Source: Geoglobus acetivorans (GTDB lineage: Archaea; Halobacteriota; Archaeoglobi; Archaeoglobales; Archaeoglobaceae). Taken from it: 64,000 bases of DNA. Below are positions 1-64,000 of the stretch, piece after piece (position 1 is the stretch's first letter; the number at the start of each line of letters is the position of its first letter). Where the stretch lies: NCBI RefSeq assembly GCF_039641995.1, contig NZ_CP087714.1, positions 868,001 through 932,000 of the forward strand, given 5' to 3'. Both the position numbers and the translations under genes were made by a program. The notes beneath the pieces are model-generated. The model searched no databases. It was not told the origin of the DNA and saw only the letters and a list, made by a program, of their open reading frames with translations.

Positions 1-1322
1 AACGGCTCATCAGGGAATCTGAGTCTTATGAACCCGACGAGAACCTCCCGGGACGGATCCTCGAATGAAATGAAAAACTCCTTTCCACTATTCGCCTCAT
101 ACTTTCTCACAACCTCCTCAAAGTCTCGTTCTCTGTATTCTTTCAGTCTGTGTCCCGCCTCCCTGCACCTTATGCATCTGCATGAATATCCAAGCTCCTT
201 CAGCCTCTCGTGGATTAGCTGCCTGATGTTTCCCTTGTCCAGTCCAATTGCCCTGTCAACGGGAATATCTCTCTGAATTCGCTGAATTCTCACGTATTCG
301 GGTATGTACTTCTTCGCCCTTGCTACAAGCTCCACGACTTCTTCGGTAGAGTATGGAGTGTATTCACCTCTTTCGTACATCTCGTAGAGCTGGGTGCCTC
401 TGACGACAAGGGTTGGATAAATCTTCAGGTAGTCCGGCCTGAAATCAGGATTTTCGAAGAGAATTCTGAACATTTTCAGATCTCTCTCAAAATCGGAACC
501 CGGCAGACCGGGCATGATGTGATACCCAACCTTGAATGCCGAATCCCTCAACCTTTTCGTCGCATCGACAACGTCCTGGACTCCATGCCCCCTCTGAATT
601 TTTTCAAGCACATCATCGTAAACGCTCTGCACTCCAAGCTCCACCTTTGTCCCGCCAAACCTGAGCATCTCAATTATGTGCTCTTCCCCGGCATAATCCG
701 GCCTCGTCTCGAACGTCATGCCAACGCATCTTGCTTTAGCCCTTTCGTTGTCTTTCTTTGCCTGTTCAAGGTCGCTGTAGAGCTTTTTCTCACTTTCAAA
801 GCTGTTCAGGGCTGAGAAAATTCCGAGAATGAACTTTTGTTTGTAATCTTCCTCTCTTGCCGGAAACGTGCCGCCCATGACGATAATCTCGACTTTATCC
901 ACGTCGTGGCCAATCTCCTTAAGCTCACTCAGCCTCGATGTTACCTGTCTGAAAGAATCGTACTCATGCTGCCTGCCTCTCTGTGCGGCGGGCTCGAATC
1001 CAATGTAGCTCTGGGGTGTGTTGAATTCCACGCCTCCGGGGCACGGAATGCACTTTCCGTGGGGACATGGTGCCGGAGAAGTCATCACGCTGACAACGGC
1101 GACACCGCTTATCGTCCTCACCGGCTTCAGCCTGAGGACTTCCCTAAGCTTTTCATAAAGTGGCTCATTTTTGACTGCCCTCAGAACATCTGCATCAGAA
1201 GGGATTGTTGAGAGCGAGTATTTCTTGGCGACTCTCTTTTTAATCCTGGCTATTTCCTTTTTATCCACTTTTCCGATTTTTGCAATTTCGAGAGCAATTT
1301 CTCTCAATGCTGCTTGAGACAT
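1..1322 (-). CDS. elp3: tRNA uridine-34 modification enzyme Elp3, C-terminus beyond window
   Basis: Archaeal Elp3 couples a radical SAM domain to a GNAT acetyltransferase domain and makes the cm5U family of modifications at the wobble uridine of tRNA. Translating the minus strand from the ATG at 1322 gives a helical N-terminus and then the family motif CPHGKCIPCPGG, with candidate cluster cysteines at residues 86, 91 and 94. About 440 codons are inside the window, against roughly 520 for the family, so the missing part is the end of the GNAT domain. The frame is open to the window edge. The downstream gene (DUF1648 protein) is on the same strand just upstream of the start. Identification is firm; the exact product modification is from family knowledge. 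Confidence 0.93.
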   Translation of the reverse strand, partial: MSQAALREIALEIAKIGKVDKKEIARIKKRVAKKYSLSTIPSDADVLRAVKNEPLYEKLREVLRLKPVRTISGVAVVSVMTSPAPCPHGKCIPCPGGVEFNTPQSYIGFEPAAQRGRQHEYDSFRQVTSRLSELKEIGHDVDKVEIIVMGGTFPAREEDYKQKFILGIFSALNSFESEKKLYSDLEQAKKDNERAKARCVGMTFETRPDYAGEEHIIEMLRFGGTKVELGVQSVYDDVLEKIQRGHGVQDVVDATKRLRDSAFKVGYHIMPGLPGSDFERDLKMFRILFENPDFRPDYLKIYPTLVVRGTQLYEMYERGEYTPYSTEEVVELVARAKKYIPEYVRIQRIQRDIPVDRAIGLDKGNIRQLIHERLKELGYSCRCIRCREAGHRLKEYRERDFEEVVRKYEANSGKEFFISFEDPSREVLVGFIRLRFPDEP

Positions 1323-1375
1323 TCCCTGAAAATACGGAAATGCAGGTTAAAAATTTGACGGAGAAAACTGCAGTT

Positions 1376-1957
1376 TCATGCTCGGGCGTTGCCGTAAATT
1401 TTGGCCTCGTCTGCAATTTCAGCGGAAAGCTTCTTGAGAAAAACCAGGAAACCGAAAATCAGTACGGGAATTGCTCCGAGAGTAACGGGCAAAAACCATT
1501 CTGGCATTGCACCTGCAACAGTTCCGACATATATTCCATATTCAATCGCGAGGAGATATAATGTCAAAAATGCACCCATGCCCAGCAGAACTTCAAAATA
1601 CCTGTTCACCCACCATGCTCTTCTTTCGGCAGGAATTCGGTCGATCATCATGAAGAATGCGGGCAGGTTGATGAGATACGGGTGGTTGTTGATGATGGTG
1701 AATCTGTATTTTGCGATAAGGAGGAATATTATAGGGGCAATGCTCAATGCAACGGGCAAAATCATCCAGGTACTTTTATCTCCGTAGCTGTCTGGCTTGC
1801 CCTCAAAGTTGAAGTGGGAGGGGATGTTGTCGGGCAGAGTTTGATACGCATATATCGCGAGGACCCAGATCCCCGCAAGACCGAGTAATATCAGGGCTAA
1901 AAATATCTGACCTTTCTTAGATATTGGTTCAGGAGGAATCTTTTGGATTTTCATCAT
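1376..1957 (-). CDS. DUF1648 domain membrane protein
   Basis: A 193-residue protein with five or so hydrophobic segments. After the first membrane helix it has the DUF1648 signature (LPDNIPSHFNFEGKPDSYG, about residues 41-59), which is found at the N-terminus of SdpI-type immunity proteins and in many stand-alone membrane proteins of archaea and Firmicutes. No function is established for this form. It sits 53 bp upstream of elp3 on the same strand and could share its transcript. A TATA-like stretch (TTAATATTATAC) lies just upstream of the start. A second ATG one codon in is equally possible as the start. Confidence 0.7.
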   Translation of the reverse strand: MMKIQKIPPEPISKKGQIFLALILLGLAGIWVLAIYAYQTLPDNIPSHFNFEGKPDSYGDKSTWMILPVALSIAPIIFLLIAKYRFTIINNHPYLINLPAFFMMIDRIPAERRAWWVNRYFEVLLGMGAFLTLYLLAIEYGIYVGTVAGAMPEWFLPVTLGAIPVLIFGFLVFLKKLSAEIADEAKIYGNARA

Positions 1958-2000
1958 TCTTTGTATAATATTAAGTTAGAATTAAAAAATTTTGGAAGGT

Positions 2001-2320
2001 CTATAGCAGTCTTAGAATATCCCACATCTGATACATTCCAAGTGCCACAGCGGGAATTGATGCGCAGATGAAAGCTTTTCTCAGCTCAATCTCTCTTGCA
2101 TGCCTCACAGCAAACGTCCAGATCACAAGCCCCCAGATTGTTACTGCAAGGTTGATTATCAAGTTTGAGTAAACGACATCTCTGGGTATAAATGAAAGTA
2201 TTATGTCCCCCACTGCATCGGGATTTTGAAGCTGAGCAAGGTCTATCTCTGGAATCTCTGCGTTCATCAGGTAATATGCCGAAACTGGGACTGTTATCAT
2301 GGAACCAACCAAGGAAGGAA
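2001..2320 (-). pseudogene. Truncated Yip1-like membrane protein, 5' end lost
   Basis: The minus-strand frame encodes about 106 residues with three hydrophobic segments and the order expected of the C-terminal half of a Yip1-family membrane protein (ending near GMYQMWDILRLL). The family is normally about 200 residues, so the N-terminal half is missing. The loss coincides with the point, near 2321, where recognisable SpoIIM-family coding sequence begins on the other strand. The open frame happens to run a little past this point to 2333, but the sequence there belongs to the other gene. Yip1 assignment is by overall pattern only; the truncation is the more secure statement. Confidence 0.45.
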
Positions 2321-2554
2321 GAAATCCCTGCAATAATCATAGCCGGAGCAGCAGGCTTCAAAATTCCTTATGAAATTGTAAGGTATTTGGCTGGCAAGAA
2401 AGAAACGATTCTAACAAAAGAAGACATAAAAGAATACCTGACCTTTGCGTTAATCTCCATAATATTAATCGTAATCGCAGCGTGGATAGAGGCGAACGTA
2501 ACCCTCAAAATTGCCAAAAGTGTGATCGATTTGACAAATGGCTTTAATCGATAA
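2321..2554 (+). pseudogene. C-terminal fragment of a SpoIIM-family membrane protein (copy 1)
   Basis: The frame encodes 77 residues that start inside the conserved EIPAIIIAGAAG block of SpoIIM (DUF95) proteins and run to a stop, ending in a hydrophobic helix and the family's typical tail (AAWIEANVTLKIAK). The first half of the gene and any start codon are absent; upstream sequence is the antisense of the Yip1-like gene. A second copy of the same tail lies at 62127-62309. A broken PIN-domain gene follows and overlaps its end by 17 bp, just as a vapBC pair follows copy 2. It is probably not translated unless by fusion. Confidence 0.7.
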
Positions 2555-2686
2555 TACAGTTCTTTCAAACCTTGTGAAAGCAGGTAGATATGACTCACTA
2601 AAAAAGGCTTTTGGGATTGTTATGTGATAGAGCAGGTTTTGGAAGGATTCAGATTTTGGTGTTGGGAATGGAGTCGGAAGTTTTGA
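2538..2686 (+). pseudogene. Broken PIN-domain (VapC-like) gene remnant
   Basis: From ATG 2538 the frame reads MALIDNTVLSNL and continues for 29 residues to a stop at 2625. This opening is typical of archaeal PIN-domain proteins, with the first active-site aspartate at residue 5. The coding signal then continues in another frame from 2624 (VIEQVLEGFRFW), matching the second helix of the fold, until a stop at 2686. No further PIN sequence follows. The gene is therefore frameshifted and cut short, and cannot make an active nuclease. The reading is by eye from short stretches, but the IDNTVLSNL opening is distinctive. Confidence 0.6.
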
Positions 2687-2758
2687 GGATGGGGGTAGAG
2701 CCTTGGTTAGATTATCCAAAAATTTAATATGTTTTCCATATTTTTGTTTGAGAGGGGC

Positions 2759-3028
2759 ATGAAACGAAAGATCATGCTCAGACTGATGGCCTCAGTTACG
2801 CTTGCCGCTATTTATGCATTGATTGCAGAAGTTAGAGGATATGGAATGCTCAATGCTTTTGCAAGTGGTACAGCTGCGTTTATTGCCTGTTACGTAATGC
2901 TCATGCCAAAGCCAAGTAAAGAGGGTGATGGTCAGTATAAGATGGGTACATTATTTTCTAAACCAAAGATTATTGAAATTGTCCTGTTCATTGGACTGAC
3001 ATCTATGCTACTGGGTCTGATAGTTTGA
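2759..3028 (+). CDS. Small two- to three-helix membrane protein
   Basis: An 89-residue hydrophobic protein of no recognised family. A basic N-terminus (MKRKIMLR) is followed by two adjacent hydrophobic segments, a short charged loop, and a last helix at the C-terminus (VLFIGLTSMLLGLIV). The ATG at 2759 is preceded by GAGAGGGG, a good ribosome binding site. The frame is open ten codons further upstream, but that start lacks such a site. A TATA-like AATTTAATATG lies at about 2720. It is a single gene between the gene scar at 2.0-2.7 kb and the sirtuin gene. Confidence 0.6.
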   Translation: MKRKIMLRLMASVTLAAIYALIAEVRGYGMLNAFASGTAAFIACYVMLMPKPSKEGDGQYKMGTLFSKPKIIEIVLFIGLTSMLLGLIV

Positions 3029-3143
3029 TAAGATAGGGCTTTGCATCCTACAGTATTTTTTGCATGTGCCAGGAATTATCGGAGCCTGTGGTTCGTTTGA
3101 ATCTGGAATAAATTTTAATTTTTTCAGGTCGAATTGCAAGTGC

Positions 3144-3893
3144 ATGAACAGCAGGAACACGATTGGCAGATTGCTGGAACTCATAAAATCCTGCAATGGT
3201 GAGCTTGTGGCTCTGACAGGCGCGGGCATATCCGCAGACAGCGGGATACCCACATTCAGGGGGAAAGACGGTCTCTGGAACAAATATAGGCCTGAAGAGC
3301 TTGCGACTCCTGAGGCATTCAGAAAAGATCCTGTGCTTGTGTGGGAGTGGTATGCATGGAGGATGAATCTCGTGTTCAACGCAAAACCCAATGATGCACA
3401 CATTGCTCTGGCGCTCCTCGAGAGAAAGGGTTTGCTGAAAGCCGTTGTAACACAGAACGTGGACAATCTGCACGAGAGGGCGGGAAGCAAGAATGTCGTC
3501 CATCTTCACGGCAGGATTGACGAGGTGAGGTGTACTGAATGCGGCAGGGTCGAGAGACTGAATAAAGCTCCGGAAACGATTCCACCCGTATGCGATTGCG
3601 GAGCATTGATGAGACCAAACGTTGTGTGGTTTGGGGAACCCCTCCCTGTTGATGCACTCAATCTCGCAGTCGAGCTGTGCAGCCAGAACAGTGTTATCGT
3701 AATCGGTACCTCTGCAGTGGTTTATCCTGCTGCACAGCTCCCGTACTATGCAAAGAATGCCGGAAATACAGTCGTTGAAGTAAATCCGGAAATCACTCCT
3801 CTTACGGACCTCGCAGACCTGTCCATAAGACAGCGGGCTGGCGAGGCTTTCAGGCAGATCAGAGCTATTTTAGAAGCGGGAGACTCCCCGTAA
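3144..3893 (+). CDS. cobB: NAD-dependent protein deacylase, Sir2 class III
   Basis: A 249-residue sirtuin that removes acyl groups from lysines using NAD. It shows the NAD-binding GAGISADSGIPTFRG, the catalytic QNVDNLHERAG and following HGR histidine, four zinc cysteines in the CTECG...CDCG module, and GTSAVVYPA in the Rossmann part. WYAWRM at about residues 69-74 carries the Tyr-x-x-Arg pair that in SIRT5 and Sir2-Af1 binds succinyl or malonyl groups, so acidic deacylation is likely. The start at 3144 was chosen because homology begins there; the frame is open upstream to 3060. It converges on pth2 and overlaps its 3' end by 29 bp. Confidence 0.92.
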   Translation: MNSRNTIGRLLELIKSCNGELVALTGAGISADSGIPTFRGKDGLWNKYRPEELATPEAFRKDPVLVWEWYAWRMNLVFNAKPNDAHIALALLERKGLLKAVVTQNVDNLHERAGSKNVVHLHGRIDEVRCTECGRVERLNKAPETIPPVCDCGALMRPNVVWFGEPLPVDALNLAVELCSQNSVIVIGTSAVVYPAAQLPYYAKNAGNTVVEVNPEITPLTDLADLSIRQRAGEAFRQIRAILEAGDSP

Positions 3894-4227
3894 TTTTATC
3901 GATCCTGTCGCTCCTTTCGGGACCGATAACGACAGCGGTTATTGTTCCGGGAGGGATTTCAGTAAGACCTGCATCCTTCACGTAAGCGCTTGGCAAACCA
4001 TTTTTTCTGGCCATGTCAAAGATCCTCATAAGGTTCTCGAGATTTTTAACCTTCAGAACAATCTTTTTCTGTCCTTCAAGTTTCCACTTCTCTCTGGTTG
4101 ATCTATCCGAAATTTCATAACCAAGAATCGCCGCATGGGCTACCTGAACTGCCAGCTTCCCTTTAGATAGCTGCAAATCTTCCCTGACTATGATTACCTG
4201 CTTGTACTCACTCCTCTCCGAACCCAT
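3865..4227 (-). CDS. pth2: Peptidyl-tRNA hydrolase, archaeal/eukaryal type
   Basis: A 120-residue Pth2 enzyme that releases peptides from prematurely dropped peptidyl-tRNA. It shows the family's opening strand (QVIIVREDLQLSKGKLAVQ), the AHAA helix, and the closing TAVVIGPERSDRID. Length is normal for the family. The ATG at 4227 is used; a TTG at 4236 would add three residues. Its start overlaps the end of the upstream gene (4208-4471) by 20 bp, so the two are almost certainly co-transcribed. Its 3' end overlaps the sirtuin gene tail to tail. Confidence 0.93.
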   Translation of the reverse strand: MGSERSEYKQVIIVREDLQLSKGKLAVQVAHAAILGYEISDRSTREKWKLEGQKKIVLKVKNLENLMRIFDMARKNGLPSAYVKDAGLTEIPPGTITAVVIGPERSDRIDKITGSLPLLK

Positions 4228-4471
4228 ACTTCTCAAGCTCTTCGAGACTCACCGGTTTGGACTTTTCCACCATCCACTTTTCTCCAATCTCCTTTGCCTT
4301 CTCTTCGTCAAATTCTTCGAGCGCCAGACCATCACCGTCCTCTTTTACAGCAGATAGCGGGACCCCAAAGAACTTATCCGAGCTTTTTATTATCAGATGA
4401 TCGCCATAGACATCGATGCTCTCCCCGATTTCTTTCCCGTTCATGAACACGAATCTGCAGATGAGATCCAT
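4208..4471 (-). CDS. Small acidic protein, probable DUF5749-type beta-barrel
   Basis: An 87-residue soluble acidic protein. The first half alternates short beta strands (LICRFVFMNGKEIGESIDVYG, shortened here in function to an RNA-binding-like barrel by analogy only) and includes KSSDKFFGVPLSAV; the second half is a charged helix ending in LEELEKYGFGEE. This is the layout of small archaeal proteins grouped as DUF5749, whose function is unknown. It lies upstream of pth2, overlapping it, which hints at a translation-related role, but nothing in the sequence proves one. A TATA-like AATTTAAATAA lies just upstream of the start. Confidence 0.55.
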   Translation of the reverse strand: MDLICRFVFMNGKEIGESIDVYGDHLIIKSSDKFFGVPLSAVKEDGDGLALEEFDEEKAKEIGEKWMVEKSKPVSLEELEKYGFGEE

Positions 4472-4553
4472 GCAAAGACTTTGCAGAATTTAAATAAATT
4501 ATTTGCGAAATGCACGGCGAAAGACATATCCCCTTCGTGGAAAGATTACAGTG

Positions 4554-4997
4554 ATGGATGAATACATGAGGGTTTGCCCCAGATGTCTCAGCAGTGATGT
4601 TGAGCCGGATCTCTACACTCCTGCGGCTGTTGCCTACGGGGCGCTGAACTCGTACAGATGCAACTCCTGTGGGCATACTGGCGTGTTTTTCCCTGAATTC
4701 AGAAAAGAGGACCTGATGAATACTGAAAAACTTCAGATTGAAGAAAACGGCGCTTTTGAAGGCACCTCATTTGCAGGGGGATTTTATTCTGCCGTAATTC
4801 TCTTTTCTGCACTTGGGCTTGTGCTTTCGATGCTGTATTACATGCTCTATCTCGATCATCTATTTCTGCTGGCATTTTCAGTGTATCTGGTAATTCTTAT
4901 CTCGAACTTTCGCATGGGAATAAGGGAATCGCTGTTTTACAGAATGAGCCTGCTGGTCTCCTTAGTCCTTTATTCAGTGTTTTTCAGGTCGCTGTGA
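4554..4997 (+). CDS. Zinc-ribbon membrane protein
   Basis: A 147-residue protein with an N-terminal zinc ribbon (CPRC near residue 8 and CNSCG near residue 39) facing the cytoplasm, a linker of about 25 residues, and two or three hydrophobic helices in the C-terminal half. This layout is common among unnamed archaeal membrane proteins. The ATG at 4554 was chosen because the preceding codons of the open frame (from 4503) are basic and unlike the rest; the next ATG (4566) is also possible. No function can be given. It is followed 43 bp later by cofC on the same strand. Confidence 0.65.
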   Translation: MDEYMRVCPRCLSSDVEPDLYTPAAVAYGALNSYRCNSCGHTGVFFPEFRKEDLMNTEKLQIEENGAFEGTSFAGGFYSAVILFSALGLVLSMLYYMLYLDHLFLLAFSVYLVILISNFRMGIRESLFYRMSLLVSLVLYSVFFRSL

Positions 4998-5039
4998 CAA
5001 ATCATCAGATTTATTAATCTGTCCGGTCCATTCAGCACA

Positions 5040-5642
5040 ATGAAGATTTACGTCCCCTTCAAGCCCGAAAATCCTAAATCGAGGCTGTCGGGTGTGCTTT
5101 CACCTGATGAAAGGAAAAAGCTCGCTTATTTCATGCTGCTTGACGTTATTGATGCTTGTGGAGATTGTACTGTTGTTTCAAGCTCTTCCAGCAAACTTCT
5201 CGAAGGGATAAAGCACGAAATTGATAATCGAAGCCTTGACGAAGCTGTAACCTCCCGGATTAAGCAGAATGATGCCGCCATCATCATGTCCGACCTTGCC
5301 CTTTTGACTGAAAAAACGGTTGAACGCTTTATCGAAATGGATGGTGACGTTGTCCTGGCTCCGGGAAGAAAAGGCGGGACAAACATGCTTCTCTCAAGAA
5401 GCAGGCAATTTTACACCTCATATCACTACGGAAGTTTTTTCAAACACGTCGATATATGCAGAAAATTGAAGCTTGAATGCAGAATTTTCGACTCCTTTTT
5501 TGCAAGCGTCGATATCGATGAGGAAGATGATCTGCTCGAACTTGTCCTCCACGGAAGAGGGAAGAGAAGCTACGAGTATCTGGAAGACCTTGGCTTTTAC
5601 GTTGATCTGTCTGGAAAAGATCCGAAACTCGTGAGAGAATAG
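5040..5642 (+). CDS. cofC: 2-phospho-L-lactate guanylyltransferase (CofC)
   Basis: CofC activates phospholactate (or phosphoenolpyruvate) with GTP for the side chain of coenzyme F420. The 200-residue protein has the family's opening (IYVPFKPENPKSRLS), the LSPDER stretch, the nucleotide-binding APGRKGGTNML near residues 103-113, and the SVDIDEEDDLLELVLHG C-terminal block. Length is normal. A TATA-like TTTATTAA lies about 30 bp upstream of the ATG. The other F420 genes in the window, cofG and cofH, are 13 kb away, so the pathway is split into two loci. Confidence 0.9.
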   Translation: MKIYVPFKPENPKSRLSGVLSPDERKKLAYFMLLDVIDACGDCTVVSSSSSKLLEGIKHEIDNRSLDEAVTSRIKQNDAAIIMSDLALLTEKTVERFIEMDGDVVLAPGRKGGTNMLLSRSRQFYTSYHYGSFFKHVDICRKLKLECRIFDSFFASVDIDEEDDLLELVLHGRGKRSYEYLEDLGFYVDLSGKDPKLVRE

Positions 5643-5687
5643 GTATTCCAGCACCTGTTTGGCGCGGATTTTTAAAAAATGAAATTT

Positions 5688-6767
5688 TTAAAAGATCAGC
5701 TCTTCAAGCATGTCTTTTTCGGTTGCAATTCTTATTTCGCGGGCAATTCTCCTGCCCATATACATGTTCTCCCCGAAGAGGATGTATGAGTACGGTGAGG
5801 CAGGAATCCCTACGCTGCTCCCTGCGACTATCCTTGCGGATATCTCAAAATAGTAGATTGTTCCGTTCTCGTCGATAACGCTTTCAAGGCAGAATGGTCC
5901 CACCATTCCCGGCTCAGCAATTTTTCTGGAGTACTCGTAAACCTGCTCACCATCCTGCAAAATTCTGGAAAGCAGACTCTCCCTCACGATCAGAGGGATG
6001 TTTCCCACAACCGTATATGTCGGGATCAGGTCTGTTTTGAGCTGTTCATCAGCAGGAATCCTGCCGAAACCATCTACGTTTGACTCATACCTTCTGTCGA
6101 TAGCTATAAGCTCAATTCTTGAATTGACCGGAGAGTAAAAGAAGGAGAAGTACACAGGTACACCAAGGACGTATTCCTGTATGTGTGCCTTGTTAATATC
6201 GTCTTTGGATATTATTCCTCTCTTAACCAGTTCCTCAGCCTTGCTCAGAAAATCTTCCTTTGATGCGGCGATGAAGTAACCCTTACCTCCCCTTGCACCG
6301 GGATACTTCACAATTGCGAGACCGTCAATCTCGTCGGGCGAACGATAAGTCTTTGGTACATTAAGTCCGGAATTTACGAGCCAGTCTCTCTGCTTCTCTC
6401 TTACTGTTTCCCATTCCATGAGGATTCTGTTTCCGAAAACCGGGACTTTCAGACTGTAAAGACTGCCGATGTAAGCATTGTAGCTACCGTGAGGGATTAA
6501 AATTGTGTTCATCTCGATTAGTTTCTTCTGAATACCATCGTCGAGAAGCTGTCTGAAGTCGTCCACCTCTATTATGTGGTCTGCAACTCCAAAATTGCGG
6601 TAAACAAAGCTCTCTCTTTTCCTGACTATACATACAGTCTCAAAACCTTCTTCTTTGGCGCCTTTGAGAATGTTCAGAGCTGAATGGCTGCCTATTGTTC
6701 CTATTCTTATGTTTTCTTTATCGTAGTTTTTCAGAGTTGCGAGAATCAGCTCTCTGAGTTTTTCCAT
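5688..6767 (-). CDS. purP: FAICAR synthetase PurP (ATP-grasp)
   Basis: PurP formylates AICAR with formate and ATP in archaeal purine synthesis, replacing the folate-dependent step of PurH. The 359-residue length matches the family. The N-terminal domain has IGSHSALNILKGAKEEGF; the ATP-grasp core shows VKYPGARGGKGYF, IQEYVLGVPVYFSFFYSP, and the metal-binding ESVIDENGTIYYFEISARI near residues 300-318. The gene stands alone, with cofC convergent and mazG-like 30 bp upstream on the same strand, with which it may be co-transcribed. Confidence 0.93.
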   Translation of the reverse strand: MEKLRELILATLKNYDKENIRIGTIGSHSALNILKGAKEEGFETVCIVRKRESFVYRNFGVADHIIEVDDFRQLLDDGIQKKLIEMNTILIPHGSYNAYIGSLYSLKVPVFGNRILMEWETVREKQRDWLVNSGLNVPKTYRSPDEIDGLAIVKYPGARGGKGYFIAASKEDFLSKAEELVKRGIISKDDINKAHIQEYVLGVPVYFSFFYSPVNSRIELIAIDRRYESNVDGFGRIPADEQLKTDLIPTYTVVGNIPLIVRESLLSRILQDGEQVYEYSRKIAEPGMVGPFCLESVIDENGTIYYFEISARIVAGSSVGIPASPYSYILFGENMYMGRRIAREIRIATEKDMLEELIF

Positions 6768-6797
6768 GTATCTGTTTTGCCAACACGGATATAAGAT

Positions 6798-7112
6798 TTA
6801 CCGTTCCGGATATTTTTGTTCGTTTTTCTTTATTTTGTCCATTAGAGCCTTTTCAACGTCAATTTCACACTCATGTGCGAGTAGGAGGAGATAGATAAGC
6901 ACGTCACTGATCTCTTCCCCAATTCTCCTTCTGTAATCCTCGTTTTCAAGCTCTTTTAAAATTTCATCATCTTTCTTCCACTGAAACATCTCTAAAAGCT
7001 CTCCAACTTCTATGGCGACAGATAGAGCAAGATTTTTCGGAGTATGGTATTTTTTCCACTCCCTTCGGTTTCTGAAATCGATTAGAATTTCTATGATGTC
7101 CGAAATGTGCAT
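6798..7112 (-). CDS. MazG-like nucleotide pyrophosphohydrolase
   Basis: A 104-residue all-helical NTP pyrophosphohydrolase of the MazG/RS21-C6 (dCTPase-like) group, which cleans non-standard nucleotides from the pool. The metal-binding residues are visible as EVGELLE in the first helix pair and EEISDVLIYLL in the second, followed by the LLAHECEIDVEKALMDKIKKNEQKYP tail in parts typical of the family. It lies 30 bp upstream of purP on the same strand. The substrate cannot be told from sequence. Confidence 0.85.
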   Translation of the reverse strand: MHISDIIEILIDFRNRREWKKYHTPKNLALSVAIEVGELLEMFQWKKDDEILKELENEDYRRRIGEEISDVLIYLLLLAHECEIDVEKALMDKIKKNEQKYPER

Positions 7113-7221
7113 GATCGTGTATTTGGATAGGACAATATTTGTTTTTCCAAAATCTGCCCATAAGGAGTATTTGTGGTGAAGGTGGCACTGTTATTTCAAA
7201 GTGGTTATGCGGGCTGAAACT

Positions 7222-8274
7222 TCACTGTTCTCTTTCTGACCTCTCTGCTTTCATCTCTTCGTAAATGTCGAGAAATGCCGTGAGTGAGACAGGTATTGCA
7301 AGCTCCGTTGGGAAAGTTATGTATGGGCTGAGATCAACGACAAAATCCGCAAGTCTCAGGACTCCTTTTGGAAGGCCGGTTCTGCTTCCCGCAAAGATTA
7401 CAATTTCGTTTGCTCTCTCGAATGCTCTTTTAAGCTCATCTCTAACGTCCGAGATTTGCTTTCCGGTGGGGTCTGTGGCGATGACAACGTTTTTTCTCCG
7501 TTTTTTATCTCTGAGTGTCTGGAAGAGGTCGTGAACGAGTATTTTCGTTTCCCTGACCTCTCTGGCATAGCTTCTTCTCTGAATGCTGAGCCTTGACAGT
7601 TTGCCTCTCCTCACACCCCTGAGGAATTCAAACAGCTCTTCAGCATCAACATATCCGTAAGGTGCTATTATCAGTTCCTTTATCTCAAACGATTGTGCGT
7701 TTCTTCCAATCCTCTCTCCAATCTCTCTTGCCCCTTTCAAATTCTCAAGATAGGGCGTCTGGACAAAAGAGACCTTCTCAAAGAATCTAAGGCTATTGGC
7801 TTTTTCTGGGGTGTACTTTCTCCTCTCCTCTGCGCCGTCGAGGATGCCGATGAATGTTCTTTCGTTGACGACCTCCACATACACTGCCTTGTCTGGCGAG
7901 TTCAGGTCGACATCCTTGCCACTCATCTCCTGAATCCGCTTTCCAAGCTGAATGCTTATGTCCATGCTGCTGAATCTGTGTTTCAGTCCCCTTCTCGTAG
8001 CTCTGACGGCGAAGGTATCGAACTCCCCCATTGCCTTTACGATTTCTTCTGCTTTTTCGAGGATTCCACTCAGGCTGCTCTCAATCTCAAAAAGGACGGG
8101 TATTGCTCTTTCAACTTCTGGAACCTGTCGGACCTGTTCAAGTTCACCAGAATGGACTATAAGGATTCCGAGATATCCTGCCGGCCTCACTTCTATTTTT
8201 ACGTCATTTATAAGCTCTTTTATGTTCTGTGCGGCAATGTACTCCATTCCTCTCTGTGTTTTTACGAAAATCAT
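7222..8274 (-). CDS. THUMP-SPOUT fusion, putative RNA methyltransferase
   Basis: A protein of about 350 residues with an N-terminal THUMP-type RNA-binding half (VKTQRGMEYIAAQNI through FAVRATRRGLKHRFSSMDI) and a C-terminal half with SPOUT methyltransferase features: VVIATDPTGK, IVIFAGSRTGLPKGVLRLAD, and LSPYITFPTELAIPVSLTAF, where the knotted cofactor site is expected. Archaeal members are annotated as SPOUT-family RNA methylases; the target base is unknown to me. The ATG at 8274 was chosen because a TATA box (CATATAAAA, about 8298-8306 on this strand) would start the transcript almost at this codon; a TTG at 8295 would place the start inside the promoter. Confidence 0.75.
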   Translation of the reverse strand: MIFVKTQRGMEYIAAQNIKELINDVKIEVRPAGYLGILIVHSGELEQVRQVPEVERAIPVLFEIESSLSGILEKAEEIVKAMGEFDTFAVRATRRGLKHRFSSMDISIQLGKRIQEMSGKDVDLNSPDKAVYVEVVNERTFIGILDGAEERRKYTPEKANSLRFFEKVSFVQTPYLENLKGAREIGERIGRNAQSFEIKELIIAPYGYVDAEELFEFLRGVRRGKLSRLSIQRRSYAREVRETKILVHDLFQTLRDKKRRKNVVIATDPTGKQISDVRDELKRAFERANEIVIFAGSRTGLPKGVLRLADFVVDLSPYITFPTELAIPVSLTAFLDIYEEMKAERSEREQ

Positions 8275-8327
8275 TATTGAGTCCGTATCTGTCAAGGTTT
8301 TTTATATGTTCTCCTCTCTTAAGTCTC

Positions 8328-9044
8328 TCATACGATTTTTCTGAACTTGAAGATGGCTCTCCTGAATATTTCGGCAGAGAAAACGAACAGTATCAGCGAG
8401 AAGCCTTCCAGAATCTCGTAAGCATTCTCATCCCCGGCCAGTTTCATCAGTACGGCAAGTGAAAACGTGGCCAAGGACATGGATATGCCCGTCAGTCCAT
8501 CGAGAGAGGGTATGGGAGAGTGTATTATATCTGACTCGATTTTTTTCTCCTTTAGGGTGTAGTAAATCAGTGTGAGGGCTATCGGAAACGAGAATATGTA
8601 TATCATCTCGGACAGCATTGCGATAAATCTGATTGATCCTCTGAAGTGGTAGGACTCTACGGAGATGAGCCAGAAGACGCCGAGGTAAATTAGCGGAAGA
8701 CCAACTCTGTTGAGATTCACGCTTTCCACGTCAAAATTAAGGAATTTGAGCAGTTTAATGCACCCGTAGGTGTGTATTGTTATCGAGACCGGGACAACCA
8801 GCAGGATATATGTGAGGAGGGTTATCCTGTCTATATCAAAGTGGATCAGGCCGAACTCTTCGACAAGCTCCAGAAATTCCGAGAGGATTATTACCAGAAA
8901 TACTGAGGAGGTGAGGAGAAAATATGTGGTTACGAATTTCCAGACCTCTGGATTGAGCAGCTTCTCTCTCCTGCTGTTGAGTATCAGTACCGTGAAAAAG
9001 TAGGCTGTCAGGATGGAGATTGTGGGTATGACTGAAATGTTCAT
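8328..9044 (-). CDS. Seven-helix membrane protein of unknown function
   Basis: A 238-residue integral membrane protein with about seven hydrophobic segments spread over its full length and short charged loops (for example NSRREKLLNPEVWK after helix 1 and FRRAIFKFRKIV at the cytoplasmic C-terminus). The topology resembles archaeal membrane sensors of the DUF-type seven-helix group, but I recognise no specific family motif. It diverges from ftr across a 110 bp spacer, and lies 54 bp upstream of the THUMP-SPOUT gene on the same strand. Confidence 0.6.
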   Translation of the reverse strand: MNISVIPTISILTAYFFTVLILNSRREKLLNPEVWKFVTTYFLLTSSVFLVIILSEFLELVEEFGLIHFDIDRITLLTYILLVVPVSITIHTYGCIKLLKFLNFDVESVNLNRVGLPLIYLGVFWLISVESYHFRGSIRFIAMLSEMIYIFSFPIALTLIYYTLKEKKIESDIIHSPIPSLDGLTGISMSLATFSLAVLMKLAGDENAYEILEGFSLILFVFSAEIFRRAIFKFRKIV

Positions 9045-9154
9045 TGAAAGTTTCTAAACTTTATATTTTAATATGTCTTTCGTTAAACAGAGAGTCGGCG
9101 AAAAATTTCAAAAGATTAATATTGTTTTTTGCCGAAAGCTTTCTGGTGGTTTTA
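9045..9154. promoter_or_regulatory. Divergent promoter region of ftr and the membrane protein gene
   Basis: The 110 bp spacer is AT-rich. It contains two TATA-like stretches on the + strand (TTTATATTTTAATATG near 9059 and AAGATTAATATTG near 9112); the second is correctly placed for ftr with a short leader, and GGTGG at 9146-9150 is a ribosome binding site 4 bases before the ATG at 9155. The first could serve either direction. No clear operator palindrome was seen. Confidence 0.5.
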
Positions 9155-10048
9155 ATGAAGGTGAACGGAGTTGAGGTTGAGGAGACTTTTGCAGAAGCTT
9201 TTGATATAAAGATCGCGAGGGTCTTGATAACTGCCTACGACTACGACTGGGCTCACGTGGCCGCAAACGAGGCAACCGGTTTTGGAACTTCTGTGATCAT
9301 GTGCCCTGCCGAGGCAGGAATCGAGAAAAGAGCCCTACCGTCTGAGACCCCGGACGGGAGACCGGGTTACTACATCCAGATCTGCCACATGAGCAAGAAG
9401 GGTCTCGAACAGCAGCTGCTTGCAAGACTCGGCCAGTGTGTTCTCACCGCACCAACAACAGCGGTGTTCAACGGCCTGCCTGATGCGGAAGAGAAGTTCG
9501 ACACTGGAAACAAGCTCAGGTTCTTTGCCGATGGCTTTGAAAAACAGGTGGATGTTGGTGGCAGAAAGATGTGGGCAATCCCGATGATGGAGGGCGATTT
9601 CCTCATTGAAAATGACATAGGTTACGTTAACGGAATTGCAGGAGGAAACTTCTTCATAATGGGTGAAACCCAGCCTTCAGCTCTCGCTGCTGCAAAGGCA
9701 GCGGTTCAGGCCATTGCGGATGTTGAGGGAGTTATCACACCATTCCCTGGAGGGATAGTAGCTTCAGGTTCCAAGGTTGGAGCTAACAAGTACAAGTTCC
9801 TGAACGCAACAACCAATGAGAAGTTCGCGCCAAGCATAAGGGAGCAGGTTCCGGAAACCCACGTTCCAGAGGGCGTTAAAGCGATTTACGAAATCGTCAT
9901 AAACGGAATCAGCGTTGAGGCAATCAAGGAAGCAACGAGAGTTGGAATTGAAGCGGCAACGAAGATACCTGGAGTTGTGAAAATAACAGCTGGAAATTAC
10001 GGAGGAAAGCTTGGAAAGCATCTCATTCATCTGAATGAGCTGTTCTGA
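9155..10048 (+). CDS. ftr: Formylmethanofuran:H4MPT formyltransferase
   Basis: Ftr moves the formyl group between methanofuran and tetrahydromethanopterin in the C1 pathway, which Archaeoglobales use for CO2 reduction or acetyl oxidation. From ATG 9155 the protein is 297 residues, exactly the family length, opening with MKVNGVEVEETFAEAF. Conserved blocks include EATGFGTSVIMCPAEAGIE, SETPDGRPG, GQCVLTAPTTAVFNGLP, TPFPGGIVASGSKVG and KITAGNYGGKLGKH. The frame is open upstream to 9044, but that stretch is low-complexity promoter sequence and was excluded. It is a single gene with its own promoter and a T-rich end (10055-10075). Confidence 0.96.
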   Translation: MKVNGVEVEETFAEAFDIKIARVLITAYDYDWAHVAANEATGFGTSVIMCPAEAGIEKRALPSETPDGRPGYYIQICHMSKKGLEQQLLARLGQCVLTAPTTAVFNGLPDAEEKFDTGNKLRFFADGFEKQVDVGGRKMWAIPMMEGDFLIENDIGYVNGIAGGNFFIMGETQPSALAAAKAAVQAIADVEGVITPFPGGIVASGSKVGANKYKFLNATTNEKFAPSIREQVPETHVPEGVKAIYEIVINGISVEAIKEATRVGIEAATKIPGVVKITAGNYGGKLGKHLIHLNELF

Positions 10049-10447
10049 TTCCCGGATTTTTTAATATTTTTATTTGGACAGTCAGTACCGGTAGAATAGA
10101 ACTTGATGGTTTTTGGGAGTCTTTTATGTTTGAACTCAGATAATCCCTGCTGGATGATCTCAATACTGCCTAAAAAGCACTCTACCGAATTTCATGCATT
10201 TTTTGATCTGGGACAGTATCATGCTTGAAAAATCGAAATTTCCGGTTTCAGGTAAACGTCTATTGAGAGGAACAACTCAGAATGCAGCTTCCTGAATTGA
10301 GATATGGTTGTGGGCTCCTGCAAGGGTGAACCGGGGAATTTGTGTTATCCTGCCGGGACACCGGTTCGAATTTTTTCAGAATTTTTTCACTTTTTTCACC
10401 GATTCGATATCACAAGTATTAAATTTTCATGAGCGGTATCATGTAGG
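10049..10447. other. 399 bp intergenic region before the PolD large subunit gene
   Basis: No open frame with coding character was found on either strand. The region begins with a T-rich stretch that probably ends the ftr transcript (10055-10075). Near its right end are three T6 runs starting at 10371, 10382 and 10391, about one helical turn apart, then a TATA-like TATTAAAT at 10417-10424 that would start transcription very near the ATG at 10448. The middle (10080-10360) shows nothing recognisable. Confidence 0.5.
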
Positions 10448-13400
10448 ATGATCATCACTCTTGACAAATTCTTCCCGCTCTTCGATGATGGTTCGCGAGA
10501 TGAGGCTGCTGAAATCAACTTCAAGCTGTACGAAGAAATACGCAGGTATCACGAATCCCTTTTGAGAGAGCTTGAGAGGCTGTATAAGATTGCAGAAAGG
10601 GCAAGAAGCCTCGGCCTCGATCCAAAACCGCATGTTGAGATACCTGTTGCGAGAAACATGGCTGAGAGAGTCGAAAAGCTTCTCGATATAAATGGGATTG
10701 CCAGAAAAATTGAAGATTATGAAAATGCGGGCCTCTCAAGAGTTGAAATATGCTTCAGAATCGCCAAGGACATCGTCTCCGGAGAATTTGGAAACCTTGA
10801 CAAGGAGACGGCTATGGATAAGGCTGTCAGGGCAGCTGTCGCGATTCAGACAGAGGGTGTTGTTGCGGCTCCGATTGAGGGCATAGCCAAAATAAGGCTG
10901 GACAGAAATCTCGATGGTAGTGAATTCGTCAAGATATACTATGCCGGGCCAATAAGGAGTGCAGGCGGAACAGCCCAGGTCATCTCTGTTCTCGTTGCTG
11001 ACTATGTGAGGCGGTTGCTTGGGCTGAACAGATACATTCCGACAGAAGAGGAGATATTAAGGTACTGTGAGGAAATCCCGCTTTACAAGAAGGTGGCGAA
11101 CCTCCAGTATCTTCCGAGCGATGACGAAATCAGGCTGATAGTTGAAAACTGCCCTGTGTGCATCGACGGTGAGCCTACGGAAGATGCTGAGGTGTCCGGC
11201 TACAGAAATCTTCCGAGAGTGGAGACGAACAGGGTCAGGGGTGGAATGGCGCTGGTCATAGCAGAGGGTATTGCCCTGAAAGCCCCCAAGCTTAAGAAGA
11301 TCGTTGATAAAATCAAAATTGATGGGTGGGAATGGCTTGACAAGCTCATTAACAAGGACAGTGGGGGGAGTGAGACAAAAGATGAAAGCAAGGATGCAGT
11401 GAAACCGAAAGACAAGTATCTCGCTGACATTGTTGCAGGAAGACCGGTTTTCAGCCATCCATCGAGAAAAGGAGGATTCAGGCTGAGGTATGGGAGGGCG
11501 AGAAATTCCGGTTTTGCGACTGTGGGCCTGAATCCTGCAACAATGGTCATTGCGGGAGGGTTTATTGCAATCGGCACACAGCTTAAAGTCGAAAGGCCTG
11601 GAAAGGCTGGCAGTGTAATCCCCGTAACGAGCATCGATGGTCCCACCGTACGGCTTAAGAATGGGGATGTTGTTAGGGTCAATTCATACGATGAGGCGGT
11701 GAAAATCCGAGATTCAGTCGAGAAGATTCTGGATATGGGCGAGATACTCATAAACTTTGGAGATTTTCTGGAAAACAATCACCCTCTGATTCCTGCAGGC
11801 TACTGCTATGAGTGGTGGGTACAGGAAGTCAGGGGGAAGATACCGGAGAGTGATTACACCCGAATTGATGAGGATACTGCGTTATCGCTGTGTGATAATT
11901 ACGGAGTCCCGCTGCACCCCGATTACACGTACCTCTGGCATGACATCTCTGCTGAGGATGCCCTCTACCTCAGGGATTACATAGTGAAAAATGGAAAGAT
12001 TGAGGGCAAGTACGGCAAAAGCTCTCTCATCATAAAGTTTGACAGAAAAGCCAAGGAAATTCTGGAAGACCTGCTCGTTGAGCATAAAATCCGGGAGGGA
12101 TACATCGTTCTGGAGCGCTGGAAGGTTCTGGCGAGATGCCTTGGACTGAATGAGGATCTGAAAATTCAGAAAGATGTGAAGCTTGATGAGCTTGGAGAAC
12201 ATCCAGACGGACTTGAATTTGCAAGAAAAGCTTCATGTATAGATATTCGGGCCAAAGCACCTTCGAGAATTGGGGCAAGAATGGGAAGACCCGAAAAATC
12301 GAAGGAAAGAATGATGTCTCCTGCTCCTCACATGCTCTTTCCACTTGGGGAGGCAGGAGGAAAGACGAGAGACCTGAAAAAGGCAGTGGATTACACCAAA
12401 GGTTACAATGCGACAAAGGGAGAGATTGAGGTCGAACTCCCGCTGAGAGCATGCCCAGAATGCGGAAGAGAAAGCTTCTACCTCAAATGCAGCTGCGGGG
12501 CTTTTACCGAGCAGCACTACCTCTGTCCCGCCTGCGGGATACGAACGAGGGATGAGGTCTGTGAGAGGTGCGGGAGAGAGACAACAGGTTACAAGCTCTG
12601 GAAGGTAAACGTCAGAGAGCTATACCACAGGGCGCTTGAAAATATTGGCGAGAGAGACAGTAATGGCACGATAAAGGGTGTAATCGGGCTTACTTCCAGA
12701 AATAAATTCCCTGAAAGGATGGAGAAGGGGATACTCAGGGCGAAAAACAAGGTTTACGTGTTTAAAGATGGTACAGTCAGATATGATATGACCGATCTGC
12801 CCGTAACTCATTTCAGGCCTAAGGAGATTGGTTTAACTGTTGAGAAATTAAAGGAGCTCGGATATGAGTATGATTACCTCGGAAATGACCTCCGGAATGA
12901 GGATCAGATTGTTGAACTGAAACCCCAGGACCTGATTCTTTCGAAAAGTGCCGGGGAGTATCTGTTCAGGGTTAGCAAATTCGTTGATGAGCTACTTGTC
13001 AAATTCTATGGCCTTGAGCCGTTTTACAATGCTGAAAAGCCTGAGGATTTAATAGGCCATCTTGTGATAGGCCTTGCACCCCACACCTCTGCTGGAGTTC
13101 TTGGAAGGATAATTGGCTTTGCTGACGTGAATGCGGGCTACGCACACCCTTACTTCCATGCCGCAAAGAGGAGGAATTGTGATGGGGATGAAGACTGCGT
13201 TATGCTTCTCATGGACGGTCTGCTCAACTTCTCGCGAGAATTCCTTCCTGACAAGAGAGGCGGCCAGATGGATGCTCCCCTCGTTCTGACGGCAATACTC
13301 GATCCGAAGGAGGTTGATGGCGAGGTCCACAACATGGATGTAACAGACAGCTATCCTCTGGAGTTTTACCTGGCGACTTTGAGATGTGCACATCCCAAAG

Positions 13401-13930
13401 AATTTTCAGGAGTCATTGAAAGGGTCGAGGACAGGCTCGGGGATGAGAGAAAGTATTTCGGGCTGAAATTCACCCACGACACTGATGATATCGCTCTTGG
13501 TATCAAAAGCAGTGCTTACAAGACTCTGAAGTCTATGCAGGATAAGGTGAGCCATCAAATGGAGCTGGCGAGAAAGATACGGGCTGTTGATGAACATGAT
13601 GTTGCTGAACGAGTTATAAAAACCCATTTTCTGCCGGACATCATAGGTAACCTCAGAGCATTTTCGAGGCAGGAGTTCAGGTGTGTGAACTGCAACCAGA
13701 AGTTCAGAAGAATTCCTCTGGCGGGCAAGTGTACGAGGTGTGGTGGTTCTCTGACGCTCACAGTTCATGAAGGCTCGATAGTGAAGTACCTTGACCTTTC
13801 AAAAACCCTTGCCGAAACGTACAATGTGAGCGACTACACCAGACAGAGGATAAGGCTGATTGAGGTGGAGACACAGTCTCTGTTTGAAAGCGAGCTGAAA
13901 AGACAGATAAAAATTGATGAGTTCTTTTAA
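10448..13930 (+). CDS. polC: DNA polymerase D large subunit DP2
   Basis: DP2 is the catalytic subunit of the archaeal replicative polymerase PolD, related in fold to two-barrel RNA polymerases. The 1160-residue length is normal and no intein interrupts it. Zinc-binding cysteine sets appear near residue 237 (CPVC), near 675-715 (CPECG, CSCG, CPACG, CERCG) and near 1077-1100 (CVNC, CTRCGG). The catalytic acidic motif is NCDGDED near residue 910, followed by [13 protein letters not shown]. The last eight residues, QIKIDEFF, fit a PCNA-interacting peptide. The small subunit gene is not in the window. Transcription is probably nearly leaderless from 10417-10424. Confidence 0.97.
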
Positions 13931-13932
13931 CC

Positions 13933-14805
13933 ATGACGGTAATGGTATTCGGTGCCGGAGCGCTGGGAAGCCTGATTGGAGCACTTATCCTGAAATCGGG
14001 TCAGGATGTGGTTTTTATCGCGAGGGGGGAACAGTACAGAGTATTGAAAGAGAGAGGGCTGAAAATTAGTGGACTGATGGACGAAGAATTTGAGGTAGAG
14101 GTGTACGACAGACCCGTTGATGCTGATCTTGTTTTTCTCACCGTGAAAGCCTATGACACTGAAAAAGCGGCTGAACTGCTGAGAGATGTGAGTTTTGATG
14201 GAATATGCAGTCTTCAGAATGGGGTGGGGAACGAGGACATTTTGTCAGGCTATTTCAGTGCAGTCGTTGGAGGAGTTACAACCTACGGGGCAAACCTGAA
14301 GGAACCGGGCCATGTGGTGTATGCGGGAGAGGGCATGACTTTTCTGGGAGACTGGAAGGGAAATGCTGCCCATAATTTTGCAGACGTTATGGAAAAAGCC
14401 GGGATGAATGTGGAGGTTGTTGGCGACATTGGAAAAAGAATCTGGGAAAAGGCTGCGATAAATGCGGTAATAAACCCACTCACAGCCATTTGCAGGGTCA
14501 GAAACGGCAAAATAGTGGAAATTCCTCAGATATGGACCATTGCGAAAAAAATAGCTGGAGAATGTGAGGCAATTCTTGGAAGGATGGGTTTTCATGTTGA
14601 TGTTGAGAATGTAGCGAGGGATGTGGCGTTGAGAACGTCGGAGAACAGGTCTTCAATGCTTCAGGATGTCGAGAAAGGCAAGAGGACCGAGGTAGAGTTT
14701 ATAAATGGAGCTTTCGTCAGAAAGGGCAGGGAGCTCGGGATTGATGCCATCTACAATGAGATGATGGTCAATCTTGTAAGGGGGATGGAACTTGGAATGG
14801 ATTGA
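13933..14805 (+). CDS. panE: Ketopantoate reductase family protein
   Basis: A 290-residue NADP-dependent 2-dehydropantoate 2-reductase-like enzyme; in archaea this reaction makes pantoate for coenzyme A. The N-terminus has the dinucleotide motif FGAGALGSLIGA, and the C-terminal domain has WEKAAINAVINPLTAICRV with the catalytic lysine and SSMLQDVEKGKRTEVEFI, which contains the catalytic/binding glutamate. It begins 3 bp after polC and probably shares its transcript. Paralogues in the family act on other 2-keto acids, so the symbol is given with some reserve. Confidence 0.85.
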   Translation: MTVMVFGAGALGSLIGALILKSGQDVVFIARGEQYRVLKERGLKISGLMDEEFEVEVYDRPVDADLVFLTVKAYDTEKAAELLRDVSFDGICSLQNGVGNEDILSGYFSAVVGGVTTYGANLKEPGHVVYAGEGMTFLGDWKGNAAHNFADVMEKAGMNVEVVGDIGKRIWEKAAINAVINPLTAICRVRNGKIVEIPQIWTIAKKIAGECEAILGRMGFHVDVENVARDVALRTSENRSSMLQDVEKGKRTEVEFINGAFVRKGRELGIDAIYNEMMVNLVRGMELGMD

Positions 14806-15253
14806 TGTGTTTGTGCTGTCGATGCTGCCGGTCTCTGAACTGAGAGGTGCGATACCCTACGCGATTGTAAAAGGCTTTTCTCCGGGGGAAGCATACATCG
14901 TGAGCGTTGTGGGCAATTTTATTCCTGTGCCTTTGATAATCTTTCTTCTTGGGAGACTTGATGGCTTTTTCAGGAAACTGCCTGTTCTTGGCAGGATATA
15001 TATGTTCGCGCTGGGTTTGGCGGACAAAAGGAGGGAGAAGGTGGAGAAATATGGCTATCTTGGTCTCACACTCTTTGTCGCCATACCGCTTCCCGTTACA
15101 GGTGCCTGGACTGGCAGTCTGATAGCATTTCTCCTTGGCATGAACAGGGTAAAGGCAACGCTGTTCATTCTTGCGGGGATACTCATAGCAGGTATCATAG
15201 TTCTCTCTGCATCTACCGGTGTCTGGATTGCCTATACCGGGCTGATGGGATAG
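14792..15253 (+). CDS. COG2426 small multidrug export family membrane protein
   Basis: A 153-residue membrane protein of the PF06695 (Sm_multidrug_ex, COG2426) type. Typical features are the early SELRGAIPYAI stretch after a short hydrophobic segment, VVGNFIPVPLIIFLLG, and a re-entrant-like IPLPVTGAWTGSLIAFLLGM in the second half. The start is the TTG at 14792, with GGGGG upstream (about 14780) as ribosome binding site, overlapping the end of the preceding gene by 14 bp. The export role is a family label; no substrate is established. Confidence 0.8.
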   Translation: MEWIDVFVLSMLPVSELRGAIPYAIVKGFSPGEAYIVSVVGNFIPVPLIIFLLGRLDGFFRKLPVLGRIYMFALGLADKRREKVEKYGYLGLTLFVAIPLPVTGAWTGSLIAFLLGMNRVKATLFILAGILIAGIIVLSASTGVWIAYTGLMG

Positions 15254-15443
15254 ATACAGGTCTCGTGAGTATATTTTAAATAATTTATCATTCTAAATTT
15301 ATAATAGGTTTCAGCTCAAAAAAGCATTTTTGGGCCCCAATTCGGTTGAAAATCCGTTTCTATTGCTTTTTCAGAGAAACATGAAGAAGGTAAAAATATT
15401 TAAAACCACTTGCTCAGAGTTGCCTTTAAGCAGGGTGATGGTG

Positions 15444-15971
15444 ATGACTGCAGACCTTCCAGTAAAGGAAATAATGACCAGGGAAGTATGCACAGTCTCA
15501 AAAAATGAATCTGTGCTTAATGCTTCGAGGAAAATGATTGAATGTGGAGTGGGTAGCGTTGTTGTGGTTGAAGATTCCAAACCCGTTGGTATTGTTACTG
15601 AGAGGGACATAATCACCAAGGTTGTTGCCCGGAACAGGGTTCCGGCGGATGTACTGGTTGAGGAAATAATGAGCTATCCTGTTATAACCGTATCTCCAAA
15701 CACGAGCACAAGAGAGGCTGGCACGATCATGCTCAAAAAGGGCATAAGGAGATTGCCCGTCATTAATGGCGATGAGCTTGTTGGAATTGTGACCGATACT
15801 GATCTGCTCTCTTACTCAATCGATCTTGGCGAGTACATGGGGCTGATAAGGGAAGAGCAGTATGTGGTTGATGAGCCGGAAATCGGAAAATGTGAGATTT
15901 GCGGAAGAATTGCTGAGCTGAGAGATGCGGATGGAATGAGGGTTTGTGAGGACTGTTATGAAACTCTCTGA
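15444..15971 (+). CDS. Paired CBS-domain protein with zinc ribbon tail
   Basis: A 175-residue protein made of two CBS domains (VKEIMTREVCTVSKNESV onward and VEEIMSYPVITVSPNTST onward), which form one adenine-nucleotide-binding module, followed by a C-terminal zinc ribbon (CEICG...CEDC). Such proteins sense the energy state in the cytoplasm, but partners vary. The ATG at 15444 is used; another at 15438 is possible. The frame upstream to 15330 lacks homology. It is followed 12 bp later by a four-CBS protein, so the two are likely co-expressed. Confidence 0.85.
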   Translation: MTADLPVKEIMTREVCTVSKNESVLNASRKMIECGVGSVVVVEDSKPVGIVTERDIITKVVARNRVPADVLVEEIMSYPVITVSPNTSTREAGTIMLKKGIRRLPVINGDELVGIVTDTDLLSYSIDLGEYMGLIREEQYVVDEPEIGKCEICGRIAELRDADGMRVCEDCYETL

Positions 15972-15983
15972 AGAGGGATTCTG

Positions 15984-16868
15984 ATGCCAAACAACAGGAG
16001 GAATTCCAAATTTGGAAGTGTGATGGAGATAGCATCTATAAACGCAATAACGATCCCCCCAACGTCAACGATAATGACCTCCATGAAGACCATGATTAAA
16101 TACAGTTTCAGGAGGGTCCCGATAGCCGATGCAGGGACACGGAGGCTCGAGGGGATTGTAACGAGCATGGACATCCTCAACTTTCTGGGAGGGGGAGAGA
16201 AACACAGGCTCGTTAAGGAGAGATACCTCGGGAACCTGATTGCAGCCATAAATGAAGAGGTCAGGGAAATTATGGAAAAGAACGTTCTCTCGATCCCTGT
16301 GTCAAGTTCCTGGGAGGATGCCCTGAACACCATGCTTGAGAACAACGTTGGTGGCGTACCTGTCGTGGATGACGAGGAGAGTGTTGTGGGCATCATCACG
16401 GAAAGAGACCTGATGACCTTCCTCGCCTCCCAGACAAAATGCGATGGGCAGGTTTCTGAGTTCATGACGAGGGGCGTCATTACTGCAGAGCCGAAGATGA
16501 CAATAGAGGAAGCAATGAAGCTGATGGTCCAGAAGAAGTTCAGAAGACTTCCTGTTGTTAAGGATGGAGTTCTCATAGGCCTCATTACGGCCACGTCGCT
16601 GGTTCATTACTTTTCGGGCGAAGCTTTCAAAAAGCTCATAACCGGAAATGCAAAGGACGTTCTCACCCAGCCATTGACCGCAATCCTGAACAACGAAAAC
16701 GTGCTTAAATACCGCGAACCTCTCGTCGTCAGACCTAATGCGAAGATATCGGATGTTGTGAGAAGAATGATAGACAGCAACCAGTCCTCTGCGCTTGTTG
16801 TCGATAATGAGCTTGTGGGCATCATAACTGAAAGAGACCTGATGAGAGCGTTATGTTCGTCGAAATAA
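15984..16868 (+). CDS. Four-CBS-domain protein
   Basis: A 294-residue protein composed almost entirely of four CBS domains. Each repeat ends in the recognisable strand-helix unit GIVTSMDIL, GIITERDLM, GLITATSLV and GIITERDLM, and starts with a short target-like segment (for example VREIMEKNVLSIPV, VSEFMTRGVITAEP). No catalytic domain is attached. Two Bateman modules imply two ligand sites, probably for adenine nucleotides. It ends 4 bp before the RNA ligase gene, which suggests one transcript; whether it regulates the ligase is speculation. Confidence 0.87.
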   Translation: MPNNRRNSKFGSVMEIASINAITIPPTSTIMTSMKTMIKYSFRRVPIADAGTRRLEGIVTSMDILNFLGGGEKHRLVKERYLGNLIAAINEEVREIMEKNVLSIPVSSSWEDALNTMLENNVGGVPVVDDEESVVGIITERDLMTFLASQTKCDGQVSEFMTRGVITAEPKMTIEEAMKLMVQKKFRRLPVVKDGVLIGLITATSLVHYFSGEAFKKLITGNAKDVLTQPLTAILNNENVLKYREPLVVRPNAKISDVVRRMIDSNQSSALVVDNELVGIITERDLMRALCSSK

Positions 16869-16872
16869 GAAA

Positions 16873-18015
16873 ATGTTTGTCTCTGAGAGTCTTGGCCTTT
16901 CAAAGCATCTGGGAGAAACTCTCGAGGAAAGGAAAATCCTGAGAGAGGCTTTAATCTCGCATTCTTTCTTTTCTGATGTTATTGAGGCGGTTAGATTCGA
17001 TAAAAAATTCGGGGAGATTGAGGAAGGCACGGTTGTTGCTAAGACGATTAATGGCGTCCGCATTGTGAGAGGTTTCCCCAAAATAAAAAGAGCTCTTGTT
17101 CTGAATCCCACTCTGAAAAAGCATTTTGAGAATGAGGTTGCTGTTGAGGAAAAAATGAACGGGTATAACGTGAGGATAGCGAGATTCGGGAAGAATCTGT
17201 ATGCCATGACGAGGAGGGGCATTATCTGCCCCTACACAACTGAAAAGGCGAGGGAACTCATAAACCCGGAGTTTTTTAAAGATCACAGCGACCTTGTCCT
17301 CTGCTGTGAGGCTGTTGGCGAGGAATCTCCTTACGTCCCGAAAAGCATGTACGGTGTTGAGGGTCTTGACTTTTTTGTCTTCGACATAAGGGAGGAGCGG
17401 ACGAACAGACCTCTCCCTGTGGAGGAAAAACTGAGACTGTGTGAAGAGTATGGCCTCAGACATGCCACGTATTTTGGGACGTATGATGTTGATGTTGCAC
17501 ATGATGAAATAAAGGATATAATCTCAGATCTGGCCGGAAAAGGGAGAGAAGGCGTGGTCATTAAGGATCCGGAAATGAAACTTTCGCCATTGAAGTACAC
17601 CACTTCCCAAACCAACGCCGAGGATTTGAAGTATGCCTTCAGGTTTTTCAACGATTACGGTAAAGATTTCATGTTTTCCAGGATAGTCAGGGAAGGCTTC
17701 CAGAGCTTTGAATTCAATGAGGGTGATAAAGAGTTCCGGGAAAGGTGTCTCAGGCTGGGCATGGCAATTCTGAAGCCCATGGTTGAGAGCATAAGAGAGG
17801 TTGCACTGGGTGGCAAGGTGTCGGAGAAACTAAGACTCAGGTTCGGCAGCCTCGATGTTATGAACCTGTTCTTTGAGCAGTGGAAGAGAAGCAAGGTGGA
17901 TTTTGAGATAACCGACATCAAAAAGGACGGAAAAGATATTGTCGTTTTCGTCAACAAGACAATGAGAAACACGACCGACAAAATCAAAGCACATCTGGAG
18001 GGGATACCTTGGTAA
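16873..18015 (+). CDS. ATP-dependent RNA ligase, Rnl3 family
   Basis: A 380-residue archaeal RNA ligase of the homodimeric Rnl3 group (studied in Pyrococcus and Methanothermobacter), which seals or circularises single-stranded RNA. The nucleotidyl lysine is K94 in VEEKMNGYNVR (motif I). Other nucleotidyltransferase motifs are MTRRG, LCCEAVGEESPYV (motif III/IIIa region), GLDFFVFDI, and EGVVIKDPEMKLSPLKY (motifs IV-V). The all-helical C-terminal dimer domain is present. It follows the CBS genes by 4 bp, and the next gene starts inside it. Confidence 0.93.
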   Translation: MFVSESLGLSKHLGETLEERKILREALISHSFFSDVIEAVRFDKKFGEIEEGTVVAKTINGVRIVRGFPKIKRALVLNPTLKKHFENEVAVEEKMNGYNVRIARFGKNLYAMTRRGIICPYTTEKARELINPEFFKDHSDLVLCCEAVGEESPYVPKSMYGVEGLDFFVFDIREERTNRPLPVEEKLRLCEEYGLRHATYFGTYDVDVAHDEIKDIISDLAGKGREGVVIKDPEMKLSPLKYTTSQTNAEDLKYAFRFFNDYGKDFMFSRIVREGFQSFEFNEGDKEFRERCLRLGMAILKPMVESIREVALGGKVSEKLRLRFGSLDVMNLFFEQWKRSKVDFEITDIKKDGKDIVVFVNKTMRNTTDKIKAHLEGIPW

Positions 18016-18992
18016 GCGCTGGGATCGATGCCGGAACGAAAAGCTATGCAGTGTATGTGTTTGAAGATGGCAGGTACTTTGAGATTGATACTTCGGCAGT
18101 GAAAGCGAATCCTGAGGACTTTGTTGAATTTCTCGATTCACTTGAAATTGAAACAGGAGCTGGACTTTCTGGCTACGGTTTGCCCGTGAAGCGGATTTAT
18201 GAGGTTGACGATCACGATTTGCGGATGATGACTCTCAACTTCGATGAAACCGCCACCATGGGGATGAGGAAGGTCATAGACCTCGTGAGGGAAAAGAAGC
18301 TTGAGATCTATACTATCCCGGCAGTCATACACCTGAACACAGTACCGGATCACAGGAAAATCAATCGGATCGACATGGGCACGTACGACAAGGTCTGTTC
18401 TGTGGCGTTTGTTCTTCACGAGTTTGGAATTGACCAGAGTTTTGTTCTTGCAGAACTTGGATATGGATTCAATGCGTTCATTGCTGTTGAGAATGGAAAG
18501 ATAGTTGATGGCCTCGGAGGCACGTCCGGTTTTCCGGGTTTCTCAAGCCTTTCTTCGATAGATGCAGAGCTTGCATATCTCCTGAAAGACATAAATAAGG
18601 ACCTCGTGTTTTCGGGGGGGCTTAAGAGCTATTTTGAAGATAGAAACATGGGATTTAATGCCGACATATTCTCTGAATGGGTTATGAAGGGAATTTACTC
18701 GCTGAAAGCCGTTGTGGATTTTGATAATGTCTATCTCTCTGGCAGGTTTGCAGACCATGTCCATAAAAGGGTCTCCGAGGAGTTCAATGCAGTCAATCTT
18801 GGCAGAATTGGCAGGAAGATTTCTGCGATTGGGGCGTCAGTAATCGCGAGTGGAATTTCAGGTAAGGATGGCAGGGATGTTGTGGAATCTCTCGAAATTT
18901 TGAAAGCGAGCGGCACCGTGCTGGACCACCTCACCTCTGACGTTGCGGGATTTCTGAGAGAAAACATAACCTTTAATATCCATAATAAATGA
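18009..18992 (+). CDS. DUF1464 family ASKHA-fold protein
   Basis: A 327-residue protein of the archaeal DUF1464 family, related to sugar and acetate kinases of the ASKHA fold. The opening AGIDAGTKSYAVYVFEDG matches the phosphate-1 loop, and a second glycine-rich segment is seen at LGGTSGFPG (near residue 166) and LVFSGGLKSYF (near 202). The reaction is unknown. The start is the TTG at 18009, which overlaps the RNA ligase stop by 7 bp. The gene overlaps cofG by 4 bp, so translation is probably coupled all along this run. Confidence 0.8.
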   Translation: MVSAGIDAGTKSYAVYVFEDGRYFEIDTSAVKANPEDFVEFLDSLEIETGAGLSGYGLPVKRIYEVDDHDLRMMTLNFDETATMGMRKVIDLVREKKLEIYTIPAVIHLNTVPDHRKINRIDMGTYDKVCSVAFVLHEFGIDQSFVLAELGYGFNAFIAVENGKIVDGLGGTSGFPGFSSLSSIDAELAYLLKDINKDLVFSGGLKSYFEDRNMGFNADIFSEWVMKGIYSLKAVVDFDNVYLSGRFADHVHKRVSEEFNAVNLGRIGRKISAIGASVIASGISGKDGRDVVESLEILKASGTVLDHLTSDVAGFLRENITFNIHNK

Positions 18993-19972
18993 CTGGGGAT
19001 GTGATTGTAACCTACTCGATGAATGTTTTCATCCCCCTCACAAGGACATGCCGGAATAACTGCCACTACTGCGGTTTCAGGATCAACGATGGGAAGGTTA
19101 TGGGTGAAGATGAGGTCGAGAACTTGCTGAAAAGGGCAAGCTCTGCTACCGAAGCTCTTTTCACCTTTGGCGAGAGGGCGGATGAATTCGGAAAGGTGAG
19201 GGACTGGCTCCGGGGAATGGGTTTTGATAGCATGATAGACTACACGGTGCATCTGAACAAACTTGCCGTCGAGCATGGCCTTCTCCCACACACAAATGCT
19301 GGTGTTCTGAGCAGAAGCGAGCTGAAAAAGCTGAAGGAATGGAATGCGAGCATAGGACTGATGCTTGAGCAGGCGGTCGAGCTTGAATGCCATAAGGAAA
19401 GTCCAGGGAAAAATCCAGAGGTGCGGATTAAAACCATAAAGGATGCAGGAAGGCTCGAAATTCCGTTCACTACCGGAATACTCATAGGAATTGGGGAGAG
19501 CAGAGACGACAGATACTACTCTATTGAGGTCATAGCTGATCTGGCCGAGAACTATGATCACATTCAGGAGGTAATAATTCAGAACTTTTCACCCAAAAAA
19601 GGAACCCCCATGGAATGCTGGAAAGCTCCTGGCATTGCTGAGCTGCTTGATGCGATAGAGTATGCAAAAAAAGCACTTCCGGATGATGTGGTCATTCAGA
19701 TCCCTCCTAACCTTATCGAAAATCTGAAAGCCTGTCTTGATGCAGGTGCGAGGGACATAGGCGGGATATCTGAGGTTACTCCTGATTATATTAACCCCGA
19801 GCATCCATGGCCCAGTCTGAAAAAAATCGAAAAAAGCTTAAATGGTGAATACACCTTCAGAGAAAGATTACCCATACATCCGAAGTACGTCAGGATGGGA
19901 TGGTATAGTGAGAGAATTGCACATCTGATAGAGCGTTATGCCGATAAAGAGGGATACCGATGCTCGAAATGA
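18989..19972 (+). CDS. cofG: FO synthase subunit 1 (CofG), radical SAM
   Basis: CofG with CofH makes FO, the deazaflavin chromophore of F420, from a tyrosine-derived intermediate. The 327-residue protein carries the radical SAM cluster motif at C21, C25 and C28 (CRNNCHYCGF), the family stretch FTFGERADEF, and PFTTGILIGIGE, then the C-terminal IGGISEVTPDYINPEHPWP typical of CofG. It overlaps the upstream gene by 4 bp and cofH by 13 bp. Confidence 0.95.
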   Translation: MTGDVIVTYSMNVFIPLTRTCRNNCHYCGFRINDGKVMGEDEVENLLKRASSATEALFTFGERADEFGKVRDWLRGMGFDSMIDYTVHLNKLAVEHGLLPHTNAGVLSRSELKKLKEWNASIGLMLEQAVELECHKESPGKNPEVRIKTIKDAGRLEIPFTTGILIGIGESRDDRYYSIEVIADLAENYDHIQEVIIQNFSPKKGTPMECWKAPGIAELLDAIEYAKKALPDDVVIQIPPNLIENLKACLDAGARDIGGISEVTPDYINPEHPWPSLKKIEKSLNGEYTFRERLPIHPKYVRMGWYSERIAHLIERYADKEGYRCSK

Positions 19973-20982
19973 ACGTAAAAGAGCTGATAAAAAACCCGTA
20001 TCGCTCATTTGAGCTGGCCGACAGGCTGAGAGATGAACTTAAAGGAGATGTCGTCACCTTCGTGATAAACCGGAACATAAATTTTACAGACCTCTGCATC
20101 AACAACTGCCTCTTCTGCTCTTACAGGAATCGAAAAAAGTTCGTGCTGAGTGAGGAAGAGATAAAGAAAAAGGTCAGAGAGGCTGTGGATTACGGATGCA
20201 CTGAGGTAACGGTTCAGGGGGGCTTGCTCCCGGAGGCCGGGCTGGACTTCTATATTTCGATTCTGAGAGCGATAAGGGATGTTTCAGGAGACATACATGT
20301 TCACGCCTTCTCGCCCATGGAGGTCTATCATGCTGCCAGAAATGAGGGCATTGATGTTGAGGATGTTCTGCGTGAGCTGAAAAAGGCGGGTCTGAACTCT
20401 ATACCTGGTACGGCAGCAGAAATTCTTGTTGATAGGGTCAGGAAAGTTATATGCCCTGATAAGCTTACGACGGATGAGTGGAGGGAGGTGATTACTACTG
20501 CCCACAACCTCGGCATCCCTACGACAGCGACAATGATGTACGGGCATATTGAAACCTGGGAGGACAGGCTTGAGCATCTCAGGTTGATAAGGGAGATCCA
20601 GGAGGAGACAGGCGGGTTTACCGAATTCATCCCCCTGCCATTTATGAACAAGAACAACAGGCTCGGGGAAATTGCAAAACCGTCTAATGGCTTTGAGGAT
20701 CTGCTTGTGATTGCCATAGCGAGGATATATCTGTATCCGCTCGTCGAAAACATTCAGGCCTCATGGGTTAAGCTCGGGAAGAAACTGGCTCAGGCATCTC
20801 TTCATACCGGAGCGAACGATTTTGGTGGCACACTGATGGAGGAAAATATATCCAGGTCGGCAGGCGCGACAAGTGGTGAATTCATGAGCCCTGAAGAGAT
20901 AAGGGATGCCATACAGTCTGCGAACAGAATTCCTGCCCAGAGAGATACTCTATATGGGATTTTGAGAATGTATGAAGGTTAA
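19960..20982 (+). CDS. cofH: FO synthase subunit 2 (CofH), radical SAM
   Basis: CofH forms the 5-amino-5-(4-hydroxybenzyl) intermediate from tyrosine and a flavin precursor, which CofG then closes to FO. The 340-residue protein has its cluster cysteines at C46, C50 and C53 (CINNCLFC), the TVQGGLLPEAGLDFY block, SIPGTAAEILVDRVR, TTATMMYGHIETWEDRLEH, and FGGTLMEENISRSAGA near the C-terminus. Start ATG 19960 lies inside cofG, and the end overlaps the shikimate kinase gene by 11 bp. Confidence 0.95.
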   Translation: MLEMNVKELIKNPYRSFELADRLRDELKGDVVTFVINRNINFTDLCINNCLFCSYRNRKKFVLSEEEIKKKVREAVDYGCTEVTVQGGLLPEAGLDFYISILRAIRDVSGDIHVHAFSPMEVYHAARNEGIDVEDVLRELKKAGLNSIPGTAAEILVDRVRKVICPDKLTTDEWREVITTAHNLGIPTTATMMYGHIETWEDRLEHLRLIREIQEETGGFTEFIPLPFMNKNNRLGEIAKPSNGFEDLLVIAIARIYLYPLVENIQASWVKLGKKLAQASLHTGANDFGGTLMEENISRSAGATSGEFMSPEEIRDAIQSANRIPAQRDTLYGILRMYEG

Positions 20983-21808
20983 ATCTAAAAGTTATGCTGC
21001 CGGGACGGTGATCAATGCCCTCGCCACATTTAAGGGAGTGGCATTTGGAATAGACCTTGAAACGAGGGTTGTTTTTTCTGAAACTGATGATAGGGGATTT
21101 TACATATTTCAGAAAGGCAGGCTTGAGAGGAGTGCCATCGCTGAAAAGCTCATGCGCAATTCGGACTTTGAAGGTGGGGTTTTCAGAGTAGAGAGCGAAA
21201 TTCCGGAGAGGAGTGGTCTGGGCAGCAGCAGTGCATTTATGAATGCCATCATACTTGCCACCCTCAAAGCGCAGGAACAGGAACTTAATGCAGGGAAAAT
21301 TCTCAGGCTGAATGCGCGAATGAGTCTCGAGTTCGGGATGAGCTATACCGGAGCCTTCGACGACGCCTCTGCTTCACTGCTTGGAGGTTTTGTTTTCTCG
21401 GATAACCTGAGAATGAAGCTTTACAGAAGGGTCGAGCCTGAGGGTGAGGTTCTCGTACTCATCCCGGAATGGCAGAGGGGTGATGTGAAACCGGACGTCA
21501 TGAAAGAAGGCTCAGAGAACGTTGAGAGGGCTTTTAACCTTGCTATGGAGGGCAAATACAAAGAGGCAATGCTTATCAACTCGATGCATTATTGTCCGAA
21601 GCTGAATCTTCCCCTCGAACCGGTTTATGCACTTCAGAACCTGAACGTATCTGCAGGTCTTTCAGGCAACGGTCCGAGCTATGTTGCTTTTGGAGATGAT
21701 ATTGATGCAGCAGAGGAGATATGGTGCAGTTTCGGGAAGGTGATACGGAGGAAGATGGTTAATGTGCCTGCAGATTTGATTGAAATTCCTGAAAATCTGT
21801 TTTACTGA
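20972..21808 (+). CDS. aroK: Shikimate kinase, archaeal GHMP type
   Basis: Archaea phosphorylate shikimate with a GHMP-superfamily kinase unrelated to bacterial AroK. The 278-residue protein has an early AAGTVINALATFKGVAFGID, the ATP-binding IPERSGLGSSSAFMNAI, the conserved SYTGAFDDASASLLGGF, and the C-terminal glycine loop SAGLSGNGPSYVAFG. It is the last gene of a run of overlapping genes from 15.4 kb. Its place next to cofG/cofH makes sense in that tyrosine, a shikimate product, is a substrate for FO synthesis. Confidence 0.92.
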   Translation: MKVKSKSYAAGTVINALATFKGVAFGIDLETRVVFSETDDRGFYIFQKGRLERSAIAEKLMRNSDFEGGVFRVESEIPERSGLGSSSAFMNAIILATLKAQEQELNAGKILRLNARMSLEFGMSYTGAFDDASASLLGGFVFSDNLRMKLYRRVEPEGEVLVLIPEWQRGDVKPDVMKEGSENVERAFNLAMEGKYKEAMLINSMHYCPKLNLPLEPVYALQNLNVSAGLSGNGPSYVAFGDDIDAAEEIWCSFGKVIRRKMVNVPADLIEIPENLFY

Positions 21809-21843
21809 AAAACTATATCTACCTGACTGTTTGAACAGATGCT

Positions 21844-22242
21844 ATGGAAAAAAGGCTTTACAGAGAAAGGGAGGACAGGATACTTTTCGGGGTGCTTGCA
21901 GGCATTGCAAGATATCTGGAACTTGATCCTGCCATTGTCAGGATTGCCTTCATCCTTGTTTGCCTTGTTCAGCCCGTTTTCATTCTCGGATACTTTTTAA
22001 TGGCCATTGCGATTCCTGAGAAAAAAGCTGCAAACACTCCTGAAGGTTTTGATGATGTCGAAACGCCGGCCTTTAACTACGCGCCAGATGAACGGAAGAA
22101 CAGAAACTTCATAGGCATCGTGCTTGTTGCCATAGGGGCATATGTCCTCCTTGAGGAGTATGTCTTTTTCCCCTTCGGCGTCAGGGAGCTGGCAGGGCTG
22201 CTGATGGTGGCGCTTGGTGTTTACGTTCTCATAAAGAAGTAA
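21844..22242 (+). CDS. PspC domain membrane protein
   Basis: A 132-residue protein with an N-terminal PspC domain (KRLYREREDRILFGVLAGIARYLELDP in parts, about residues 3-30, then a long hydrophobic helix) and, after a charged linker, two more short hydrophobic segments. PspC domains occur in envelope-stress systems of bacteria and in many archaeal membrane proteins, where the role is unknown. A TATA-like AACTATATC about 30 bp upstream suggests its own promoter. It is convergent with the ABC permease gene, with no gap between stop codons. Confidence 0.8.
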   Translation: MEKRLYREREDRILFGVLAGIARYLELDPAIVRIAFILVCLVQPVFILGYFLMAIAIPEKKAANTPEGFDDVETPAFNYAPDERKNRNFIGIVLVAIGAYVLLEEYVFFPFGVRELAGLLMVALGVYVLIKK

Positions 22243-23358
22243 TCATTCGTATCTCAGGGCTTCAATCGGTTCAAGGTTGCTGGCTCTCCATGCAGGATAC
22301 AGTCCGCTGATTACTGCTGTGAGAATGCCGAAAAAGAAACCCTCAAGAGAAAATATTACTGTTGTGAGGTTGAAGATCGTCGCAACATCTCCCAGTATGA
22401 GCTTTGTTATCAGGTAGCCCCCGGCAATGCTCAAGACTGCCCCAACGAAACTTCCTGACACTCCCAGGATCGATGCCTCGAGCAGAAAGATTTTCATGAT
22501 GATCTTTTTCCTCGCACCTATTGCACGCATTATGCCTATCTCCTTTGTTCTCTCGATTGTTGACATGAGCATGATGTTCAGTATACTCACTCCAGCCACG
22601 AGCAGGGACACTCCGGCTATTGCCATTAGAAACAGGTTCATCTGTGCGAACGCTTCATCTATTCTGTTAAGTATGGATTTCATCTCAAGAAGCTCTACTT
22701 TCTCGTCTTTCATGTTGACTGTCCTTGATATGTACTTCTTGAACGGTTCAATGTCCTCAATGTTCTTGACCTTTACAATCACTGCAGAATACTCTGCGGG
22801 ATGCTCCTTCGGAGAAATTATTACTGCATTATTTGGATTTATATCAAATCTTGCTCCTTCTTTTTCGAGAATTGCGGAAATTCTGTATATCTTTCCGTTC
22901 AGGGTTATCTTGTCTCCCAGCCTTATTTTAAGGTCCTCTGCGAGGGACTTCCCTATTATTGCTCTTCCTGCCTTTAGATTTATAACTCCCGATTCCGCCT
23001 TGAAAAGATCAGCCACATTCTGTTCATCAAGACCGTAAACCGTTACGACTCGTTTATCTCCCCGAAATAAAAGCTCAAAAGCATCAGCTTTAACGGGAAT
23101 TACCTGAGAAACAAACGGGGACTTTTGTATTGTTTCTATATCTCTGTCGTCAATGAATCTGTATCCCTCTTTGGGATTGGGGGAAATTATAATCTCATTG
23201 GCTATATCTCCAAAACTCTGGAGAACGGCTTTTTTCAGGTTATCTCCGAAAATTCCTATGGACGTTATTGCAGTAACACCTATGATAATCCCGATTATTG
23301 CCAGAACGCTCCTCACTCTCGCTCTGCTCAGATTCCTAATTGCCAGCTGAAGATACAT
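22243..23358 (-). CDS. MacB-type ABC transporter permease (FtsX-like)
   Basis: A 371-residue permease of the MacB/FtsX group: one N-terminal helix (SVLAIIGIIIGVTAITSIG), a large extracellular MacB_PCD-type domain (about residues 40-235), then three helices in the FtsX core, including STIERTKEIGIMRAIGARKK. Such permeases usually drive mechanical work on external partners rather than bulk transport. It overlaps the ATPase gene by 23 bp and belongs to a three-gene operon with the secreted protein at 24019-25272. A parallel system lies at 38973-42259. Confidence 0.9.
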   Translation of the reverse strand: MYLQLAIRNLSRARVRSVLAIIGIIIGVTAITSIGIFGDNLKKAVLQSFGDIANEIIISPNPKEGYRFIDDRDIETIQKSPFVSQVIPVKADAFELLFRGDKRVVTVYGLDEQNVADLFKAESGVINLKAGRAIIGKSLAEDLKIRLGDKITLNGKIYRISAILEKEGARFDINPNNAVIISPKEHPAEYSAVIVKVKNIEDIEPFKKYISRTVNMKDEKVELLEMKSILNRIDEAFAQMNLFLMAIAGVSLLVAGVSILNIMLMSTIERTKEIGIMRAIGARKKIIMKIFLLEASILGVSGSFVGAVLSIAGGYLITKLILGDVATIFNLTTVIFSLEGFFFGILTAVISGLYPAWRASNLEPIEALRYE

Positions 23359-24022
23359 TTATGATCCTCCCGTCCCTCAGTCTAACCACCCTATCTGCAT
23401 AACTTTTCAGCGACTCATCGTGCGTTACGAGGACGACCGTAACCCCTTCTTCGTTGAGAACCCTGAGGATTTCCATAACCTGTTTCCCGGTCTGTGAGTC
23501 AAGGTTACCTGTCGGTTCATCGCAGAGCAGGATTTCGGGATTGTTGGCAAGAGCTCTTGCTATTGCAACCCTCTGCTGCTGCCCCCCACTCATTTCCACC
23601 GGTTTTCTGTCTGCCTCTTTTTCAATCCCCACCAGCTTCAAAAGCTCCATTGCCCTTTCACTCCTTTCCTGCTCACTCTTGCCCCTGAAAATCATGGGTA
23701 GCTCCACGTTTTCTCTGGCTGTCAGAGTCGGAATCAGATTGAACTGCTGGAATACAAATCCTATGGTGTCTCTCCTCAGATCGGTAAGCTCGTCATCATT
23801 GAGCCCGGATGTGGCGACGCCGTTTATGTAAATCTCTCCTTCAGTTGGCTTATCAAGGCAGCCAATCAGGTTGAGCATTGTACTTTTTCCACTGCCTGAC
23901 GGCCCCATGATTGTCAGAAACTCTTCCTTCTCTATTTCCAGATTTATACCGTCAAGTGCCCTCACTTCGTAAAATTCCGTCCTGTACACTTTTTTGACGT
24001 TGTCGAATACCACGACCTTCAT
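23336..24022 (-). CDS. ABC transporter ATPase, MacB/LolD type
   Basis: A 228-residue ATPase with Walker A GPSGSGKST, signature MSGGQQQRVAIARAL, Walker B ILLCDEPTGNLD, and the switch histidine in LVTHD. Sequence FVFQQFNLIPTLTARENVELP is typical of the LolD/MacB class. It overlaps both neighbours (23 bp into the permease, 4 bp with the secreted protein), so the three proteins are made from one message and in that order: secreted protein, ATPase, permease. Confidence 0.95.
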   Translation of the reverse strand: MKVVVFDNVKKVYRTEFYEVRALDGINLEIEKEEFLTIMGPSGSGKSTMLNLIGCLDKPTEGEIYINGVATSGLNDDELTDLRRDTIGFVFQQFNLIPTLTARENVELPMIFRGKSEQERSERAMELLKLVGIEKEADRKPVEMSGGQQQRVAIARALANNPEILLCDEPTGNLDSQTGKQVMEILRVLNEEGVTVVLVTHDESLKSYADRVVRLRDGRIINVSSAGN

Positions 24023-25272
24023 TTTCTCCTGAACGCCAGAATTGCAAGCAATATTATTGCCACCGATACGATTGCGGAAGCGTAGAGAATCTCTCTACCT
24101 CCTTCGGTGCTTTTTATTTCGGCCTTTCTCTCTTCAGCAAATGATGAGATTGTCAGCACGTTACCTGCCAGGTTTTTCCAGCTCACCTCAATTGTTCCGT
24201 TGCCCTTTGCCTTGAACGAGAACACTTCGTAATCCTCTGGAAGAATAGAACCGACAAAATAGCTTTTACCTCCAAAGCGTACTATGACGTTTTTAACCTC
24301 GGTTGAACCGAGATTGCACACTTCTCCTGTAAGTGTGCTGTCCTCGAATTCATATCCGCATATCTGTACTGCACTTTCGTTAATTGTGCTGAATTCGAGC
24401 TTTTTTGTCATCTCATGCTCTTTTCCAAGTTCATCTCTGTATTTCAGCGTAACATCTGTACTTTTTTCCGGCTGAATGTAAAAATGTCCCTCCCAGGTCT
24501 CGTTTGGCTTCAGCTCCGGAATGAACTTCTCATTCTCTCCGATGGCTATGGTCAGAGAATTTATCGGCGATTTTTTAAGGTTGGCGACCTTGACGGTAAC
24601 TTCAACAGCCTCATTTGAGTATGCGTTACGATTATATGTAACGGAAAGGGTAACCCCCGATGATGTGACCCATACCGGATTTACCTCCTTTACAACACTG
24701 TGGATGTTATCTCCGTTGTTGTATTCAATCTCAAAACGGAGTTTTTCCGGTTTTTCTGGTGTGAAAACGAATTCAAAGTCGTTTCCATAACTTTCTGAAG
24801 GAGAAGCGTTGAATAGTGGTTTAATCCTTACCGCAGAATCCCAGATAGCCGAAACAGAAATTATGTTCTTCTCTCCGAGATACACCTCGCTGGTCCTTAG
24901 AACCAGTTCCGGTTCAGCGCTTTCGACTGTGAAGGGTATGTATGTCCTTATTATTCCGTTATATGTTTTCACACTCACCTCAACAATGTGTGTCCCCTCT
25001 TTTTCGGCTTTGAAGATGAACGGGAGGCGATATTCTGAGTTGGGAGGTATCACTCCCACTTCAGAGAATATTCTCGGTGAAATGAGGTCTGAAAAGAATA
25101 CAATGCTTCGTAGATTCTCCGGAATTGGATTAGGGTTTTTTATTATCAGGAAGCATTCCACCTCGTCGCCCACGAGTATTCTGTCCTGGCCGATCTCGTA
25201 GGTTACCGACACCTGGGCGGCAGCAGGGGCGATTAATATGAGGAGACCGATAAAGAAAATCAATTTTTTCAT
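24019..25272 (-). CDS. Secreted, membrane-anchored beta-sandwich protein of an ABC system
   Basis: A 417-residue protein with an N-terminal signal peptide (MKKLIFFIGLLILIAPAAA), about 370 residues of beta-rich extracellular sequence, and a C-terminal anchor (ASAIVSVAIILLAILAF) with a basic end. Segments such as GDEVECFLIIKNPNPIPENL and NEAVEVTVKVANLKKSPINSL are typical of CARDB/NEW3-like immunoglobulin-type domains, probably three in tandem. It heads the operon with the MacB-type ATPase and permease and probably acts as their external partner. No haem or metal motif is visible. Confidence 0.75.
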   Translation of the reverse strand: MKKLIFFIGLLILIAPAAAQVSVTYEIGQDRILVGDEVECFLIIKNPNPIPENLRSIVFFSDLISPRIFSEVGVIPPNSEYRLPFIFKAEKEGTHIVEVSVKTYNGIIRTYIPFTVESAEPELVLRTSEVYLGEKNIISVSAIWDSAVRIKPLFNASPSESYGNDFEFVFTPEKPEKLRFEIEYNNGDNIHSVVKEVNPVWVTSSGVTLSVTYNRNAYSNEAVEVTVKVANLKKSPINSLTIAIGENEKFIPELKPNETWEGHFYIQPEKSTDVTLKYRDELGKEHEMTKKLEFSTINESAVQICGYEFEDSTLTGEVCNLGSTEVKNVIVRFGGKSYFVGSILPEDYEVFSFKAKGNGTIEVSWKNLAGNVLTISSFAEERKAEIKSTEGGREILYASAIVSVAIILLAILAFRRK

Positions 25273-25341
25273 ATTTGTGTGGAGTGATGCATTGAATTTA
25301 ATATTTTCTGCTGGACGGAATGCACGGGCTGAGTAAAGGGC

Positions 25342-26625
25342 TTAAATGGGCTTTCTCCACACCAATATCAGTGTGAGGACAACCCTGGTAAGGGACAGAA
25401 CGGCCAGCAATACGAACAACTCCAAAACCGCGTCGAATATCAGAAATAGCATTATGAGAAATATTCTTTCATCCCTCTTTCCGGGAATTTTTCTCAAAAC
25501 CGGGTAATCCTGAAAAATGCTCCTGCCAAACGCCCCTCTGTATCTCTCTGAGGTGTAGCTCACCATGTAGCTGCCAAACGCTGCAAGGGAGAAGAGAACC
25601 CATCCGGTCGTGTCGAGGCTGGAGGTATAGGCAAGGCCAAGCAGGAAAAGGAAATCGACGATTCTGTCCAGATTTGAATCTATCCAGCCGCCAAACGGAC
25701 TGCCCATCATCTTCGCCCGTGCAATTTCTCCATCAATGCCATCTAAAATTGAACTCAGCTGAAAAAATATGCCCGCAACAGGTTTGGAGAAAAATATCAG
25801 TAAAAAGGACATTGTTCCTGCGAGAAAGCTTATGAGGGATGCTTGGTTTGGAGTAAGGCTATTAATGACCTTTTCTGTAATCCTGATCGATATCTTCCTG
25901 TTCAGGTGCCTTGAAATGAATCCGTCCTCTCCAGACTTTATGCTCCTCCTTATAATCTCCCTGTTGGCCCTTTCAAGCTCCTCCTCAGTGTCAACATCCA
26001 TCCAGAATTTGCCCGAAACCAGTGTGACCTCCACTCTCGCTTTTTCCATAATTTCGGAAAGGGACACCTCTTCCTTTTCTCTTACAATTTCTTCAGCATG
26101 CCTGAAAATTTCAGGTGTCAGTACAAAAAATCCGGTGTCAATGCAGTCGAAATCTGTCAGCTCTTTCCCTATTCTCTCCACCCTGCCATTTTTTACTCTG
26201 ACTTTTGTGGCCTCGCTGATATCCACGAATTCCGGTTCGGGATCTCCAACCAGGCCCTTTGCTCTCACAGCCTCTTTTATAAACTCTTCTTCGTAAACAT
26301 GGTCGCCCATTATCAGAATGAACTCCTCGTTGATGAAGTCTTTTGCCAGGTAGAGGGAATATCCATTGCCTTTTTCAGGATGGGCATTGGTGACATGTCT
26401 GAATTTGAAACCCTCTCTTTCAAGAAACTCCATGATCTGAGGTCCGAATTTGGGATTGATGACGAGAATGAACTCCTGAACACCGCACTCTTGGAGCATT
26501 TTGATGTTTCTCCAGATTATTTCTCTGCCCCCCACCCTCAGCAATGCTTTCGGGCGACCTCCCATTCGTGTCCCCAGACCGGCTGTGAGTATCACCGCCT
26601 TTCTGGGAACATTTCCGGAGGTCAT
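25342..26625 (-). CDS. Bifunctional IPCT/DIPP synthase for di-myo-inositol phosphate
   Basis: A 427-residue fusion known from Archaeoglobus and other hyperthermophiles. The N-terminal half is a nucleotidyltransferase (LTAGLGTRMGGRPKALL, MGDHVYEEEF) that makes CDP-inositol; the C-terminal half is a membrane CDP-alcohol phosphatidyltransferase with the full motif, seen as DGIDGEIARA followed at the right spacing by G, D and D (GGWIDSNLD, near residues 293-320) and several helices. The product route leads to di-myo-inositol-1,1'-phosphate, a heat-induced solute. The DIP synthase motif distinguishes it from ordinary lipid enzymes only by the fusion. Confidence 0.88.
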   Translation of the reverse strand: MTSGNVPRKAVILTAGLGTRMGGRPKALLRVGGREIIWRNIKMLQECGVQEFILVINPKFGPQIMEFLEREGFKFRHVTNAHPEKGNGYSLYLAKDFINEEFILIMGDHVYEEEFIKEAVRAKGLVGDPEPEFVDISEATKVRVKNGRVERIGKELTDFDCIDTGFFVLTPEIFRHAEEIVREKEEVSLSEIMEKARVEVTLVSGKFWMDVDTEEELERANREIIRRSIKSGEDGFISRHLNRKISIRITEKVINSLTPNQASLISFLAGTMSFLLIFFSKPVAGIFFQLSSILDGIDGEIARAKMMGSPFGGWIDSNLDRIVDFLFLLGLAYTSSLDTTGWVLFSLAAFGSYMVSYTSERYRGAFGRSIFQDYPVLRKIPGKRDERIFLIMLFLIFDAVLELFVLLAVLSLTRVVLTLILVWRKPI

Positions 26626-26698
26626 GCGAAAATGTTGGGGTTTTATGAATATAAATTGAACTACAGAAATGCTGCTTGCAAGGCCTTCTCAGGAAAGA

Positions 26699-26730
26699 GT
26701 TATATAGCATTTGATGTAAAGTTATATCAA
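26699..26730 (+). promoter_or_regulatory. Promoter and 20 bp palindromic operator of the BlaI-like gene
   Basis: A TATA element (TTATATAG, 26699-26706) is followed at once by TTGATGTAAAGTTATATCAA (26711-26730), a near-perfect palindrome with one mismatched pair and a two-base centre. The palindrome ends on the first base of the start codon at 26730. A dimeric winged-helix repressor bound here would block the start site, so autoregulation by the BlaI-like protein is likely. Confidence 0.6.
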
Positions 26731-27083
26731 TGGTGAAAAAGGAAAGAATAGAATTTGATGAAAACATATCTCCTCTATCACCACTGGAAGAAAGGATTAT
26801 GGACTTTCTGTGGACCAATGGTCCATCTCCCATTGGAGTCATCTCCGAAAGTTTAAACGTCACAATGTCGAGTGTCGCCGCAACTCTCGACAGGCTTGTG
26901 AAAAATGGAATTGTCGAAAGAAGGCAGGAAAAAGTAGGTGGTAGAAGAAAATTTGTTTATTATCCCCTGCTATCCAGAAACGATATGGTGAAAATGTTTG
27001 TGGAAAACATACTGGACAGGCTTGTTGAGAATTTTGGGGATGTGGTGGTGGAGTATTTCCACAGGAGAGGCATTAGGCAATGA
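26730..27083 (+). CDS. BlaI/MecI-type winged-helix repressor
   Basis: A 117-residue protein with a winged helix in residues 16-80 (SPLEERIMDFLWTNGPSPIG, SSVAATLDRLVKNGIVERR, and the wing GGRRKFVYYPL) and a helical dimerisation tail, as in BlaI/MecI repressors. It overlaps the next gene, a membrane zinc peptidase, by 4 bp. In bacteria this pair (BlaI-BlaR1) responds to cell-wall antibiotics. This organism should have no peptidoglycan, so the signal must be different. The palindrome over its start codon supports autorepression. Confidence 0.82.
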   Translation: MVKKERIEFDENISPLSPLEERIMDFLWTNGPSPIGVISESLNVTMSSVAATLDRLVKNGIVERRQEKVGGRRKFVYYPLLSRNDMVKMFVENILDRLVENFGDVVVEYFHRRGIRQ

Positions 27084-27727
27084 ACACTCTGGAGTGCACG
27101 ATCGTCTGCTTCAAACAGTCAGGAATGATGTTTCCGATTCTGGTGATCACTTCCGGTGTCCTCATTTCTCTGGCAGGCTATTTTGCTGTCAGAGACAATA
27201 TTGAGAAACTCAGATTCTACTGGATGGCGAACGTACTCGCTCTGTTCAACGCTCCGGTTGTTTACTTTTCTATGGCATGTGACATGCTGTTCTTCCTTAA
27301 ACTGTATATCACGTATGCTTTTCTGGTTCTGACCGGAATTTTCATTTCTCCACACCTTTACAGGTATTATCTGAAAAAGAAATATGGTTACGAGAGAGAT
27401 GTAGAGCTTGAGAGGCTCGCAGGCCTTGAGAGGGTGTATCTTCTAAATACTTCATTTCCAAGAGCTTTTACAATGGGCAGAGATGTTTTCATATCTGCAG
27501 GAATGCTTGAAATCCTGGACGAGTCCGAGCTGATGGCTGTGCTGTATCATGAAAAGTTCCATGTACTCGAGAACAAGACTCCATTTCTCAACAAGCTGAA
27601 GTTTCTCACGTTTTTGCCGTTTTCACAGGAAAAAATCGAGAAAATGGCAGACGAGTATGCGATCAGGATGATCGGCAGAGATCCACTGGAAAGAGCAAAG
27701 AAAAAGTTGGAAGAGTTCTACGGCTAA
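27080..27727 (+). CDS. Membrane zinc peptidase, M56/M48 (BlaR1-like) without sensor domain
   Basis: A 215-residue protein with three or four N-terminal hydrophobic segments and a zinc peptidase domain: HEKFH at about residue 157 (in AVLYHEKFHVLENK) and a downstream glutamate in KMADEYAIRMIG as likely third ligand. LNTSFPRAFTMGRDVFISAGMLE in parts is the usual strand-helix before the HExxH. BlaR1 proteins carry an external sensor domain after the peptidase; here the protein simply ends. Coupling by 4 bp overlap to the BlaI-like gene suggests it cleaves that repressor. Confidence 0.82.
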   Translation: MNTLECTIVCFKQSGMMFPILVITSGVLISLAGYFAVRDNIEKLRFYWMANVLALFNAPVVYFSMACDMLFFLKLYITYAFLVLTGIFISPHLYRYYLKKKYGYERDVELERLAGLERVYLLNTSFPRAFTMGRDVFISAGMLEILDESELMAVLYHEKFHVLENKTPFLNKLKFLTFLPFSQEKIEKMADEYAIRMIGRDPLERAKKKLEEFYG

Positions 27728-28143
27728 TGCTCGAGTTCCAGGTCCTCATAATCTTCGTTGATGATCTCGTCGGGGTCTGCATACCACTCCGACCTTCTTC
27801 TCTTCAGGATGACGTATAGAACGATCAGTCCTGCTGAGATGAGGACCACCGGATAGTACCAGAGTCCCGCAAAAACACCTTCTTTGGGAGGATTGGCCAG
27901 AATCTCCTTACCGTATGTTGACTGAAGTTCGGCTATAATCTCTTCCTTTGTCATGCCTGAACTGATCATCTGGTTTATCTCTTCTCTGAGTTTGGCTGCA
28001 GTTCCGCACTCACAGCTTTTCAGTATCATGCCGCAACCGCACGTACAGAGAACATCGCTCTGAATGTCATCGAGAGTCACTGCAAGAGCTTTGCCACCTG
28101 CGATTAAAAGTAAAAATAGAACTATCACTGCTTTCAGTTTCAT
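27724..28143 (-). CDS. CcmH-like cytochrome c maturation protein 1
   Basis: A 139-residue protein with signal sequence (residues 1-21), a CcmH/CycL-like domain on the outside, and a C-terminal helix near residues 95-115 with an acidic cytoplasmic tail. Ordinary CcmH has a single CxxC; here five cysteines lie close together at C33, C35, C37, C44 and C46 (CTCGCGMILKSCEC). CcmH keeps the haem-binding cysteines of apocytochrome c reduced for ligation. Its start overlaps the end of ccmF by 4 bp, with an AGGTGG ribosome site, and its stop overlaps the convergent peptidase gene by 4 bp. Confidence 0.82.
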   Translation of the reverse strand: MKLKAVIVLFLLLIAGGKALAVTLDDIQSDVLCTCGCGMILKSCECGTAAKLREEINQMISSGMTKEEIIAELQSTYGKEILANPPKEGVFAGLWYYPVVLISAGLIVLYVILKRRRSEWYADPDEIINEDYEDLELEH

Positions 28144-30095
28144 GAAACCACCTCTTCTTTTTTCTTTGCACCTTCAAACAACCCCCTGACGAATCTCCTC
28201 GGTATCAGTGCAAAGACACCTCCTGCGGTTAAAACCCAGCTTCCGAGCCATATCAGGTTCACGGTAGGTTCGATTTTGACTGTCAGTAGAGCCGAATTTT
28301 CATCTATTCCGTTCAGGATGAGGTACAGGTCTTTCGGGAATTCCGTGTGGATGTACACCTTCCTTATCTGTTCTCCATTGCCTGCTTTATACTGCTCTAT
28401 TGCAGGTCTGGCCACACCGAGCAGCCTTCCATCCTTCCAAATTTCAATTTTTGCCGCCCACGTTGTTTTCAGCGGAGTATCTTCATAGTCCGGTGCGGAA
28501 TATATCAGGGTGTATTCCCCAAAGTTTGCTGGCTGGTGTATCTGGAGCCTTACGTTCTCGTATTCTTGGGCGTAAATCCCACCCGCAATGCCGATGAAAA
28601 CCAGGAGCAGTCCCAGATGGGCGGTGTAACCGCCGTATCTTCTCCTTCTTCTGAGAACGATTTTGATCAGACTCAGGTTGCCGTACTGTTCTCTGAAGCT
28701 TGCTGTGTCCCAGATGTACTGCTGAAGGTGAGTGGTTATCGCAAACAGGAATGAGGAAATTGCTATCACCATCTCAAACCTGTGTCCTACTGCGATTGAG
28801 TATACAAGCCCTGCAACGAATGCGGCTGCTGGTAGTCTGAGCCTCTTCAGAAGTTCTTTACCTGAAGTCCGTCTCCAGGGGAACGCTATGCACAGTCCAA
28901 GCAGGATTATGAGGAAGAACGCAAGGGGCGTGATCACCGTGTTGTAAAATGGCGGACCGATTGTGACCTTGTATCCCGTGATACCCTCGCTTATCAGCGG
29001 AAATATTGTTCCCCAGAATACCGTGAGTGCTGAGGTAACGAGTATCAGATTGTTGAACAGAAATGTGGCCTCTTTCGAGGCAGCAGCCTCGATTATGTCC
29101 TTGCTTTTTATGTAATCCTTCCTTTCATAGATTATGTACAGCGTTATTGCGAATACGGCAAAGAGCATGAACGTGAACGGGGGAGTGAGGTTGCTCTGCC
29201 CGAATGCGTGAACGCTGCTTATCACTCCGCTCCTCGTAATGTATGTCCCGAGGATGACGAATTCGAAGGTCATGAATGCCAGAATTATGTTCCAGAGCTT
29301 CATGCCCCGTCTGGCTTCCTGAATCATAACGCTGTGCATCAGTGCAGAGAGCGTTAGCCACGGGAGGAGGGAGGAATTCTCCACAGGATCCCATGCCCAG
29401 TATCCACCCCAGCCGAGGACGTCATACGCCCAGAGTGCTCCCCAGAATATGCCCTGAGTAAGCCAGATCCACGTGAACACTATCCATTTTCTCCCCCTGT
29501 ACACCCATGTGTCGTTGGCCGTCATCACACCTGCAAGTGCCAGTGCATACACTATTGCCGAGCCAGCGTATCCCAGAAACAGTGTTGGTGGATGGGCAGC
29601 CATTTCGGGGGTCTGGAGCAGAGGGTTAAGCCCGGCTCCATCTGAGGGCATAAATCCGAGATCCCGGAACGGATTCTGAATTGAAATCAGTAGTGAGAGG
29701 AAGAACAGGGCAATTATATTCACGATCAGTAGTGTGTATGCAGAGAGAAGGTCTTTTTTCTCCATCCTTACATACGCAACCGCGTAACCCATTATCAGGA
29801 TAGTCCATAGCAGAAGAGAACCTTCAGAACCGGCCCAGAACGCAGTTATCTTGTAAGCTGCAGGAAGTGCTATGTTCGAATGGTATGCCACGTACTCTAT
29901 TCGGAAGTTATCTGTGAGGAAGTAATAAACAAGCAGTGCTGAGCTGACCAGCGTCGTAGCAGCAGACAGATAGATGGCTTTCTCTCCGTTTTTGAGGTAT
30001 GATGCTCTCTTTTCCTTTATACCGAAATAGTACGCTGCGGTGGAGTAAAGCGTACTGATAAATGCGATAAACAGAAAAATATATCCTATATCCAC
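28140..30095 (-). CDS. ccmF: Cytochrome c haem lyase subunit CcmF
   Basis: CcmF is the membrane haem lyase core of System I cytochrome c maturation. The 651-residue, roughly 15-helix protein has the tryptophan-rich haem-handling signature WGGYWAWDPVENSSLLPWL near residues 229-247, histidines in conserved positions around it, and an external loop near the C-terminus (about 510-620). The start is a GTG at 30095 preceded by GAGGAGGTG. It is flanked by two CcmH-like genes in the same direction; genes for CcmA, B, C and E are not in the window. Confidence 0.95.
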   Translation of the reverse strand: MDIGYIFLFIAFISTLYSTAAYYFGIKEKRASYLKNGEKAIYLSAATTLVSSALLVYYFLTDNFRIEYVAYHSNIALPAAYKITAFWAGSEGSLLLWTILIMGYAVAYVRMEKKDLLSAYTLLIVNIIALFFLSLLISIQNPFRDLGFMPSDGAGLNPLLQTPEMAAHPPTLFLGYAGSAIVYALALAGVMTANDTWVYRGRKWIVFTWIWLTQGIFWGALWAYDVLGWGGYWAWDPVENSSLLPWLTLSALMHSVMIQEARRGMKLWNIILAFMTFEFVILGTYITRSGVISSVHAFGQSNLTPPFTFMLFAVFAITLYIIYERKDYIKSKDIIEAAASKEATFLFNNLILVTSALTVFWGTIFPLISEGITGYKVTIGPPFYNTVITPLAFFLIILLGLCIAFPWRRTSGKELLKRLRLPAAAFVAGLVYSIAVGHRFEMVIAISSFLFAITTHLQQYIWDTASFREQYGNLSLIKIVLRRRRRYGGYTAHLGLLLVFIGIAGGIYAQEYENVRLQIHQPANFGEYTLIYSAPDYEDTPLKTTWAAKIEIWKDGRLLGVARPAIEQYKAGNGEQIRKVYIHTEFPKDLYLILNGIDENSALLTVKIEPTVNLIWLGSWVLTAGGVFALIPRRFVRGLFEGAKKKEEVVS

Positions 30096-30107
30096 GATTT
30101 CACCTCC

Positions 30108-30539
30108 TCATAATTCCCAGTCGTTATCCTTTCCTGGCTTCTTTCCGCCTTTTCTGCCTTTATTCTTGGATCTGCTTCCGAGCTGATATGCGATTATTCC
30201 CGTTATAACAATTGCGGCCAGATAGAATGGCAGAGGGTTCACGTTGTTGTTTCTTGAGGCAGATTTTATCGCCTCCAGTTCAGCGTTTACGAGAATGGCG
30301 CTACCGTACTGGTTCACGAATTTCTGGATGATCTCGTCGGGGGTTTTTCCTGACGTAAGCTCTCTCGATATCTCTGTTTTTGCTGCAACTGCTGTTTCGC
30401 ATTCACAGCTGTACAGAATCTCTCCACAACCGCATGGACAGTATATCTTTGTTTCTACGTCAAGCGGTGAGTATGCTGAACTTGCCACTCCAGAGAATAT
30501 TATCAGGATTGCTACCAGTTTGACCAGTTTTTTCAACAT
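30108..30539 (-). CDS. CcmH-like cytochrome c maturation protein 2
   Basis: A 143-residue paralogue of the gene at 27724-28143, with signal sequence, the same five-cysteine pattern (C34, C36, C38, C45, C47 in CPCGCGEILYSCEC), a C-terminal helix near 104-120 and a lysine-rich end (SKNKGRKGGKKPGK). It comes first in the ccm transcript, 12 bp before ccmF. A TATA-like TTTAAATAC about 45 bp upstream is its likely promoter, with GGTGATAGG as ribosome site. Two copies around one CcmF suggest a dimer of different subunits or two substrate classes. Confidence 0.8.
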   Translation of the reverse strand: MLKKLVKLVAILIIFSGVASSAYSPLDVETKIYCPCGCGEILYSCECETAVAAKTEISRELTSGKTPDEIIQKFVNQYGSAILVNAELEAIKSASRNNNVNPLPFYLAAIVITGIIAYQLGSRSKNKGRKGGKKPGKDNDWEL

Positions 30540-30576
30540 CCTATCACCCTACTTTACAGTCAGTGAAAAACAGTAT

Positions 30577-30966
30577 TTAAACCTTTCTAACTATTAGCAT
30601 TGCCAGGTAGATGGCGAACAGAGCTGCCAGCACCTCCATTCCTGGAGCTTCTTTTCCCGGTTTGGAGTCTGGATCCCCTGGAAACGTGCCAGAACTGAGT
30701 TCCTGCTGGTTTGTATATCCATCTCCATCACTGTCTTTGGAGAGGAGCTTTTCTCCCTTTCCGAGTTTGGCATAGTCCGCCCCAAAACTGTTCACTCCTC
30801 CGTATCCAGAACTCTGGACATGACAGAGGGTGCATTTTTTGATACTGTCGCTGTATTCTTTGAAATCCTTCATGTACTCTGGTCTTGCATCCACCGGTGT
30901 TAAGAGTAGAAGAGACACCAGCAGAATCACCGCCGTTATATTTCTCCAGCGTTTCCACACACTCAT
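30577..30966 (-). CDS. Monohaem cytochrome c with calcium-binding repeat and sorting tail
   Basis: A 129-residue exported protein. After a signal peptide (about residues 1-28) comes a single haem c motif CTLCH (C45, C48, H49). Residues near 78-100 (DSDGDGYTNQQELSSGTFPG) form a thrombospondin type 3/EF-hand-like calcium loop. The end, PGMEVLAALFAIYLAMLIVRKV, as a hydrophobic helix with a PG start and basic end, resembles PGF-CTERM archaeosortase signals (quoted here only in part: PGMEVLAALFA). The protein is upstream of the ccm genes on the same strand and may be a substrate of that machinery. Confidence 0.78.
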   Translation of the reverse strand: MSVWKRWRNITAVILLVSLLLLTPVDARPEYMKDFKEYSDSIKKCTLCHVQSSGYGGVNSFGADYAKLGKGEKLLSKDSDGDGYTNQQELSSGTFPGDPDSKPGKEAPGMEVLAALFAIYLAMLIVRKV

Positions 30967-31026
30967 CTGCTCATCCTCCTGTTTACAGCAGGTGTAAATC
31001 GAGAAATATAAGTCTTTCCGGTGCCA

Positions 31027-31060
31027 GAATGTTAATGAGTATATTGGATTTTTAACATTC
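31027..31060. promoter_or_regulatory. Large inverted repeat upstream of the anchored winged-helix regulator
   Basis: GAATGTTAA (31027-31035) and TTAACATTC (31052-31060) form perfect 9 bp arms separated by 16 bp. With one mismatch the arms extend to CC and GG on the outside. The repeat lies between two divergent genes: the monohaem cytochrome (starting 30966) and the regulator (starting 31102). A TATA-like AAGTTTTATTTT follows at about 31070. The position suits an operator that could control both genes. Confidence 0.6.
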
Positions 31061-31101
31061 CGGGGGGATAAGTTTTATTTTCAGCAGGTGGAAGTTGTTT
31101 T

Positions 31102-31602
31102 ATGAAAAATGAACATCTCATTTCGATCATTGCCGGTCTCGTAATGCTTGTACTCTCATATACTCTCATCCCGCAGGCGACCCCTCACATGATGATGTAC
31201 TCTCCGTACTACAGCACTCTGCCATCCATTCTTGCAGTGGCAGGGATACTGCTCGTGGTGATACCCATCATTTTTGCCGTCCAATCAGAGCGCTGTGAGA
31301 ATACGGAAGACAAGGAAAATTTGAAGCGTCAAGAGATAACGCCAGAGGAACCTCATGAAGCTAAGAACTGTGTGGAAACACTCGCAGTTGCGGAAAAACT
31401 CCTCGAGGAGGACGAAAAGAAGGTACTGAAAATCATTGCGGAAAATGAGGGCGTCACACAGGACAGCCTGCACTTCAGAACAGGCTTCTCCACATCAAAG
31501 GTATCCATGATTGTTAAAAAGCTCGAGGAAAAGGATTTGATCTACCGTGAGAGGTTTGGAAAGACCTACAGGCTCTATCTGAGCGACTGGGTGAAAAGTT
31601 AA
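31102..31602 (+). CDS. Membrane-anchored winged-helix regulator
   Basis: A 166-residue protein with two N-terminal helices (residues 7-24 and 42-60), a charged linker, and a C-terminal winged helix (DEKKVLKIIAENEG, SLHFRTGFSTSKVSMIVKKL, wing YRERFGKTYRL). The DNA-binding part resembles MarR-type domains common in archaeal anchored regulators. The outside loop between helices is methionine-rich (HMMMYSP), which could bind copper or another soft metal. It lies between cytochrome c genes on both sides and next to a strong inverted repeat, so it probably regulates this locus. Confidence 0.75.
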   Translation: MKNEHLISIIAGLVMLVLSYTLIPQATPHMMMYSPYYSTLPSILAVAGILLVVIPIIFAVQSERCENTEDKENLKRQEITPEEPHEAKNCVETLAVAEKLLEEDEKKVLKIIAENEGVTQDSLHFRTGFSTSKVSMIVKKLEEKDLIYRERFGKTYRLYLSDWVKS

Positions 31603-31630
31603 ATATCTATACGTTTGTAATATGTAATGT

Positions 31631-32143
31631 ATGGAGAGAAAAGAGATTGTATTTTTGCTGATGGGGTTTGCCATCGGTCTGGTTGCAGGGGCGTTCATAG
31701 TCGGTCTGACTTACAGCACCTATCCTGGCTGGATGCCGGGAATGCAGTACATGCCCGGGATGCAGTACACTCCAACGCCATACTCGGCAGAGTACAAGAC
31801 CAATGGCGAAAGGATATTCCTTACTGGAGTGAATGAGAATGGGGAGAGGATTCCCTTTGTTGGGGGACCACAGTGGCTATACATGCACGGAGGTGGCTGT
31901 GCAAGCTGCCACGGTGCCGACGGCAAAGGTGGTATATATCCCATGATGTGCGGGGTGAAAACACCAGACATCAGGTACTCGACCCTAACTGAGAAGCACG
32001 GTATGAGTGTGGATGATATAAAAAAGGCGATAACCCAGGGTGTTGACGATGAGGGGGAGGAACTGGACTACTGCATGCCGAGGTGGCAGATGAGCGAGGA
32101 CGACCTGAACGACCTGATAGCGTATCTCAAAGAGCTTGGCTGA
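31631..32143 (+). CDS. Monohaem c-type cytochrome, N-terminally anchored
   Basis: A 170-residue protein with an uncleaved N-terminal helix (FLLMGFAIGLVAGAFIVGL), a Met/Pro/Gly/Tyr-rich spacer in which PGMQY is repeated, and a class I-like cytochrome c domain with CASCH (C90, C93, H94). A distal methionine could come from YPMMCG or CMPRWQM. The C-terminal helix DDLNDLIAYLKEL is typical of cytochrome c. It starts 28 bp after the anchored regulator on the same strand and ends 1 bp before a convergent methyltransferase gene. Confidence 0.87.
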   Translation: MERKEIVFLLMGFAIGLVAGAFIVGLTYSTYPGWMPGMQYMPGMQYTPTPYSAEYKTNGERIFLTGVNENGERIPFVGGPQWLYMHGGGCASCHGADGKGGIYPMMCGVKTPDIRYSTLTEKHGMSVDDIKKAITQGVDDEGEELDYCMPRWQMSEDDLNDLIAYLKELG

Positions 32144-32144
32144 C

Positions 32145-32750
32145 TTACTTTTCAGCAACGATAATTCTGAAAACCGATGTCCTTAGATATTTTTCTTCAA
32201 GAATTTTGAAACCCGTTTTTCTTATATTTTCTGCGGTTTTCCTGTTTATCTCCGGACCTATCGCTCTGAAAATCGGATTGATGAAGTCCATGATTCTGCC
32301 TGCAAAATCGTTTTCACACCTCATGTGCTCGAGAAAATAGGCCTTTCCACCCTTTTTAAGGACTCTGTGAAGTTCTTTCAATCCAGCAAGAGGGTTTTCA
32401 ACAGAACAGAAAACGAATGTTGATATTATTCCGTCAAATGATTCGTCTTTAAACGGGAGAGCCTCCACATCTGCCACAACCAGGTCTAATTCCCTTCCAA
32501 TGTGTCTTGACTTTATGGCTGCTTTTTCGAGCATTTTCCTGCTGATGTCCACTCCGACGACTCTCCAGTCTTTGTAATGTGGAATGTTCTTGCCCGTACC
32601 AATTCCCACTTCCAGGATGTTTTTACCGTCAACGATTTCCATGAGTTCCTTTCTCCATTTTGAAAGGGCAAAAATCTCCATAGGAGATTCCATGAGATCA
32701 TAAACTCTTGCTATTCTGTCGTACTTCTTTTTGTCAATACCTTTCTTCAT
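32145..32750 (-). CDS. Class I SAM-dependent methyltransferase
   Basis: A 201-residue UbiE/COQ5-like methyltransferase with the SAM-binding motif ILEVGIGTGKN (about residues 49-59), the acidic GVDIS turn, DVEALPFKDESFDGIIS, and a C-terminal half (LKELHRVLKKGGKAYFLEH) typical of Methyltransf_11. Close relatives are annotated as phosphatidylethanolamine or quinone methyltransferases. The substrate cannot be told here; a menaquinone or lipid role would fit an envelope-oriented region. It diverges from the DUF411 gene. Confidence 0.85.
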   Translation of the reverse strand: MKKGIDKKKYDRIARVYDLMESPMEIFALSKWRKELMEIVDGKNILEVGIGTGKNIPHYKDWRVVGVDISRKMLEKAAIKSRHIGRELDLVVADVEALPFKDESFDGIISTFVFCSVENPLAGLKELHRVLKKGGKAYFLEHMRCENDFAGRIMDFINPIFRAIGPEINRKTAENIRKTGFKILEEKYLRTSVFRIIVAEK

Positions 32751-32768
32751 CAGCTTTACATTTGATGC

Positions 32769-32786
32769 AAAACTTTAAATAGTTTT
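32769..32786. promoter_or_regulatory. Palindromic TATA region between the methyltransferase and DUF411 genes
   Basis: AAAACT-TTAAAT-AGTTTT forms an 18 bp region with perfect 6 bp arms around a TATA-like core. The core lies 23-28 bp upstream of the ATG at 32803, fitting a leaderless transcript of the DUF411 gene, and about 20-25 bp upstream of the methyltransferase ATG at 32750 in the other direction. It may act as a bidirectional promoter. Confidence 0.5.
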
Positions 32787-32802
32787 CACCCTGATAACTG
32801 AT

Positions 32803-33276
32803 ATGAGGAAATCATTCTATTTGATTGCAGGAATTGTGGTTCTTTCAGCTGTCATTGCGATTAATGCTTTTAGCCAGAATTCTACTCCTGAAAGTTCAGA
32901 GAATGACTGGAACCGTGCTATTACTCTTTACAAAACGCAGTACTGTGGTTGCTGCGAGCAGTACATAGCCTATCTGCGTGAGAATGGCTATAATGTCGAG
33001 GTTGTTAATGTTGATGATCTGCCAGCTCTTTTCGATAAATACCGGGTTCCGGACGATATGCGTAGCTGTCACATCTCTGATCTGGGAGGATACTTTGCAG
33101 TGGGGCACATACCAGCAGAGGCAATCGATAAACTGATGAAAGAGCATCCAGCAATTGACGGCATATCTCTCCCGGGAATGCCTTCTGGCTCTCCGGGAAT
33201 GCCGGGCAACAAGGAAGAACCCTTTGTGGTCTATGCGCTGAAAGACGGAAATGCCGAAGTCTTCACAACTCTTTGA
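32803..33276 (+). CDS. DUF411 metal-binding protein, anchored
   Basis: A 157-residue protein with an N-terminal membrane helix (residues 4-24) and a DUF411 domain outside. The family motif is seen as YCGCCEQY (C48, C50, C51), followed by the DDMRSCHIS segment and GHIPAEAI. DUF411 proteins are linked with copper or silver resistance and often sit with copper ATPases, as here. A Pro/Gly/Met stretch (GMPSGSPGMPG) near residue 130 may be flexible or metal-binding. Transcription is probably from the palindromic TATA region upstream. Confidence 0.85.
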   Translation: MRKSFYLIAGIVVLSAVIAINAFSQNSTPESSENDWNRAITLYKTQYCGCCEQYIAYLRENGYNVEVVNVDDLPALFDKYRVPDDMRSCHISDLGGYFAVGHIPAEAIDKLMKEHPAIDGISLPGMPSGSPGMPGNKEEPFVVYALKDGNAEVFTTL

Positions 33277-33335
33277 GGCGTGATAGCACCCCTTATTTAT
33301 TTTTCTGAGATCTGGTGTATGGTGCGGTGTCGGTA

Positions 33336-33731
33336 CTATATCTCGTATCCTGCTTGTTTCCAGGCGATAACTCCTCCATCAAGCTCATATACGTTTTTGT
33401 AACCCATTTCTGTTAGTTTGGATGCAGCAATTTTGCTCATAAATCCACTCCTGCAGTAAACAAGTATTTTTGTGCTTTTGTCCTTTGGCAGCAGGTCTTC
33501 TGAGCTTTCTATCTTATTGTAGGGTATCCAGGCGTCAGTTCCAGGGATGTGCTTCTGTTCTGGAATGTGCACATCTATCACAAAAACGTCCTCGTTCTGC
33601 ATCATGCGGTAAAACTCCTCGGGTAATACAGAATGATACTCCTTTTCCCCGGCGAAGAGAGTGAGAACACTGTAGATTATGATTCCTGCTACAAGGACTA
33701 TTCCGACAGCAACAAGAATCTTCGGATTCAT
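33336..33731 (-). CDS. Membrane-anchored rhodanese-like protein
   Basis: A 131-residue protein with an N-terminal helix (residues 4-26) and one rhodanese domain facing outwards. The active-site cysteine is C93 in VYCRSGFMSK, and the conserved FVIDVHIPEQKHIPGT opening is intact. Single-domain rhodaneses carry sulfur or act as thiol-redox proteins. It lies between the DUF411 gene and the copper ATPase cluster but on the opposite strand, so it is divergent from the SHOCT/copB operon. Confidence 0.87.
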   Translation of the reverse strand: MNPKILVAVGIVLVAGIIIYSVLTLFAGEKEYHSVLPEEFYRMMQNEDVFVIDVHIPEQKHIPGTDAWIPYNKIESSEDLLPKDKSTKILVYCRSGFMSKIAASKLTEMGYKNVYELDGGVIAWKQAGYEI

Positions 33732-34004
33732 GGCATCACTCCACGTGAATCTGGTATGATCTCACAGTCTGAGGTTTCGTTGGCTTTTTTATATACCATG
33801 GGTTATATTCTATACTTCAGTGAATAATAATCTTTTGATGCCATTCAAAATTTTTTGGCGTTCTTAACTTGTGCTCCCTTTTCCGGGCGGTGATTTGTGA
33901 TCGTGAAATTGAGCAACATTTGAACGAATGTTCATCCGTTTTTTCAAAAAAGCTTAGCCGGGCAGATAAAAATATATATGTGACATAATGTATAAATTAA
34001 TTTC
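33732..34004. promoter_or_regulatory. Regulatory spacer upstream of the SHOCT/copB operon
   Basis: The 273 bp spacer carries no gene. On the + strand a TATA element (AAAAATATATATG, about 33968-33980) lies about 30 bp before the ATG at 34005. Just after it is ACATAATGT (33983-33991), a palindrome centred on one base, placed like the operator of copA at 36456-36466. Further upstream, TGAAC-GAAT-GTTCA near 33922 is another short inverted repeat. On the minus strand TTTTTATATA-like sequence near 33787 may serve the rhodanese gene. Confidence 0.5.
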
Positions 34005-34328
34005 ATGAACGGATTTGGGATGACCCCCTTCGGGTTTGGATTCTTTGGTTTCGGTATGCTCTTCTGGTGGATCCTCTGGGTCGTCATAGCCTACCTTGTC
34101 TACCAGGATGCGGAAAAGAGAGGAATGAACGGACTGCTGTGGTTTATCCTCGTTTTGATACCGATGGTTGGAATAATTGCACTGATAATCTACCTGATCG
34201 TGAGGGAGACCCAGCCTCAGGCAAAGGAGGAAAAGAAGTCTTCCCTCGAGATACTGAAGGAGAGGTATGCGAAAGGGGAGATAAGCCACGAGGAGTACGA
34301 GAGAATGAAAAAGGAACTTGAGGAATAG
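34005..34328 (+). CDS. SHOCT-domain membrane protein
   Basis: A 107-residue protein: a glycine/phenylalanine-rich N-terminus ([13 protein letters not shown]), two hydrophobic helices ([13 protein letters not shown] and [23 protein letters not shown]), and a C-terminal SHOCT domain ([25 protein letters not shown]). SHOCT domains are short helical oligomerisation units. Such proteins often lie next to heavy-metal ATPases. It is the first gene of the copB operon; copB starts 16 bp after it. Confidence 0.82.
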
Positions 34329-34344
34329 ACGGGGGGTCGGAAAA

Positions 34345-36390
34345 ATGGAGAAGATGGATCACGGTGGTGAACACGGCCACGGGATGCATGAGGAAAAGCA
34401 GGATATGGGCGAGCAAGGAGCACATGGGGGTCACGGGGACAGGGGCAAGCCCCATGTTCATGACCACCACAAGATGATGATGGAGGACTTCAAAAAGAGA
34501 TTCTACATCTCCACGGCCCTCACTGTTCCCATACTTCTGCTGTCACCTTTAATACAGCGCCTTCTCGGAATATCCATAGCATTTCCAGGGGATGGCCTTG
34601 TTTTGTTCGCTCTTTCGTCGTTTGTTTACTTCTACGGCGGATATCCGTTTTTCAAGGGATTCTTCGAAGAGCTGACAAAGACCCGCCCCGGAATGATGAC
34701 TTTAATCTCGGTTGCCATTTCGGCGGCATACATTTACAGCTCGGCGGTGGTGTTCGGGCTTGAGGGCAAGTACTTCTTCTGGGAGCTTGCAACTCTGATA
34801 GACATCATGCTGCTCGGACACTACATAGAGATGAAGTCTGTTCTTGGGGCATCAAGGGCCCTCGAGGAGCTCGTCAAAATAATGCCCTCCACCGCTCACC
34901 TGATCAGGAATGGAGAGGTTGAGGAGGTTCCGGTTGAGCAGCTTAACCCAGGGGATGTGGTGCTCATAAGGCCGGGAGAGAAGATACCCGTTGACGGCAT
35001 CGTCGTCGAGGGAGAAAGCTACGTTGACGAGTCAATGCTTACCGGAGAGAGCAGACCCGTAACGAAAAAACCGGGAGACGAGGTCATAGGCGGATCGGTG
35101 AACATGGAAGGGTCGCTGAAAGTCGAGGTTAAGAAAACGGGAAAGGAAACCTATCTCAGCCAGATTATCGAGCTTGTGAGGCAGGCTCAGGAGAGCAAGT
35201 CGAGAACTCAGGACCTGGCGAACAAGGCCGCCTTCTACCTGACAATCATCGCTCTCAGTGCGGGAACAATCACGTTTGCGGCATGGATCCTCCTGGGCAA
35301 GGACCTTGCGTTTGCGGTTGAAAGAGCGGTTACCGTGATGGTTATTTCATGCCCGCACGCTCTGGGACTTGCGGTCCCTCTGGTCGTTGCGGTCTCGACA
35401 TCCCTCGCAGCCCAGAACGGGTTGCTGATAAGAAACAGACAGGCGTTCGAAAGGACAAAGGAGCTTCAGGCGGTTGTGTTCGACAAAACCGGAACGCTGA
35501 CGGAAGGAAAATTCGGCGTTACAGACATAATCGCCTTCACAGGCAGTGAGGATGAGGTGCTGAGGATTGCGGCGAGCATGGAAATGCATTCAGAACATCC
35601 GATTGCGAGGAGCATAGTTGAGGAGGCTGAAAAGAGGGGCCTGAAGCTTGAAGAAGTCGAGAACTTCAGGGCAATCCCCGGAAAGGGCATCGAGGCGCAG
35701 ATTGGTGGTACGACATACATGGTGGTCAGTCCGGGATATCTCAGGGAAAAGGGCATTGAGGCTGGAGAAGAGGCCGAGAAACTTGCGGCTCAGGGTAAGA
35801 CAGTGGTTTATCTGCTGAAAGACTCGGAGCTTGCGGGAGTGATTGCTCTTGCCGACAGAGTAAAGCCCGAGTCAAGAGAAGCTGTGGAAAAGCTGAAGAA
35901 GATGGGCATAAAGTGCATGATGCTCACCGGAGACAACGAGCTTGTGGCGAAATGGGTGGCTGAAGAGCTTGGCCTCGATGAGTACTTTGCCGAGGTTTTG
36001 CCACATGAAAAGGCAGAGATGGTGGCGAAGGTTCAGGAGAAGTACGTAACTGCCATGGTTGGAGACGGCATAAACGATGCCCCAGCTTTAGCTCAGGCTG
36101 ACGTTGGTATAGCCATAGGTGCAGGCACGGATGTGGCCATTGAGACCGCTGACATAATTCTTGTCAGAAGTGATCCGAGGGATGTTGTCAAAATAGTTGA
36201 ACTTTCGAAGAAAACATACGCCAAGATGATTCAGAACCTGATCTGGGCGACAGGGTACAACAGCGTGGCAATACCTCTTGCAGCTGGTGTGGCCTACGGC
36301 CTCGGAATTCTCCTGACTCCCGCCATAGGTGCTGCTCTGATGTCCCTCAGCACGGTGATAGTTGCAATAAATGCGAGATTGCTGAAATAA
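34345..36390 (+). CDS. copB: Copper-exporting P1B-type ATPase CopB
   Basis: A 681-residue P-type ATPase of the CopB class (CPH in the membrane), which in Archaeoglobus prefers Cu(II). The N-terminus is histidine-rich ([23 protein letters not shown]) in place of HMA domains. Key motifs are SCPHALG near residue 335, DKTGTLT near 379, the HP dipeptide in SEHPIARS of the N domain, MLTGDN near 527 and GDGINDAPA near 572. ATG 34345 was preferred to the open frame from 34318 because a G-rich ribosome site lies just before it. It probably cooperates with copA downstream. Confidence 0.94.
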
Positions 36391-36442
36391 CTTTCTGTTA
36401 TTTTTCCAATTCATTTTTTTTACAGTGCGTCAGGAGTTAATG

Positions 36443-36470
36443 CTATATTTTATGGTTACAATGTAAGTGT
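36443..36470 (+). promoter_or_regulatory. copA promoter with palindromic operator
   Basis: A TATA element (CTATATTTTA, 36443-36452) is followed by TTACAATGTAA (36456-36466), a perfect palindrome about a single base, which lies between TATA and the GTG start at 36471. The TACA/TGTA half-sites recall the operators of CopY/BlaI-type winged-helix repressors. The related ACATAATGT is found at the same place in front of the SHOCT/copB operon. Confidence 0.55.
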
Positions 36471-38897
36471 GTGAGCAAAAAAATTAAGCTTAAGGTAGAG
36501 GGGATGACCTGTGCATCCTGTGCAAGGACAGTCGAGACAGCAGCGATGCAGGTAGATGGAGTCAGGAAAGCGAGCGTCAATCTGGCCACGGAATCTCTTC
36601 AGCTTGAACTGGACCCCGAAAAGGCAAGAATCGAGGAGATAAAAAAGGCAATCGAAGAGGTGGGCTATAGAATCCCGGAAGAGGAGAAAGCAGTTGTGGT
36701 GAAAATAGGCGGGATGACCTGTGCTTCATGTGCCAAAACCATTGAAGTTGCGGTTGGCAGTCTTGATGGGGTAAAGAGCATTACCGTCAACCTCGCAACC
36801 GAAAGTGCCAGGATTGTCTACAATCCTTCGGTTACCGAAATTGAGGACATCAGAAAGGCCATAGAGGAAGTCGGTTATCAGTTTCTGGGTATTGAAGGTG
36901 AAGAGCTGAAAGAGGAGGCCAAGGGGGACCACGTCAGGGAGATGAAGAAAAAACTCGCATTTGCGTCGGTATTCGGTGCAGTTCTTCTTGTCATGCAGTA
37001 TGGAAAGTATGTTGGCCTTCCCGAAATACCCTACAACAGCATCATCCAGTTCATTCTCGCTACACCTGTCATGCTCTATTCGGGCAGGGAGATGTTCCTT
37101 GCCGCAGTGAGAGCCCTCAGACACAGAATGCTCAACATGGATGTGATGTACTCGATGGGTGTCGGCTCGGCATACACCGCAAGCGTCCTGTCAACAATAG
37201 GGCTTCTGCCCGAGGACTACCTCTTCTACGAGACGGCAGTTCTGCTTCTCGCTTTCCTGCTCCTTGGCAGGACACTCGAAGCGATAGCCAAAGGAAGGAC
37301 GAGCGAGGCAATCAAGAAGCTGATCGGGTTGCAGGCAAAAACCGCCGTCGTCGTCAGGGATGGCAGGGAGATCGAGGTTCCAGTTGAGGAGGTCAGAGTT
37401 GGGGACATTGTCATAGTAAAGCCTGGGGAGAAGATACCTGTTGATGGTGTTGTCATCGAGGGAGAGAGCTACGTTGACGAGTCGATGATCACCGGAGAAC
37501 CGATTCCAGCGCTTAAAAAGAAGGGAGATGAGGTTGTTGGAGCGACCATAAACAAAAATGGCGTGCTGAAAGTCAAAGCCACGAGGGTTGGTAGCGACAC
37601 GCTGCTTGCCCAGATAATAAGGCTCGTTGAGGAGGCAATGGGGAGCAGGCCGCCGATTCAGAAGCTGGCCGACAAGATTGTCGCTTACTTCATACCCGTG
37701 GTGCTGACAATAGCAATAACCTCGTTCATCTACTGGTACTTCATAGCAGGCGTACCGGAAATCTTTGCATTCACGACTCTCGTTGCCGTGCTTGTGATAG
37801 CCTGCCCCTGTGCCTTTGGGCTTGCGACGCCGACTGCACTGACAGTGGGAATGGGCAAGGGTGCGGAGCTTGGAATACTCATCAAGAATGGAGAAGCTCT
37901 TGAGATCGCGAGGAGAGTAACGACCGTCGTGTTCGACAAAACCGGAACACTGACGAAGGGTAAGCCGGAGGTTACGGACATCGTTGCTTTTGAAGGCGAT
38001 GAGACGGAGGTGCTGAGGATTGCGGCAATAGCAGAGAAGAGGAGTGAGCATCCTCTGGCTGAGGCGGTTGTTAGGAAAGCAGAGGAGACAGGAGCGCAGA
38101 TTGACGAGCCAGAGAGATTTGAGGTCATTACAGGAAAGGGAGTAGTTGCTTCACTTAACGGAGAGAAAATACTGGTTGGAAGCAGGAAGCTGATGGCGGA
38201 AAATGGAATGGAGGTGAGCAGCGAGATTGAGGACACACTTCAGAGGCTTGAGAGCGAGGCGAAGACCGCCGTACTCGTGTCACACAACGGCAGGATCATA
38301 GGTGCAATAGGCATCGCGGACAACATAAAACCGTCTGCGAAGGAAGCAATCGAGGAACTTCACAGAATCGGCAAGAAAGTTGCAATGATTACCGGGGATA
38401 ATAGGAGAACTGCCGAAGCTATCGCAAGAAGGCTCGGCATCGACACCGTTCTTGCTGAGGTTCTCCCACACCAGAAGGCTGAGGAGGTAAAGAGGCTTCA
38501 GAAAAATGGAGAAGTGGTTGCGTTCGTTGGAGACGGCATAAACGATGCCCCAGCTTTAGCTCAGGCAGATCTTGGCATAGCGATTGGAAGTGGAACTGAC
38601 GTGGCCATAGAGAGCGGAGAGATTGTGCTTATGAGGGACGATTTGCGCGATGTTGTTGCAGCAATACAGCTCAGTGAGAAGACTCTGAACAAGATAAAGC
38701 AGAACCTGTTCTGGGCTATGATCTACAACACCATACTGATTCCGGTGGCCGCGGGAGTTCTTTATCCGGTGTTCGGCATAGTCTTCAGGCCTGAATGGGC
38801 TGGACTGGCAATGGCGATGAGTAGTGTGAGCGTGGTCACAAACTCGCTGCTGATGAAGAACTATATCCCGCCGGTTAATAGAAGAGCGAAATCGTAA
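36471..38897 (+). CDS. copA: Cu(I)-exporting P1B-type ATPase CopA
   Basis: An 808-residue CopA. Two N-terminal HMA domains carry GMTCASCA (near residues 10-18 and 82-90). The membrane copper site is CPC in [13 protein letters not shown] near residue 443. Phosphorylation motif DKTGTLT is near 488, SEHPLAEA in the N domain, MITGDN near 640 and GDGINDAPA near 686. The start is a GTG placed 5 bp after a palindromic site. Codon-level similarity to copB is high in several catalytic segments, including a 41 bp identical block. Confidence 0.96.
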
Positions 38898-38972
38898 TTC
38901 AACAACATTAAATTTTTTTGAAATCCACAGGTTTATAAATTGGTTTTTTAATACTTTACTGGAGGTGTCTTG

Positions 38973-40412
38973 ATGCTGAAGATGAATGGTGCCGGAATGA
39001 TGGGGCTGGCTTTGCTGATCCTGCTCATCCTGACTGTGCCTGCCATGGCCTCAAATCCGCTTGCTGTTGATTACACCATAACGCCTTCAACCGTCAAACC
39101 CGGTGTTGAGGGATATGTGGAAATAATGCTCACCAACCCCGGAACCACTCCCATACAGGACATTTACGTTTTCAGGGTTGATGCCGAGGGGCCGGTGGTT
39201 ATCAAGGACTACCGGAAGGATGTTGGTGATCTATCTCCCGGAACGTCGAGAACCCTGATAGTGAGGTTTTCGGTGCCCGAAACTGCGAAGGCAGGATACT
39301 ATCTGGTTGATGTGGACCTCAGGATGAGAGTTGCAGGCTCATCAGAAAGGTATGTGTTTCAAATACCTGTTGAAGTTCGAGAAGAGAGTCTCGTGGGTCT
39401 CAGCATATCTCCCGAAAAGATCGAGGCGAACACACCTGTCAATCTCACGCTCAGGGTTGAAAATGCTGGTGGAGAGATCAGAAACCTCAGGATATTCTGG
39501 TCGGGCGATGGGCTAATCCCGCTGTCTGAAAGCTCTCCATTGCTAATCCCTTCCATGGGTCCAGGCGATGTGGAGGAGTTCAGTCTCAGGGTGAAAGCTC
39601 TGGAACAGGGGACGGCCGTTCTGGTTTTCAACATCACTTACTCTGATGTTACCGGCAATGTTATCCGGGAGGCCAGAACATTGGCCTTGGACGTTGTTGC
39701 GAAAAATGAGAGCTTTCTGAACGTCACTCTCACGCCCAGCGTACTTGAGATTGGAAGTGGTGGAAAGCTCATTTTCAATCTCGCTGCAGAGGGGACTGAC
39801 GAGCTGAAAAACGTTCTGATCAGCTGGAGGAGCGAGGCGATCATGCCATCTTCATCCAACTCCAGGTTCATAGATTCAATTCAACCCGGAGAGCAAAAGG
39901 CCGTTACATTTGATGTTTTCGTCAATGAAGGCGTTCAGCCCGGCTATTATCCTGTTGAGGTGGCGGTGGAATACGATTATTCGGGGATGAAAGTCAAGTC
40001 GGAAGAGTCGTTCTCAGTTATGGTTACCGGGGATATTTCTCTAACCGCAACGCTCTTCAGGGCTGAGAATGACAAGGTGTTCATCTCGGTTGCCAACACC
40101 GGAAATGCCCCGGCGAAGAATTTGGTTGTTTATGCAAGTTCCGAATACGGAAAGGGTGAGGTGTTTATAGGCGACATGGCTCCGGGTGACGAGGAGATCA
40201 TTGAGGTTGACCAGAAAAATGTCGACACGTCCAAGCCTTACAACATCACGCTGAAGCTTGAATACAGAGATGTTTTCGGCAAAAGGTATTCGGAAGTCAG
40301 TGAAGTGAACGTTCACCACTTCAGAGAGAGTTATTCGTCTACGTACCTTCTGGGTGGGGCTTTACTTCTGGTACTTGTCCTTGGGGCTGTCTGGTATATC
40401 AGGAAAAGGTAG
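38973..40412 (+). CDS. Secreted CARDB/NEW3-like protein of a second ABC system
   Basis: A 479-residue protein with a signal peptide (LALLILLILTVPAMA), about four tandem immunoglobulin-like beta-sandwich repeats (for example VKPGVEGYVEIMLTNPGTTP, ANTPVNLTLRVENAGGEI, VFISVANTGNAPAKNLVVYA), and a C-terminal helix (YLLGGALLLVLVLGAVWYI) with a basic end. The repeats are of the NEW3/CARDB kind found on archaeal surfaces. ATG 38973 has GGAGGTG five bases upstream; the TTG at 38970 is too close to it. It starts an operon with a MacB-type permease and ATPase. Confidence 0.78.
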   Translation: MLKMNGAGMMGLALLILLILTVPAMASNPLAVDYTITPSTVKPGVEGYVEIMLTNPGTTPIQDIYVFRVDAEGPVVIKDYRKDVGDLSPGTSRTLIVRFSVPETAKAGYYLVDVDLRMRVAGSSERYVFQIPVEVREESLVGLSISPEKIEANTPVNLTLRVENAGGEIRNLRIFWSGDGLIPLSESSPLLIPSMGPGDVEEFSLRVKALEQGTAVLVFNITYSDVTGNVIREARTLALDVVAKNESFLNVTLTPSVLEIGSGGKLIFNLAAEGTDELKNVLISWRSEAIMPSSSNSRFIDSIQPGEQKAVTFDVFVNEGVQPGYYPVEVAVEYDYSGMKVKSEESFSVMVTGDISLTATLFRAENDKVFISVANTGNAPAKNLVVYASSEYGKGEVFIGDMAPGDEEIIEVDQKNVDTSKPYNITLKLEYRDVFGKRYSEVSEVNVHHFRESYSSTYLLGGALLLVLVLGAVWYIRKR

Positions 40413-40424
40413 CGGGGAGTGAAA

Positions 40425-41555
40425 ATGGTTTCCATAGCGAGAAAAAATCTGTTCCATGAAAAGGGAAGGCTGGTGATAAGTATAGGAGGTGTTGCGTTCT
40501 CAACCATGCTGATAATGGTTCTGATGGGCGTGTATTACGGAATATTCACCGAAAGCACGATGTATCTGAGGAAGACTAACGCAGACCTGTGGGTGGGACA
40601 GGAGGGCATACATGACACCTGGCACACATACTCTCTGCTGCCGAGAGGGCTTGATGAGGAGATACGGAGGGTTGGTGGAGTTAAGGACGTTCATGAATTT
40701 ATTGGGAGGGCCGTGAGGGCAAAGGTATCCAAGGTGGTGGACAAGGAGGAGACGATATACATCATCGGCTTTGACACGAAAACCGGCGTTGGAGGACCGT
40801 GGGAAATCGTGAAGGGCAAGAAGATACCGCGGGATGGCCAGGTGATAGTGGACAGGGTTTTCGCAACAAGAAACGGTATCGATATTGGAGATAAGATCGA
40901 GGTTGGTGGAGTCGAGCTAACAGTGGTTGGCATCTCCAAAGATACATTTGTTCTTGTCTATTCCTATGCTTTTGTTACAAAGGAGGATGCGGAGAAGATA
41001 TTTGGGGCTGAAGATTTCCTGAATTACTACATGGTGGAGGTCGATAACCCGTTCTTTGCTGAAAAGATAGCAGATAACATAAAGAGCAGGCTCGAAAGTC
41101 TGGGGGTTAAGGTGGACGTTCTCACAAAGCAGAAATTCATAGACAATCACAAGGAGGTGATAGATGAGAGTTTCAGCGCGATACTCCTTCCTCTGGTCTT
41201 CATAGGGTTTTTCATAGGTGTCACGGTTATAGGATTAACGCTGTACACCGCAACTCTGGAGAAGATGAAGGAATATGCGATTTTGAAGGCTATCGGGGCG
41301 GATGAGACGTTCATGATGCGAATAGTGCTGGAACAGGCTTTTACAATCGCCCTGCTTGGATTTGCTGCGGGCTCAATTCTGTCATTTCTGGCGGCAAACC
41401 TAATCCCAAATGTCGCTCCCGAGTTTTATGTGGAAATCAACCTGCAGAACGTGGTCATGACATTCGGTTCCATTGTGGTCATGAGCCTGGTTGCCGCACT
41501 CATACCAATAAGGAGGCTTGAAAGGATAGAGCCAGCAACCGTGTTCCAGGCGTGA
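40425..41555 (+). CDS. MacB-type ABC permease, second system
   Basis: A permease of about 376 residues with one N-terminal helix (LVISIGGVAFSTMLIMVLMGVYY in part), a large external domain (residues 45-250) and three C-terminal helices in FtsX order (LPLVFIGFFIGVTVIGLTL, IVLEQAFTIALLGFAAG, VVMTFGSIVVMSLVAALIP), including EYAILKAIGADETF. It resembles DevC-type as well as MacB permeases. ATG 40425 with GGGGAG upstream is preferred; GTG 40419 is possible. The following ATPase gene begins at its stop codon. Confidence 0.88.
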   Translation: MVSIARKNLFHEKGRLVISIGGVAFSTMLIMVLMGVYYGIFTESTMYLRKTNADLWVGQEGIHDTWHTYSLLPRGLDEEIRRVGGVKDVHEFIGRAVRAKVSKVVDKEETIYIIGFDTKTGVGGPWEIVKGKKIPRDGQVIVDRVFATRNGIDIGDKIEVGGVELTVVGISKDTFVLVYSYAFVTKEDAEKIFGAEDFLNYYMVEVDNPFFAEKIADNIKSRLESLGVKVDVLTKQKFIDNHKEVIDESFSAILLPLVFIGFFIGVTVIGLTLYTATLEKMKEYAILKAIGADETFMMRIVLEQAFTIALLGFAAGSILSFLAANLIPNVAPEFYVEINLQNVVMTFGSIVVMSLVAALIPIRRLERIEPATVFQA

Positions 41556-41560
41556 GGGTG

Positions 41561-42259
41561 ATGGATGTGGATGAGGCGATTCTGGAAGTCAGAAACGTGA
41601 CTAAAATCTACGGTTCTGGAAGAACTGCCGTAAAGGCCGTTGATAATATCTCCTTTTCCATCAGCAGGGGCGAACTTGTTCTCCTCATGGGTCCGTCTGG
41701 CTCTGGCAAAACCACTCTGCTCACCCTCATAAGCGGCCTTCTGAAGCCAACTTCCGGGAGCGTGAAAATAGATGGGGTTGAGATAACCGAACTGAGCCAG
41801 AAGGAGCTTGCAAGGATAAGGCTCGAGAAGATCGGCTTCATATTCCAGCACTTCAATCTTCTCTCAGCTTTAACTGCCCTTGAGAATGTGATGATTCCGC
41901 TGATAATCCGGGGTGTTGGGGAGAGGGAAGCGAGGAAAAGGGCCGAGAAAATCCTTGCGGATTTTGGACTGAAGGACAGAATGCACCACAAACCTGAAGA
42001 CCTTTCTGGAGGGGAGCAGCAGAGGGTGGCGATAGCGAGAGCTGTGATAAGCGATCCGGATTTGATCATTGCAGATGAGCCCACGGCCAACCTGGATTCC
42101 AAGAAGGGGAGAGAAGTCATGGAACTCATACACTCAATGGTGAGGGATGGAAAGGCGGCAATAATTGCAAGCCACGATCCGAGGGTTGAAGATTTCGCGG
42201 ACCGTGTTTTGAGAATGGAGGACGGGAGGTTGAAGAGTGATGAGCGCAAGGGTCCTTGA
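41561..42259 (+). CDS. ABC ATPase, MacB/LolD type, second system
   Basis: A 232-residue ATPase with Walker A GPSGSGKTT, signature LSGGEQQRVAIARAV, Walker B LIIADEPTANLDS and switch histidine in IASHD. FIFQHFNLLSALTALENVM is typical of the class. The gene order here (secreted protein, permease, ATPase) differs from that of the first system (secreted protein, ATPase, permease). The GTG at 41552 would overlap the permease stop; ATG 41561 was taken. The next gene starts inside its last codons. Confidence 0.93.
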   Translation: MDVDEAILEVRNVTKIYGSGRTAVKAVDNISFSISRGELVLLMGPSGSGKTTLLTLISGLLKPTSGSVKIDGVEITELSQKELARIRLEKIGFIFQHFNLLSALTALENVMIPLIIRGVGEREARKRAEKILADFGLKDRMHHKPEDLSGGEQQRVAIARAVISDPDLIIADEPTANLDSKKGREVMELIHSMVRDGKAAIIASHDPRVEDFADRVLRMEDGRLKSDERKGP

Positions 42260-42692
42260 AAAAAGGCGGGTGAGGTCCTGGCACGGGCTTGAATTTGAAA
42301 TAGTCATATGGAGTAACTGGTGGGCAAAAATAGGGTTCATGCTTCACCCTCAGGTGGCCAACTTCATGATGAGGTACGGCCTTCCGGAGAGTGTCAGGGG
42401 CAGAATGGAGGTTCTCCACGAATTCGGCCACGTGCAGATGTTTCCACTCGTTCTGATTTACTATCTGCCGTTTTTGTTTCTCGGAATCTCGGGGTGGTGG
42501 GAATTCACCATTGTTACCGCAGGAATGCTGCTTTTCTGGGAAATTCTTGCCGAGGCCTATGTGGCTGTGAAGTTTGATGGATACTCTGAGGTTTACAGAG
42601 AGAACCTTCACCCGTTTGCGGTCATTTACTGGGTTTTAATCGTTACAGCAGTTTTGCTTCCTGCGATTGCTGTAATTGCTGGAGTGCTGTAA
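42240..42692 (+). CDS. Membrane protein with HExxH zinc-peptidase motif
   Basis: A 150-residue protein with an amphipathic N-terminus, the motif HEFGH (H60, E61, H64) at the start of the first long hydrophobic segment, two further helices, and acidic residues E101 and E105 (FWEILAEAYV) that could supply a third zinc ligand. I recognise no named family. HExxH at a helix boundary recalls site-2 or M48-like membrane peptidases, but the protein is very short. It overlaps the ABC ATPase gene by 20 bp, so it is part of the second ABC operon. Confidence 0.6.
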   Translation: MSARVLEKRRVRSWHGLEFEIVIWSNWWAKIGFMLHPQVANFMMRYGLPESVRGRMEVLHEFGHVQMFPLVLIYYLPFLFLGISGWWEFTIVTAGMLLFWEILAEAYVAVKFDGYSEVYRENLHPFAVIYWVLIVTAVLLPAIAVIAGVL

Positions 42693-42697
42693 AACCA

Positions 42698-42780
42698 TGC
42701 GGGGGGTGGGATTCGAACCCACGAAGGCCTGCGCCACTGGACCCTAAATCCAGCGCCTTTGACCGCTCGGCAACCCCCGC
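42698..42780 (-). tRNA. tRNA-Leu (anticodon UAG)
   Basis: The minus strand folds as a class II tRNA: acceptor GCGGGGG pairs with CCCCCGC, discriminator A at 42698, D arm GCCGAGCGGTCAAAGGC, anticodon arm CTGGA-TTTAGGG-TCCAG giving anticodon UAG, a long variable arm and T arm GTGGG-TTCGAAT-CCCAC. No intron is present, and CCA is not encoded. Confidence 0.95.
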
Positions 42781-42994
42781 AAAGTTTGCAGGCAGTCCTG
42801 CGAGATATTGTTAAGAGGATATTAAGTTTTGCGGTAACGTGAATTTGTGAGTGCTCAGGACTTTTGGCAGTCCTGAAAAAATTTACTGTCTGATGCTGGT
42901 GCCAAGTCCTTTTTTACGGATATGGGATCTGGCATGAATTCATTAAACTTCGACCTGATTTGGAGCAATTTATTTTACCATCCAGCACATAGAT
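42781..42994. other. Spacer with two hairpins sharing GGCAGTCCTG
   Basis: This 214 bp region lies between tRNA-Leu (minus) and a radical SAM gene (plus). It contains a small hairpin, GCAGG-CAGT-CCTGC (42788-42801), and a stronger one, TCAGGACT-TTTGGC-AGTCCTGA (42855-42876). Both right arms include the same GGCAGTCCTG. The region must also hold the tRNA-Leu promoter and, near 42970, a TATA-like TTTATTTTACC for the radical SAM gene. Confidence 0.45.
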
Positions 42995-44002
42995 GTGGTT
43001 GTGGTAAAAGGGCTTGAAAGATATGCTGAGATAAATGCAGGGAATTTGCCTGCAAAGTTTCAGATAGCGAAGAGGATTCCGGCTGATAAAACTGACAGTC
43101 TGTACGATGCTCACAGAGATTTGAAAAAAGAATTTCTGAAATGCTGGAAAAAGGTTGATGCCAGCATCCTTGAAGAAAAACCTGCAGATTACTCCTTTCT
43201 GCATCTGAAAGTGGATCTGCTGAATGAGATGCTCAAAGAATGCGTCTTCTGTCAGAGGAAGTGTAGGGTAAACCGGTATGAAAGGAGGGGATACTGCAAA
43301 ACAGGCGCGGAGAGTTACTACAGCAGCGAATTCCTTCATTTTGGTGAGGAGCCAGAGCTTGTTCCATCGCACACGATTTTTTTCAACAGATGTACATTCT
43401 CCTGTGTGTTCTGTCAGAACTGGGATATTGTCTGCAGGGACGATACCCCTGTGAATCCAAAAGAGCTTGCGTATCTGATCGATATCAGAAGGAGGCAGGG
43501 TAGCAGAAACGTGAATTTTGTTGGCGGGAACCCTGATCAGCATGCTCACACGATTCTTGAAGTCCTCATTCATGTGAATTCGAGCCTGCCGGTGGTCTGG
43601 AACTCGAACATGTACCACAGTGTCGAGCTGGCCGGGGTTATTGAGGATGTCATCGACCTGTGGCTGGGAGATTTCAAATACGGAAATGACGATTGTGCAG
43701 CAAAATACTCTAACGCAGGAAACTACTTCGAAACTGTAACTGGAAACTTTTTGAGGGCAAAAAAGCACGGCGAGTTGTTAATACGGCACCTCGTCATGCC
43801 CGGCCACGTTGAATGCTGCACCGAAAGGATTGTAAAGTGGGTCTCAAAGAACCTCGGGAGAGATACGAGATTCAACCTGATGTTCCAGTACTGGCCCGCT
43901 TACAGAGCGAACGAGTTTCCAGAGATCTCAAGAAGGCTCAACAGAGGAGAAATTAAACAAGCAATAAAAGTGACTTCAGTCCATCTCGATAATCTGGTGT
44001 GA
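42995..44002 (+). CDS. Radical SAM protein, PflA-like (COG1313 type)
   Basis: A 335-residue radical SAM protein with its cluster cysteines at C133, C137 and C140 (CTFSCVFCQNW). A second cysteine group precedes it (C83, C86, C90, C101 in CVFCQRKC and GYC), probably another iron-sulfur site. The layout and the VWNSNMYHS and DLWLGDFKYG stretches match uncharacterised PflA-like activases. The start is a GTG at 42995. Substrate unknown. It converges on the MFS gene with a 27 bp overlap. Confidence 0.85.
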   Translation: MVVVKGLERYAEINAGNLPAKFQIAKRIPADKTDSLYDAHRDLKKEFLKCWKKVDASILEEKPADYSFLHLKVDLLNEMLKECVFCQRKCRVNRYERRGYCKTGAESYYSSEFLHFGEEPELVPSHTIFFNRCTFSCVFCQNWDIVCRDDTPVNPKELAYLIDIRRRQGSRNVNFVGGNPDQHAHTILEVLIHVNSSLPVVWNSNMYHSVELAGVIEDVIDLWLGDFKYGNDDCAAKYSNAGNYFETVTGNFLRAKKHGELLIRHLVMPGHVECCTERIVKWVSKNLGRDTRFNLMFQYWPAYRANEFPEISRRLNRGEIKQAIKVTSVHLDNLV

Positions 44003-45163
44003 TTCTCTGACTCCTGCCCAGAAAAGCATGCCTGCAATCACTGTTGCTATTGCTGAGGCGGTGAAAACTGCTGCTATTCCACTGTGGCCCTGACCGCCGA
44101 GATCGTAAAACACTCCCGCCAGCATAGGCCCTATTGCCCTTCCAAGGCTTTTGGATGCGGAGAAATAGCCCATCAGTCCTCCAAGATTTCCCATTTTTTT
44201 ACCCTCTACTGCGACAAGTCCGCTAACTGCCGGGAGAGAAAGAGAGCTCGAAATGCCGAGGAATGCAGAAAAAACAAGTAGAATGTGAAATGAGGTGTAC
44301 TGTATGATGGAGACGTAAATTATGGCTGAGATGATTGTTGACAGCATGACCGGAAAGATGAAACCCCTCCTGTCTGAAAAAGCTCCACCGTACGGCTGTA
44401 TAATTCCTGAAACGAAGAGGTTTGTGAAGACGAGCATGCCAATTTCTGTATAGCTCAGACCGATGAGGTATCCATATATTGGAAGAAAGGACATCATGCT
44501 TCCTCTGCCTATTGAGTTCAGTATTCTGAAAATCAGGACCGAGATAATTCTCCTGCTGAACTCTTTCCCACCGTTTTCGTTTTTCTGCGGAGGTTTAATC
44601 TCCGGAAGAGTCAGGATTGCAATTATGAGGGTTATCAGGCTCATCAGGGCCATGGCAAAGAATGCCATCTTCTCGCTGTGAAAGTCTGAAAGAAACCCTC
44701 CAATGAGTGGACCGAATGACATTCCGAGGAATATGGAGCGATTTGCGAAGCCCATGTATTTCCCTTCCTCCCCTTCTGGGGCTATCTGGGCTATCATGGC
44801 GAGAATGACTGGCATCACCATGGCTGAAGACATGCCGTGAAGCAACCTGATCACTATCAGTTCCTCCGGATTTCTGGCAAGTGCGTAGAGCAGGGCAAGC
44901 AGTGTGTACAGAGACAGACCAGCAGTTATAAGTGGCCTTCTCCCGTATCTGTCAGAAAATTTCCCGAACATGGGAAGGAATAATAGTCTCGAGATCGAAA
45001 ATGCTGAGAATATGAGGCCTATCACCACACCTCCTGCGCCCATGTTTTTCGCTATGATTGGCAGAATTGGGGAGATTATTCCGACGCCTATTGTGAGTGT
45101 GAAAAGGACAAGTGACGATGTAAAAAGCGTGTATTTCGCTTTTTCGCCCATCTCTCTCCCCAT
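43976..45163 (-). CDS. MFS transporter
   Basis: A major facilitator with twelve hydrophobic segments. The loop after helix 2 has the family motif [13 protein letters not shown], and a partial repeat ([12 protein letters not shown]) follows helix 8, as expected of two homologous halves. Sequence resembles drug/sugar efflux families, but the substrate is not clear. Several starts are possible (45175, 45163, 45151); the frame is open to 45280, which lies inside dnaG and is ruled out. The shared TATA box at 45186-45194 would put the transcript start near 45165. Confidence 0.85.
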
Positions 45164-45183
45164 CGTTTCTCCCATCAACAAAG

Positions 45184-45195
45184 TATTTATAAGGT
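45184..45195. promoter_or_regulatory. Shared TATA box of dnaG and the MFS gene
   Basis: TATTTATAAGG reads as TTTATAAG on the + strand and CTTATAAA on the minus strand, so one element can serve both directions. On the + strand it lies about 55 bp before the dnaG ATG (45246), which has GAGGTGA five bases upstream. On the minus strand it lies about 25 bp before the preferred MFS start. No other TATA-like sequence was seen in the spacer. Confidence 0.5.
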
Positions 45196-45245
45196 TTCCA
45201 TACAAAGTAGTTTGCCAGAAACAGTGGCTACAAGAGGTGATGTCA

Positions 45246-46484
45246 ATGAAAGCACCAAGCGATACAACAAAGTATCTCATTCACGCAGAAATAGTTGCAG
45301 AAGGTGTTGTTGAGCGGCCAGACGTCGTAGGAGCCATCTTTGGGCAAACAGAGGGCCTTCTTGGCGATGATCTCGATCTCAGAGAGCTTCAGAAAACCGG
45401 AAGAATAGGCAGGATCGAGGTCAAGATCGAGAGCAAGAGCGGCAAGAGTTTTGGGGAGATAAAGGTTCCGAGCAGCCTTGACAAGATAGAGACAGCGATA
45501 CTTGCGGCGGCTCTCGAGACCATAGAGAGAGTTGGGCCATGTGCTGCAAAAATCAAGGTAATAAAGATTGAGGACGTAAGGGCGAGCAAGAGAAAGAAGA
45601 TCGTTGAGAGGGCAAAGGACATTCTGAGAGAGCTGTTTGAGGAGCCAGAGATCGAAAGCGAAAAGATTGCGGACCTTGTTAGACAGGCAATCAGGACAGA
45701 GGAGATCATAGAGTATGGAGAGGACAGACTTCCGGCAGGGCCGGCTATAGATGAGAGCGATGCAATAATCGTCGTCGAAGGGAGAGCAGATGTGCTTAAC
45801 CTGCTTAAACACGGGATAAAGAATATTATAGCTGTTGAGGGTACAAATATTCCGAAAACTATTGTTGACCTGAGCAAGAGAAAAACAGTTACCGCATTTC
45901 TTGATGGGGACAGGGGTGGAGATCTGATACTCAAAGAACTGCTTCAGGTTGCTGATATTGACTACGTGGCGAGGGCACCAGAAGGCAAGGGAGTTGAAGA
46001 CCTTACCCAGAAGGAGATTGTTAAGTCTCTGAGAAATAAGATTCCGGTTGAGCAGGTTCACGTGCTGAAACACAAGGATGAGAAGAAGGAGGAGAGGAAG
46101 GATGTCAGGGAAACCAAGGTTGAACAGAAAGAAGAGGCAGAGGCTGTAGAAAAACCAAAAGAAGAGAAGAAAGAAGATGCAAGGGACAGGGCAAATGTAA
46201 TTGAAATGCTCAGGAAGCACAAGCAGGAAATCGAAGGAAATCTGAAGGCGAGACTCATTGACAGCAATTTTGAAGTGGTCAGAGAGATCCCGGTCAGAGA
46301 CCTGGTTAAGCTTCTGAAGTCAAACAACGTCAAGGCTCATGGAATCGTGTTTGATGGAGTCATAACTCAGAGAGTTGTCGATCTGGCCGCAAAGAGGAAC
46401 ATAAACTTGCTGGTCGGCGTTAAGGTTGGAAGTGTTGTGAAAGTTCCCTCAAATGTCAATATCATGACATTTGACCAGATTTAA
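45246..46484 (+). CDS. dnaG: Archaeal DnaG, TOPRIM primase-like protein
   Basis: Archaeal DnaG has bacterial-type primase chemistry and is also a core subunit of the RNA exosome. The 412-residue protein contains the TOPRIM motif [14 protein letters not shown] near residue 176 and [11 protein letters not shown] near residue 220, a charged Lys/Glu linker (near 280-320) and a conserved C-terminal domain ending [13 protein letters not shown]. The ATG at 45246 has a GAGGTGA ribosome site; the frame is open far upstream, but that part is antisense to the MFS gene. Confidence 0.95.
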
Positions 46485-46486
46485 TT

Positions 46487-46510
46487 TTTTTGTTAATTTT
46501 TTAATTTTTC
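46487..46510 (+). terminator. T-rich terminator after dnaG
   Basis: Starting at the dnaG stop, three T runs (TTTTTTTG, TTTTTTAA, TTTTTC) lie within 25 bp, the usual archaeal terminator form without a hairpin. The rest of the spacer to 46738 holds no gene that I can support. Confidence 0.55.
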
Positions 46511-46738
46511 AAACCAGGCATGCTATGCCAGGATTGCAATGAAGGAGGGCCACGTTTTCATTTAAGGAGTTTTCCCGAAACTGCAGAAAATGAAAAGGTG
46601 CATGATGAATGCCTAATTTGACGGCCGATGGGGAAACCAGAATTTAAAGATCTCCCGGCGGATAAGAAGAAGTGAGGCTACCAATATTATTGCTCTGACC
46701 TGCGGAAATTATTCGAGCTTGTAATCTCACACAGAATT

Positions 46739-47800
46739 TCAGAAAAACAGCCACAGGACGAGCAGCACGCACATCAGGAGGTACGTAAACGAAAAAAGAT
46801 GGTACTCTCGGAGAAATCTGCTATCTCTGACGATTCCGTATGCGATGAGATTGGCAAAGGAAGCGGTGAGGAGACCATTACCACCTATGTTGACTCCAGC
46901 TGCGATTGCAGGATAGTTGCTGCCGATTCCAGTCATAATCAGGGCGGCAGGAACGTTGTTGATGATCTGCGATGTGACGATGGACGCGAGAAATACATTC
47001 GCCCCTGTCAGATTTGCGGTGTGAATGAAAACAGATGCAATCGTACGAAAATCGACAAACATCAGGGCAAAAATCGCGACAAGCAGCCAGTTGGCATTCA
47101 TAACCACCCTTCTGAAAAAGATGAGGTAAATGGAAACAACCACCGCGACAAACCAGTGTGCCCCGAAGTCCAGTGCGATCACAAGGAGAATGAGAAGAGC
47201 CAGAGACAGCATCTTCAGGAATTCATCCACCCTGAAGCTCTTGCTGTAAGCTGATACGGGCCTATTTTCAACCAGCAACACCATAATGGAAAGGACCGCG
47301 AGCTGTACAAGAACAAACTTCGCCATGGTCGCTGTGAACTCCACGAAAGATACTCCCCAGACATGCCATATTAACAGATTCTGGGGGTTTCCAATCGGGG
47401 TGAGAGTTGATCCGGCATTTGCCGATATGACCTCAAGTGCCACCGCTTTTCTGACATCAATGTGATCCTTCAGGCTCATGGTGAGTGGAACCACAACCAT
47501 GACTGCGGCGTCGTTTGTAATGAATGCACCGAGGGTCGCTGACAGCATGCAAAGCTTGAACACAAGTGTGCGTTCAGTTTTTGATGATCCTGCAATCGAA
47601 TATGCGAGACTGGAAAGATATCCGCTTTCTCTGGCTCCTTCTGATACAAGAAGCAATCCAGCCAGAGAGAGGATGGCTCTCCAGTCTGTGTAATCACTAA
47701 ACTTTGCCGCTTCATCAGGGAAAACCGCTGCCAAAACTGCAAGCATGGCAAGAAGAATGAGTAGTGTTACCGTTTCAAATGTGTATTTCACCCCCAGCAT
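46739..47800 (-). CDS. SLC13/ArsB-type anion transporter
   Basis: A 353-residue transporter with about ten helices. Signature stretches are LGAFITNDAAVMVVVPL and ANAGSTLTPIGNPQN in the first half and SQIINNVPAALIMTG with GVNIGGNG in the second; these paired N-(D/V)-P/A loops are typical of the ion transporter superfamily that includes ArsB, NhaD and SLC13. The exact anion is unclear. The ATG at 47800 was used; longer reading would enter the tRNA-Glu gene. It may be co-transcribed with that tRNA. Confidence 0.82.
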   Translation of the reverse strand: MLGVKYTFETVTLLILLAMLAVLAAVFPDEAAKFSDYTDWRAILSLAGLLLVSEGARESGYLSSLAYSIAGSSKTERTLVFKLCMLSATLGAFITNDAAVMVVVPLTMSLKDHIDVRKAVALEVISANAGSTLTPIGNPQNLLIWHVWGVSFVEFTATMAKFVLVQLAVLSIMVLLVENRPVSAYSKSFRVDEFLKMLSLALLILLVIALDFGAHWFVAVVVSIYLIFFRRVVMNANWLLVAIFALMFVDFRTIASVFIHTANLTGANVFLASIVTSQIINNVPAALIMTGIGSNYPAIAAGVNIGGNGLLTASFANLIAYGIVRDSRFLREYHLFSFTYLLMCVLLVLWLFF

Positions 47801-47820
47801 CCTCCAAAATAAAGGGTTAA

Positions 47821-47895
47821 TGCTCCGGCCGGGATTTGAACCCGGGTCGCCGGCTCGAAAGGCCGGAATGATTGGCCGGGCTACACCACCGGAGC
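47821..47895 (-). tRNA. tRNA-Glu (anticodon UUC)
   Basis: The minus strand folds as a standard tRNA: acceptor GCTCCGG with CCGGAGC, discriminator A at 47821, anticodon arm CCGGC-CTTTCGA-GCCGG giving anticodon UUC, and T arm CCGGG-TTCAAAT-CCCGG. No intron or CCA. A TATA-like AATATTATAAAC lies about 28 bp upstream (near 47925). Confidence 0.95.
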
Positions 47896-48028
47896 CCAAT
47901 CTAAGCAACTTTGGATTCAGTTTATAATATTTTTGCCGTGCAGATTATGGGAGCATGGTTGGCCGTGATGTTTCTTGACTACTGTAAGATTTTTAAGGGT
48001 TGAAGATCAAATTGTATGTGGTGATAGT

Positions 48029-48373
48029 GTGAGCGAGGCAAAAGACCTTGTTTTGAAGATGTGCGAGCTCCAGAACAATTCAGAAGATATAAAGAAAGAG
48101 CTGGCCGGATGGAGAGGAGTGGTGCAGTACAGACTTGGAGATGAGGAATTCTATGTTGTTTACAACGCGGATGGGTCATGCGAGTTTGGAGAGGGCGTTC
48201 ACGAGTCTCCGAATTTTACCATTATTGCATCGCCGGAATACTGGGTATCGGTTGTTAAGGGTCAGGAAGACCCAATTATGGGGTTCATGATGCAGAAATA
48301 CAGGATTGAGGGCAACATAATGGAGGCTCAGAGGCTAGCAGGGATTCTGAAAAAGTTTGCAGGGAAATTATAA
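48029..48373 (+). CDS. SCP2 sterol-transfer-like domain protein
   Basis: A 114-residue soluble protein with the SCP2/lipid-transfer pattern: strands in GVVQYRLGDEEFYVVYNADGS, then SPNFTIIASPEYWVSVVKGQEDP, and the C-terminal helix region RIEGNIMEAQRLAGILKKF, all typical of prokaryotic SCP2-like proteins. These bind hydrophobic acyl compounds. It lies 145 bp before an acyl-CoA dehydrogenase on the same strand, a common association. The start is a GTG at 48029 with GTGGTGAT upstream; earlier codons of the open frame lack homology. Confidence 0.75.
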   Translation: MSEAKDLVLKMCELQNNSEDIKKELAGWRGVVQYRLGDEEFYVVYNADGSCEFGEGVHESPNFTIIASPEYWVSVVKGQEDPIMGFMMQKYRIEGNIMEAQRLAGILKKFAGKL

Positions 48374-48518
48374 CTATTTTTTCGGGACAATACATAATTA
48401 TTGATTGTTTTGAATTGAAAAAACGCTTATAAGAGTTTCTATCTGGAAACGAAGCTGGTTGAATAGGATTCATAAGAAAAACCGAAAGATTTATACATTT
48501 TTTAGACTAAAACCAAAT

Positions 48519-49712
48519 ATGCTGGCAGAAAATCTTTTGAATGAAGAACAGAAGGCAATTAAGGAAGCGGCGAGAGAATTTGCTGAGAAAGAGTTTCCGA
48601 ATTATTCAGAAGAATGTGACAGAGAGGAGAAGTTCCCGTTTGAGTTGTGGAAAAAAGCTGCAGAGCTTGGTTTCATTGGTATGAGCATTCCCGAGGAATA
48701 TGGCGGACAGGGAATGGGAATCCTCGACACCTGCCTCGTCGTGGAGGAGTTCTGGAGGGTAGATGGCGGGCTTGGAATGATAATGGCATCAACCTTCGGT
48801 TCTGAACAGATTCTGATGTTCGGCAATGAGGAGCAGAAAAAGAAGTATCTTCCGCCAATTGCCCAGGGCAAGGCAATATGCGCCGCATGCTACACAGAGC
48901 CATACGCGGGGAGTGATGTTGCCGGAATAAAGACGAGAGCCGACAAAGATGGAGATGAATATGTGATAAATGGTACCAAGATGTTCATAACGAATGGAAC
49001 AATCGCAGATTACTACATTGTTCTCGCCAGAACGGATCCAAACCCTCCGAAGAGGCACCTTGGCATGAGCGTTTTCATTGTCGAAAAGGACACTCCGGGA
49101 GTTGAGGCGAAGAAGCTCACCAACAAGCTCGGGATCAGGGCAAGTGATACTGCAGAGGTTGTGTTCAAGAACGTGAGGGTGCCAAAGGAGAACCTCATCG
49201 GTCAGGAGGGTCAGGGCTTTTACCAGACCATGATGTTCTTCAACGTTACCAGAATTCCTGTTGCATTCCAGGCTGTGGGCCTTGCAACTGGGGCTTTTGA
49301 ACTCGCATTCAACTACGCAAAGAACAGGGAGCTGTTCGAGAGGAAGCTGATGGACTTCCAGGCAACCCAGGAAAAGCTTGCCAGGATGAGAACCGAGCTT
49401 GAAGCGGCAAGACTGCTTGCATATCAGGCCGCATACTTCCAGGACAAGGTGGGTATGCCTGATCCGGGGCTTACCGCAATGGCGAAATACTACACCGCGA
49501 GGGTTGCCCAGGACATCGTTCACGAAGCCCTGCAGATTTACGGCGGTTACGGTTTCATGGGTGAACAGGCAATATCGAGAATGTTCAGGGATGCAAGAAT
49601 TCTTGAAATATATGAGGGAACAAGAGAGGTCGAGCTGGAAGTCATTGCGAGGTCTCTGAACGGAAAGGTCCCTTCAGTGCTTGGAAACGTCAGAAAGCAT
49701 CCATTCATGTGA
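48519..49712 (+). CDS. Acyl-CoA dehydrogenase
   Basis: A 397-residue flavoprotein that oxidises acyl-CoA to enoyl-CoA. Family blocks are ACYTEPYAGSDVAGIKT, YVINGTKMFITNG, KLGIRASDTAEVVFKNVRVP, and IYGGYGFMGEQAISRMFRDA. The catalytic base is the glutamate of IYEGT near residue 364, the position used by short- and medium-chain enzymes. ATG 48519 fits the usual N-terminus; upstream to 48459 the frame is open but without homology. A TATA-like GATTTATAC lies near 48488. Confidence 0.94.
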   Translation: MLAENLLNEEQKAIKEAAREFAEKEFPNYSEECDREEKFPFELWKKAAELGFIGMSIPEEYGGQGMGILDTCLVVEEFWRVDGGLGMIMASTFGSEQILMFGNEEQKKKYLPPIAQGKAICAACYTEPYAGSDVAGIKTRADKDGDEYVINGTKMFITNGTIADYYIVLARTDPNPPKRHLGMSVFIVEKDTPGVEAKKLTNKLGIRASDTAEVVFKNVRVPKENLIGQEGQGFYQTMMFFNVTRIPVAFQAVGLATGAFELAFNYAKNRELFERKLMDFQATQEKLARMRTELEAARLLAYQAAYFQDKVGMPDPGLTAMAKYYTARVAQDIVHEALQIYGGYGFMGEQAISRMFRDARILEIYEGTREVELEVIARSLNGKVPSVLGNVRKHPFM

Positions 49713-49930
49713 CCCCCCAATTTTTTGTATTTTTTGAATGAGGTATCACCCACCACGCCTGGCCGAAAGTTCTACCATGCTCAAATTCCCATGCACCGCC
49801 TATTTTCCAGTAACAACGGGTAATAACATTTCATAAGGCTGAATAAACAGATTGCACGAAAAAGCGGAAACTTTTTTATCAATAATAATGAGCGTTGAAA
49901 AAACATTTTACGGAAGGTGGTAGATTGAGG

Positions 49931-51082
49931 ATGCACGAGTATCAGGCTAAACAGATTTTCAGACAGCACGGGATTCCAACTGCAAGAGGGGAGCTCGCGC
50001 TGACTCCTGAACAGGTTAAGGAAATCGCGGAAAAGCTTGGAGGAAAGGTTGTGCTGAAATCACAGGTTCTTGTCGGTGGGAGAGGGAAAGCTGGAGGGAT
50101 AAAGCTGGCCAACAGTCCTGATGAGGCCTGCGAGCTTGCAAAGCAGATGTTCGGGATGGTTATCAAAGGCCACAAGGTGGAAAAGCTGTACGTTGAGGAG
50201 CAGCTTGAGATCGCAAGGGAGATGTACGTGGGCTTTACCATAGACAGGGCGAGCAAGGGCTTTGCCTTGATCGTGAGCAGTGTGGGCGGGATGGACATTG
50301 AGGAGATAGCCGAGAAGCACCCGGACAGAATCGCGAGAGTGACAGTTGACCCTATCTACGGGCTGTGGGATTACCAGATAAGGGAGGTGCTCTACAGGTC
50401 CAGCATGCCGAAAGAGTACCAAAAAGAGGTCACGAGGATAATCAAAATCCTCTACAGCATTCTCGTTCATAATGAGGCAGAACTGACTGAGATCAACCCG
50501 CTTGTTGTCACGAAAGATGGAAAGATTATAGCTGCGGATGCAAGGCTGAACATAGACGACAACGCACTCTACAGGCATCCCGATCTCAGGGAGCTGAAGG
50601 ATTACACAGAGGTGGATCAGACTGAGAGAATAGCCGAGGAAAAGGGCCTGAACTTCGTCAAGCTTGACGGCAACATTGGCGTGATAGCGAATGGTGCAGG
50701 AATGAGCATGGCGACGATGGATCTGATCTACTTAGAGGGTGGAAAGCCGGCCAACTTCCTCGACGTTGGCGGTGGAGCGAGCAGTGAGGTTGTGAAGGAA
50801 GCTGTGAGCATCATTCTGATGGACGAGAACATGAAGGTCATCTTCATGAACATTTTTGGTGGAATCACAAGGTGCGACGAGGTTGCCAGAGGTCTGATCA
50901 CGGCGTTCTCGGAAATGGAGATTCCCGTGCCTGTCGTTCTCAGACTGGCAGGAACAAACGAGGAGGAGGGCAGGAAGCTCATAGAGGAATTCATCAGGGA
51001 GAGGGCCATCGAAAGCATCCATCTTGTCGAGACCATGGAGGAAGGAGCTAAGAAAGCGGTTGAGCTTGCGGGGGAGGTGTGA
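49931..51082 (+). CDS. sucC: Succinyl-CoA ligase (ADP-forming), beta subunit
   Basis: SucC provides the ATP-grasp and part of the CoA-ligase site. The 383-residue protein opens with [17 protein letters not shown] and shows [30 protein letters not shown], and the phosphohistidine-binding FLDVGGGAS and [15 protein letters not shown]. Length is normal for the bacterial type. It begins the operon sucC-sucD-sdhABCD. The alternative, an ADP-forming acyl-CoA synthetase beta subunit, is shorter and does not fit. Confidence 0.94.
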
Positions 51083-51084
51083 AT

Positions 51085-51957
51085 ATGGCGATAATTGTTG
51101 ATGAGAACACAAAAGCGATAGTTCAGGGCATTACGGGCTCACAGGGGAGATTTCACGCGGAGAGGATGATTGCCTACGGAACAAAAATCGTTGGTGGAGT
51201 TACTCCCGGCAAAGGGGGCAGCAAAGTTCTTGGAGTACCAGTTTTTGACACTGTGAAAGAGGCTGTTGAGGAGACAGGTGCCAATGCGAGCGTGATCTTT
51301 GTCCCCGCAGCATTTGCGGGAGATGCGATAATGGAGGCCGTTGATGCGGGAATAGAGGCGATTGTGGCGATAACCGAAGGCATCCCCGTTTACGACGAGC
51401 TGAAGGTTTACAAGAAGGTTAAGGCTGAGGGCAGGATTCTCATCGGCCCCAACTGCCCCGGAGTGATGAGTGTCGGAAAATCTCACCTCGGCATAATGCC
51501 GCCCCAGATATTCAGTGAGGGCAATGTTGGAATTGTTTCCAGGAGCGGGACTCTGACGTATCAGGTCGCATACAACCTGACGAAGCTCGGAATAGGCCAG
51601 TCAACGGTCGTTGGCATTGGAGGGGACAGGATAATTGGAACGAGCTTCGTTGAAGTGCTGGAGATGTTCGAGAACGATGACCAGACTGATCTTGTGGTGC
51701 TCATCGGAGAGATTGGAGGCACGGATGAGGAGGAGGCGGCGAAGTTCATTGAAAAGCGAATGTCAAAGCCCGTAGTTGGGTACATCGCAGGCATAACTGC
51801 CCCTCCGGGCAAGAGGATGGGACACGCGGGGGCGATAATCGAGGGAGGAAAGGGAACTGCTGAGTCGAAAATTAAAGCTTTAAACGAGGTCGGCGTTGAG
51901 GTTGGCAGAACGCCGATGGAGGTTGCCGAGATTGTGAAAAGAACGCTGAAGGGATGA
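51085..51957 (+). CDS. sucD: Succinyl-CoA ligase, alpha subunit
   Basis: A 290-residue alpha subunit with the CoA-binding opening [25 protein letters not shown], the GPNCPG loop, SRSGTLTYQ and the phosphorylated histidine in [14 protein letters not shown] near residue 246. The start ATG 51085 follows GGGGAGGTG and is 2 bp after sucC. It overlaps sdhA by 4 bp, tying substrate-level phosphorylation directly to succinate oxidation or fumarate reduction. Confidence 0.95.
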
Positions 51958-53666
51958 TTATGGAGGTTATAAAAAGCGATATCGTCATAATTGGTGCTGG
52001 GCTTGCCGGCTTGAGGGCTGCGATAGCTGCGGCTGAGAAAAGCAGAGAGGTCAGCATAGCCCTGATCTCCAAGACCTACCCGATAAGGTGCCACTCTGTA
52101 TGTGCTGAGGGTGGCACGGCAGCGGTGCTGAGAGAGGACGAGGGAGACAGCTTCGACCTGCATGGCTGGGATACTGTTAAGGGAGCAGATTTCCTTGCTG
52201 ATCAGGATGCTGTCGAGTTCTTCGTCAGGGAGATTCCAAAGGAGATTCTGAGGCTGGACAACTGGGGGTGCCCCTGGAGCAGGAGAGAGGACGGGAAGAT
52301 AGCCCAGAGAGCCTTTGGAGGCCAGAGTTTCAACAGAACCGTTTTTGCAGCCGATAGAACGGGATTCCATGAGGTGCACACCCTCTACGAGAGGAGCCTG
52401 ATGTACCCGAACATCACCCGTTACGATGAATACTTCGTCACCAATCTGTTTATTGAGGATAACGCAGTCAAGGGCGTTTCAGCAATCCACCTCAAGACTG
52501 GAGACCTTGTATTTTTCAATGCGAAGGCTGTGATTCTCGCAACCGGAGGAGCTGGAAGGCTGTACGGCTTCACCACCTACAGCCATCAGGTCACTGGGGA
52601 TGGTCTGGCGATAGCCTACAGGGCAGGTGTGCCCTTAAAGGACATGGAGTTCGTCCAGTTCCACCCTACTGGCCTCATTCCGTCCGGAATTCTGATGACT
52701 GAAGCGTGCAGAGGTGAGGGAGGGTACCTGAGGAACAGGAACGGCGAGAGGTTCATGGAGAAATATGCACCGGAGAGAATGGAGCTCGCCCCGAGAGATG
52801 TTGTCGCAAGAGCTATGTGGACTGAAATCATTGAGGGGAGGGGTTTTGAGGGGCCGTATGGCCCATACATCGCTCTGGATTTAACCCACCTCGGTGAGGA
52901 GAAGATCGAGGAGAGGTTGCCATTAATAAGAGATGCTGCAAGGAAGTTTGCAGGAATTGACCCGGTCGAGGAGCCCATTCCTGTAAAGCCTGTCGCTCAC
53001 TACACCATGGGTGGAATTCATACAAACATGTGGACTGAGACGCCGGTGAAAGGCCTTTACGCGGCAGGAGAGGTTGCGGCTGTCAGCATCCACGGAGCAA
53101 ACAGACTCGGAAGCAACTCAACTGCTGAATGCTTAGTTTTTGGCAGGGTTGCTGGGGAGAAGGCAGTGGAATTTGTGCAGGGGAAGAGATTCTCGGAGAT
53201 AACAAGGGAGGAGATGCTTGCGGAGGAGAAGAGGCTCTTCGACGAGTTCCTTGGCCGGAGCGGAGATGAAAATCCGTACGAGATCAAGAAGGAGCTGAAC
53301 GAGGCCATGGACAGGTACTTCTGGATATTCAGAACTGGAGAGGAGATGAAGAAGGGAATAAAGAAGATCCAGGAGCTGAAGAGGAGGTATGAGAATATCG
53401 AGATTGTGGACAAGAAGAGAGGATTCAACACTGACCTCATGCAGGCCATGGAGATCGGCTTCATGCTCGATCTGGCTGAGACTGTTGCTGTTGGAGCCTA
53501 TGCGAGGACGGAGAGCAGAGGTGCCCATTACAGGCTCGATTATCCGAAGAGGGATGATGAGAACTGGCTGAAGCACACCCTCGCATACTACGCTCCAGAA
53601 GGACCGAAGCTGGAGTACATTCCTGTTACAATAACCAAGTGGCAGCCCGTTGAGAGAAAGTACTGA
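51954..53666 (+). CDS. sdhA: Succinate dehydrogenase/fumarate reductase flavoprotein
   Basis: A 570-residue flavoprotein. The FAD-binding [15 protein letters not shown] opens the protein; the histidine in [13 protein letters not shown] near residue 46 is the site of covalent FAD; FHPTG and [15 protein letters not shown] line the dicarboxylate site; [18 protein letters not shown] and [10 protein letters not shown] complete the family set. Sequence alone does not tell which direction dominates. The start ATG 51954 overlaps sucD; ATG 51960 is possible. Confidence 0.95.
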
Positions 53667-53675
53667 GGTGAGGGC

Positions 53676-54392
53676 ATGGAGAGGGAAGTCATATTCAGGA
53701 TAAGGAGATTCGATGGAGAGAAGACATATTGGCAGGATTTCCGTTTCACAGCCAGAAAAGGGATGACCGTGCTGGAGGGGCTCTACTTCATAAAGGAGAA
53801 CCTTGATGGCTCCTTGGCCTTCAGAGCCTCGTGCAGAATGGGGGTGTGCGGGAGCTGTGCGGTCAAGATCAATGGCAGACCGAGGCTTGCATGCGAGACG
53901 CAGATATTTGATATTGGCAGCACTCTCGAGATCGAACCGCTCGACAACATGCCCGTCCTGAAGGATCTGATCGTGGACATGGATGGATTTTTCAGGAAGC
54001 ATGAAGCAGTTAAGCCCTACCTGATCAGAAGAGATGATGACTATGAGAACCCTAAGGAACTCCTGCAAACTCCGGAGGAGCTGCACGCTTACTATGACTT
54101 CTCGCTCTGCATAAAATGTGGTGCCTGCTACTCAGCATGCCCCGCAAGCGCAACGAGGAGTGACTATCTCGGGCCTGCTGCGATAACAGCAGCTTACAGG
54201 TTCTGCGCGGACAGCAGGGATGAAGGGAGGGAGGACAGACTCAACCTCGTTTCAGGCTCGGATGGTGTGTGGAGGTGTCATTTCAATGCGGAGTGCAGCG
54301 AAGTTTGCCCCAAGAGCATAGAGCCGGCAAAGGCCGTGCAGAGGATGAGACTGATGAGCGCGATTCACATGATTAAGAGCATCTTCAGGTGA
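53676..54392 (+). CDS. sdhB: Succinate dehydrogenase iron-sulfur subunit
   Basis: A 238-residue electron-transfer subunit. The [2Fe-2S] cysteines are in CRMGVCGSC (from about residue 53) and the C of RLAC; the second domain has CIKCGACYSACP (from about 145) and CHFNAECSEVCP (from about 200) for the [4Fe-4S] and third clusters. In the last, one ligand spacing (CHFNAEC) differs from the usual CHTIMNC but keeps the cysteines. It begins 9 bp after sdhA. Confidence 0.95.
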   Translation: MEREVIFRIRRFDGEKTYWQDFRFTARKGMTVLEGLYFIKENLDGSLAFRASCRMGVCGSCAVKINGRPRLACETQIFDIGSTLEIEPLDNMPVLKDLIVDMDGFFRKHEAVKPYLIRRDDDYENPKELLQTPEELHAYYDFSLCIKCGACYSACPASATRSDYLGPAAITAAYRFCADSRDEGREDRLNLVSGSDGVWRCHFNAECSEVCPKSIEPAKAVQRMRLMSAIHMIKSIFR

Positions 54393-54397
54393 TTGAG

Positions 54398-54775
54398 ATG
54401 AAGGGAGTTTCGGGATGGTTTACGCTGAAGGGGAAATCGCTGAACAGCCTGGCCTACTCATTCCACAGGCTCACGGGCATAGTGCTTCTGCTTTACCTCA
54501 TAGCTCACCTCAGCTTCCTGACGAGCCTCAGGATTGGAGAGGAAACCTACACGGCATTCATATCCACAACCGTGAGGCTGGAAACCCTGCCCTTAGATTC
54601 GCTGTTGTTTCTGGCCACATTCTACCACGCCTTCAACGGCCTGAGGGTTGTGCTGAACGAGTTTGGTCTGCTGTATGAAGCAAGAAAGGCGCTGATATAT
54701 CTGATGACCCTGCTTGGACTGTTATTCTGGCTGTACAGCACGTACGTAATGTATTTGTTCCTCACGGGGTGGTAA
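54398..54775 (+). CDS. sdhC: Succinate dehydrogenase membrane anchor, cytochrome b type (SdhC)
   Basis: A protein of about 125 residues with three helices. SFHRLTGIVLLLYLIAHLSF has the histidines expected for haem b and quinone binding, and FYHAFNGLRVVLNEF is a second conserved histidine region. The last helix is LIYLMTLLGLLFWLYST. ATG 54398 is preferred to GTG 54389 at the sdhB stop. It is 1 bp before sdhD, and the two share the HAFNGLR motif. Confidence 0.9.
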   Translation: MKGVSGWFTLKGKSLNSLAYSFHRLTGIVLLLYLIAHLSFLTSLRIGEETYTAFISTTVRLETLPLDSLLFLATFYHAFNGLRVVLNEFGLLYEARKALIYLMTLLGLLFWLYSTYVMYLFLTGW

Positions 54776-54776
54776 A

Positions 54777-55127
54777 ATGAGCGAGTCACACACGAGAAAG
54801 GTTCTGGAGCCGTTCGGCTGGATATTCCAGATGATCACAGGGCTTTTGCTATTTGCTTTCGTCATATTCCACCTGTACATCACACACCTCACATCCCATG
54901 ATGCTTTAGAGTACGCGAAGGTCGTGGAGAGGCTGTCCAACCCGGCGATAAAGGCCTTCTACTGGCTGTTTTTAGCTTCAGCTTCATTCCACGCCTTTAA
55001 CGGTCTCAGAGCCATACTGCTGGACACTGACTTTGGTGGGAGAAACGAGAGGGCAGTAAATGCAATAACGATGCTGCTGTTCGTTGTGGCAGTGGTTTAC
55101 GGCGGGCTGTTATTGATTACCTTTTAA
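54777..55127 (+). CDS. sdhD: Succinate dehydrogenase membrane anchor (SdhD)
   Basis: A 116-residue three-helix protein: FQMITGLLLFAFVIFHLYITHL, then SASFHAFNGLRAILLDTDFGG, and a last helix ITMLLFVVAVVYGGLLLI. Histidines in the first two helices are possible haem ligands with sdhC. It is the last gene of the sucCD-sdhABCD operon. The end of the coding region is followed by A/T-rich sequence without a clear hairpin. Confidence 0.88.
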   Translation: MSESHTRKVLEPFGWIFQMITGLLLFAFVIFHLYITHLTSHDALEYAKVVERLSNPAIKAFYWLFLASASFHAFNGLRAILLDTDFGGRNERAVNAITMLLFVVAVVYGGLLLITF

Positions 55128-55237
55128 ATTTTCAGAACCCTCTATTTTTCCAGTTTTGCAGAACAAAATTTAAGATACTCGTTTCCAGAATTAAAAGAGG
55201 ATTTCACCGGGGGAGTAACGGAGCGAAATTGCTCACA

Positions 55238-55402
55238 CTACCACATCCTCTGATACCTTATCTTCACCTCACCCATTACCTCATAGCGCCCGTTCTGCAG
55301 AATGAATCCCAGCAGGCTCTTCCACGTACTGTAGGGTGTGCTTACCTCATACTCGAGCCTGACAGTCAGATTTGCCCCACTCTCTTTTTTCTCAGCATCC
55401 AT
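55238..55402 (-). CDS. Small protein of 54 residues, unrecognised
   Basis: The minus strand from ATG 55402 encodes 54 residues: a charged N-terminus (MDAEKKESGANLTVRLEYEV), then STPYSTWKSLLGFILQNG and a strand-like end (YEVMGEVKIRYQRMW). It overlaps the upstream small gene by 37 bp in another frame. Alternating strand pattern and ordinary codon use suggest a real protein, but I know no family. It lies in what would otherwise be an empty 587 bp spacer. Confidence 0.5.
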   Translation of the reverse strand: MDAEKKESGANLTVRLEYEVSTPYSTWKSLLGFILQNGRYEVMGEVKIRYQRMW

Positions 55403-55503
55403 CCGGCAATCGCCGTTGGAATTGCTCCCCAGAACATGTAAGCGTAAATCTTGCCCAGAATGTAAAAAATTAAATCGAGGATCAGATTCTCACCCCCTCG
55501 CAT
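55366..55503 (-). CDS. Small one-helix membrane protein of 45 residues, unrecognised
   Basis: The minus strand from ATG 55503 encodes 45 residues: LILDLIFYILGKIYAYMFWG, then AIPTAIAGWMLRKKR and a short end, that is a membrane helix (possibly two short ones) with a basic cytoplasmic end. A TATA-like TTTTTAAATT lies about 45 bp upstream (55542-55555), giving a short leader. There is no ribosome binding site before the ATG; a strong GAGGGGGTGAG lies just inside the frame. The downstream small gene overlaps it. Confidence 0.5.
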   Translation of the reverse strand: MRGGENLILDLIFYILGKIYAYMFWGAIPTAIAGWMLRKKRVGQI

Positions 55504-55714
55504 CGATCACAGTTACTACCAGTATGTAGGATGCCACCAGACAATTTAAAAACACCGATTTAGTAAAAAATTCGTTTGACGTTCTCGAAATTTTTATAAA
55601 AACTCTACTGTATAGTCTGAGACAGATTAACTCGAAGGTTTCTCGAGAATCCATCATTTTTCTGACAGGCAGTAGCCAGCAACCATTTTAAACCCCCCAC
55701 CTTAACACCGTTTT

Positions 55715-56539
55715 ATGTTTCCCGCGACTCACTGCACGCACTGTCAGGGGAGTGACGAGAGCATAGAAAATCCCGTTCACCACCCAACCTACGAAATCAC
55801 ACCCAAATGCAACCTGAACTGCATCTACTGCTACTCCAACGTGGCCCTGAAGAAGGGGAAAGCCCCGCTGCCCGGGTACTACGGAGACACAGAGGACGTG
55901 AGGTCAGTTACACTCTCCCAGTATGGTGAACCTCTCGTTGCCGGGGTAGATGAGGTCGAGAGGATAGCGAAAGAGCTGAAGGACATGTTCCCCCAGGCAA
56001 GGCTCGATTTGCAGACCAACGGAACTCTTCTGAATGAGAAGGCAATAGAGAGGCTTGAGAAGTACTTTGAGCTTGCGATGGTGAGCCTGGACGTCTCCTC
56101 AAAGGAGAAGTACGCGAGAATAACGGGCTTCGACGGGTTCGACATTCTGATGGAGAACCTCAAAGCACTGAGCAGATCCTCGATCATGGGCGTTATCAGA
56201 ACAATCTACATGCCCGGAATCAACGATGAGGATGTTTTCGAGCTTGCAGAGCTTGCTCGCAGGCTGGACATGGAGGTGTTCCTCCAGCCCCTCTCGGTCT
56301 ATGACAGAGAATTGATGGAGAGCCACGGGCTCGATATGGAGAGGACCGAGGACATTGTGGAATTTCTTGATGTGACTGAGAAGCTCAGAGAAATAGCAGA
56401 CGTGAGAATCCCGGGGTGCTTCATTGTCAACGTGAGAAGGATAGAGAGGGACTTCGGAAGGGAGTACCTGAAGCTCATCAGGAGGAACGCGCTGGCCGAA
56501 GTTCCGGAGATGAAGAGGGAAAGGAAGTTCGTTCTGTGA
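55715..56539 (+). CDS. Radical SAM protein with extra N-terminal CxxC
   Basis: A 274-residue radical SAM protein with cluster cysteines C32, C36 and C39 (CNLNCIYCYS) and an extra N-terminal CTHCQG (C7, C10) that may bind zinc or iron. SQYGEPLV and DLQTNGTLL follow at the usual SAM-domain positions. Close to archaeal MoaA/SPASM-like proteins of unknown substrate. A TATA-like TTTTAAACC lies 27-30 bp upstream, so the message is probably leaderless. A flavodoxin-like gene overlaps its stop by one base. Confidence 0.85.
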   Translation: MFPATHCTHCQGSDESIENPVHHPTYEITPKCNLNCIYCYSNVALKKGKAPLPGYYGDTEDVRSVTLSQYGEPLVAGVDEVERIAKELKDMFPQARLDLQTNGTLLNEKAIERLEKYFELAMVSLDVSSKEKYARITGFDGFDILMENLKALSRSSIMGVIRTIYMPGINDEDVFELAELARRLDMEVFLQPLSVYDRELMESHGLDMERTEDIVEFLDVTEKLREIADVRIPGCFIVNVRRIERDFGREYLKLIRRNALAEVPEMKRERKFVL

Positions 56540-57006
56540 TGGCGGAGGTACTCTTTTTCTCGTACACCGGGACATCTGGGCGGATTGCTGAGGCTGTTGC
56601 TGAGAGACTGGGCCTGGAAGCCCGCGAGATAGTCCCGAAACTCAGCCTGCCCTATCCCGCATGGCTCCTCCTGTCGTTCATGCCAAACCTCGGCGTGCCG
56701 GTAAAAGTGGTCAGCAGCACCTGCGAAAAGGTCATCCTCTGCTTCCCCAAGTGGACTTTCAACTGTCCACCCGTGACGGCTACAATAAAGTCGGGGGTGC
56801 TGAAAGGCAGAACGGTGTTTCTGATCGTCACTTACGGCGGGTGGAGGGGTGAGCCGTACCTGAGGGGCTATGCGAAGATGCTGGAAAGGCACGGAGCGAG
56901 GGTGGGGGGCATTAGGCTGGTAAAGAGGTCCGAGGTTCAGAGCGTTCTGTCTGACGACGGGTTTTTCGAAGACCTTGAAAGGTTTTTAGAGCAAAGGGTT
57001 AAGTAA
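56539..57006 (+). CDS. Flavodoxin-like protein
   Basis: A 155-residue flavodoxin-fold protein. The phosphate-binding loop is FSYTGTSGRIAEAVA at the N-terminus; IVTYGGWRGEPYLRGYAK matches the later FMN-contact region. Such proteins can reduce radical SAM clusters. The stop of the radical SAM gene and this ATG overlap as TGATG, so the two proteins are made together. The middle (CEKVILCFPKWTFNCPPV) has three cysteines, which is unusual for a flavodoxin. Confidence 0.8.
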   Translation: MAEVLFFSYTGTSGRIAEAVAERLGLEAREIVPKLSLPYPAWLLLSFMPNLGVPVKVVSSTCEKVILCFPKWTFNCPPVTATIKSGVLKGRTVFLIVTYGGWRGEPYLRGYAKMLERHGARVGGIRLVKRSEVQSVLSDDGFFEDLERFLEQRVK

Positions 57007-57023
57007 TTCTCATCAAAAGGCAG

Positions 57024-57698
57024 ATGGTGGAGATCTGCAATCTGGTGGAGGGCAGGCTTGTCAGGAGAGCCAACAGGTTCGTTCTTGAGGTGGATGTTGC
57101 CGGTAGGGTCGAGAGGGCCCACCTGAGGGACTCGGGACGGCTGACAGAGCTGATGAAGCCCGGAAACAGGGTGCTCGTGAGACCGAAGAAAAGGGAGAAT
57201 ACGAGCCACGAGGTTTTCGTGATATACGACGCCCATGTCCCGGTAGTTGTTAACTCCTCCCTCCACTCAGAAATTGCGGTCGAAATTCTTGAAGGTGAGG
57301 GCTGCAGGATCGAGGGCAGAGAGGTTAAGGTCGGCGAGAGCCGGATAGACCTTCTGGTGAGCAAGGGTGGTACCAGGTGGCTCGTCGAGGTCAAGGGATG
57401 CACGCTCGTTAGAGATGGAGTCGCCCTCTTTCCAGACGCTCCGACGGAGAGGGGAGTGAAGCACGTCAGGGAGATAACGGAAAGGGGTGGAATGATTCTC
57501 TTTCTGGTAATGAGGAGTGATGCAAGGGTTTTCATGCCAAATCACGAGACACATCCGGAATTCGCGAGGGTTCTCAGAAAAGCTTATGAAAACGGAGTTG
57601 ATGTGAGGGCTGCGCTACTCCGTCCTGAGCTGCGGAGCGGTTGTCTGACGATAGAGTTCGAGCGTTACCTTCCTGTGGAGTTTCCCGACGTGATTTAA
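57024..57698 (+). CDS. sfsA: SfsA family protein
   Basis: A 224-residue SfsA (sugar fermentation stimulation) family protein. It has the OB-like N-terminus (RRANRFVLEVDVAGRVERAH), the LRDSGRLTEL segment and the nuclease-like core SRIDLLVSKGGTRWLVEVKG followed by FPDAPTERGVKHVRE. The core has the D...EVK pattern of the PD-(D/E)XK fold, so a nucleic acid role is likely, though the name comes from an E. coli phenotype. It follows the flavodoxin gene by 17 bp. Confidence 0.9.
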   Translation: MVEICNLVEGRLVRRANRFVLEVDVAGRVERAHLRDSGRLTELMKPGNRVLVRPKKRENTSHEVFVIYDAHVPVVVNSSLHSEIAVEILEGEGCRIEGREVKVGESRIDLLVSKGGTRWLVEVKGCTLVRDGVALFPDAPTERGVKHVREITERGGMILFLVMRSDARVFMPNHETHPEFARVLRKAYENGVDVRAALLRPELRSGCLTIEFERYLPVEFPDVI

Positions 57699-57753
57699 AG
57701 GCTCCAGTCCAGTACCGCAACCTTCATAAATCGAATGTCAAAATGAGCCATGA

Positions 57754-57826
57754 AGCCCCGTAGGGTAGTGGTCAATCCTGCGGGACTCTGGATCCCGCGA
57801 CCCCGGTTCGAATCCGGGCGGGGCTA
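57754..57826 (+). tRNA. tRNA-Gln (anticodon CUG)
   Basis: Acceptor AGCCCCG pairs with CGGGGCT, with discriminator A at 57826. Anticodon arm CGGGA-CTCTGGA-TCCCG gives anticodon CUG, and T arm CCCGG-TTCGAAT-CCGGG. No intron and no encoded CCA. A TATA-like TTCATAAATC lies near 57723. A minus-strand frame from the next gene runs through its 3' half. Confidence 0.95.
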
Positions 57827-58156
57827 CTCTCCTTTAAGATTCTCTTTATTCTGGGAAGCTCAGGGAGGTTGAGAAGCACTCCGGGCAATATCATTTTGTC
57901 AGCTTTTATGTCTATGGATCGAGAGCGTAAGTTCTCAGAATTCCTGACTCCTACTTTGGCCTTCATCAACCTCGCCACAAACTCTCTCTGCTCCTCCGCA
58001 AGCTTTGGCAGAAGAATCTCTATCCCGATCACTTCTCCGTTCTCGTCCAGATCTACAATGACGTCATCGGCTAAAGGCCCAGAGTCTGCAATTTCCCCTT
58101 CTTGAACCCTTATGAACATTGCATTAACTTCGGGATCAAACTCTAACTGAAGCCAT
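57772..58156 (-). pseudogene. Frameshifted DUF2283 gene running into tRNA-Gln
   Basis: The frame from ATG 58119 opens with MFIRVQEGEIADSGPLADD and VIVDLDENGEVIGIEILLPK, a clear DUF2283 domain nearly identical to the gene at 58867-59067. The family N-terminus (M-SVEFDPEVNA) lies further upstream: it starts at ATG 58156 but is in another frame because of a one-base insertion near 58145. After the domain the frame continues with unrelated sequence for about 60 residues, the last 18 being antisense tRNA-Gln. It is probably a degenerate copy, though the shorter frame could still be translated. Confidence 0.6.
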
Positions 58157-58170
58157 ATCTTCCCGACACC

Positions 58171-58623
58171 TCATTTCCTTTTAATCAATTTTAAAGCCCC
58201 ATCAACTGTAATGGCTGAATTCTCTTCGATCTTATTCAATGCGTCTCTTAGAGCTTTATCTCCAGTAACTAAGTATGTGGATGGTTTCTCTTTGCGCAGT
58301 ATTAAGGTGTAAATGAACACTGGGCGATCTTTTCTGTCTGCAACAACCTTTTTCGCCAATTCAATGAGTTCATCACTAAACTCTCTTTCAACGATTGTGA
58401 TGTTCGTGTATGTAGATAGAAAGCTTCTCACAAGTGTGAAGTCAATTTTATTTCTCTCAAAAACCTCTATAAGCTCATCAAGGACGTAATCGGGTATTAA
58501 TATCTCAACATCTCTTCTTTCAGCTTCTTCAAGTAGTTCAAACGGTTTACCTCTATACCTTATTGCGGAAAATAAAACGTTCGTGTCGAGGATAAGTCTA
58601 AAGCTTTCCGTATTTCTTTTCAA
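58171..58623 (-). CDS. PIN-domain toxin (VapC-like)
   Basis: A 150-residue PIN-domain nuclease. The acidic active-site residues are visible in LILDTNVLFSAI (residues 10-21), DYVLDELIEVFERN, DRKDRPVFIYTLI, and VTGDKALRDAL. Toxins of this type cut tRNA or rRNA. The start lies inside the antitoxin-like gene upstream (26 bp overlap), a typical arrangement. It is complete and has no obvious defect. Confidence 0.87.
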   Translation of the reverse strand: MKRNTESFRLILDTNVLFSAIRYRGKPFELLEEAERRDVEILIPDYVLDELIEVFERNKIDFTLVRSFLSTYTNITIVEREFSDELIELAKKVVADRKDRPVFIYTLILRKEKPSTYLVTGDKALRDALNKIEENSAITVDGALKLIKRK

Positions 58624-58828
58624 TCAGTTCACCTGAAATTTTCCCCCTCTCTTCTTCGAACTTTTTCAAATCTATGCCTTTCTCTTCTAGAAGCTTCTCT
58701 AAGTCAGCTTTCATCATCATTCTGATCGCTTCCCGCACAACTTCACTTCTGCTCTTGTACTTATCACTCTTGACTTTCCTTTCGATGTATTCAAGCAACT
58801 CTGGAGTCAGTTCAACACTAATGTTCAT
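58598..58828 (-). CDS. Ribbon-helix-helix antitoxin
   Basis: A 76-residue protein with a ribbon-helix-helix fold: NISVELTPELLEYIERKVKS, then YKSRSEVVREAIRMMMKADL, and a charged C-terminal tail that would wrap the toxin. ATG 58828 was chosen since the strand begins there; the open frame upstream starts with a hydrophobic stretch without homology. It is coupled to the PIN toxin by overlap, and is expected to repress its own promoter. Confidence 0.85.
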   Translation of the reverse strand: MNISVELTPELLEYIERKVKSDKYKSRSEVVREAIRMMMKADLEKLLEEKGIDLKKFEEERGKISGELIEKKYGKL

Positions 58829-58866
58829 GTCTGTTAGTGGGCTAATAGAAAGTAAATACTTTTTGT

Positions 58867-59067
58867 TCAAATTGTTGCAAACTTTTCCACGATCTTCTTT
58901 TGGTCTTCCTCAAACTTCGGCAAGAGAATTTCTATCCCAATAACTTCTCCGTTCTCATCCAAATCCACGATGACATTATCAGCTAAAGGCTCCGACTCCG
59001 CCACCTTCCCCTTTTTGAACCTTATGAACATGGCGTTGACTTCAGGATCAAACTCCACCGAAACCAT
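58867..59067 (-). CDS. DUF2283 family small protein, intact copy
   Basis: A 66-residue protein of the DUF2283 family (VSVEFDPEVNAMFIRFKKG, SEPLADNVIVDLDENGEVIG, IEILLPKF). DUF2283 proteins are often antitoxins paired with DUF4258 toxins, but no such partner gene is intact here. Upstream (59070-59260) no complete gene is seen, only a short coding-like stretch in which KIKRAIEEFCRANRVL can be read. It is 39 bp upstream of the ribbon-helix-helix gene and could share its transcript. Confidence 0.75.
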   Translation of the reverse strand: MVSVEFDPEVNAMFIRFKKGKVAESEPLADNVIVDLDENGEVIGIEILLPKFEEDQKKIVEKFATI

Positions 59068-59263
59068 ACCTTATCAACCTCTCTATCTTAGAACCCTGTT
59101 CGCTCTGCAAAACTCCTCAATAGCTCTTTTAATCTTTTCCCGGAATCAATCCACGCAGTGCAGCCCAACCATTACTCCAAACTTGCAAATCCACGCCCAC
59201 AATGCACAACCAATTCCATTCAGCCCGAAGAAACACCATAACCTCGAGCAAATTGCCAAAGGC

Positions 59264-59557
59264 TCACAGCCCGTCAAGCGCCTCTTTTAGCCTCCTGACG
59301 TAATCCCACGTCTCATCTACACCTTTCTCAGTTATCTCAACCACCGTCCTCGGCCTGTCGGCAATGACCTTCCTCACCTTAACCATCTCTGCCCTTTCGA
59401 GCACTTTCAGATGTGAGTCGAGGTTTCCGGGTGTTAGCTCAAGGACCTTCTGGATCTCGCTGAATGCTGCCCTACCCCTCGAGAGAAGATACAGCATAAC
59501 TCCAAGCCGTACGGGGTTTCCAAGGGCTTCATGTCTGAGCCTGCTGAGAGGCTCCAT
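59264..59557 (-). CDS. Winged-helix transcription regulator
   Basis: A 97-residue ArsR/MarR-like winged-helix protein: HEALGNPVRLGVMLYLLSRG, FSEIQKVLELTPGNLDSHLKVLERA, and wing KVIADRPRTVVEIT, close to the archaeal group that reads GNLDSHLKxLE. It starts exactly at the end of the membrane protein gene upstream (59558), and the pair may be a membrane-linked regulatory unit. No metal-binding cysteines are present. Confidence 0.82.
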   Translation of the reverse strand: MEPLSRLRHEALGNPVRLGVMLYLLSRGRAAFSEIQKVLELTPGNLDSHLKVLERAEMVKVRKVIADRPRTVVEITEKGVDETWDYVRRLKEALDGL

Positions 59558-60154
59558 TCAATCACCGATTATCCTGAACGCGCTGTAGAGATAAAGCAGT
59601 ATCGTAATCGAGAAGGCCGCTGCAATCACGAAGCCCGCCCACACAGACAGGTTCTCTGCGGACGTGAATGCGACCACCGCTCCAATTGCCGTAATCAGAA
59701 ATGACGGAACCATCTCCAGCTCAGAACCCTCGAGGTGAGACAGCACAGCCCACATTCCAAACAGTGAAATTGAGAGGAAGCTCAGAAGCGCAGCGCCGAA
59801 ACCGGCTGAAAGAGTTGCGGGAAGCACAATGAATCCAATTATTGCTCCGGCTACCCATGACAGAAATATGAGAGCTGCCATGGTCTTGCTCTCTCTCTTT
59901 TCACCACTCATCTTCGCTATGTGCATGATCCTTCTGAAAAGGATCCCTGACACTGCAACACCCGCAATCATCGCTGCGATCCAGTAAACAGCCGAGATGA
60001 TACTGGATGGGCTGAAAAGGGCGAGGACAACATAAAACACGCTCATTACCATCAGCCAGTAGGCGAAGTTAATCGCAGAGTATATTTTTCCGACAGCTAC
60101 AATTTTCCTCTCAACCTTTTCCAGAATTTTCCGGAGTTCTTCTGTGTCCTCCAT
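59558..60154 (-). CDS. Membrane protein paired with a winged-helix regulator
   Basis: A 198-residue protein with an amphipathic N-terminus (EELRKILEKVERKIVAVGKI) and five or six hydrophobic segments. I recognise no family. The combination with a small winged-helix gene directly downstream is common in archaea, where the membrane protein may sense envelope or membrane state. A TATA-like TATATATACG (60178-60185) lies just upstream of the start. Confidence 0.65.
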   Translation of the reverse strand: MEDTEELRKILEKVERKIVAVGKIYSAINFAYWLMVMSVFYVVLALFSPSSIISAVYWIAAMIAGVAVSGILFRRIMHIAKMSGEKRESKTMAALIFLSWVAGAIIGFIVLPATLSAGFGAALLSFLSISLFGMWAVLSHLEGSELEMVPSFLITAIGAVVAFTSAENLSVWAGFVIAAAFSITILLYLYSAFRIIGD

Positions 60155-60221
60155 GGTAAACGGTATGCTTCAAGGTATATATACGTTGGACAAATTCTGA
60201 AGTGCAGAGGATGTGTAATGG

Positions 60222-60284
60222 TCCCCCGTCAAGGGAACCCCTCCTCACAGCTTGCGAAGCTTCAAAGCTTGGAGGGGCAAGGGC
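60222..60284. repeat. Structured element resembling an IS200/IS605-type end
   Basis: Outer arms CCCCTCC (60238-60244) and GGAGGGG (60271-60277) enclose an inner stem AGCTT-GCG-AAGCT (60249-60261). On the minus strand the hairpin is followed by GGTTCCCTTGAC. This nested hairpin with a G-rich end next to TTGAC recalls the right end or guide-RNA scaffold of archaeal IS605-type elements. No transposase or TnpB gene is near, so it would be a solo remnant. The resemblance is from memory and not verified. Confidence 0.35.
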
Positions 60285-60314
60285 GTAAAAACATGCGCTT
60301 TTGAGAATAAAAAT

Positions 60315-61256
60315 TTAATCGTAGTGCTCCGGACTCAGAGTTATCTCCTCTCCTCCAAATTCCCTGTATCCAAGGTGATCCCTTATCACGATGTACGCCA
60401 TCTCGGGCGGGATTGCGCCGATCTCTGTTATTATCAGGTCTATGTAGTCCCTCGGCGTCACATCGAAGGCAGGGTTTCTGACCGTCACATTCGGATGCTC
60501 AAGCAAATCGCCACCAATGACCTCCCTCGCATCCCTCTCCTCTATGACAACCAGTTCTCCGAGCAGGGTTTTTGGGCTGAACTTGTATGTCTCAGCGGCA
60601 ACCATGAACGGCACCCTCGCCTCCTTCGCAGCAAGAGCAATCTGTGAGGTGCCTATCTTGTTTATGAGCGCACCATTAACCGTGATCGTGTCGGCGCCAA
60701 CCACAACCACATCCACTTCCTTCATGAAGTATCTCACGGCGGAATCAACAATGAGCGTGACATCTATGCCATAATCCGCAAGCTCTTTTGTTGTCAGATA
60801 ACCCTGATGCCTCGGCCTCGACTCCGTTGCGATTACCCTGATGTCCTTACCCTCGTCGAAGGCGTGCTTTATCACCGACAGCGCTGCTGAGGAGTTGCAG
60901 TGGGTCATGACTGTCGAACCATCCACTATCCTCTTCGCCCCCGTCCTGCCAATCTTCTCTCTCGCTGTGTCCACCCACTCGATGAACTCTTCAGCTCGCC
61001 TTATCAGGCTCTCCCTCTTCTCCTCGTCGTTCTCACCGGAATAGCTCATCACGTAGTTGATAGCATTGAAAAGGCTCACGGCCGTGGGCCTTGTGTTCAT
61101 CAGCCTCTCGCTCGCTCTTCTCATCTCCTCATCAAAATTCGTTTTCACACTTTTTGCGTACTCTCTGAGAGTCTCTGCAGCAAACCTCGCAATCCTCGCA
61201 GCTCCTCTGACCTCCATGCTCTCAATCTTCCTTGCCGCCTCATCAATCAGATCCAT
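60315..61256 (-). CDS. Ribose-1,5-bisphosphate isomerase
   Basis: A 313-residue eIF2B-like protein of the archaeal R15P isomerase group. In the AMP phosphorylase-RuBisCO pathway it turns ribose-1,5-bisphosphate into ribulose-1,5-bisphosphate. Features are an N-terminal helical domain, THCNSSAALSVIKHAFDEG, ATESRPRHQGYLTTKELAD, GADTITVNGALINKIGTSQ, and NPAFDVTPRDYIDLIITEIG. The catalytic cysteine and aspartate of the family fit THCNS and GADTI. RuBisCO and AMP phosphorylase genes are not in the window. It overlaps the ROK gene by 10 bp. Confidence 0.9.
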   Translation of the reverse strand: MDLIDEAARKIESMEVRGAARIARFAAETLREYAKSVKTNFDEEMRRASERLMNTRPTAVSLFNAINYVMSYSGENDEEKRESLIRRAEEFIEWVDTAREKIGRTGAKRIVDGSTVMTHCNSSAALSVIKHAFDEGKDIRVIATESRPRHQGYLTTKELADYGIDVTLIVDSAVRYFMKEVDVVVVGADTITVNGALINKIGTSQIALAAKEARVPFMVAAETYKFSPKTLLGELVVIEERDAREVIGGDLLEHPNVTVRNPAFDVTPRDYIDLIITEIGAIPPEMAYIVIRDHLGYREFGGEEITLSPEHYD

Positions 61257-61990
61257 TCCTCACCACCTGCCAGAATCGCCGCTCCCTTAGCAACTGCGAG
61301 GGCATCTTTTATAACCCTTATCTCCGGCCTGAATTCTGTAGGGAGAAAATCGTAGATGATCTCGAAATCCTCAGGCTCGAGCAGGGTGGAGATTCGCCCC
61401 CCAAAGACAACAGCTTCTGGATCGAGGACGAGGACGGCCTTTGCGATCTCCGCACACAGCACCTTGAAGCCGTCCAGTCTGAGAATCTCTTCCCTGCTTA
61501 GCTCCCGGCCAAACCTCTTCTTTATCGCCCATCCACTGAAGAAGGTTTCCAGATGGCCAGTTCCACCGCAAACACACCTATCATTTCCACCAACAATTGC
61601 ATGCCCGATCTCGGATGCAAGACCATTGCCCCTGTAGAGTTTCGAGTCTGCAATTATTGCCGAGCCTATGCCGGTACCGAGTGTGACTGCGAAAATGTTG
61701 CTGAAGCCAGTAACGTGACGGGCGTAGATGGCAAAGCAGTTGGCGTCGTTCTCCACCTTCCTGCCCTCAAAGAGCTTCGCATCGAAGCCGGGGATGTTTG
61801 GCGTTCTGATAACCTTTCCTTCTCTAACCCACCCGGCTATCGCGAAGACTGCGTCACTGTATTTCTCAACCATGCCGGGGTTTTTCAGAAACTCCGAGGT
61901 TCTGAGGGTCTGGATGTGGGTGAACTTCTCTCCATCAAACGAGACAATGTCGGTGAATGTTCCTCCAACGTCTATGCCGGTGTGCATCAT
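61247..61990 (-). CDS. ROK family sugar kinase-like protein
   Basis: A 247-residue ROK protein with the phosphate loop TGIDVGGTFTDIV, VENDANCFAIYA with the catalytic aspartate, AVTLGTGIGSAII, EIGHAIVGGND with the zinc histidine, CVCGGTGHLETFFSG with zinc cysteines, and VFGGRIS. It lacks any N-terminal DNA-binding domain, so it is a kinase, somewhat short for the family. Start 61990 gives MMHTGIDVGG; codons further upstream are not conserved. Overlap with the R15P isomerase gene suggests a pentose or inositol substrate, which is inference. Confidence 0.87.
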   Translation of the reverse strand: MMHTGIDVGGTFTDIVSFDGEKFTHIQTLRTSEFLKNPGMVEKYSDAVFAIAGWVREGKVIRTPNIPGFDAKLFEGRKVENDANCFAIYARHVTGFSNIFAVTLGTGIGSAIIADSKLYRGNGLASEIGHAIVGGNDRCVCGGTGHLETFFSGWAIKKRFGRELSREEILRLDGFKVLCAEIAKAVLVLDPEAVVFGGRISTLLEPEDFEIIYDFLPTEFRPEIRVIKDALAVAKGAAILAGGEEWI

Positions 61991-62126
61991 TCTGCATCGT
62001 GCGGGAAAGGGTATTAATGTTTCCATATTCGAGAAGTGCACCGGTTGTTTTCAGGAGATGGTTTTGCCTCTGCACGACCCCGATACCGCGACTTGGCACA
62101 CGAAAAACAATCCCTGCAGGACTGCA

Positions 62127-62309
62127 GGGATTTTCATCGTCAGATACTTGGCTGGCAAAAAGGAGCAAATCCTTACAAAGGAAGACATAACGGAATACCT
62201 GGCTTTGGCTTTAATTTCAATAATCCTGATCGTAATAGCTGCTTGGATCGAAGCGAACGTAACCCTTAAAATTGCCAAAGCCATGCTCAATTCGACAAAA
62301 GGTATTTGA
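62127..62309 (+). pseudogene. C-terminal fragment of a SpoIIM-family protein (copy 2)
   Basis: The frame encodes about 60 residues beginning IFIVRYLAGKKEQILTKED and ending AAWIEANVTLKIAKAML, which matches copy 1 at 2321-2554 in 44 of 48 codons at amino acid level. Upstream, 62101-62126 contains ATCCCTGCA as in copy 1, but the intervening IIIAGAAGFKIPYE codons are deleted and the frame is broken. A palindrome (AATCCCTGCAG-GA-CTGCAGGGATT, 62109-62132) marks the spot. The vapB gene follows after 24 bp. Confidence 0.68.
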
Positions 62310-62333
62310 ATTTTCGAATCTAATTTAACACCA

Positions 62334-62555
62334 ATGGCAAAGGTTATCGAAGTCGTATATGAAGATGGTGTGTTCAGACCGGCAAGGAAGGTAACCTTAC
62401 CGGAAAAGACTAAGGGAAAGGTGATAGTAGAAGAGAATGTGATGGGCGACGTTGAAGAGTTCTCGGAGAAGATCGACGAAATTTTAAAAGAAACAAAAAT
62501 CGATGAAGATCCCTTAGAAGTCTTGCTCAAAATGAGGAAGAGAGCATGGGATTGA
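62334..62555 (+). CDS. DUF104 family antitoxin (VapB-like)
   Basis: A 73-residue protein of the AF2212-type DUF104 family: AKVIEVVYEDGVFRPARKVT, LPEKTKGKVIVEE, then an acidic helical C-terminus that would bind the toxin. These are antitoxins to PIN-domain toxins in Archaeoglobales and other archaea. It overlaps the vapC gene by 10 bp. It appears intact. Confidence 0.87.
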   Translation: MAKVIEVVYEDGVFRPARKVTLPEKTKGKVIVEENVMGDVEEFSEKIDEILKETKIDEDPLEVLLKMRKRAWD

Positions 62556-62984
62556 CAATTGACACATCTATTTTGGTCGATTTCTTCGCGAAAAGAAAAT
62601 ACTGAAAGGTATGAGAAATCAAAAGAATTTCTGAAATTGGCTAAAGGCAAATCGGTATACTGTCCAAGGTTGATTTTAGCTGGGATATATGGTGTTCTCG
62701 TAAGATATAATATCAAATTGGCAGATTTAGGTCATGATCTTGTTCTTAAAAACTTCAATTTGATTGAGGAGGGCGATATATTTGATGAGATTCTTAAAGT
62801 TTGTAAAAATGCAGGGTCAAGAGCTGTTGATGGATATTTTATTGCAACTGCAAAACTATCAAACTCAATTCTAATCACTAATGATAAAATCATGGCAAGC
62901 AATGCCAAAAAAGCTGGTATTGAAGCCTATTATTTGATTGAAGAGTTTGACAGAGCGGTAGAACGGTTAAACGAAGTGAAGTAA
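62546..62984 (+). pseudogene. PIN-domain toxin gene (VapC), frameshifted
   Basis: From ATG 62546 the frame reads MGLTIDTSILVDFFAKRKY and stops at 62603-62605. The rest of the protein continues in the +1 frame (KENTERYEKSKEFLKLA through LNEVK, stop at 62984), so a one-base change in 62581-62600 (TTTCTTCGCGAAAAGAAAAT) breaks it. In addition, the second acidic active-site residue, normally E in LAEIYG, is G (LAGIYG, codon GGG). ITNDK and AVDGYFIATA are intact. Loss of frame and of an active-site residue together suggest an inactive toxin, with the antitoxin left in place. Confidence 0.72.
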
Positions 62985-63149
62985 CGAGATCCGGTTTATT
63001 GCTGGCAGTATGAATTCTTGTTCTGGAGTTTTCAAACGATCATATACGATCACAAAACTTTTGACAGATGTCTCTTCGAATTCCACAACAGTATTTCCAA
63101 TTGAAACGCAAGAAAAACAATAAATCCTCTCGCCCAGATATATATCTCA

Positions 63150-63758
63150 ATGAGATTGCTGACCCCCGAAGAGGGTGATAAAGCCGTCAGACTTGCAAGA
63201 AAAGCGATAGAAACCTACATCTCCAAAGAAGAGGTTATTAAAGACAAACTCGAAGGTGTCTTCTCTGAGAAGAGAGGGGTTTTCACAACCCTGACAAAGC
63301 ACGGAGAGCTCAGAGGGTGCATAGGTTTCCCGTATCCGATTAAAAGGCTTGATGAGGCCATAATAGACTCAGCCATCTCCGCCGCAACCCAAGACCCGCG
63401 CTTTCCTCCCGTCAAGCTCGAGGAGATGGACGAGATCGAGGTTGAGGTTACCGTGCTGACCCCTCCTGAGAAGCTCGGAGTTTCGCCAGAGGATAGAGCA
63501 AAGGCGATAGAGGTCGGAAGGCACGGGCTGATGGTCATCTACGGCCCATACAGCGGTCTGCTCTTGCCTCAGGTGGCTGTTGAGTATGGAATGGATGAGG
63601 AAGAATTTTTGACACACACGTGCCTGAAAGCTGGCCTGCCACCTGACTGCTGGCTGATGGAGGAAGTGGAGGTCTACACCTTTGAGGGGCAGATTTTCAG
63701 GGAGGTAGAGCCCCGGGGAAGGGTTGTCGGGGTTGACATGAAATCATGCAATGTCTGA
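63150..63758 (+). CDS. AMMECR1 domain protein
   Basis: A 202-residue AMMECR1 protein. The family hexapeptide LRGCIG is present near residue 54, with [16 protein letters not shown] and [15 protein letters not shown], then [13 protein letters not shown] and [19 protein letters not shown]. Length is normal. The molecular role in archaea is unknown; in several genomes it lies next to a radical SAM (AmmeMemoRadiSam) gene, which is not the case here. A TATA-like GATATATATC lies about 15 bp upstream. Confidence 0.92.
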
Positions 63759-63776
63759 GCTGAGCAGGTTGATCCA

Positions 63777-64000
63777 ATGCTTGAAGACCTGGCAATTCCG
63801 TTTACTGTAGTAGGGCTTGCAGAGCTGGGAGATAAGACTCAGTTATCTGTGTTGCTATTATCTTCGAGAACTGAAAATAGGTTCCGGCTGATTTTGGGAG
63901 TATTGCTTGCGTTTATGGTTGTGGACGGTACAGCCATAGCTGTGGGGGACTTGGCAGGAAATGCAATTCCTGAATATCTGATGAGGTACATTTCTGCCGT
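63777..64000 (+). CDS. GDT1/UPF0016 family cation transporter, truncated by window end
   Basis: The frame from ATG 63777 stays open to the window edge (about 74 codons). It shows one half of a GDT1 (TMEM165) protein: a hydrophobic helix with GLAELGDKTQLSVLLLSSRT, which contains the family E-x-G-D-K-T motif that binds Mn2+ or Ca2+, then LILGVLLAFMVVDGTAIAVGD. The full family has two such repeats in about 190-230 residues. It starts 18 bp after the AMMECR1 gene. Confidence 0.88.
   Translation, partial: MLEDLAIPFTVVGLAELGDKTQLSVLLLSSRTENRFRLILGVLLAFMVVDGTAIAVGDLAGNAIPEYLMRYISA

Follow-up and report, generated by a model that had tools for sequence, protein, structure and literature searches.

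Cassettes of three or four genes that combine arCOG01996 (DUF95/SpoIIM) with arCOG02054 (Yip1) have been described as archaeal "dark matter," and the sections of the two papers that treat them name Archaeoglobi, Methanococci, and Thermococci (PMC4158269, PMC5898192). The genes analyzed here, which are assigned to this group by domain content and taxon, resemble the described cassettes in their SpoIIM, Yip1, and small divergent membrane proteins. Unlike complete arCOG01996–arCOG02054 cassettes, the window (the whole 64,000-nucleotide stretch that was analyzed, from a complete 1.90-Mb Archaeoglobaceae genome) holds remnants only. The arCOG01996 sections of these papers contain no exchange anatomy, leader-core peptide, division of SpoIIM into N- and C-halves, or toxin-antitoxin (TA) genes behind SpoIIM.

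Circular bacteriocin clusters offer a second comparison. They pair a precursor gene with a DUF95 protein gene, the Bacillus cereus cyc cluster also has YIP1 and small membrane or immunity proteins, and a gene for an ATP-binding protein is required (PMC8534725). The archaeal cassettes are similar in that a small hydrophobic precursor gene lies beside the DUF95/SpoIIM gene (28 leader-core peptides). However, they have no dedicated ATP-binding gene and carry a long conserved leader, and the tested peptides gave no significant match in Pfam or NCBIfam, bacteriocin families included. No ATP-binding gene lies between Yip1 and SpoIIM in the listed neighborhoods, and an ATPase-like gene was seen near two copies in genome G017 only. 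Because the required ATP-binding gene is missing, we would not claim membership in the circular bacteriocin clusters for the archaeal cassette.

Two headless SpoIIM tails in one genome

The window contains two short SpoIIM tails, at what we call locus 1 and locus 2. The features of both loci, with strands, are as follows.

2001 to 2333, minus: C-terminal half of a divergent Yip1 gene (PF04893, 1.2e-6, profile positions 106-169 only)
2310 to 2332, no strand: deletion junction between Yip1 and SpoIIM, placed by junction alignment, with short microhomology of about GAA-TCC
2321 to 2554, plus: SpoIIM tail 1, the conserved C-half from EIPAII (PF01944, 6.2e-11)
2538 to 2627, plus: remnant of a PIN toxin gene, 29 codons from the ATG at 2538, overlapping the stop of tail 1 (identified from sequence)
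2759 to 3028, plus: small membrane protein of a second locus 1 cassette whose SpoIIM is gone (homologue at L087:13995-14264)
62136 to 62309, plus: SpoIIM tail 2, the last 57 codons, fused to intergenic DNA next to a ROK-kinase gene
62334 to 62555, plus: AF2212-like (VapB-type) antitoxin, 25 bp behind tail 2 (PF01954, 7.1e-16)
62546 to 62984, plus: PIN (VapC-type) pseudogene, with a stop after MGLTIDTSILVDFFAKRKY and the rest in another frame (PF01850, 6e-8, in the downstream frame)

We consider it very likely, on the basis of sequence comparison, that both tails are pseudogene scars and that each goes back to a deletion of its own, in a different copy of a cassette that is multi-copy in Archaeoglobaceae. 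As scars they show no more than ordinary decay; the source cassette is the interesting object.

An earlier sequence-only reading had reported the two tails and counted their codon differences. Both are present at the noted places and the count was exact, with 48 codons aligning without gaps from IVRYLAGKK to LKIAK, 25 differing, and 21 of these changes silent. Its limits for tail 1 (2321-2554) also stand; the SpoIIM-derived part of tail 2 begins at 62136, not 62127. Tail 1 scored 42.9 bits against the Pfam SpoIIM/DUF95 profile (PF01944; cut-off 26.9), covering positions 108-162 of 163, and its start at EIPAII coincides with the start of a DNA block common to intact paralogues. Tail 2 scored below the cut-off (0.0023, 18.3 bits, positions 132-162) but is more than 90% identical to the family consensus in direct comparison and close to intact members, and by this comparison it is plainly the same SpoIIM domain as tail 1. 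With such partial profile coverage, neither tail is a full-length SpoIIM membrane protein.

The PF01944 matches and the identity of the C-part with intact copies rule out an origin of the tails from unrelated genes. A recent duplication of one tail is excluded as well: the tails are 30 of 144 nucleotides apart, and for each the closest sequence is its orthologue in G. acetivorans. The full-length SpoIIM gene of the same genome at C1:2997-3500 was rejected as a source, being a distant paralogue with 35% identity.

Tails that differ almost only at silent sites had been read as two lines long separated under protein selection, not as a recent dead copy, and this interpretation held. The distance between the tails is no smaller than that from either to an intact G. 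ahangari copy. Over the 48 codons, the Nei-Gojobori (NG86) method gave pS of 0.72, pN of 0.046, and omega of about 0.02. Among intact copies, silent sites of the C-part are saturated (mean pS 0.69, mean pN 0.11, 300 pairs), and the pN/pS of the tail pair, 0.064, falls at the 3rd percentile of intact pairs, near that of other Geoglobus pairs (e.g., pN of 0.037 between the G. ahangari and G027 copies). Purifying selection on the C-half, which is nearly invariant in working copies, explains the near-wholly silent differences between the tails. Both tails thus belonged to genes under selection until a time that is recent on the divergence scale of intact copies.

Tail-type SpoIIM genes are often multi-copy in the family. 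The survey, which was keyed on the tail and so counted only copies that have one, found a match in 32 of 55 genomes, the weakest matches being distant paralogues. Among these genomes, we take G025 to be Geoglobus acetivorans and G026 to be G. ahangari; G023 is presumably Ferroglobus placidus, G014 A. sulfaticallidus, and G020 A. veneficus.

A deletion between Yip1 and SpoIIM at locus 1

At locus 1, window positions 1-2323 align with 1407-3731 of the G. acetivorans region L083 and positions 2321-2684 with 5180-5542, such that 1448 bp are absent from the window relative to G. acetivorans and SpoIIM is joined at EIPAII. One deletion cut Yip1 and beheaded tail 1. G. acetivorans has a fuller cassette at this place, consisting of a full-length Yip1 orthologue (227 aa, L083:3408-4091), a 105-aa peptide gene, a small membrane protein, and a SpoIIM gene with a frameshifted start region; behind these lie a PIN remnant and pieces of a second cassette. 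The 48-codon core of tail 1 differs from its orthologue there by four silent changes and one replacement. The PIN gene is truncated in G. acetivorans too, and full-length PIN genes of the DNTVLSN type lie behind other SpoIIM scraps (L121, L128, L139). The close G. ahangari homologue of the small membrane protein at 2759-3028 (L087:13995-14264) is found directly before an intact SpoIIM gene.

The layout of the locus 1 scar recurs in a different genus, in which another C-terminal Yip1 piece adjoins a SpoIIM tail (genome G008, L126:3172-).

An intact cassette and a shared scar at locus 2

In the interval between the ROK-kinase and AMMECR1 genes, G. ahangari has a complete cassette (L087:2748-4727) with a divergent Yip1 gene, a 90-aa peptide gene, a 109-aa membrane protein gene, and a 187-aa SpoIIM gene, behind which lie a decayed antitoxin and a PIN gene. 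A full SpoIIM gene with antitoxin occupies the same place in G027, and G030 has two full SpoIIM genes there, each with a HicB-like antitoxin gene. Approximately 1.8 kb is missing in both the window's genome and G. acetivorans (L084), with an identical junction. Intact versions in three Geoglobus relatives, together with this common junction, indicate that tail 2 is a deletion scar common to two species. Full-length SpoIIM-TA pairs exist in related genomes and were damaged separately at the two loci.

The sequence-only reading had placed a PIN gene within 25 bp behind each tail and proposed that two full SpoIIM-PIN(TA) pairs had been damaged in parallel. Behind tail 1 there is a PIN gene, but it is the overlapping 29-codon remnant; behind tail 2 the neighbor is the AF2212-like antitoxin, equivalents of which, intact or decayed, follow SpoIIM at locus 2 in G027 and G. 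ahangari. The pairing of SpoIIM with TA genes was borne out. The partner is not specifically PIN, however: SpoIIM closes a peptide cassette, and VapBC, HicBA, or DUF433-DUF5615 genes can follow it. Within the window the antitoxin at 62334-62555 is intact, but the PIN gene is broken at both loci; that of locus 2 has a stop after 19 codons, and its alignment with G. acetivorans shows it broken there as well.

An alternative is that tails and TA genes form a mobile unit, inserted as such and not left by deletion. About half of the copies have a TA gene at a near-constant short distance, and tail 2 with its antitoxin forms an island of identity between two species, as a mobile unit might. However, the full G. 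ahangari cassette with decayed antitoxin and the full G027 SpoIIM with antitoxin stand at the same place, which makes the larger arrangement, shared by G. ahangari, G027, and G030, the probable ancestral state, and the ORFs listed beside the copies include no recombinase except for transposase-like frames behind the G028 scrap. We consider insertion extremely unlikely and retain deletion as the origin of the tails.

We also observed unusual similarity between the two species at locus 2. Tail 2, the antitoxin, the broken PIN gene, and intergenic DNA (window 62019-62600 and 62819-63118 versus L084) are mostly 94%–100% identical to G. acetivorans, and dS is 0.02-0.05, compared with 0.73 in AMMECR1. 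Because non-coding DNA is more alike here than genes are, this pattern suggests a recent exchange between the window's species and G. acetivorans.

Alternatively, the tails could still be produced as membrane proteins of one or two helices, with a role such as that of partner to the adjoining TA genes. Their frames are open (120 and 193 codons), tail 1 has mostly silent changes relative to its orthologue (four of five), and tail 2 is 97% identical between the species while the flanking genes are mostly 83%–90% identical. However, upstream of the tails both frames are open by chance, running antisense to the Yip1 and ROK genes, and outside these parts the only starts are TTG, GTG, or very late. 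Five helices are predicted in the full SpoIIM model and tail 2 keeps about one, and the adjoining toxin genes are broken. Tail 2 differs from its orthologue by two silent and two replacement changes, with one replacement at a family-conserved position in each genome; these four changes are few, and we see in them no sign of continued selection on tail 2 since the deletion. Additionally, the window's genome has no recognizable precursor gene and no full-length SpoIIM of the tail group, and thus no complete cassette. The idea that the short tails are still used is unsupported by these comparisons, and we judge it very unlikely. Decay after deletion is the reading that we follow below.

Anatomy of the intact cassette

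Intact Archaeoglobaceae cassettes consist of a divergent Yip1 gene, a leader-core peptide gene, a small membrane protein gene, SpoIIM, and often a TA gene. The window shows this Yip1 neighbor as the half gene at 2001-2333, and Yip1 is intact at both loci in relatives. The peptides are about 85-109 aa long; a conserved leader (MYAVKNWNEEVIKWLAVGMVLAM) precedes a Gly/Ala-rich core that varies between them. In all, 28 peptides encoded around SpoIIM genes or their remnants have this leader, W(N/D)EEVxKWLAVGMVLAMVGMAVMP, in common; recognizable precursor genes number three in G. acetivorans, two in G. ahangari, one in G027, and three in G030. SpoIIM is itself divided, with a hypervariable N-part (mean pairwise identity 27% across 26 intact copies) and a conserved C-part (83%), and the C-half is the only part left in the window. 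A protein that is half variable and half invariant gives a concrete handle on DUF95 function outside sporulation.

The leader-core peptide resembles the precursor of an antagonistic peptide destined for secretion. Such a cassette would make and export an antagonistic, bacteriocin-like peptide, with the small membrane protein as putative immunity partner; the N-half of SpoIIM may fit the particular peptide, and the C-half a common machinery. The middle, comprising core, small protein, and SpoIIM N-half, would be swapped by homologous recombination between two blocks, with the tails as left-over 3' anchors and the TA gene outside the exchanged part. Taken as a whole, the scar reading, the cassette anatomy, and this account of antagonism, immunity, matched halves, and middle exchange seem probable to us.

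The AlphaFold peptide model (pLDDT 54) was too poor for a fold search, and the SpoIIM model (pLDDT 72) gave a best Z of 8.5, to small or long-helix chains, within the chance level for helical models. The structural matches listed for the SpoIIM model included no circular-bacteriocin or DUF95 structure, and a sequence search of solved structures had a best E of 0.022, to an unnamed chain.

Anchor blocks and proposed exchange of the cassette middle

DNA similarity between paralogous cassettes is limited to two blocks, promoter/leader and SpoIIM C-half. The C-block runs from about GIFEIP to the stop (roughly 200-255 bp), with a few matches continuing into similar antitoxin genes, and its edges around GIFEIP are sharp (about -30/+7 to +190/+225), in complete isolate genomes too. 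Within-genome pairs differed at 2/144 or 3/144 C-block positions and at 0/81 and 4/81 leader positions, with N-halves 25%–28% identical, and permutation gave P below 0.0002 for the near-identity of both blocks; the most homogenized pairs come from metagenome-assembled genomes, in which short repeats can be misjoined. The middles of homogenized pairs were as different as those between genomes. Since near-identical end blocks enclose unrelated middles within some genomes, we suggest that the cassette middle may be exchanged, with the two homologous blocks as anchors. Among isolates, only the Ferroglobus pair comes close to homogenization (94% over 222 bp, nothing similar outside), and Geoglobus paralogues were not homogenized.

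Middles also appear to travel together. Genomes G003 and G005 share a core that is 95% identical under leaders that differ at 27/81 positions, and the accompanying small protein and SpoIIM N-half are 89% and 83% identical, respectively. Across 20 cassettes, core, small protein, and N-half co-varied (Mantel r 0.40-0.54, P 0.0005), a result that rests mainly on three pairs, while core and C-half did not (r 0.02). When two cassettes were left out, the core correlations became non-significant and the correlation of small protein with N-half stayed.

These patterns could instead reflect ordinary decay only, with the middle diverging fast under diversifying selection and the ends kept by coding constraint, without recombination. 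Protein constraint does explain the conservation of the C-half between genera, where silent sites are saturated, and the Geoglobus paralogues fit this alternative. However, point mutation is not expected to give C-blocks 98.6% identical over 214 bp and identical leaders around unrelated middles in one genome, nor a core and N-half that recur in two genomes under different leaders. We therefore regard decay without recombination as unlikely and prefer exchange of the middle. More broadly, the scars point to a widespread archaeal cassette whose anatomy suggests a peptide weapon with built-in specificity exchange. We tentatively propose, as one possibility, an Archaeoglobaceae antagonistic-peptide system that changes specificity by swapping the middle block between leader and C-half anchors, with TA genes holding the fixed 3' side and headless tails as characteristic scars.

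Toxin-antitoxin genes behind SpoIIM

The genes behind SpoIIM belong to ordinary type II TA families (AF2212-like VapB with PIN VapC, HicBA, and DUF433-DUF5615). Unlike ordinary modules, they recur directly behind a membrane-protein gene, and both PIN genes of the window are broken. An antitoxin or DUF433-DUF5615 pair directly follows SpoIIM in 12 of 26 intact copies, mostly 5-35 nt after the stop, and TA genes lie within 900 bp of 28 of 61 copies when scraps are included, a count that contains the HicB of L101:4104. The seven Geoglobus genomes together have 28 AF2212-like and 24 HicB-like genes. Because such antitoxins are well under 1% of genes, if a genome has about 2,000, the linkage to SpoIIM is far above chance, even allowing for the non-independence of orthologous places. 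In the proposed exchange, the antitoxin would stay outside the part that is swapped. Scars end at TA genes, possibly because deletions into a live TA pair are selected against. The recurrent TA gene behind SpoIIM is a possible link between antagonism and addiction modules.

A third SpoIIM scrap is present in the window's genome (G000 C1:1085629-1085694, or L014:1501-1566). It has the EAYITPRIAEYFLR type of tail and is followed by HicB and a HicA-like frame; this tail type with a close HicB also occurs in G. acetivorans and G030. SpoIIM scraps of the window's genome (L014, about 1270-1480, minus strand) and of Ferroglobus (L124, about 4640-4760, minus strand) have a frame for a small Cys-rich peptide (CLMFVPITWEACILAAGCF) next to them, at the positions given, and G008 has a short related stretch. 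This frame has no Pfam match and no significant NCBIfam match, and is possibly another peptide type.

Elsewhere in the window, G. acetivorans carries about 11.2 kb of additional DNA at the tRNA gene at 47821-47895 (minus strand). This DNA is bordered on both sides by about 44 bp from the tRNA region and is probably an integrated element.

Follow-up and report, generated by a model that had tools for sequence, protein, structure and literature searches.

Archaeal MacB-type ABC operons encode a C-terminally anchored Ig-domain protein with a possible adaptor-like role

Two MacB-type operons in Geoglobus acetivorans

The window, a 64,000-nucleotide stretch of the Geoglobus acetivorans genome (contig NZ_CP087714.1, positions 868,001 to 932,000), contains two operons in which a MacB/LolD-type ATPase and permease are paired with a secreted, anchored beta-sandwich protein. 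The pairing, first noticed from the sequence alone, is real and its coordinates are exact. Operon 1 lies on the reverse strand in the order P0001, P0002, P0003. It starts with the secreted beta-sandwich partner (P0001, 417 aa, 24019..25272; identified from sequence, Pfam, AlphaFold and the orthologue set A5), followed by an ABC ATPase of the LolD/MJ0796 type (P0002, 228 aa, 23336..24022; Pfam and PDB match) and a MacB-type permease with four membrane helices (P0003, 371 aa, 22243..23358; Pfam, AlphaFold and Foldseek). P0001 and P0002 overlap by 4 nt, P0002 and P0003 by 23 nt. Operon 2 occupies the forward strand in the order P0004, P0005, P0006, P0007, namely, a secreted NEW3/CARDB beta-sandwich partner (P0004, 479 aa, 38973..40412; Pfam), a second, MacB/DevC-like permease (P0005, 378 aa, 40419..41555; Pfam, with NCBIfam matches below cut-offs), a second LolD-type ATPase (P0006, 235 aa, 41552..42259; Pfam) and a 151-aa protein with hydrophobic segments (P0007, 42237..42692; sequence). 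P0007 has no Pfam match at E 1 and no NCBIfam match; a relative is present in locus L107. A third such operon is found outside the window in the same genome. All three FtsX permease genes found in this genome thus have operon neighbours of the same two kinds, a LolD/MJ0796-type ATPase and a beta-sandwich protein that is secreted and anchored at its C-terminus. A candidate fourth type VII operon (G000:C1:219065) was rejected, with a MacB_PCD score of 20.4 bits, below the cut-off, and no FtsX match.

Both ATPases contain the Pfam ABC_tran domain. In sequence, the solved structure closest to P0002 is MJ0796 of M. jannaschii (1F3O, 1L2T, 3TIF; E 1.1e-80), a textbook ABC ATPase dimer. The MJ0796 operon presumably includes a beta-sandwich protein, and the M. 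jannaschii control genome yields both FtsX and CARDB matches. The names of the MJ0796 neighbours, MJ0795 and MJ0797, are absent from the MJ0796 literature among the matches listed. MJ0796 has been linked to LolD (excerpt of PMC8277102). Both permeases score above the Pfam cut-offs for MacB_PCD and FtsX (90.6 and 74.9 bits for P0003; 41.6 and 56.2 bits for P0005). In the AlphaFold model of P0003, a large extracytoplasmic domain (residues 54-225, 22684..23199, reverse strand; AlphaFold, with Foldseek matches to MacB/YknZ/LolE domains) is inserted between helices 1 and 2 of the four membrane helices. The model matches MacB, LolE, LolC and YknZ, with 5xu1 and 5gko as best Foldseek matches. Sequence and model show four features of the type VII ABC (MacB) superfamily: the FtsX domain, the MacB-type extracytoplasmic core, the four-helix topology and a co-encoded LolD-type ATPase.

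The partner P0001 is all-beta in its AlphaFold model, with four Ig-like domains and one C-terminal membrane helix. Its signal peptide and anchor were assigned from hydropathy and the model. From the N-terminus, all on the reverse strand, it comprises a hydrophobic signal sequence (residues 1-19, 25216..25272; helix at 2-12 in the model), domain 1 (22-117, 24922..25209) and domain 2 (122-203, 24664..24909), both with hand-drawn borders on the AlphaFold model, domain 3 (207-293, 24394..24654; Pfam and AlphaFold) with a borderline CARDB match at 212-278, the membrane-proximal domain 4 (295-379, 24136..24390; AlphaFold) and a hydrophobic helix (393-416, 24025..24096; sequence and AlphaFold) that ends in a short basic tail. 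The CARDB score is 22.6 bits, against a cut-off of 22.7. The counterpart in L034, a genome with a 98% identical permease, scores 23.9 bits, just over the cut-off. P0004 exceeds the cut-offs for NPCBM_assoc (NEW3; 47.0 bits, cut-off 24.4) and CARDB (33.1 bits). A basic tail follows the C-terminal hydrophobic helix in 60 of the 61 archaeal partners that have such a helix, and a lipobox-like motif is found in none of the 61. The structural matches listed for P0001 (Foldseek, VIA-align) are Ig-like, ciliary ASH, complement/macroglobulin, transglutaminase and arrestin domains, mostly with large overall rmsd. They are taken to point to a fold class and not to a function; MacA is absent among them, which excludes nothing.

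Several results separate the partner from MacA. P0001 and P0004 have no Pfam HlyD match, and hhalign between set A5 and 45 bacterial partners gave a probability of 1.6; P0001 as a MacA relative was thus rejected. Apart from the signal region and the C-terminal helix, the P0001 model shows no helix of four residues or more and hence no helical hairpin. HlyD is missing among the 25 of 46 families listed for 65 archaeal partners, and a single HlyD_3 profile search returned 0 matches in the genome itself. Of 60 relatives, 16 have HlyD_3 matches, 15 of these over the cut-off. Each listed match starts at profile position 2 and stops at 30-36 out of 106, the frames being 135-235 aa long, and eight of the 16 rows give a higher score with neighbours in the frame; these are probably lipoyl/biotinyl carrier domains. 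No MacA-like adaptor thus appears among the listed partner families or, as far as the single HlyD_3 search goes, in these genomes. The original prediction that archaea possess no periplasmic adaptor is too wide as a statement about archaea, since the control genomes of Haloferax volcanii and Sulfolobus acidocaldarius contain HlyD_3 profile matches. This lineage is not known to possess an outer membrane.

Co-occurrence of partner and permease

We examined 80 archaeal regions, hand-picked nearly all from the permease match table; ORFs were called with a custom procedure, and anchors were assigned by a hydropathy rule. After runs with no called ATPase were dropped (18 of 89 archaeal, 22 of 78 bacterial), a partner with both N- and C-terminal anchoring segments was found in 51 of 71 archaeal operon runs containing ATPase and permease. 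The same architecture appears in 4 of 261 control genes from the same regions (at least 180 aa long and at least three genes away), so the association goes beyond chance. Among the best 80 loci of the matches listed, none of 56 bacterial runs with ATPase and permease has such a partner. The bacterial neighbour is a HlyD/MacA adaptor, with HlyD_3 in 44 of the 45 scanned partners from these loci. This set includes only four archaeal loci (L114, L115, L121, L159); an ATPase was called in two of them, and one of this pair also has a strict partner. CARDB is present in 43 of 65 archaeal partners, and a single one (L104) is LolA_like. The survey proposed with the original prediction thus extends the link well beyond the window, broadly within the phylum of the latter.

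The strict architecture is found in 10 of 13 families examined, or 12 if a profile match is allowed: f2, f8 and f14 lack it, with profile matches in f2 and f14 and none in f8. Two families were left out of the 13, f4 (matches exist, loci not taken in) and f12 (no matches). The runs are non-independent, 34 of the 54 with strict architecture coming from the window's own family. With B for partner, A for ATPase and P for permease, the gene orders are B-A-P (39), A-B-P (8), B-P-A (2) and B-P-A-B (1). The order of the genes changes while the set stays together. Several archaeal operons carry two or more tandem permeases, and no ORF in three scanned locus sets matched both the partner and the permease profile, as a fusion would.

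Across 38 trios, partner and permease tree distances are correlated with r 0.90, or with a partial value of 0.67 once the ATPase is taken into account, which 0 of 999 permutations reach; shared ancestry alone can yield such a correlation. The second operons of two genomes (G019 and G035) are mutually nearest by partner and by permease, but not by ATPase. Broad co-occurrence, changing gene order, correlated distances and the lack of a MacA-like adaptor among the listed families support the original prediction in part: MacB-type genes of archaea usually share their operon with the beta-sandwich protein. Within the phylum to which L121 (titled a Thermoplasmata archaeon) belongs, the link is patchy: a same-strand partner is found in 3 of 13 regions besides L121, and none was called in L284 and L285, the two closest relatives of the L121 permease. 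At L212, in the Geoglobus acetivorans genome, a CARDB/NEW3-type anchored protein lies beside a signal-peptidase-like gene and not an exporter. CARDB and NEW3 domains are common modules.

Partner homologues beside other exporters

Outside the window, genes for homologous anchored proteins immediately precede those of MMPL/RND transporters in 14 of 21 loci, hand-picked from the match list, and those of one MFS subfamily in 12 of 22 loci. The MFS subfamily loci are 22 of 34 matches with at least 50% identity. Among 19 loci of MFS paralogues, taken from 44 weaker matches, none has a homologous anchored protein upstream. The sets of upstream neighbours that lie on the same strand and are 180 aa or longer comprise 15 of 16 proteins for the MFS subfamily (A6, soluble L235 neighbour omitted) and 15 of 16 for MMPL (A7, soluble L275 neighbour omitted). 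Median partner length is 441 aa with ABC, 609 aa with MMPL and 694.5 aa with MFS exporters. As arm length follows the exporter, the arm may compensate for each exporter's own outward reach, and it may carry substrates beyond the membrane face to the S-layer. Most bacterial HAE-3/MMPL pumps are not known to have adaptors.

The presence of homologues beside two other exporter kinds hints at a separate archaeal adaptor family. A tentative extension, which we rate as somewhat less likely than not, is an archaeal exporter-adaptor superfamily in which C-terminally anchored strings of Ig/NEW3 domains serve MacB-type ABC, MMPL/RND and MFS exporters and evolved independently of HlyD, MacA, EmrA and AcrA. 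There is a parallel in EmrA and AcrA, members of one adaptor family that serves ABC, RND and MFS exporters, some of whose periplasmic adaptors lack single domains (excerpt of PMC5985334); the archaeal family adjoins the same three transporter classes. Unlike HlyD-type proteins, with which hhalign found no sequence link for the archaeal ABC partners, the archaeal members are anchored at the C-terminus. If the family indeed serves MMPL and MFS exporters, archaea devoid of an outer membrane would have assembled a counterpart of the bacterial adaptor out of different components.

Proposed mechanism and alternative roles

In the operon, the partner occupies the place held in bacteria by the HlyD/MacA adaptor. 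MacAB-TolC and the MacAB-like pumps of Gram-positive bacteria, YknXYZ and Spr0693-0695, resemble the archaeal systems in permease fold, LolD-type ATPase and an extracytoplasmic partner gene just upstream. Their partner, however, belongs to the HlyD family, is anchored at its N-terminus and contains lipoyl, barrel and hairpin domains, whereas the archaeal one consists of Ig-like domains in a row, anchored at the C-terminus. LolCDE-LolA belongs to the same type VII superfamily, and LolC and LolE match the archaeal permease model; it differs from the window operons, which have no LolA-like gene (Pfam) and one permease each. Type VII systems typically owe their function to a partner protein, as do YbbAP-TesA, FtsEX-EnvC and BceAB-BceS (PMC12646458, in the portion available). 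Their partners are an esterase, a hydrolase activator and a sensor kinase, respectively, and none of them is an Ig-domain arm. Since the partner tells the function in these systems, a consistent archaeal partner makes the role of the archaeal machines testable.

We lean, by a little, towards the operon encoding a three-part archaeal type VII ABC machine, in which the Ig-domain protein acts like an adaptor outside the adaptor family. The set is a variant of type VII ABC systems and possibly part of a wider adaptor class. The machine would consist of a LolD/MJ0796-type ATPase, a permease with the four-helix MacB fold and a partner holding four extracellular Ig-like domains on one C-terminal helix. 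ATP binding by the ATPase dimer would close the permease dimer, and the movement would be relayed to the extracytoplasmic domains by mechanotransmission, as established for MacB, LolCDE and FtsEX. There, the anchored arm would take over, guide or release a hydrophobic or peptide molecule, lifted off the membrane's outer face into the space beneath the S-layer. The computations establish the genes, the predicted folds and topology, the co-occurrence, the correlated divergence, the absence of MacA from the listed partner families and the homologues beside MMPL/RND and MFS transporters; a physical complex, the use of the arm and the direction of movement are inferred from these. The idea that surface-layer or lipid-anchored proteins are moved found no support, as none of the results bears on the substrate.

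Alternatively, the Ig-domain protein could be a sensor, regulator or tether that detects stress at the cell surface or ties the transporter to the S-layer or to sugars on it, making no contact with a substrate. In other type VII systems, the partner can be a membrane sensor kinase or a hydrolase activator (PMC12646458, same portion), CARDB stands for a cell adhesion related domain (excerpt of PMC8416519), and a single predicted helix holds the protein. Its cytoplasmic tail, however, comprises just a few basic residues and leaves no room for a signalling domain, and with homologues beside three unrelated transporter kinds a mechanical or delivery role fits at least as well; we regard this alternative as unlikely. 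Slightly less probable still is that the protein is the cargo, a surface-layer or adhesin-like protein that needs the transporter for assembly, release or modification. To our knowledge, type VII systems do not pass folded proteins across the membrane, which counts against it, as does the fact that the protein brings a signal sequence and a membrane anchor of its own. For a cargo it would also be hard to explain why an operon as a rule has a single matching partner, why partner and permease diverge in a correlated way and why homologues lie beside an MFS subfamily. On the other side, in Thermococcus barophilus the NPCBM_assoc protein TERMP_00597, with ABC genes as STRING neighbours, was detected in the culture supernatant, albeit not only there, and TERMP_01807, an S-layer domain protein encoded next to an MFS gene, was detected in the supernatant alone (excerpt of PMC10667668).

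It is highly improbable that the neighbourhood is merely inherited operon structure with no working link. The non-independence of counts drawn mostly from one family speaks for it, but the varied gene orders, the spread over 10 of 13 families, the low frequencies among control genes (4/261) and MFS paralogues (0/19) and the MacA-type neighbours in bacteria all argue against it.

For the general association of partner and exporter, no description was found in the literature among the matches listed. In the available parts of the sources, 858 archaeal CARDB neighbourhoods were examined (PMC8416519), one ABC-adjacent and one MFS-adjacent protein of the partner type in Thermococcus were read as sugar transport (PMC10667668), and proteins with CARDB or COG1361 were named surface or adhesion proteins (PMC10354927, PMC10553843). 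If MMPL and MFS exporters are served by the partner family as well, the function of adaptors would go beyond bridging two membranes, and a role would be suggested for many proteins labelled as S-layer, NPCBM or CARDB domain proteins.

Two ABC operons with an anchored partner in Geoglobus acetivorans

The 64-kb window comes from an archaeal genome that is 1.90 Mb long and forms one contig, and it carries two operons of this type. Operon 1 (22243–25272, minus strand) consists of three overlapping genes for a 417-aa secreted protein (P0001, hereafter the partner), a 228-aa ABC ATPase (P0002) and a 371-aa permease (P0003). Operon 2 (38973–42692, plus strand) encodes a 479-aa secreted partner (P0004), a 378-aa permease (P0005), a 235-aa ATPase (P0006) and a protein of 151 aa that contains hydrophobic segments (P0007). 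Pfam firmly assigns both ATPases to ABC_tran, both permeases to MacB_PCD and FtsX, and P0004 to NPCBM_assoc/CARDB; the CARDB score of P0001 lies 0.1 bit below the cut-off. Among solved structures, P0002 is closest in sequence to MJ0796 and P0003 to MacB. FtsX-domain matches in the genome fall in three genes, namely P0003, P0005 and one at 1.04 Mb for a permease of 775 aa, which is preceded by an ATPase and a 483-aa partner (NPCBM_assoc 63 bits, CARDB 59 bits). Thus, all three FtsX-domain genes of the genome have a partner.

Judged by eye, the gene just before operon 2 (36471–38897) encodes a copper-type P-ATPase: it contains two CASC metal-binding motifs and one DKTGT motif. An ORF of similar size with several helices also precedes the operon in L107 (811 aa) and L108 (808 aa), and operon 2 may be tied to metal stress. 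P0007 (42237–42692), which closes operon 2, has a HEFGH motif, no match in Pfam or NCBIfam and a relative in L107. Convergent to operon 1 lies a gene for a PspC-domain protein (21844–22242) whose LiaI/LiaF-like membrane part scores below the Pfam cut-off. A PspC relative adjoins the corresponding operon in four loci (L034–L037), and envelope-stress proteins next to the ABC machine may be meaningful. A gene upstream of operon 1 and in the same orientation (25342–26625) encodes a 427-aa protein that looks by eye like a nucleotidyltransferase–CDP-alcohol phosphatidyltransferase fusion.

Distribution of the partner and of HlyD_3 adaptors

For the archaeal sample, 80 regions were fetched, almost all of them centred on relatives of the permease in the searched genomes; to these were added the four loci from archaea in the named scan (the best 80 loci with this operon type), one of them from an Archaeoglobales MAG (L159). 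These contain 89 permease runs, 71 of them with a called ATPase. The original prediction that MacB-type genes co-occur with an anchored beta-sandwich protein beyond the window is borne out: the strict architecture, i.e. N- and C-terminal hydrophobic segments with none between, is present in 51/71 runs (43 directly upstream, eight between ATPase and permease), although runs are not independent, 34 of 54 strict-architecture runs coming from one family. Four further runs have the C-terminal segment alone. Of 15 archaeal families searched, one (f12) had no permease match and another (f4), with matches in frames of ~967 aa, was left out; among the 13 examined, 10 have the strict architecture, or 12 if a profile match counts. 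Gene order varies: partner–ATPase–permease (39 runs), ATPase–partner–permease (8), partner–permease–ATPase (2) and partner on both sides (1).

The bacterial sample comprised 78 runs from the best 80 loci of the named scan, 56 with a called ATPase. None of these 56 shows the strict architecture; at 34 partner positions there is an N-terminal segment only. Among control genes at least three genes away, the architecture occurs in 4/261 in archaeal and 1/178 in bacterial regions. At E ≤0.01 in Pfam, archaeal partners match CARDB (43/65) or NPCBM_assoc (9/65), and 44/45 bacterial partners match HlyD_3, a domain of MacA-type adaptors. HlyD_3 has no match in the window's genome. Of 60 relatives, 16 have matches; all of these lie in short frames and cover no more than the first third of the model. 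Since the 11/14 control genomes with matches include two archaea, the absence of HlyD_3 holds for the surveyed relatives only.

In the phylum of L121 (titled Thermoplasmata archaeon), an L121-like permease is found in 12/60 genomes, its own included (E 1e-20). L121 itself has a partner; besides it, a same-strand partner is present in 3/13 fetched regions (L286, L287, L288), and L295 has one on the opposite strand. Both regions of a Methanimicrococcus genome (L297, L298) have a partner. The permease is thus often accompanied by a partner in the window's phylum, but only patchily so in that of L121.

A few unrelated neighbours occupy the archaeal partner position (n=65), e.g. two PadR regulators and one LolA_like protein. 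The latter (PF17131, E 1.7e-53) adjoins ATPase and permease at L104:4818–5591 in G005, a draft genome with 9% contamination listed; the locus is either a Lol-like system of archaea or part of a contig of bacterial origin.

Related proteins beside MMPL and MFS exporters

In the window's genome, a profile of P0001 relatives finds the three ABC-operon partners and two more proteins. One has 606 aa, and the start of an MMPL-family gene (736 aa) overlaps its gene. The other is a weak match (E 0.004) of 716 aa; its gene is preceded by a PadR-type regulator gene and overlaps a 541-aa, 14-helix MFS gene at the latter's start. We therefore surveyed relatives of both exporter genes for same-strand neighbours no more than 150 bp upstream. 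Of the MMPL loci, 14/21 have the anchored architecture at this position (one more is cut at a contig end, one has such a protein downstream), as do 12/22 loci of the MFS subfamily (of four more, three are cut at contig ends and one falls outside the strict rule); MFS paralogue loci have none (0/19). All scanned partners match NPCBM_assoc (15/15 MFS, 15/15 MMPL). In profile comparisons, MFS and MMPL partners are linked with probability 100 (E 7.6e-67) and ABC partners with either at 99, part of which is expected because CARDB/NEW3 domains are shared; against bacterial MacA-type partners, ABC partners reach only 1.6. Median partner length is 441 aa for ABC (n=55), 609 for MMPL (n=14) and 694.5 for MFS (n=12). 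In bacteria, too, adaptors work with pumps of the ABC, RND and MFS classes (PMC5985334), and EmrA, the adaptor of MFS pumps, is described as having an extra-long coiled coil (PMC4158417). Two Thermococcus proteins noted with ABC and MFS neighbours in PMC10667668 fit the wider exporter pattern independently.

Predicted structure, joint inheritance and possible role

The AlphaFold model of P0001 (38-sequence alignment, mean pLDDT 91.7) has four beta-sandwich domains (residues 22–117, 122–203, 207–293 and 295–379), then a weak linker and a single helix (393–416); similar solved domains are Ig-like and of many origins. Conservation, computed on 32/38 alignment rows, is spread out, with the strongest positions mainly in domains 2 and 4 (3, 8, 2 and 8 positions above threshold in domains 1–4). 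The P0003 model (pLDDT 85.9) shows helix 14–53, an outside domain (54–225) and helices 226–269, 284–322 and 331–360; its top structural matches are a Streptococcus MacB-like permease, MacB and LolE.

Across 38 trios, tree distances correlate at 0.90 for partner–permease, 0.84 for partner–ATPase and 0.82 for ATPase–permease. With ATPase distances removed, the partner–permease correlation is 0.67, reached by 0/999 permutations. In the second operons of two genomes (G019, G035), the partners are mutually nearest relatives, and so are the permeases; their ATPases are not, being nearest to L050. Partner and permease are thus inherited jointly, which does not in itself prove contact.

Each window operon most likely encodes an ABC machine of type VII that has an archaeal partner. 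The passages on type VII systems in PMC5985334, PMC12646458 and PMC8277102 concern bacteria; the last names archaeal MJ0796 a LolD relative. At least one of the names MJ0795, MJ0796 and MJ0797 occurs in 29 papers, and in the 25 of them that were listed only MJ0796 appears. An adaptor-like role suits the partner's place in the operon, its single C-terminal anchor, its string of Ig-like domains and its kinship with the MMPL- and MFS-adjacent proteins. The main rival readings make it a sensor or tether, or else cargo. Anchored CARDB proteins are not all exporter partners, since a similarly anchored 612-aa protein of the same genome (L212:4599–7368) lies beside a signal-peptidase-like gene (Peptidase_S26) and not an exporter. 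For the adaptor-like reading, partner–permease contact, substrate and direction are inferred.

At L074:4998–8653, one ATPase and one partner are followed by three tandem permease genes; L297 has four such permeases and several other loci two, as if one partner were common to different permease pairs.
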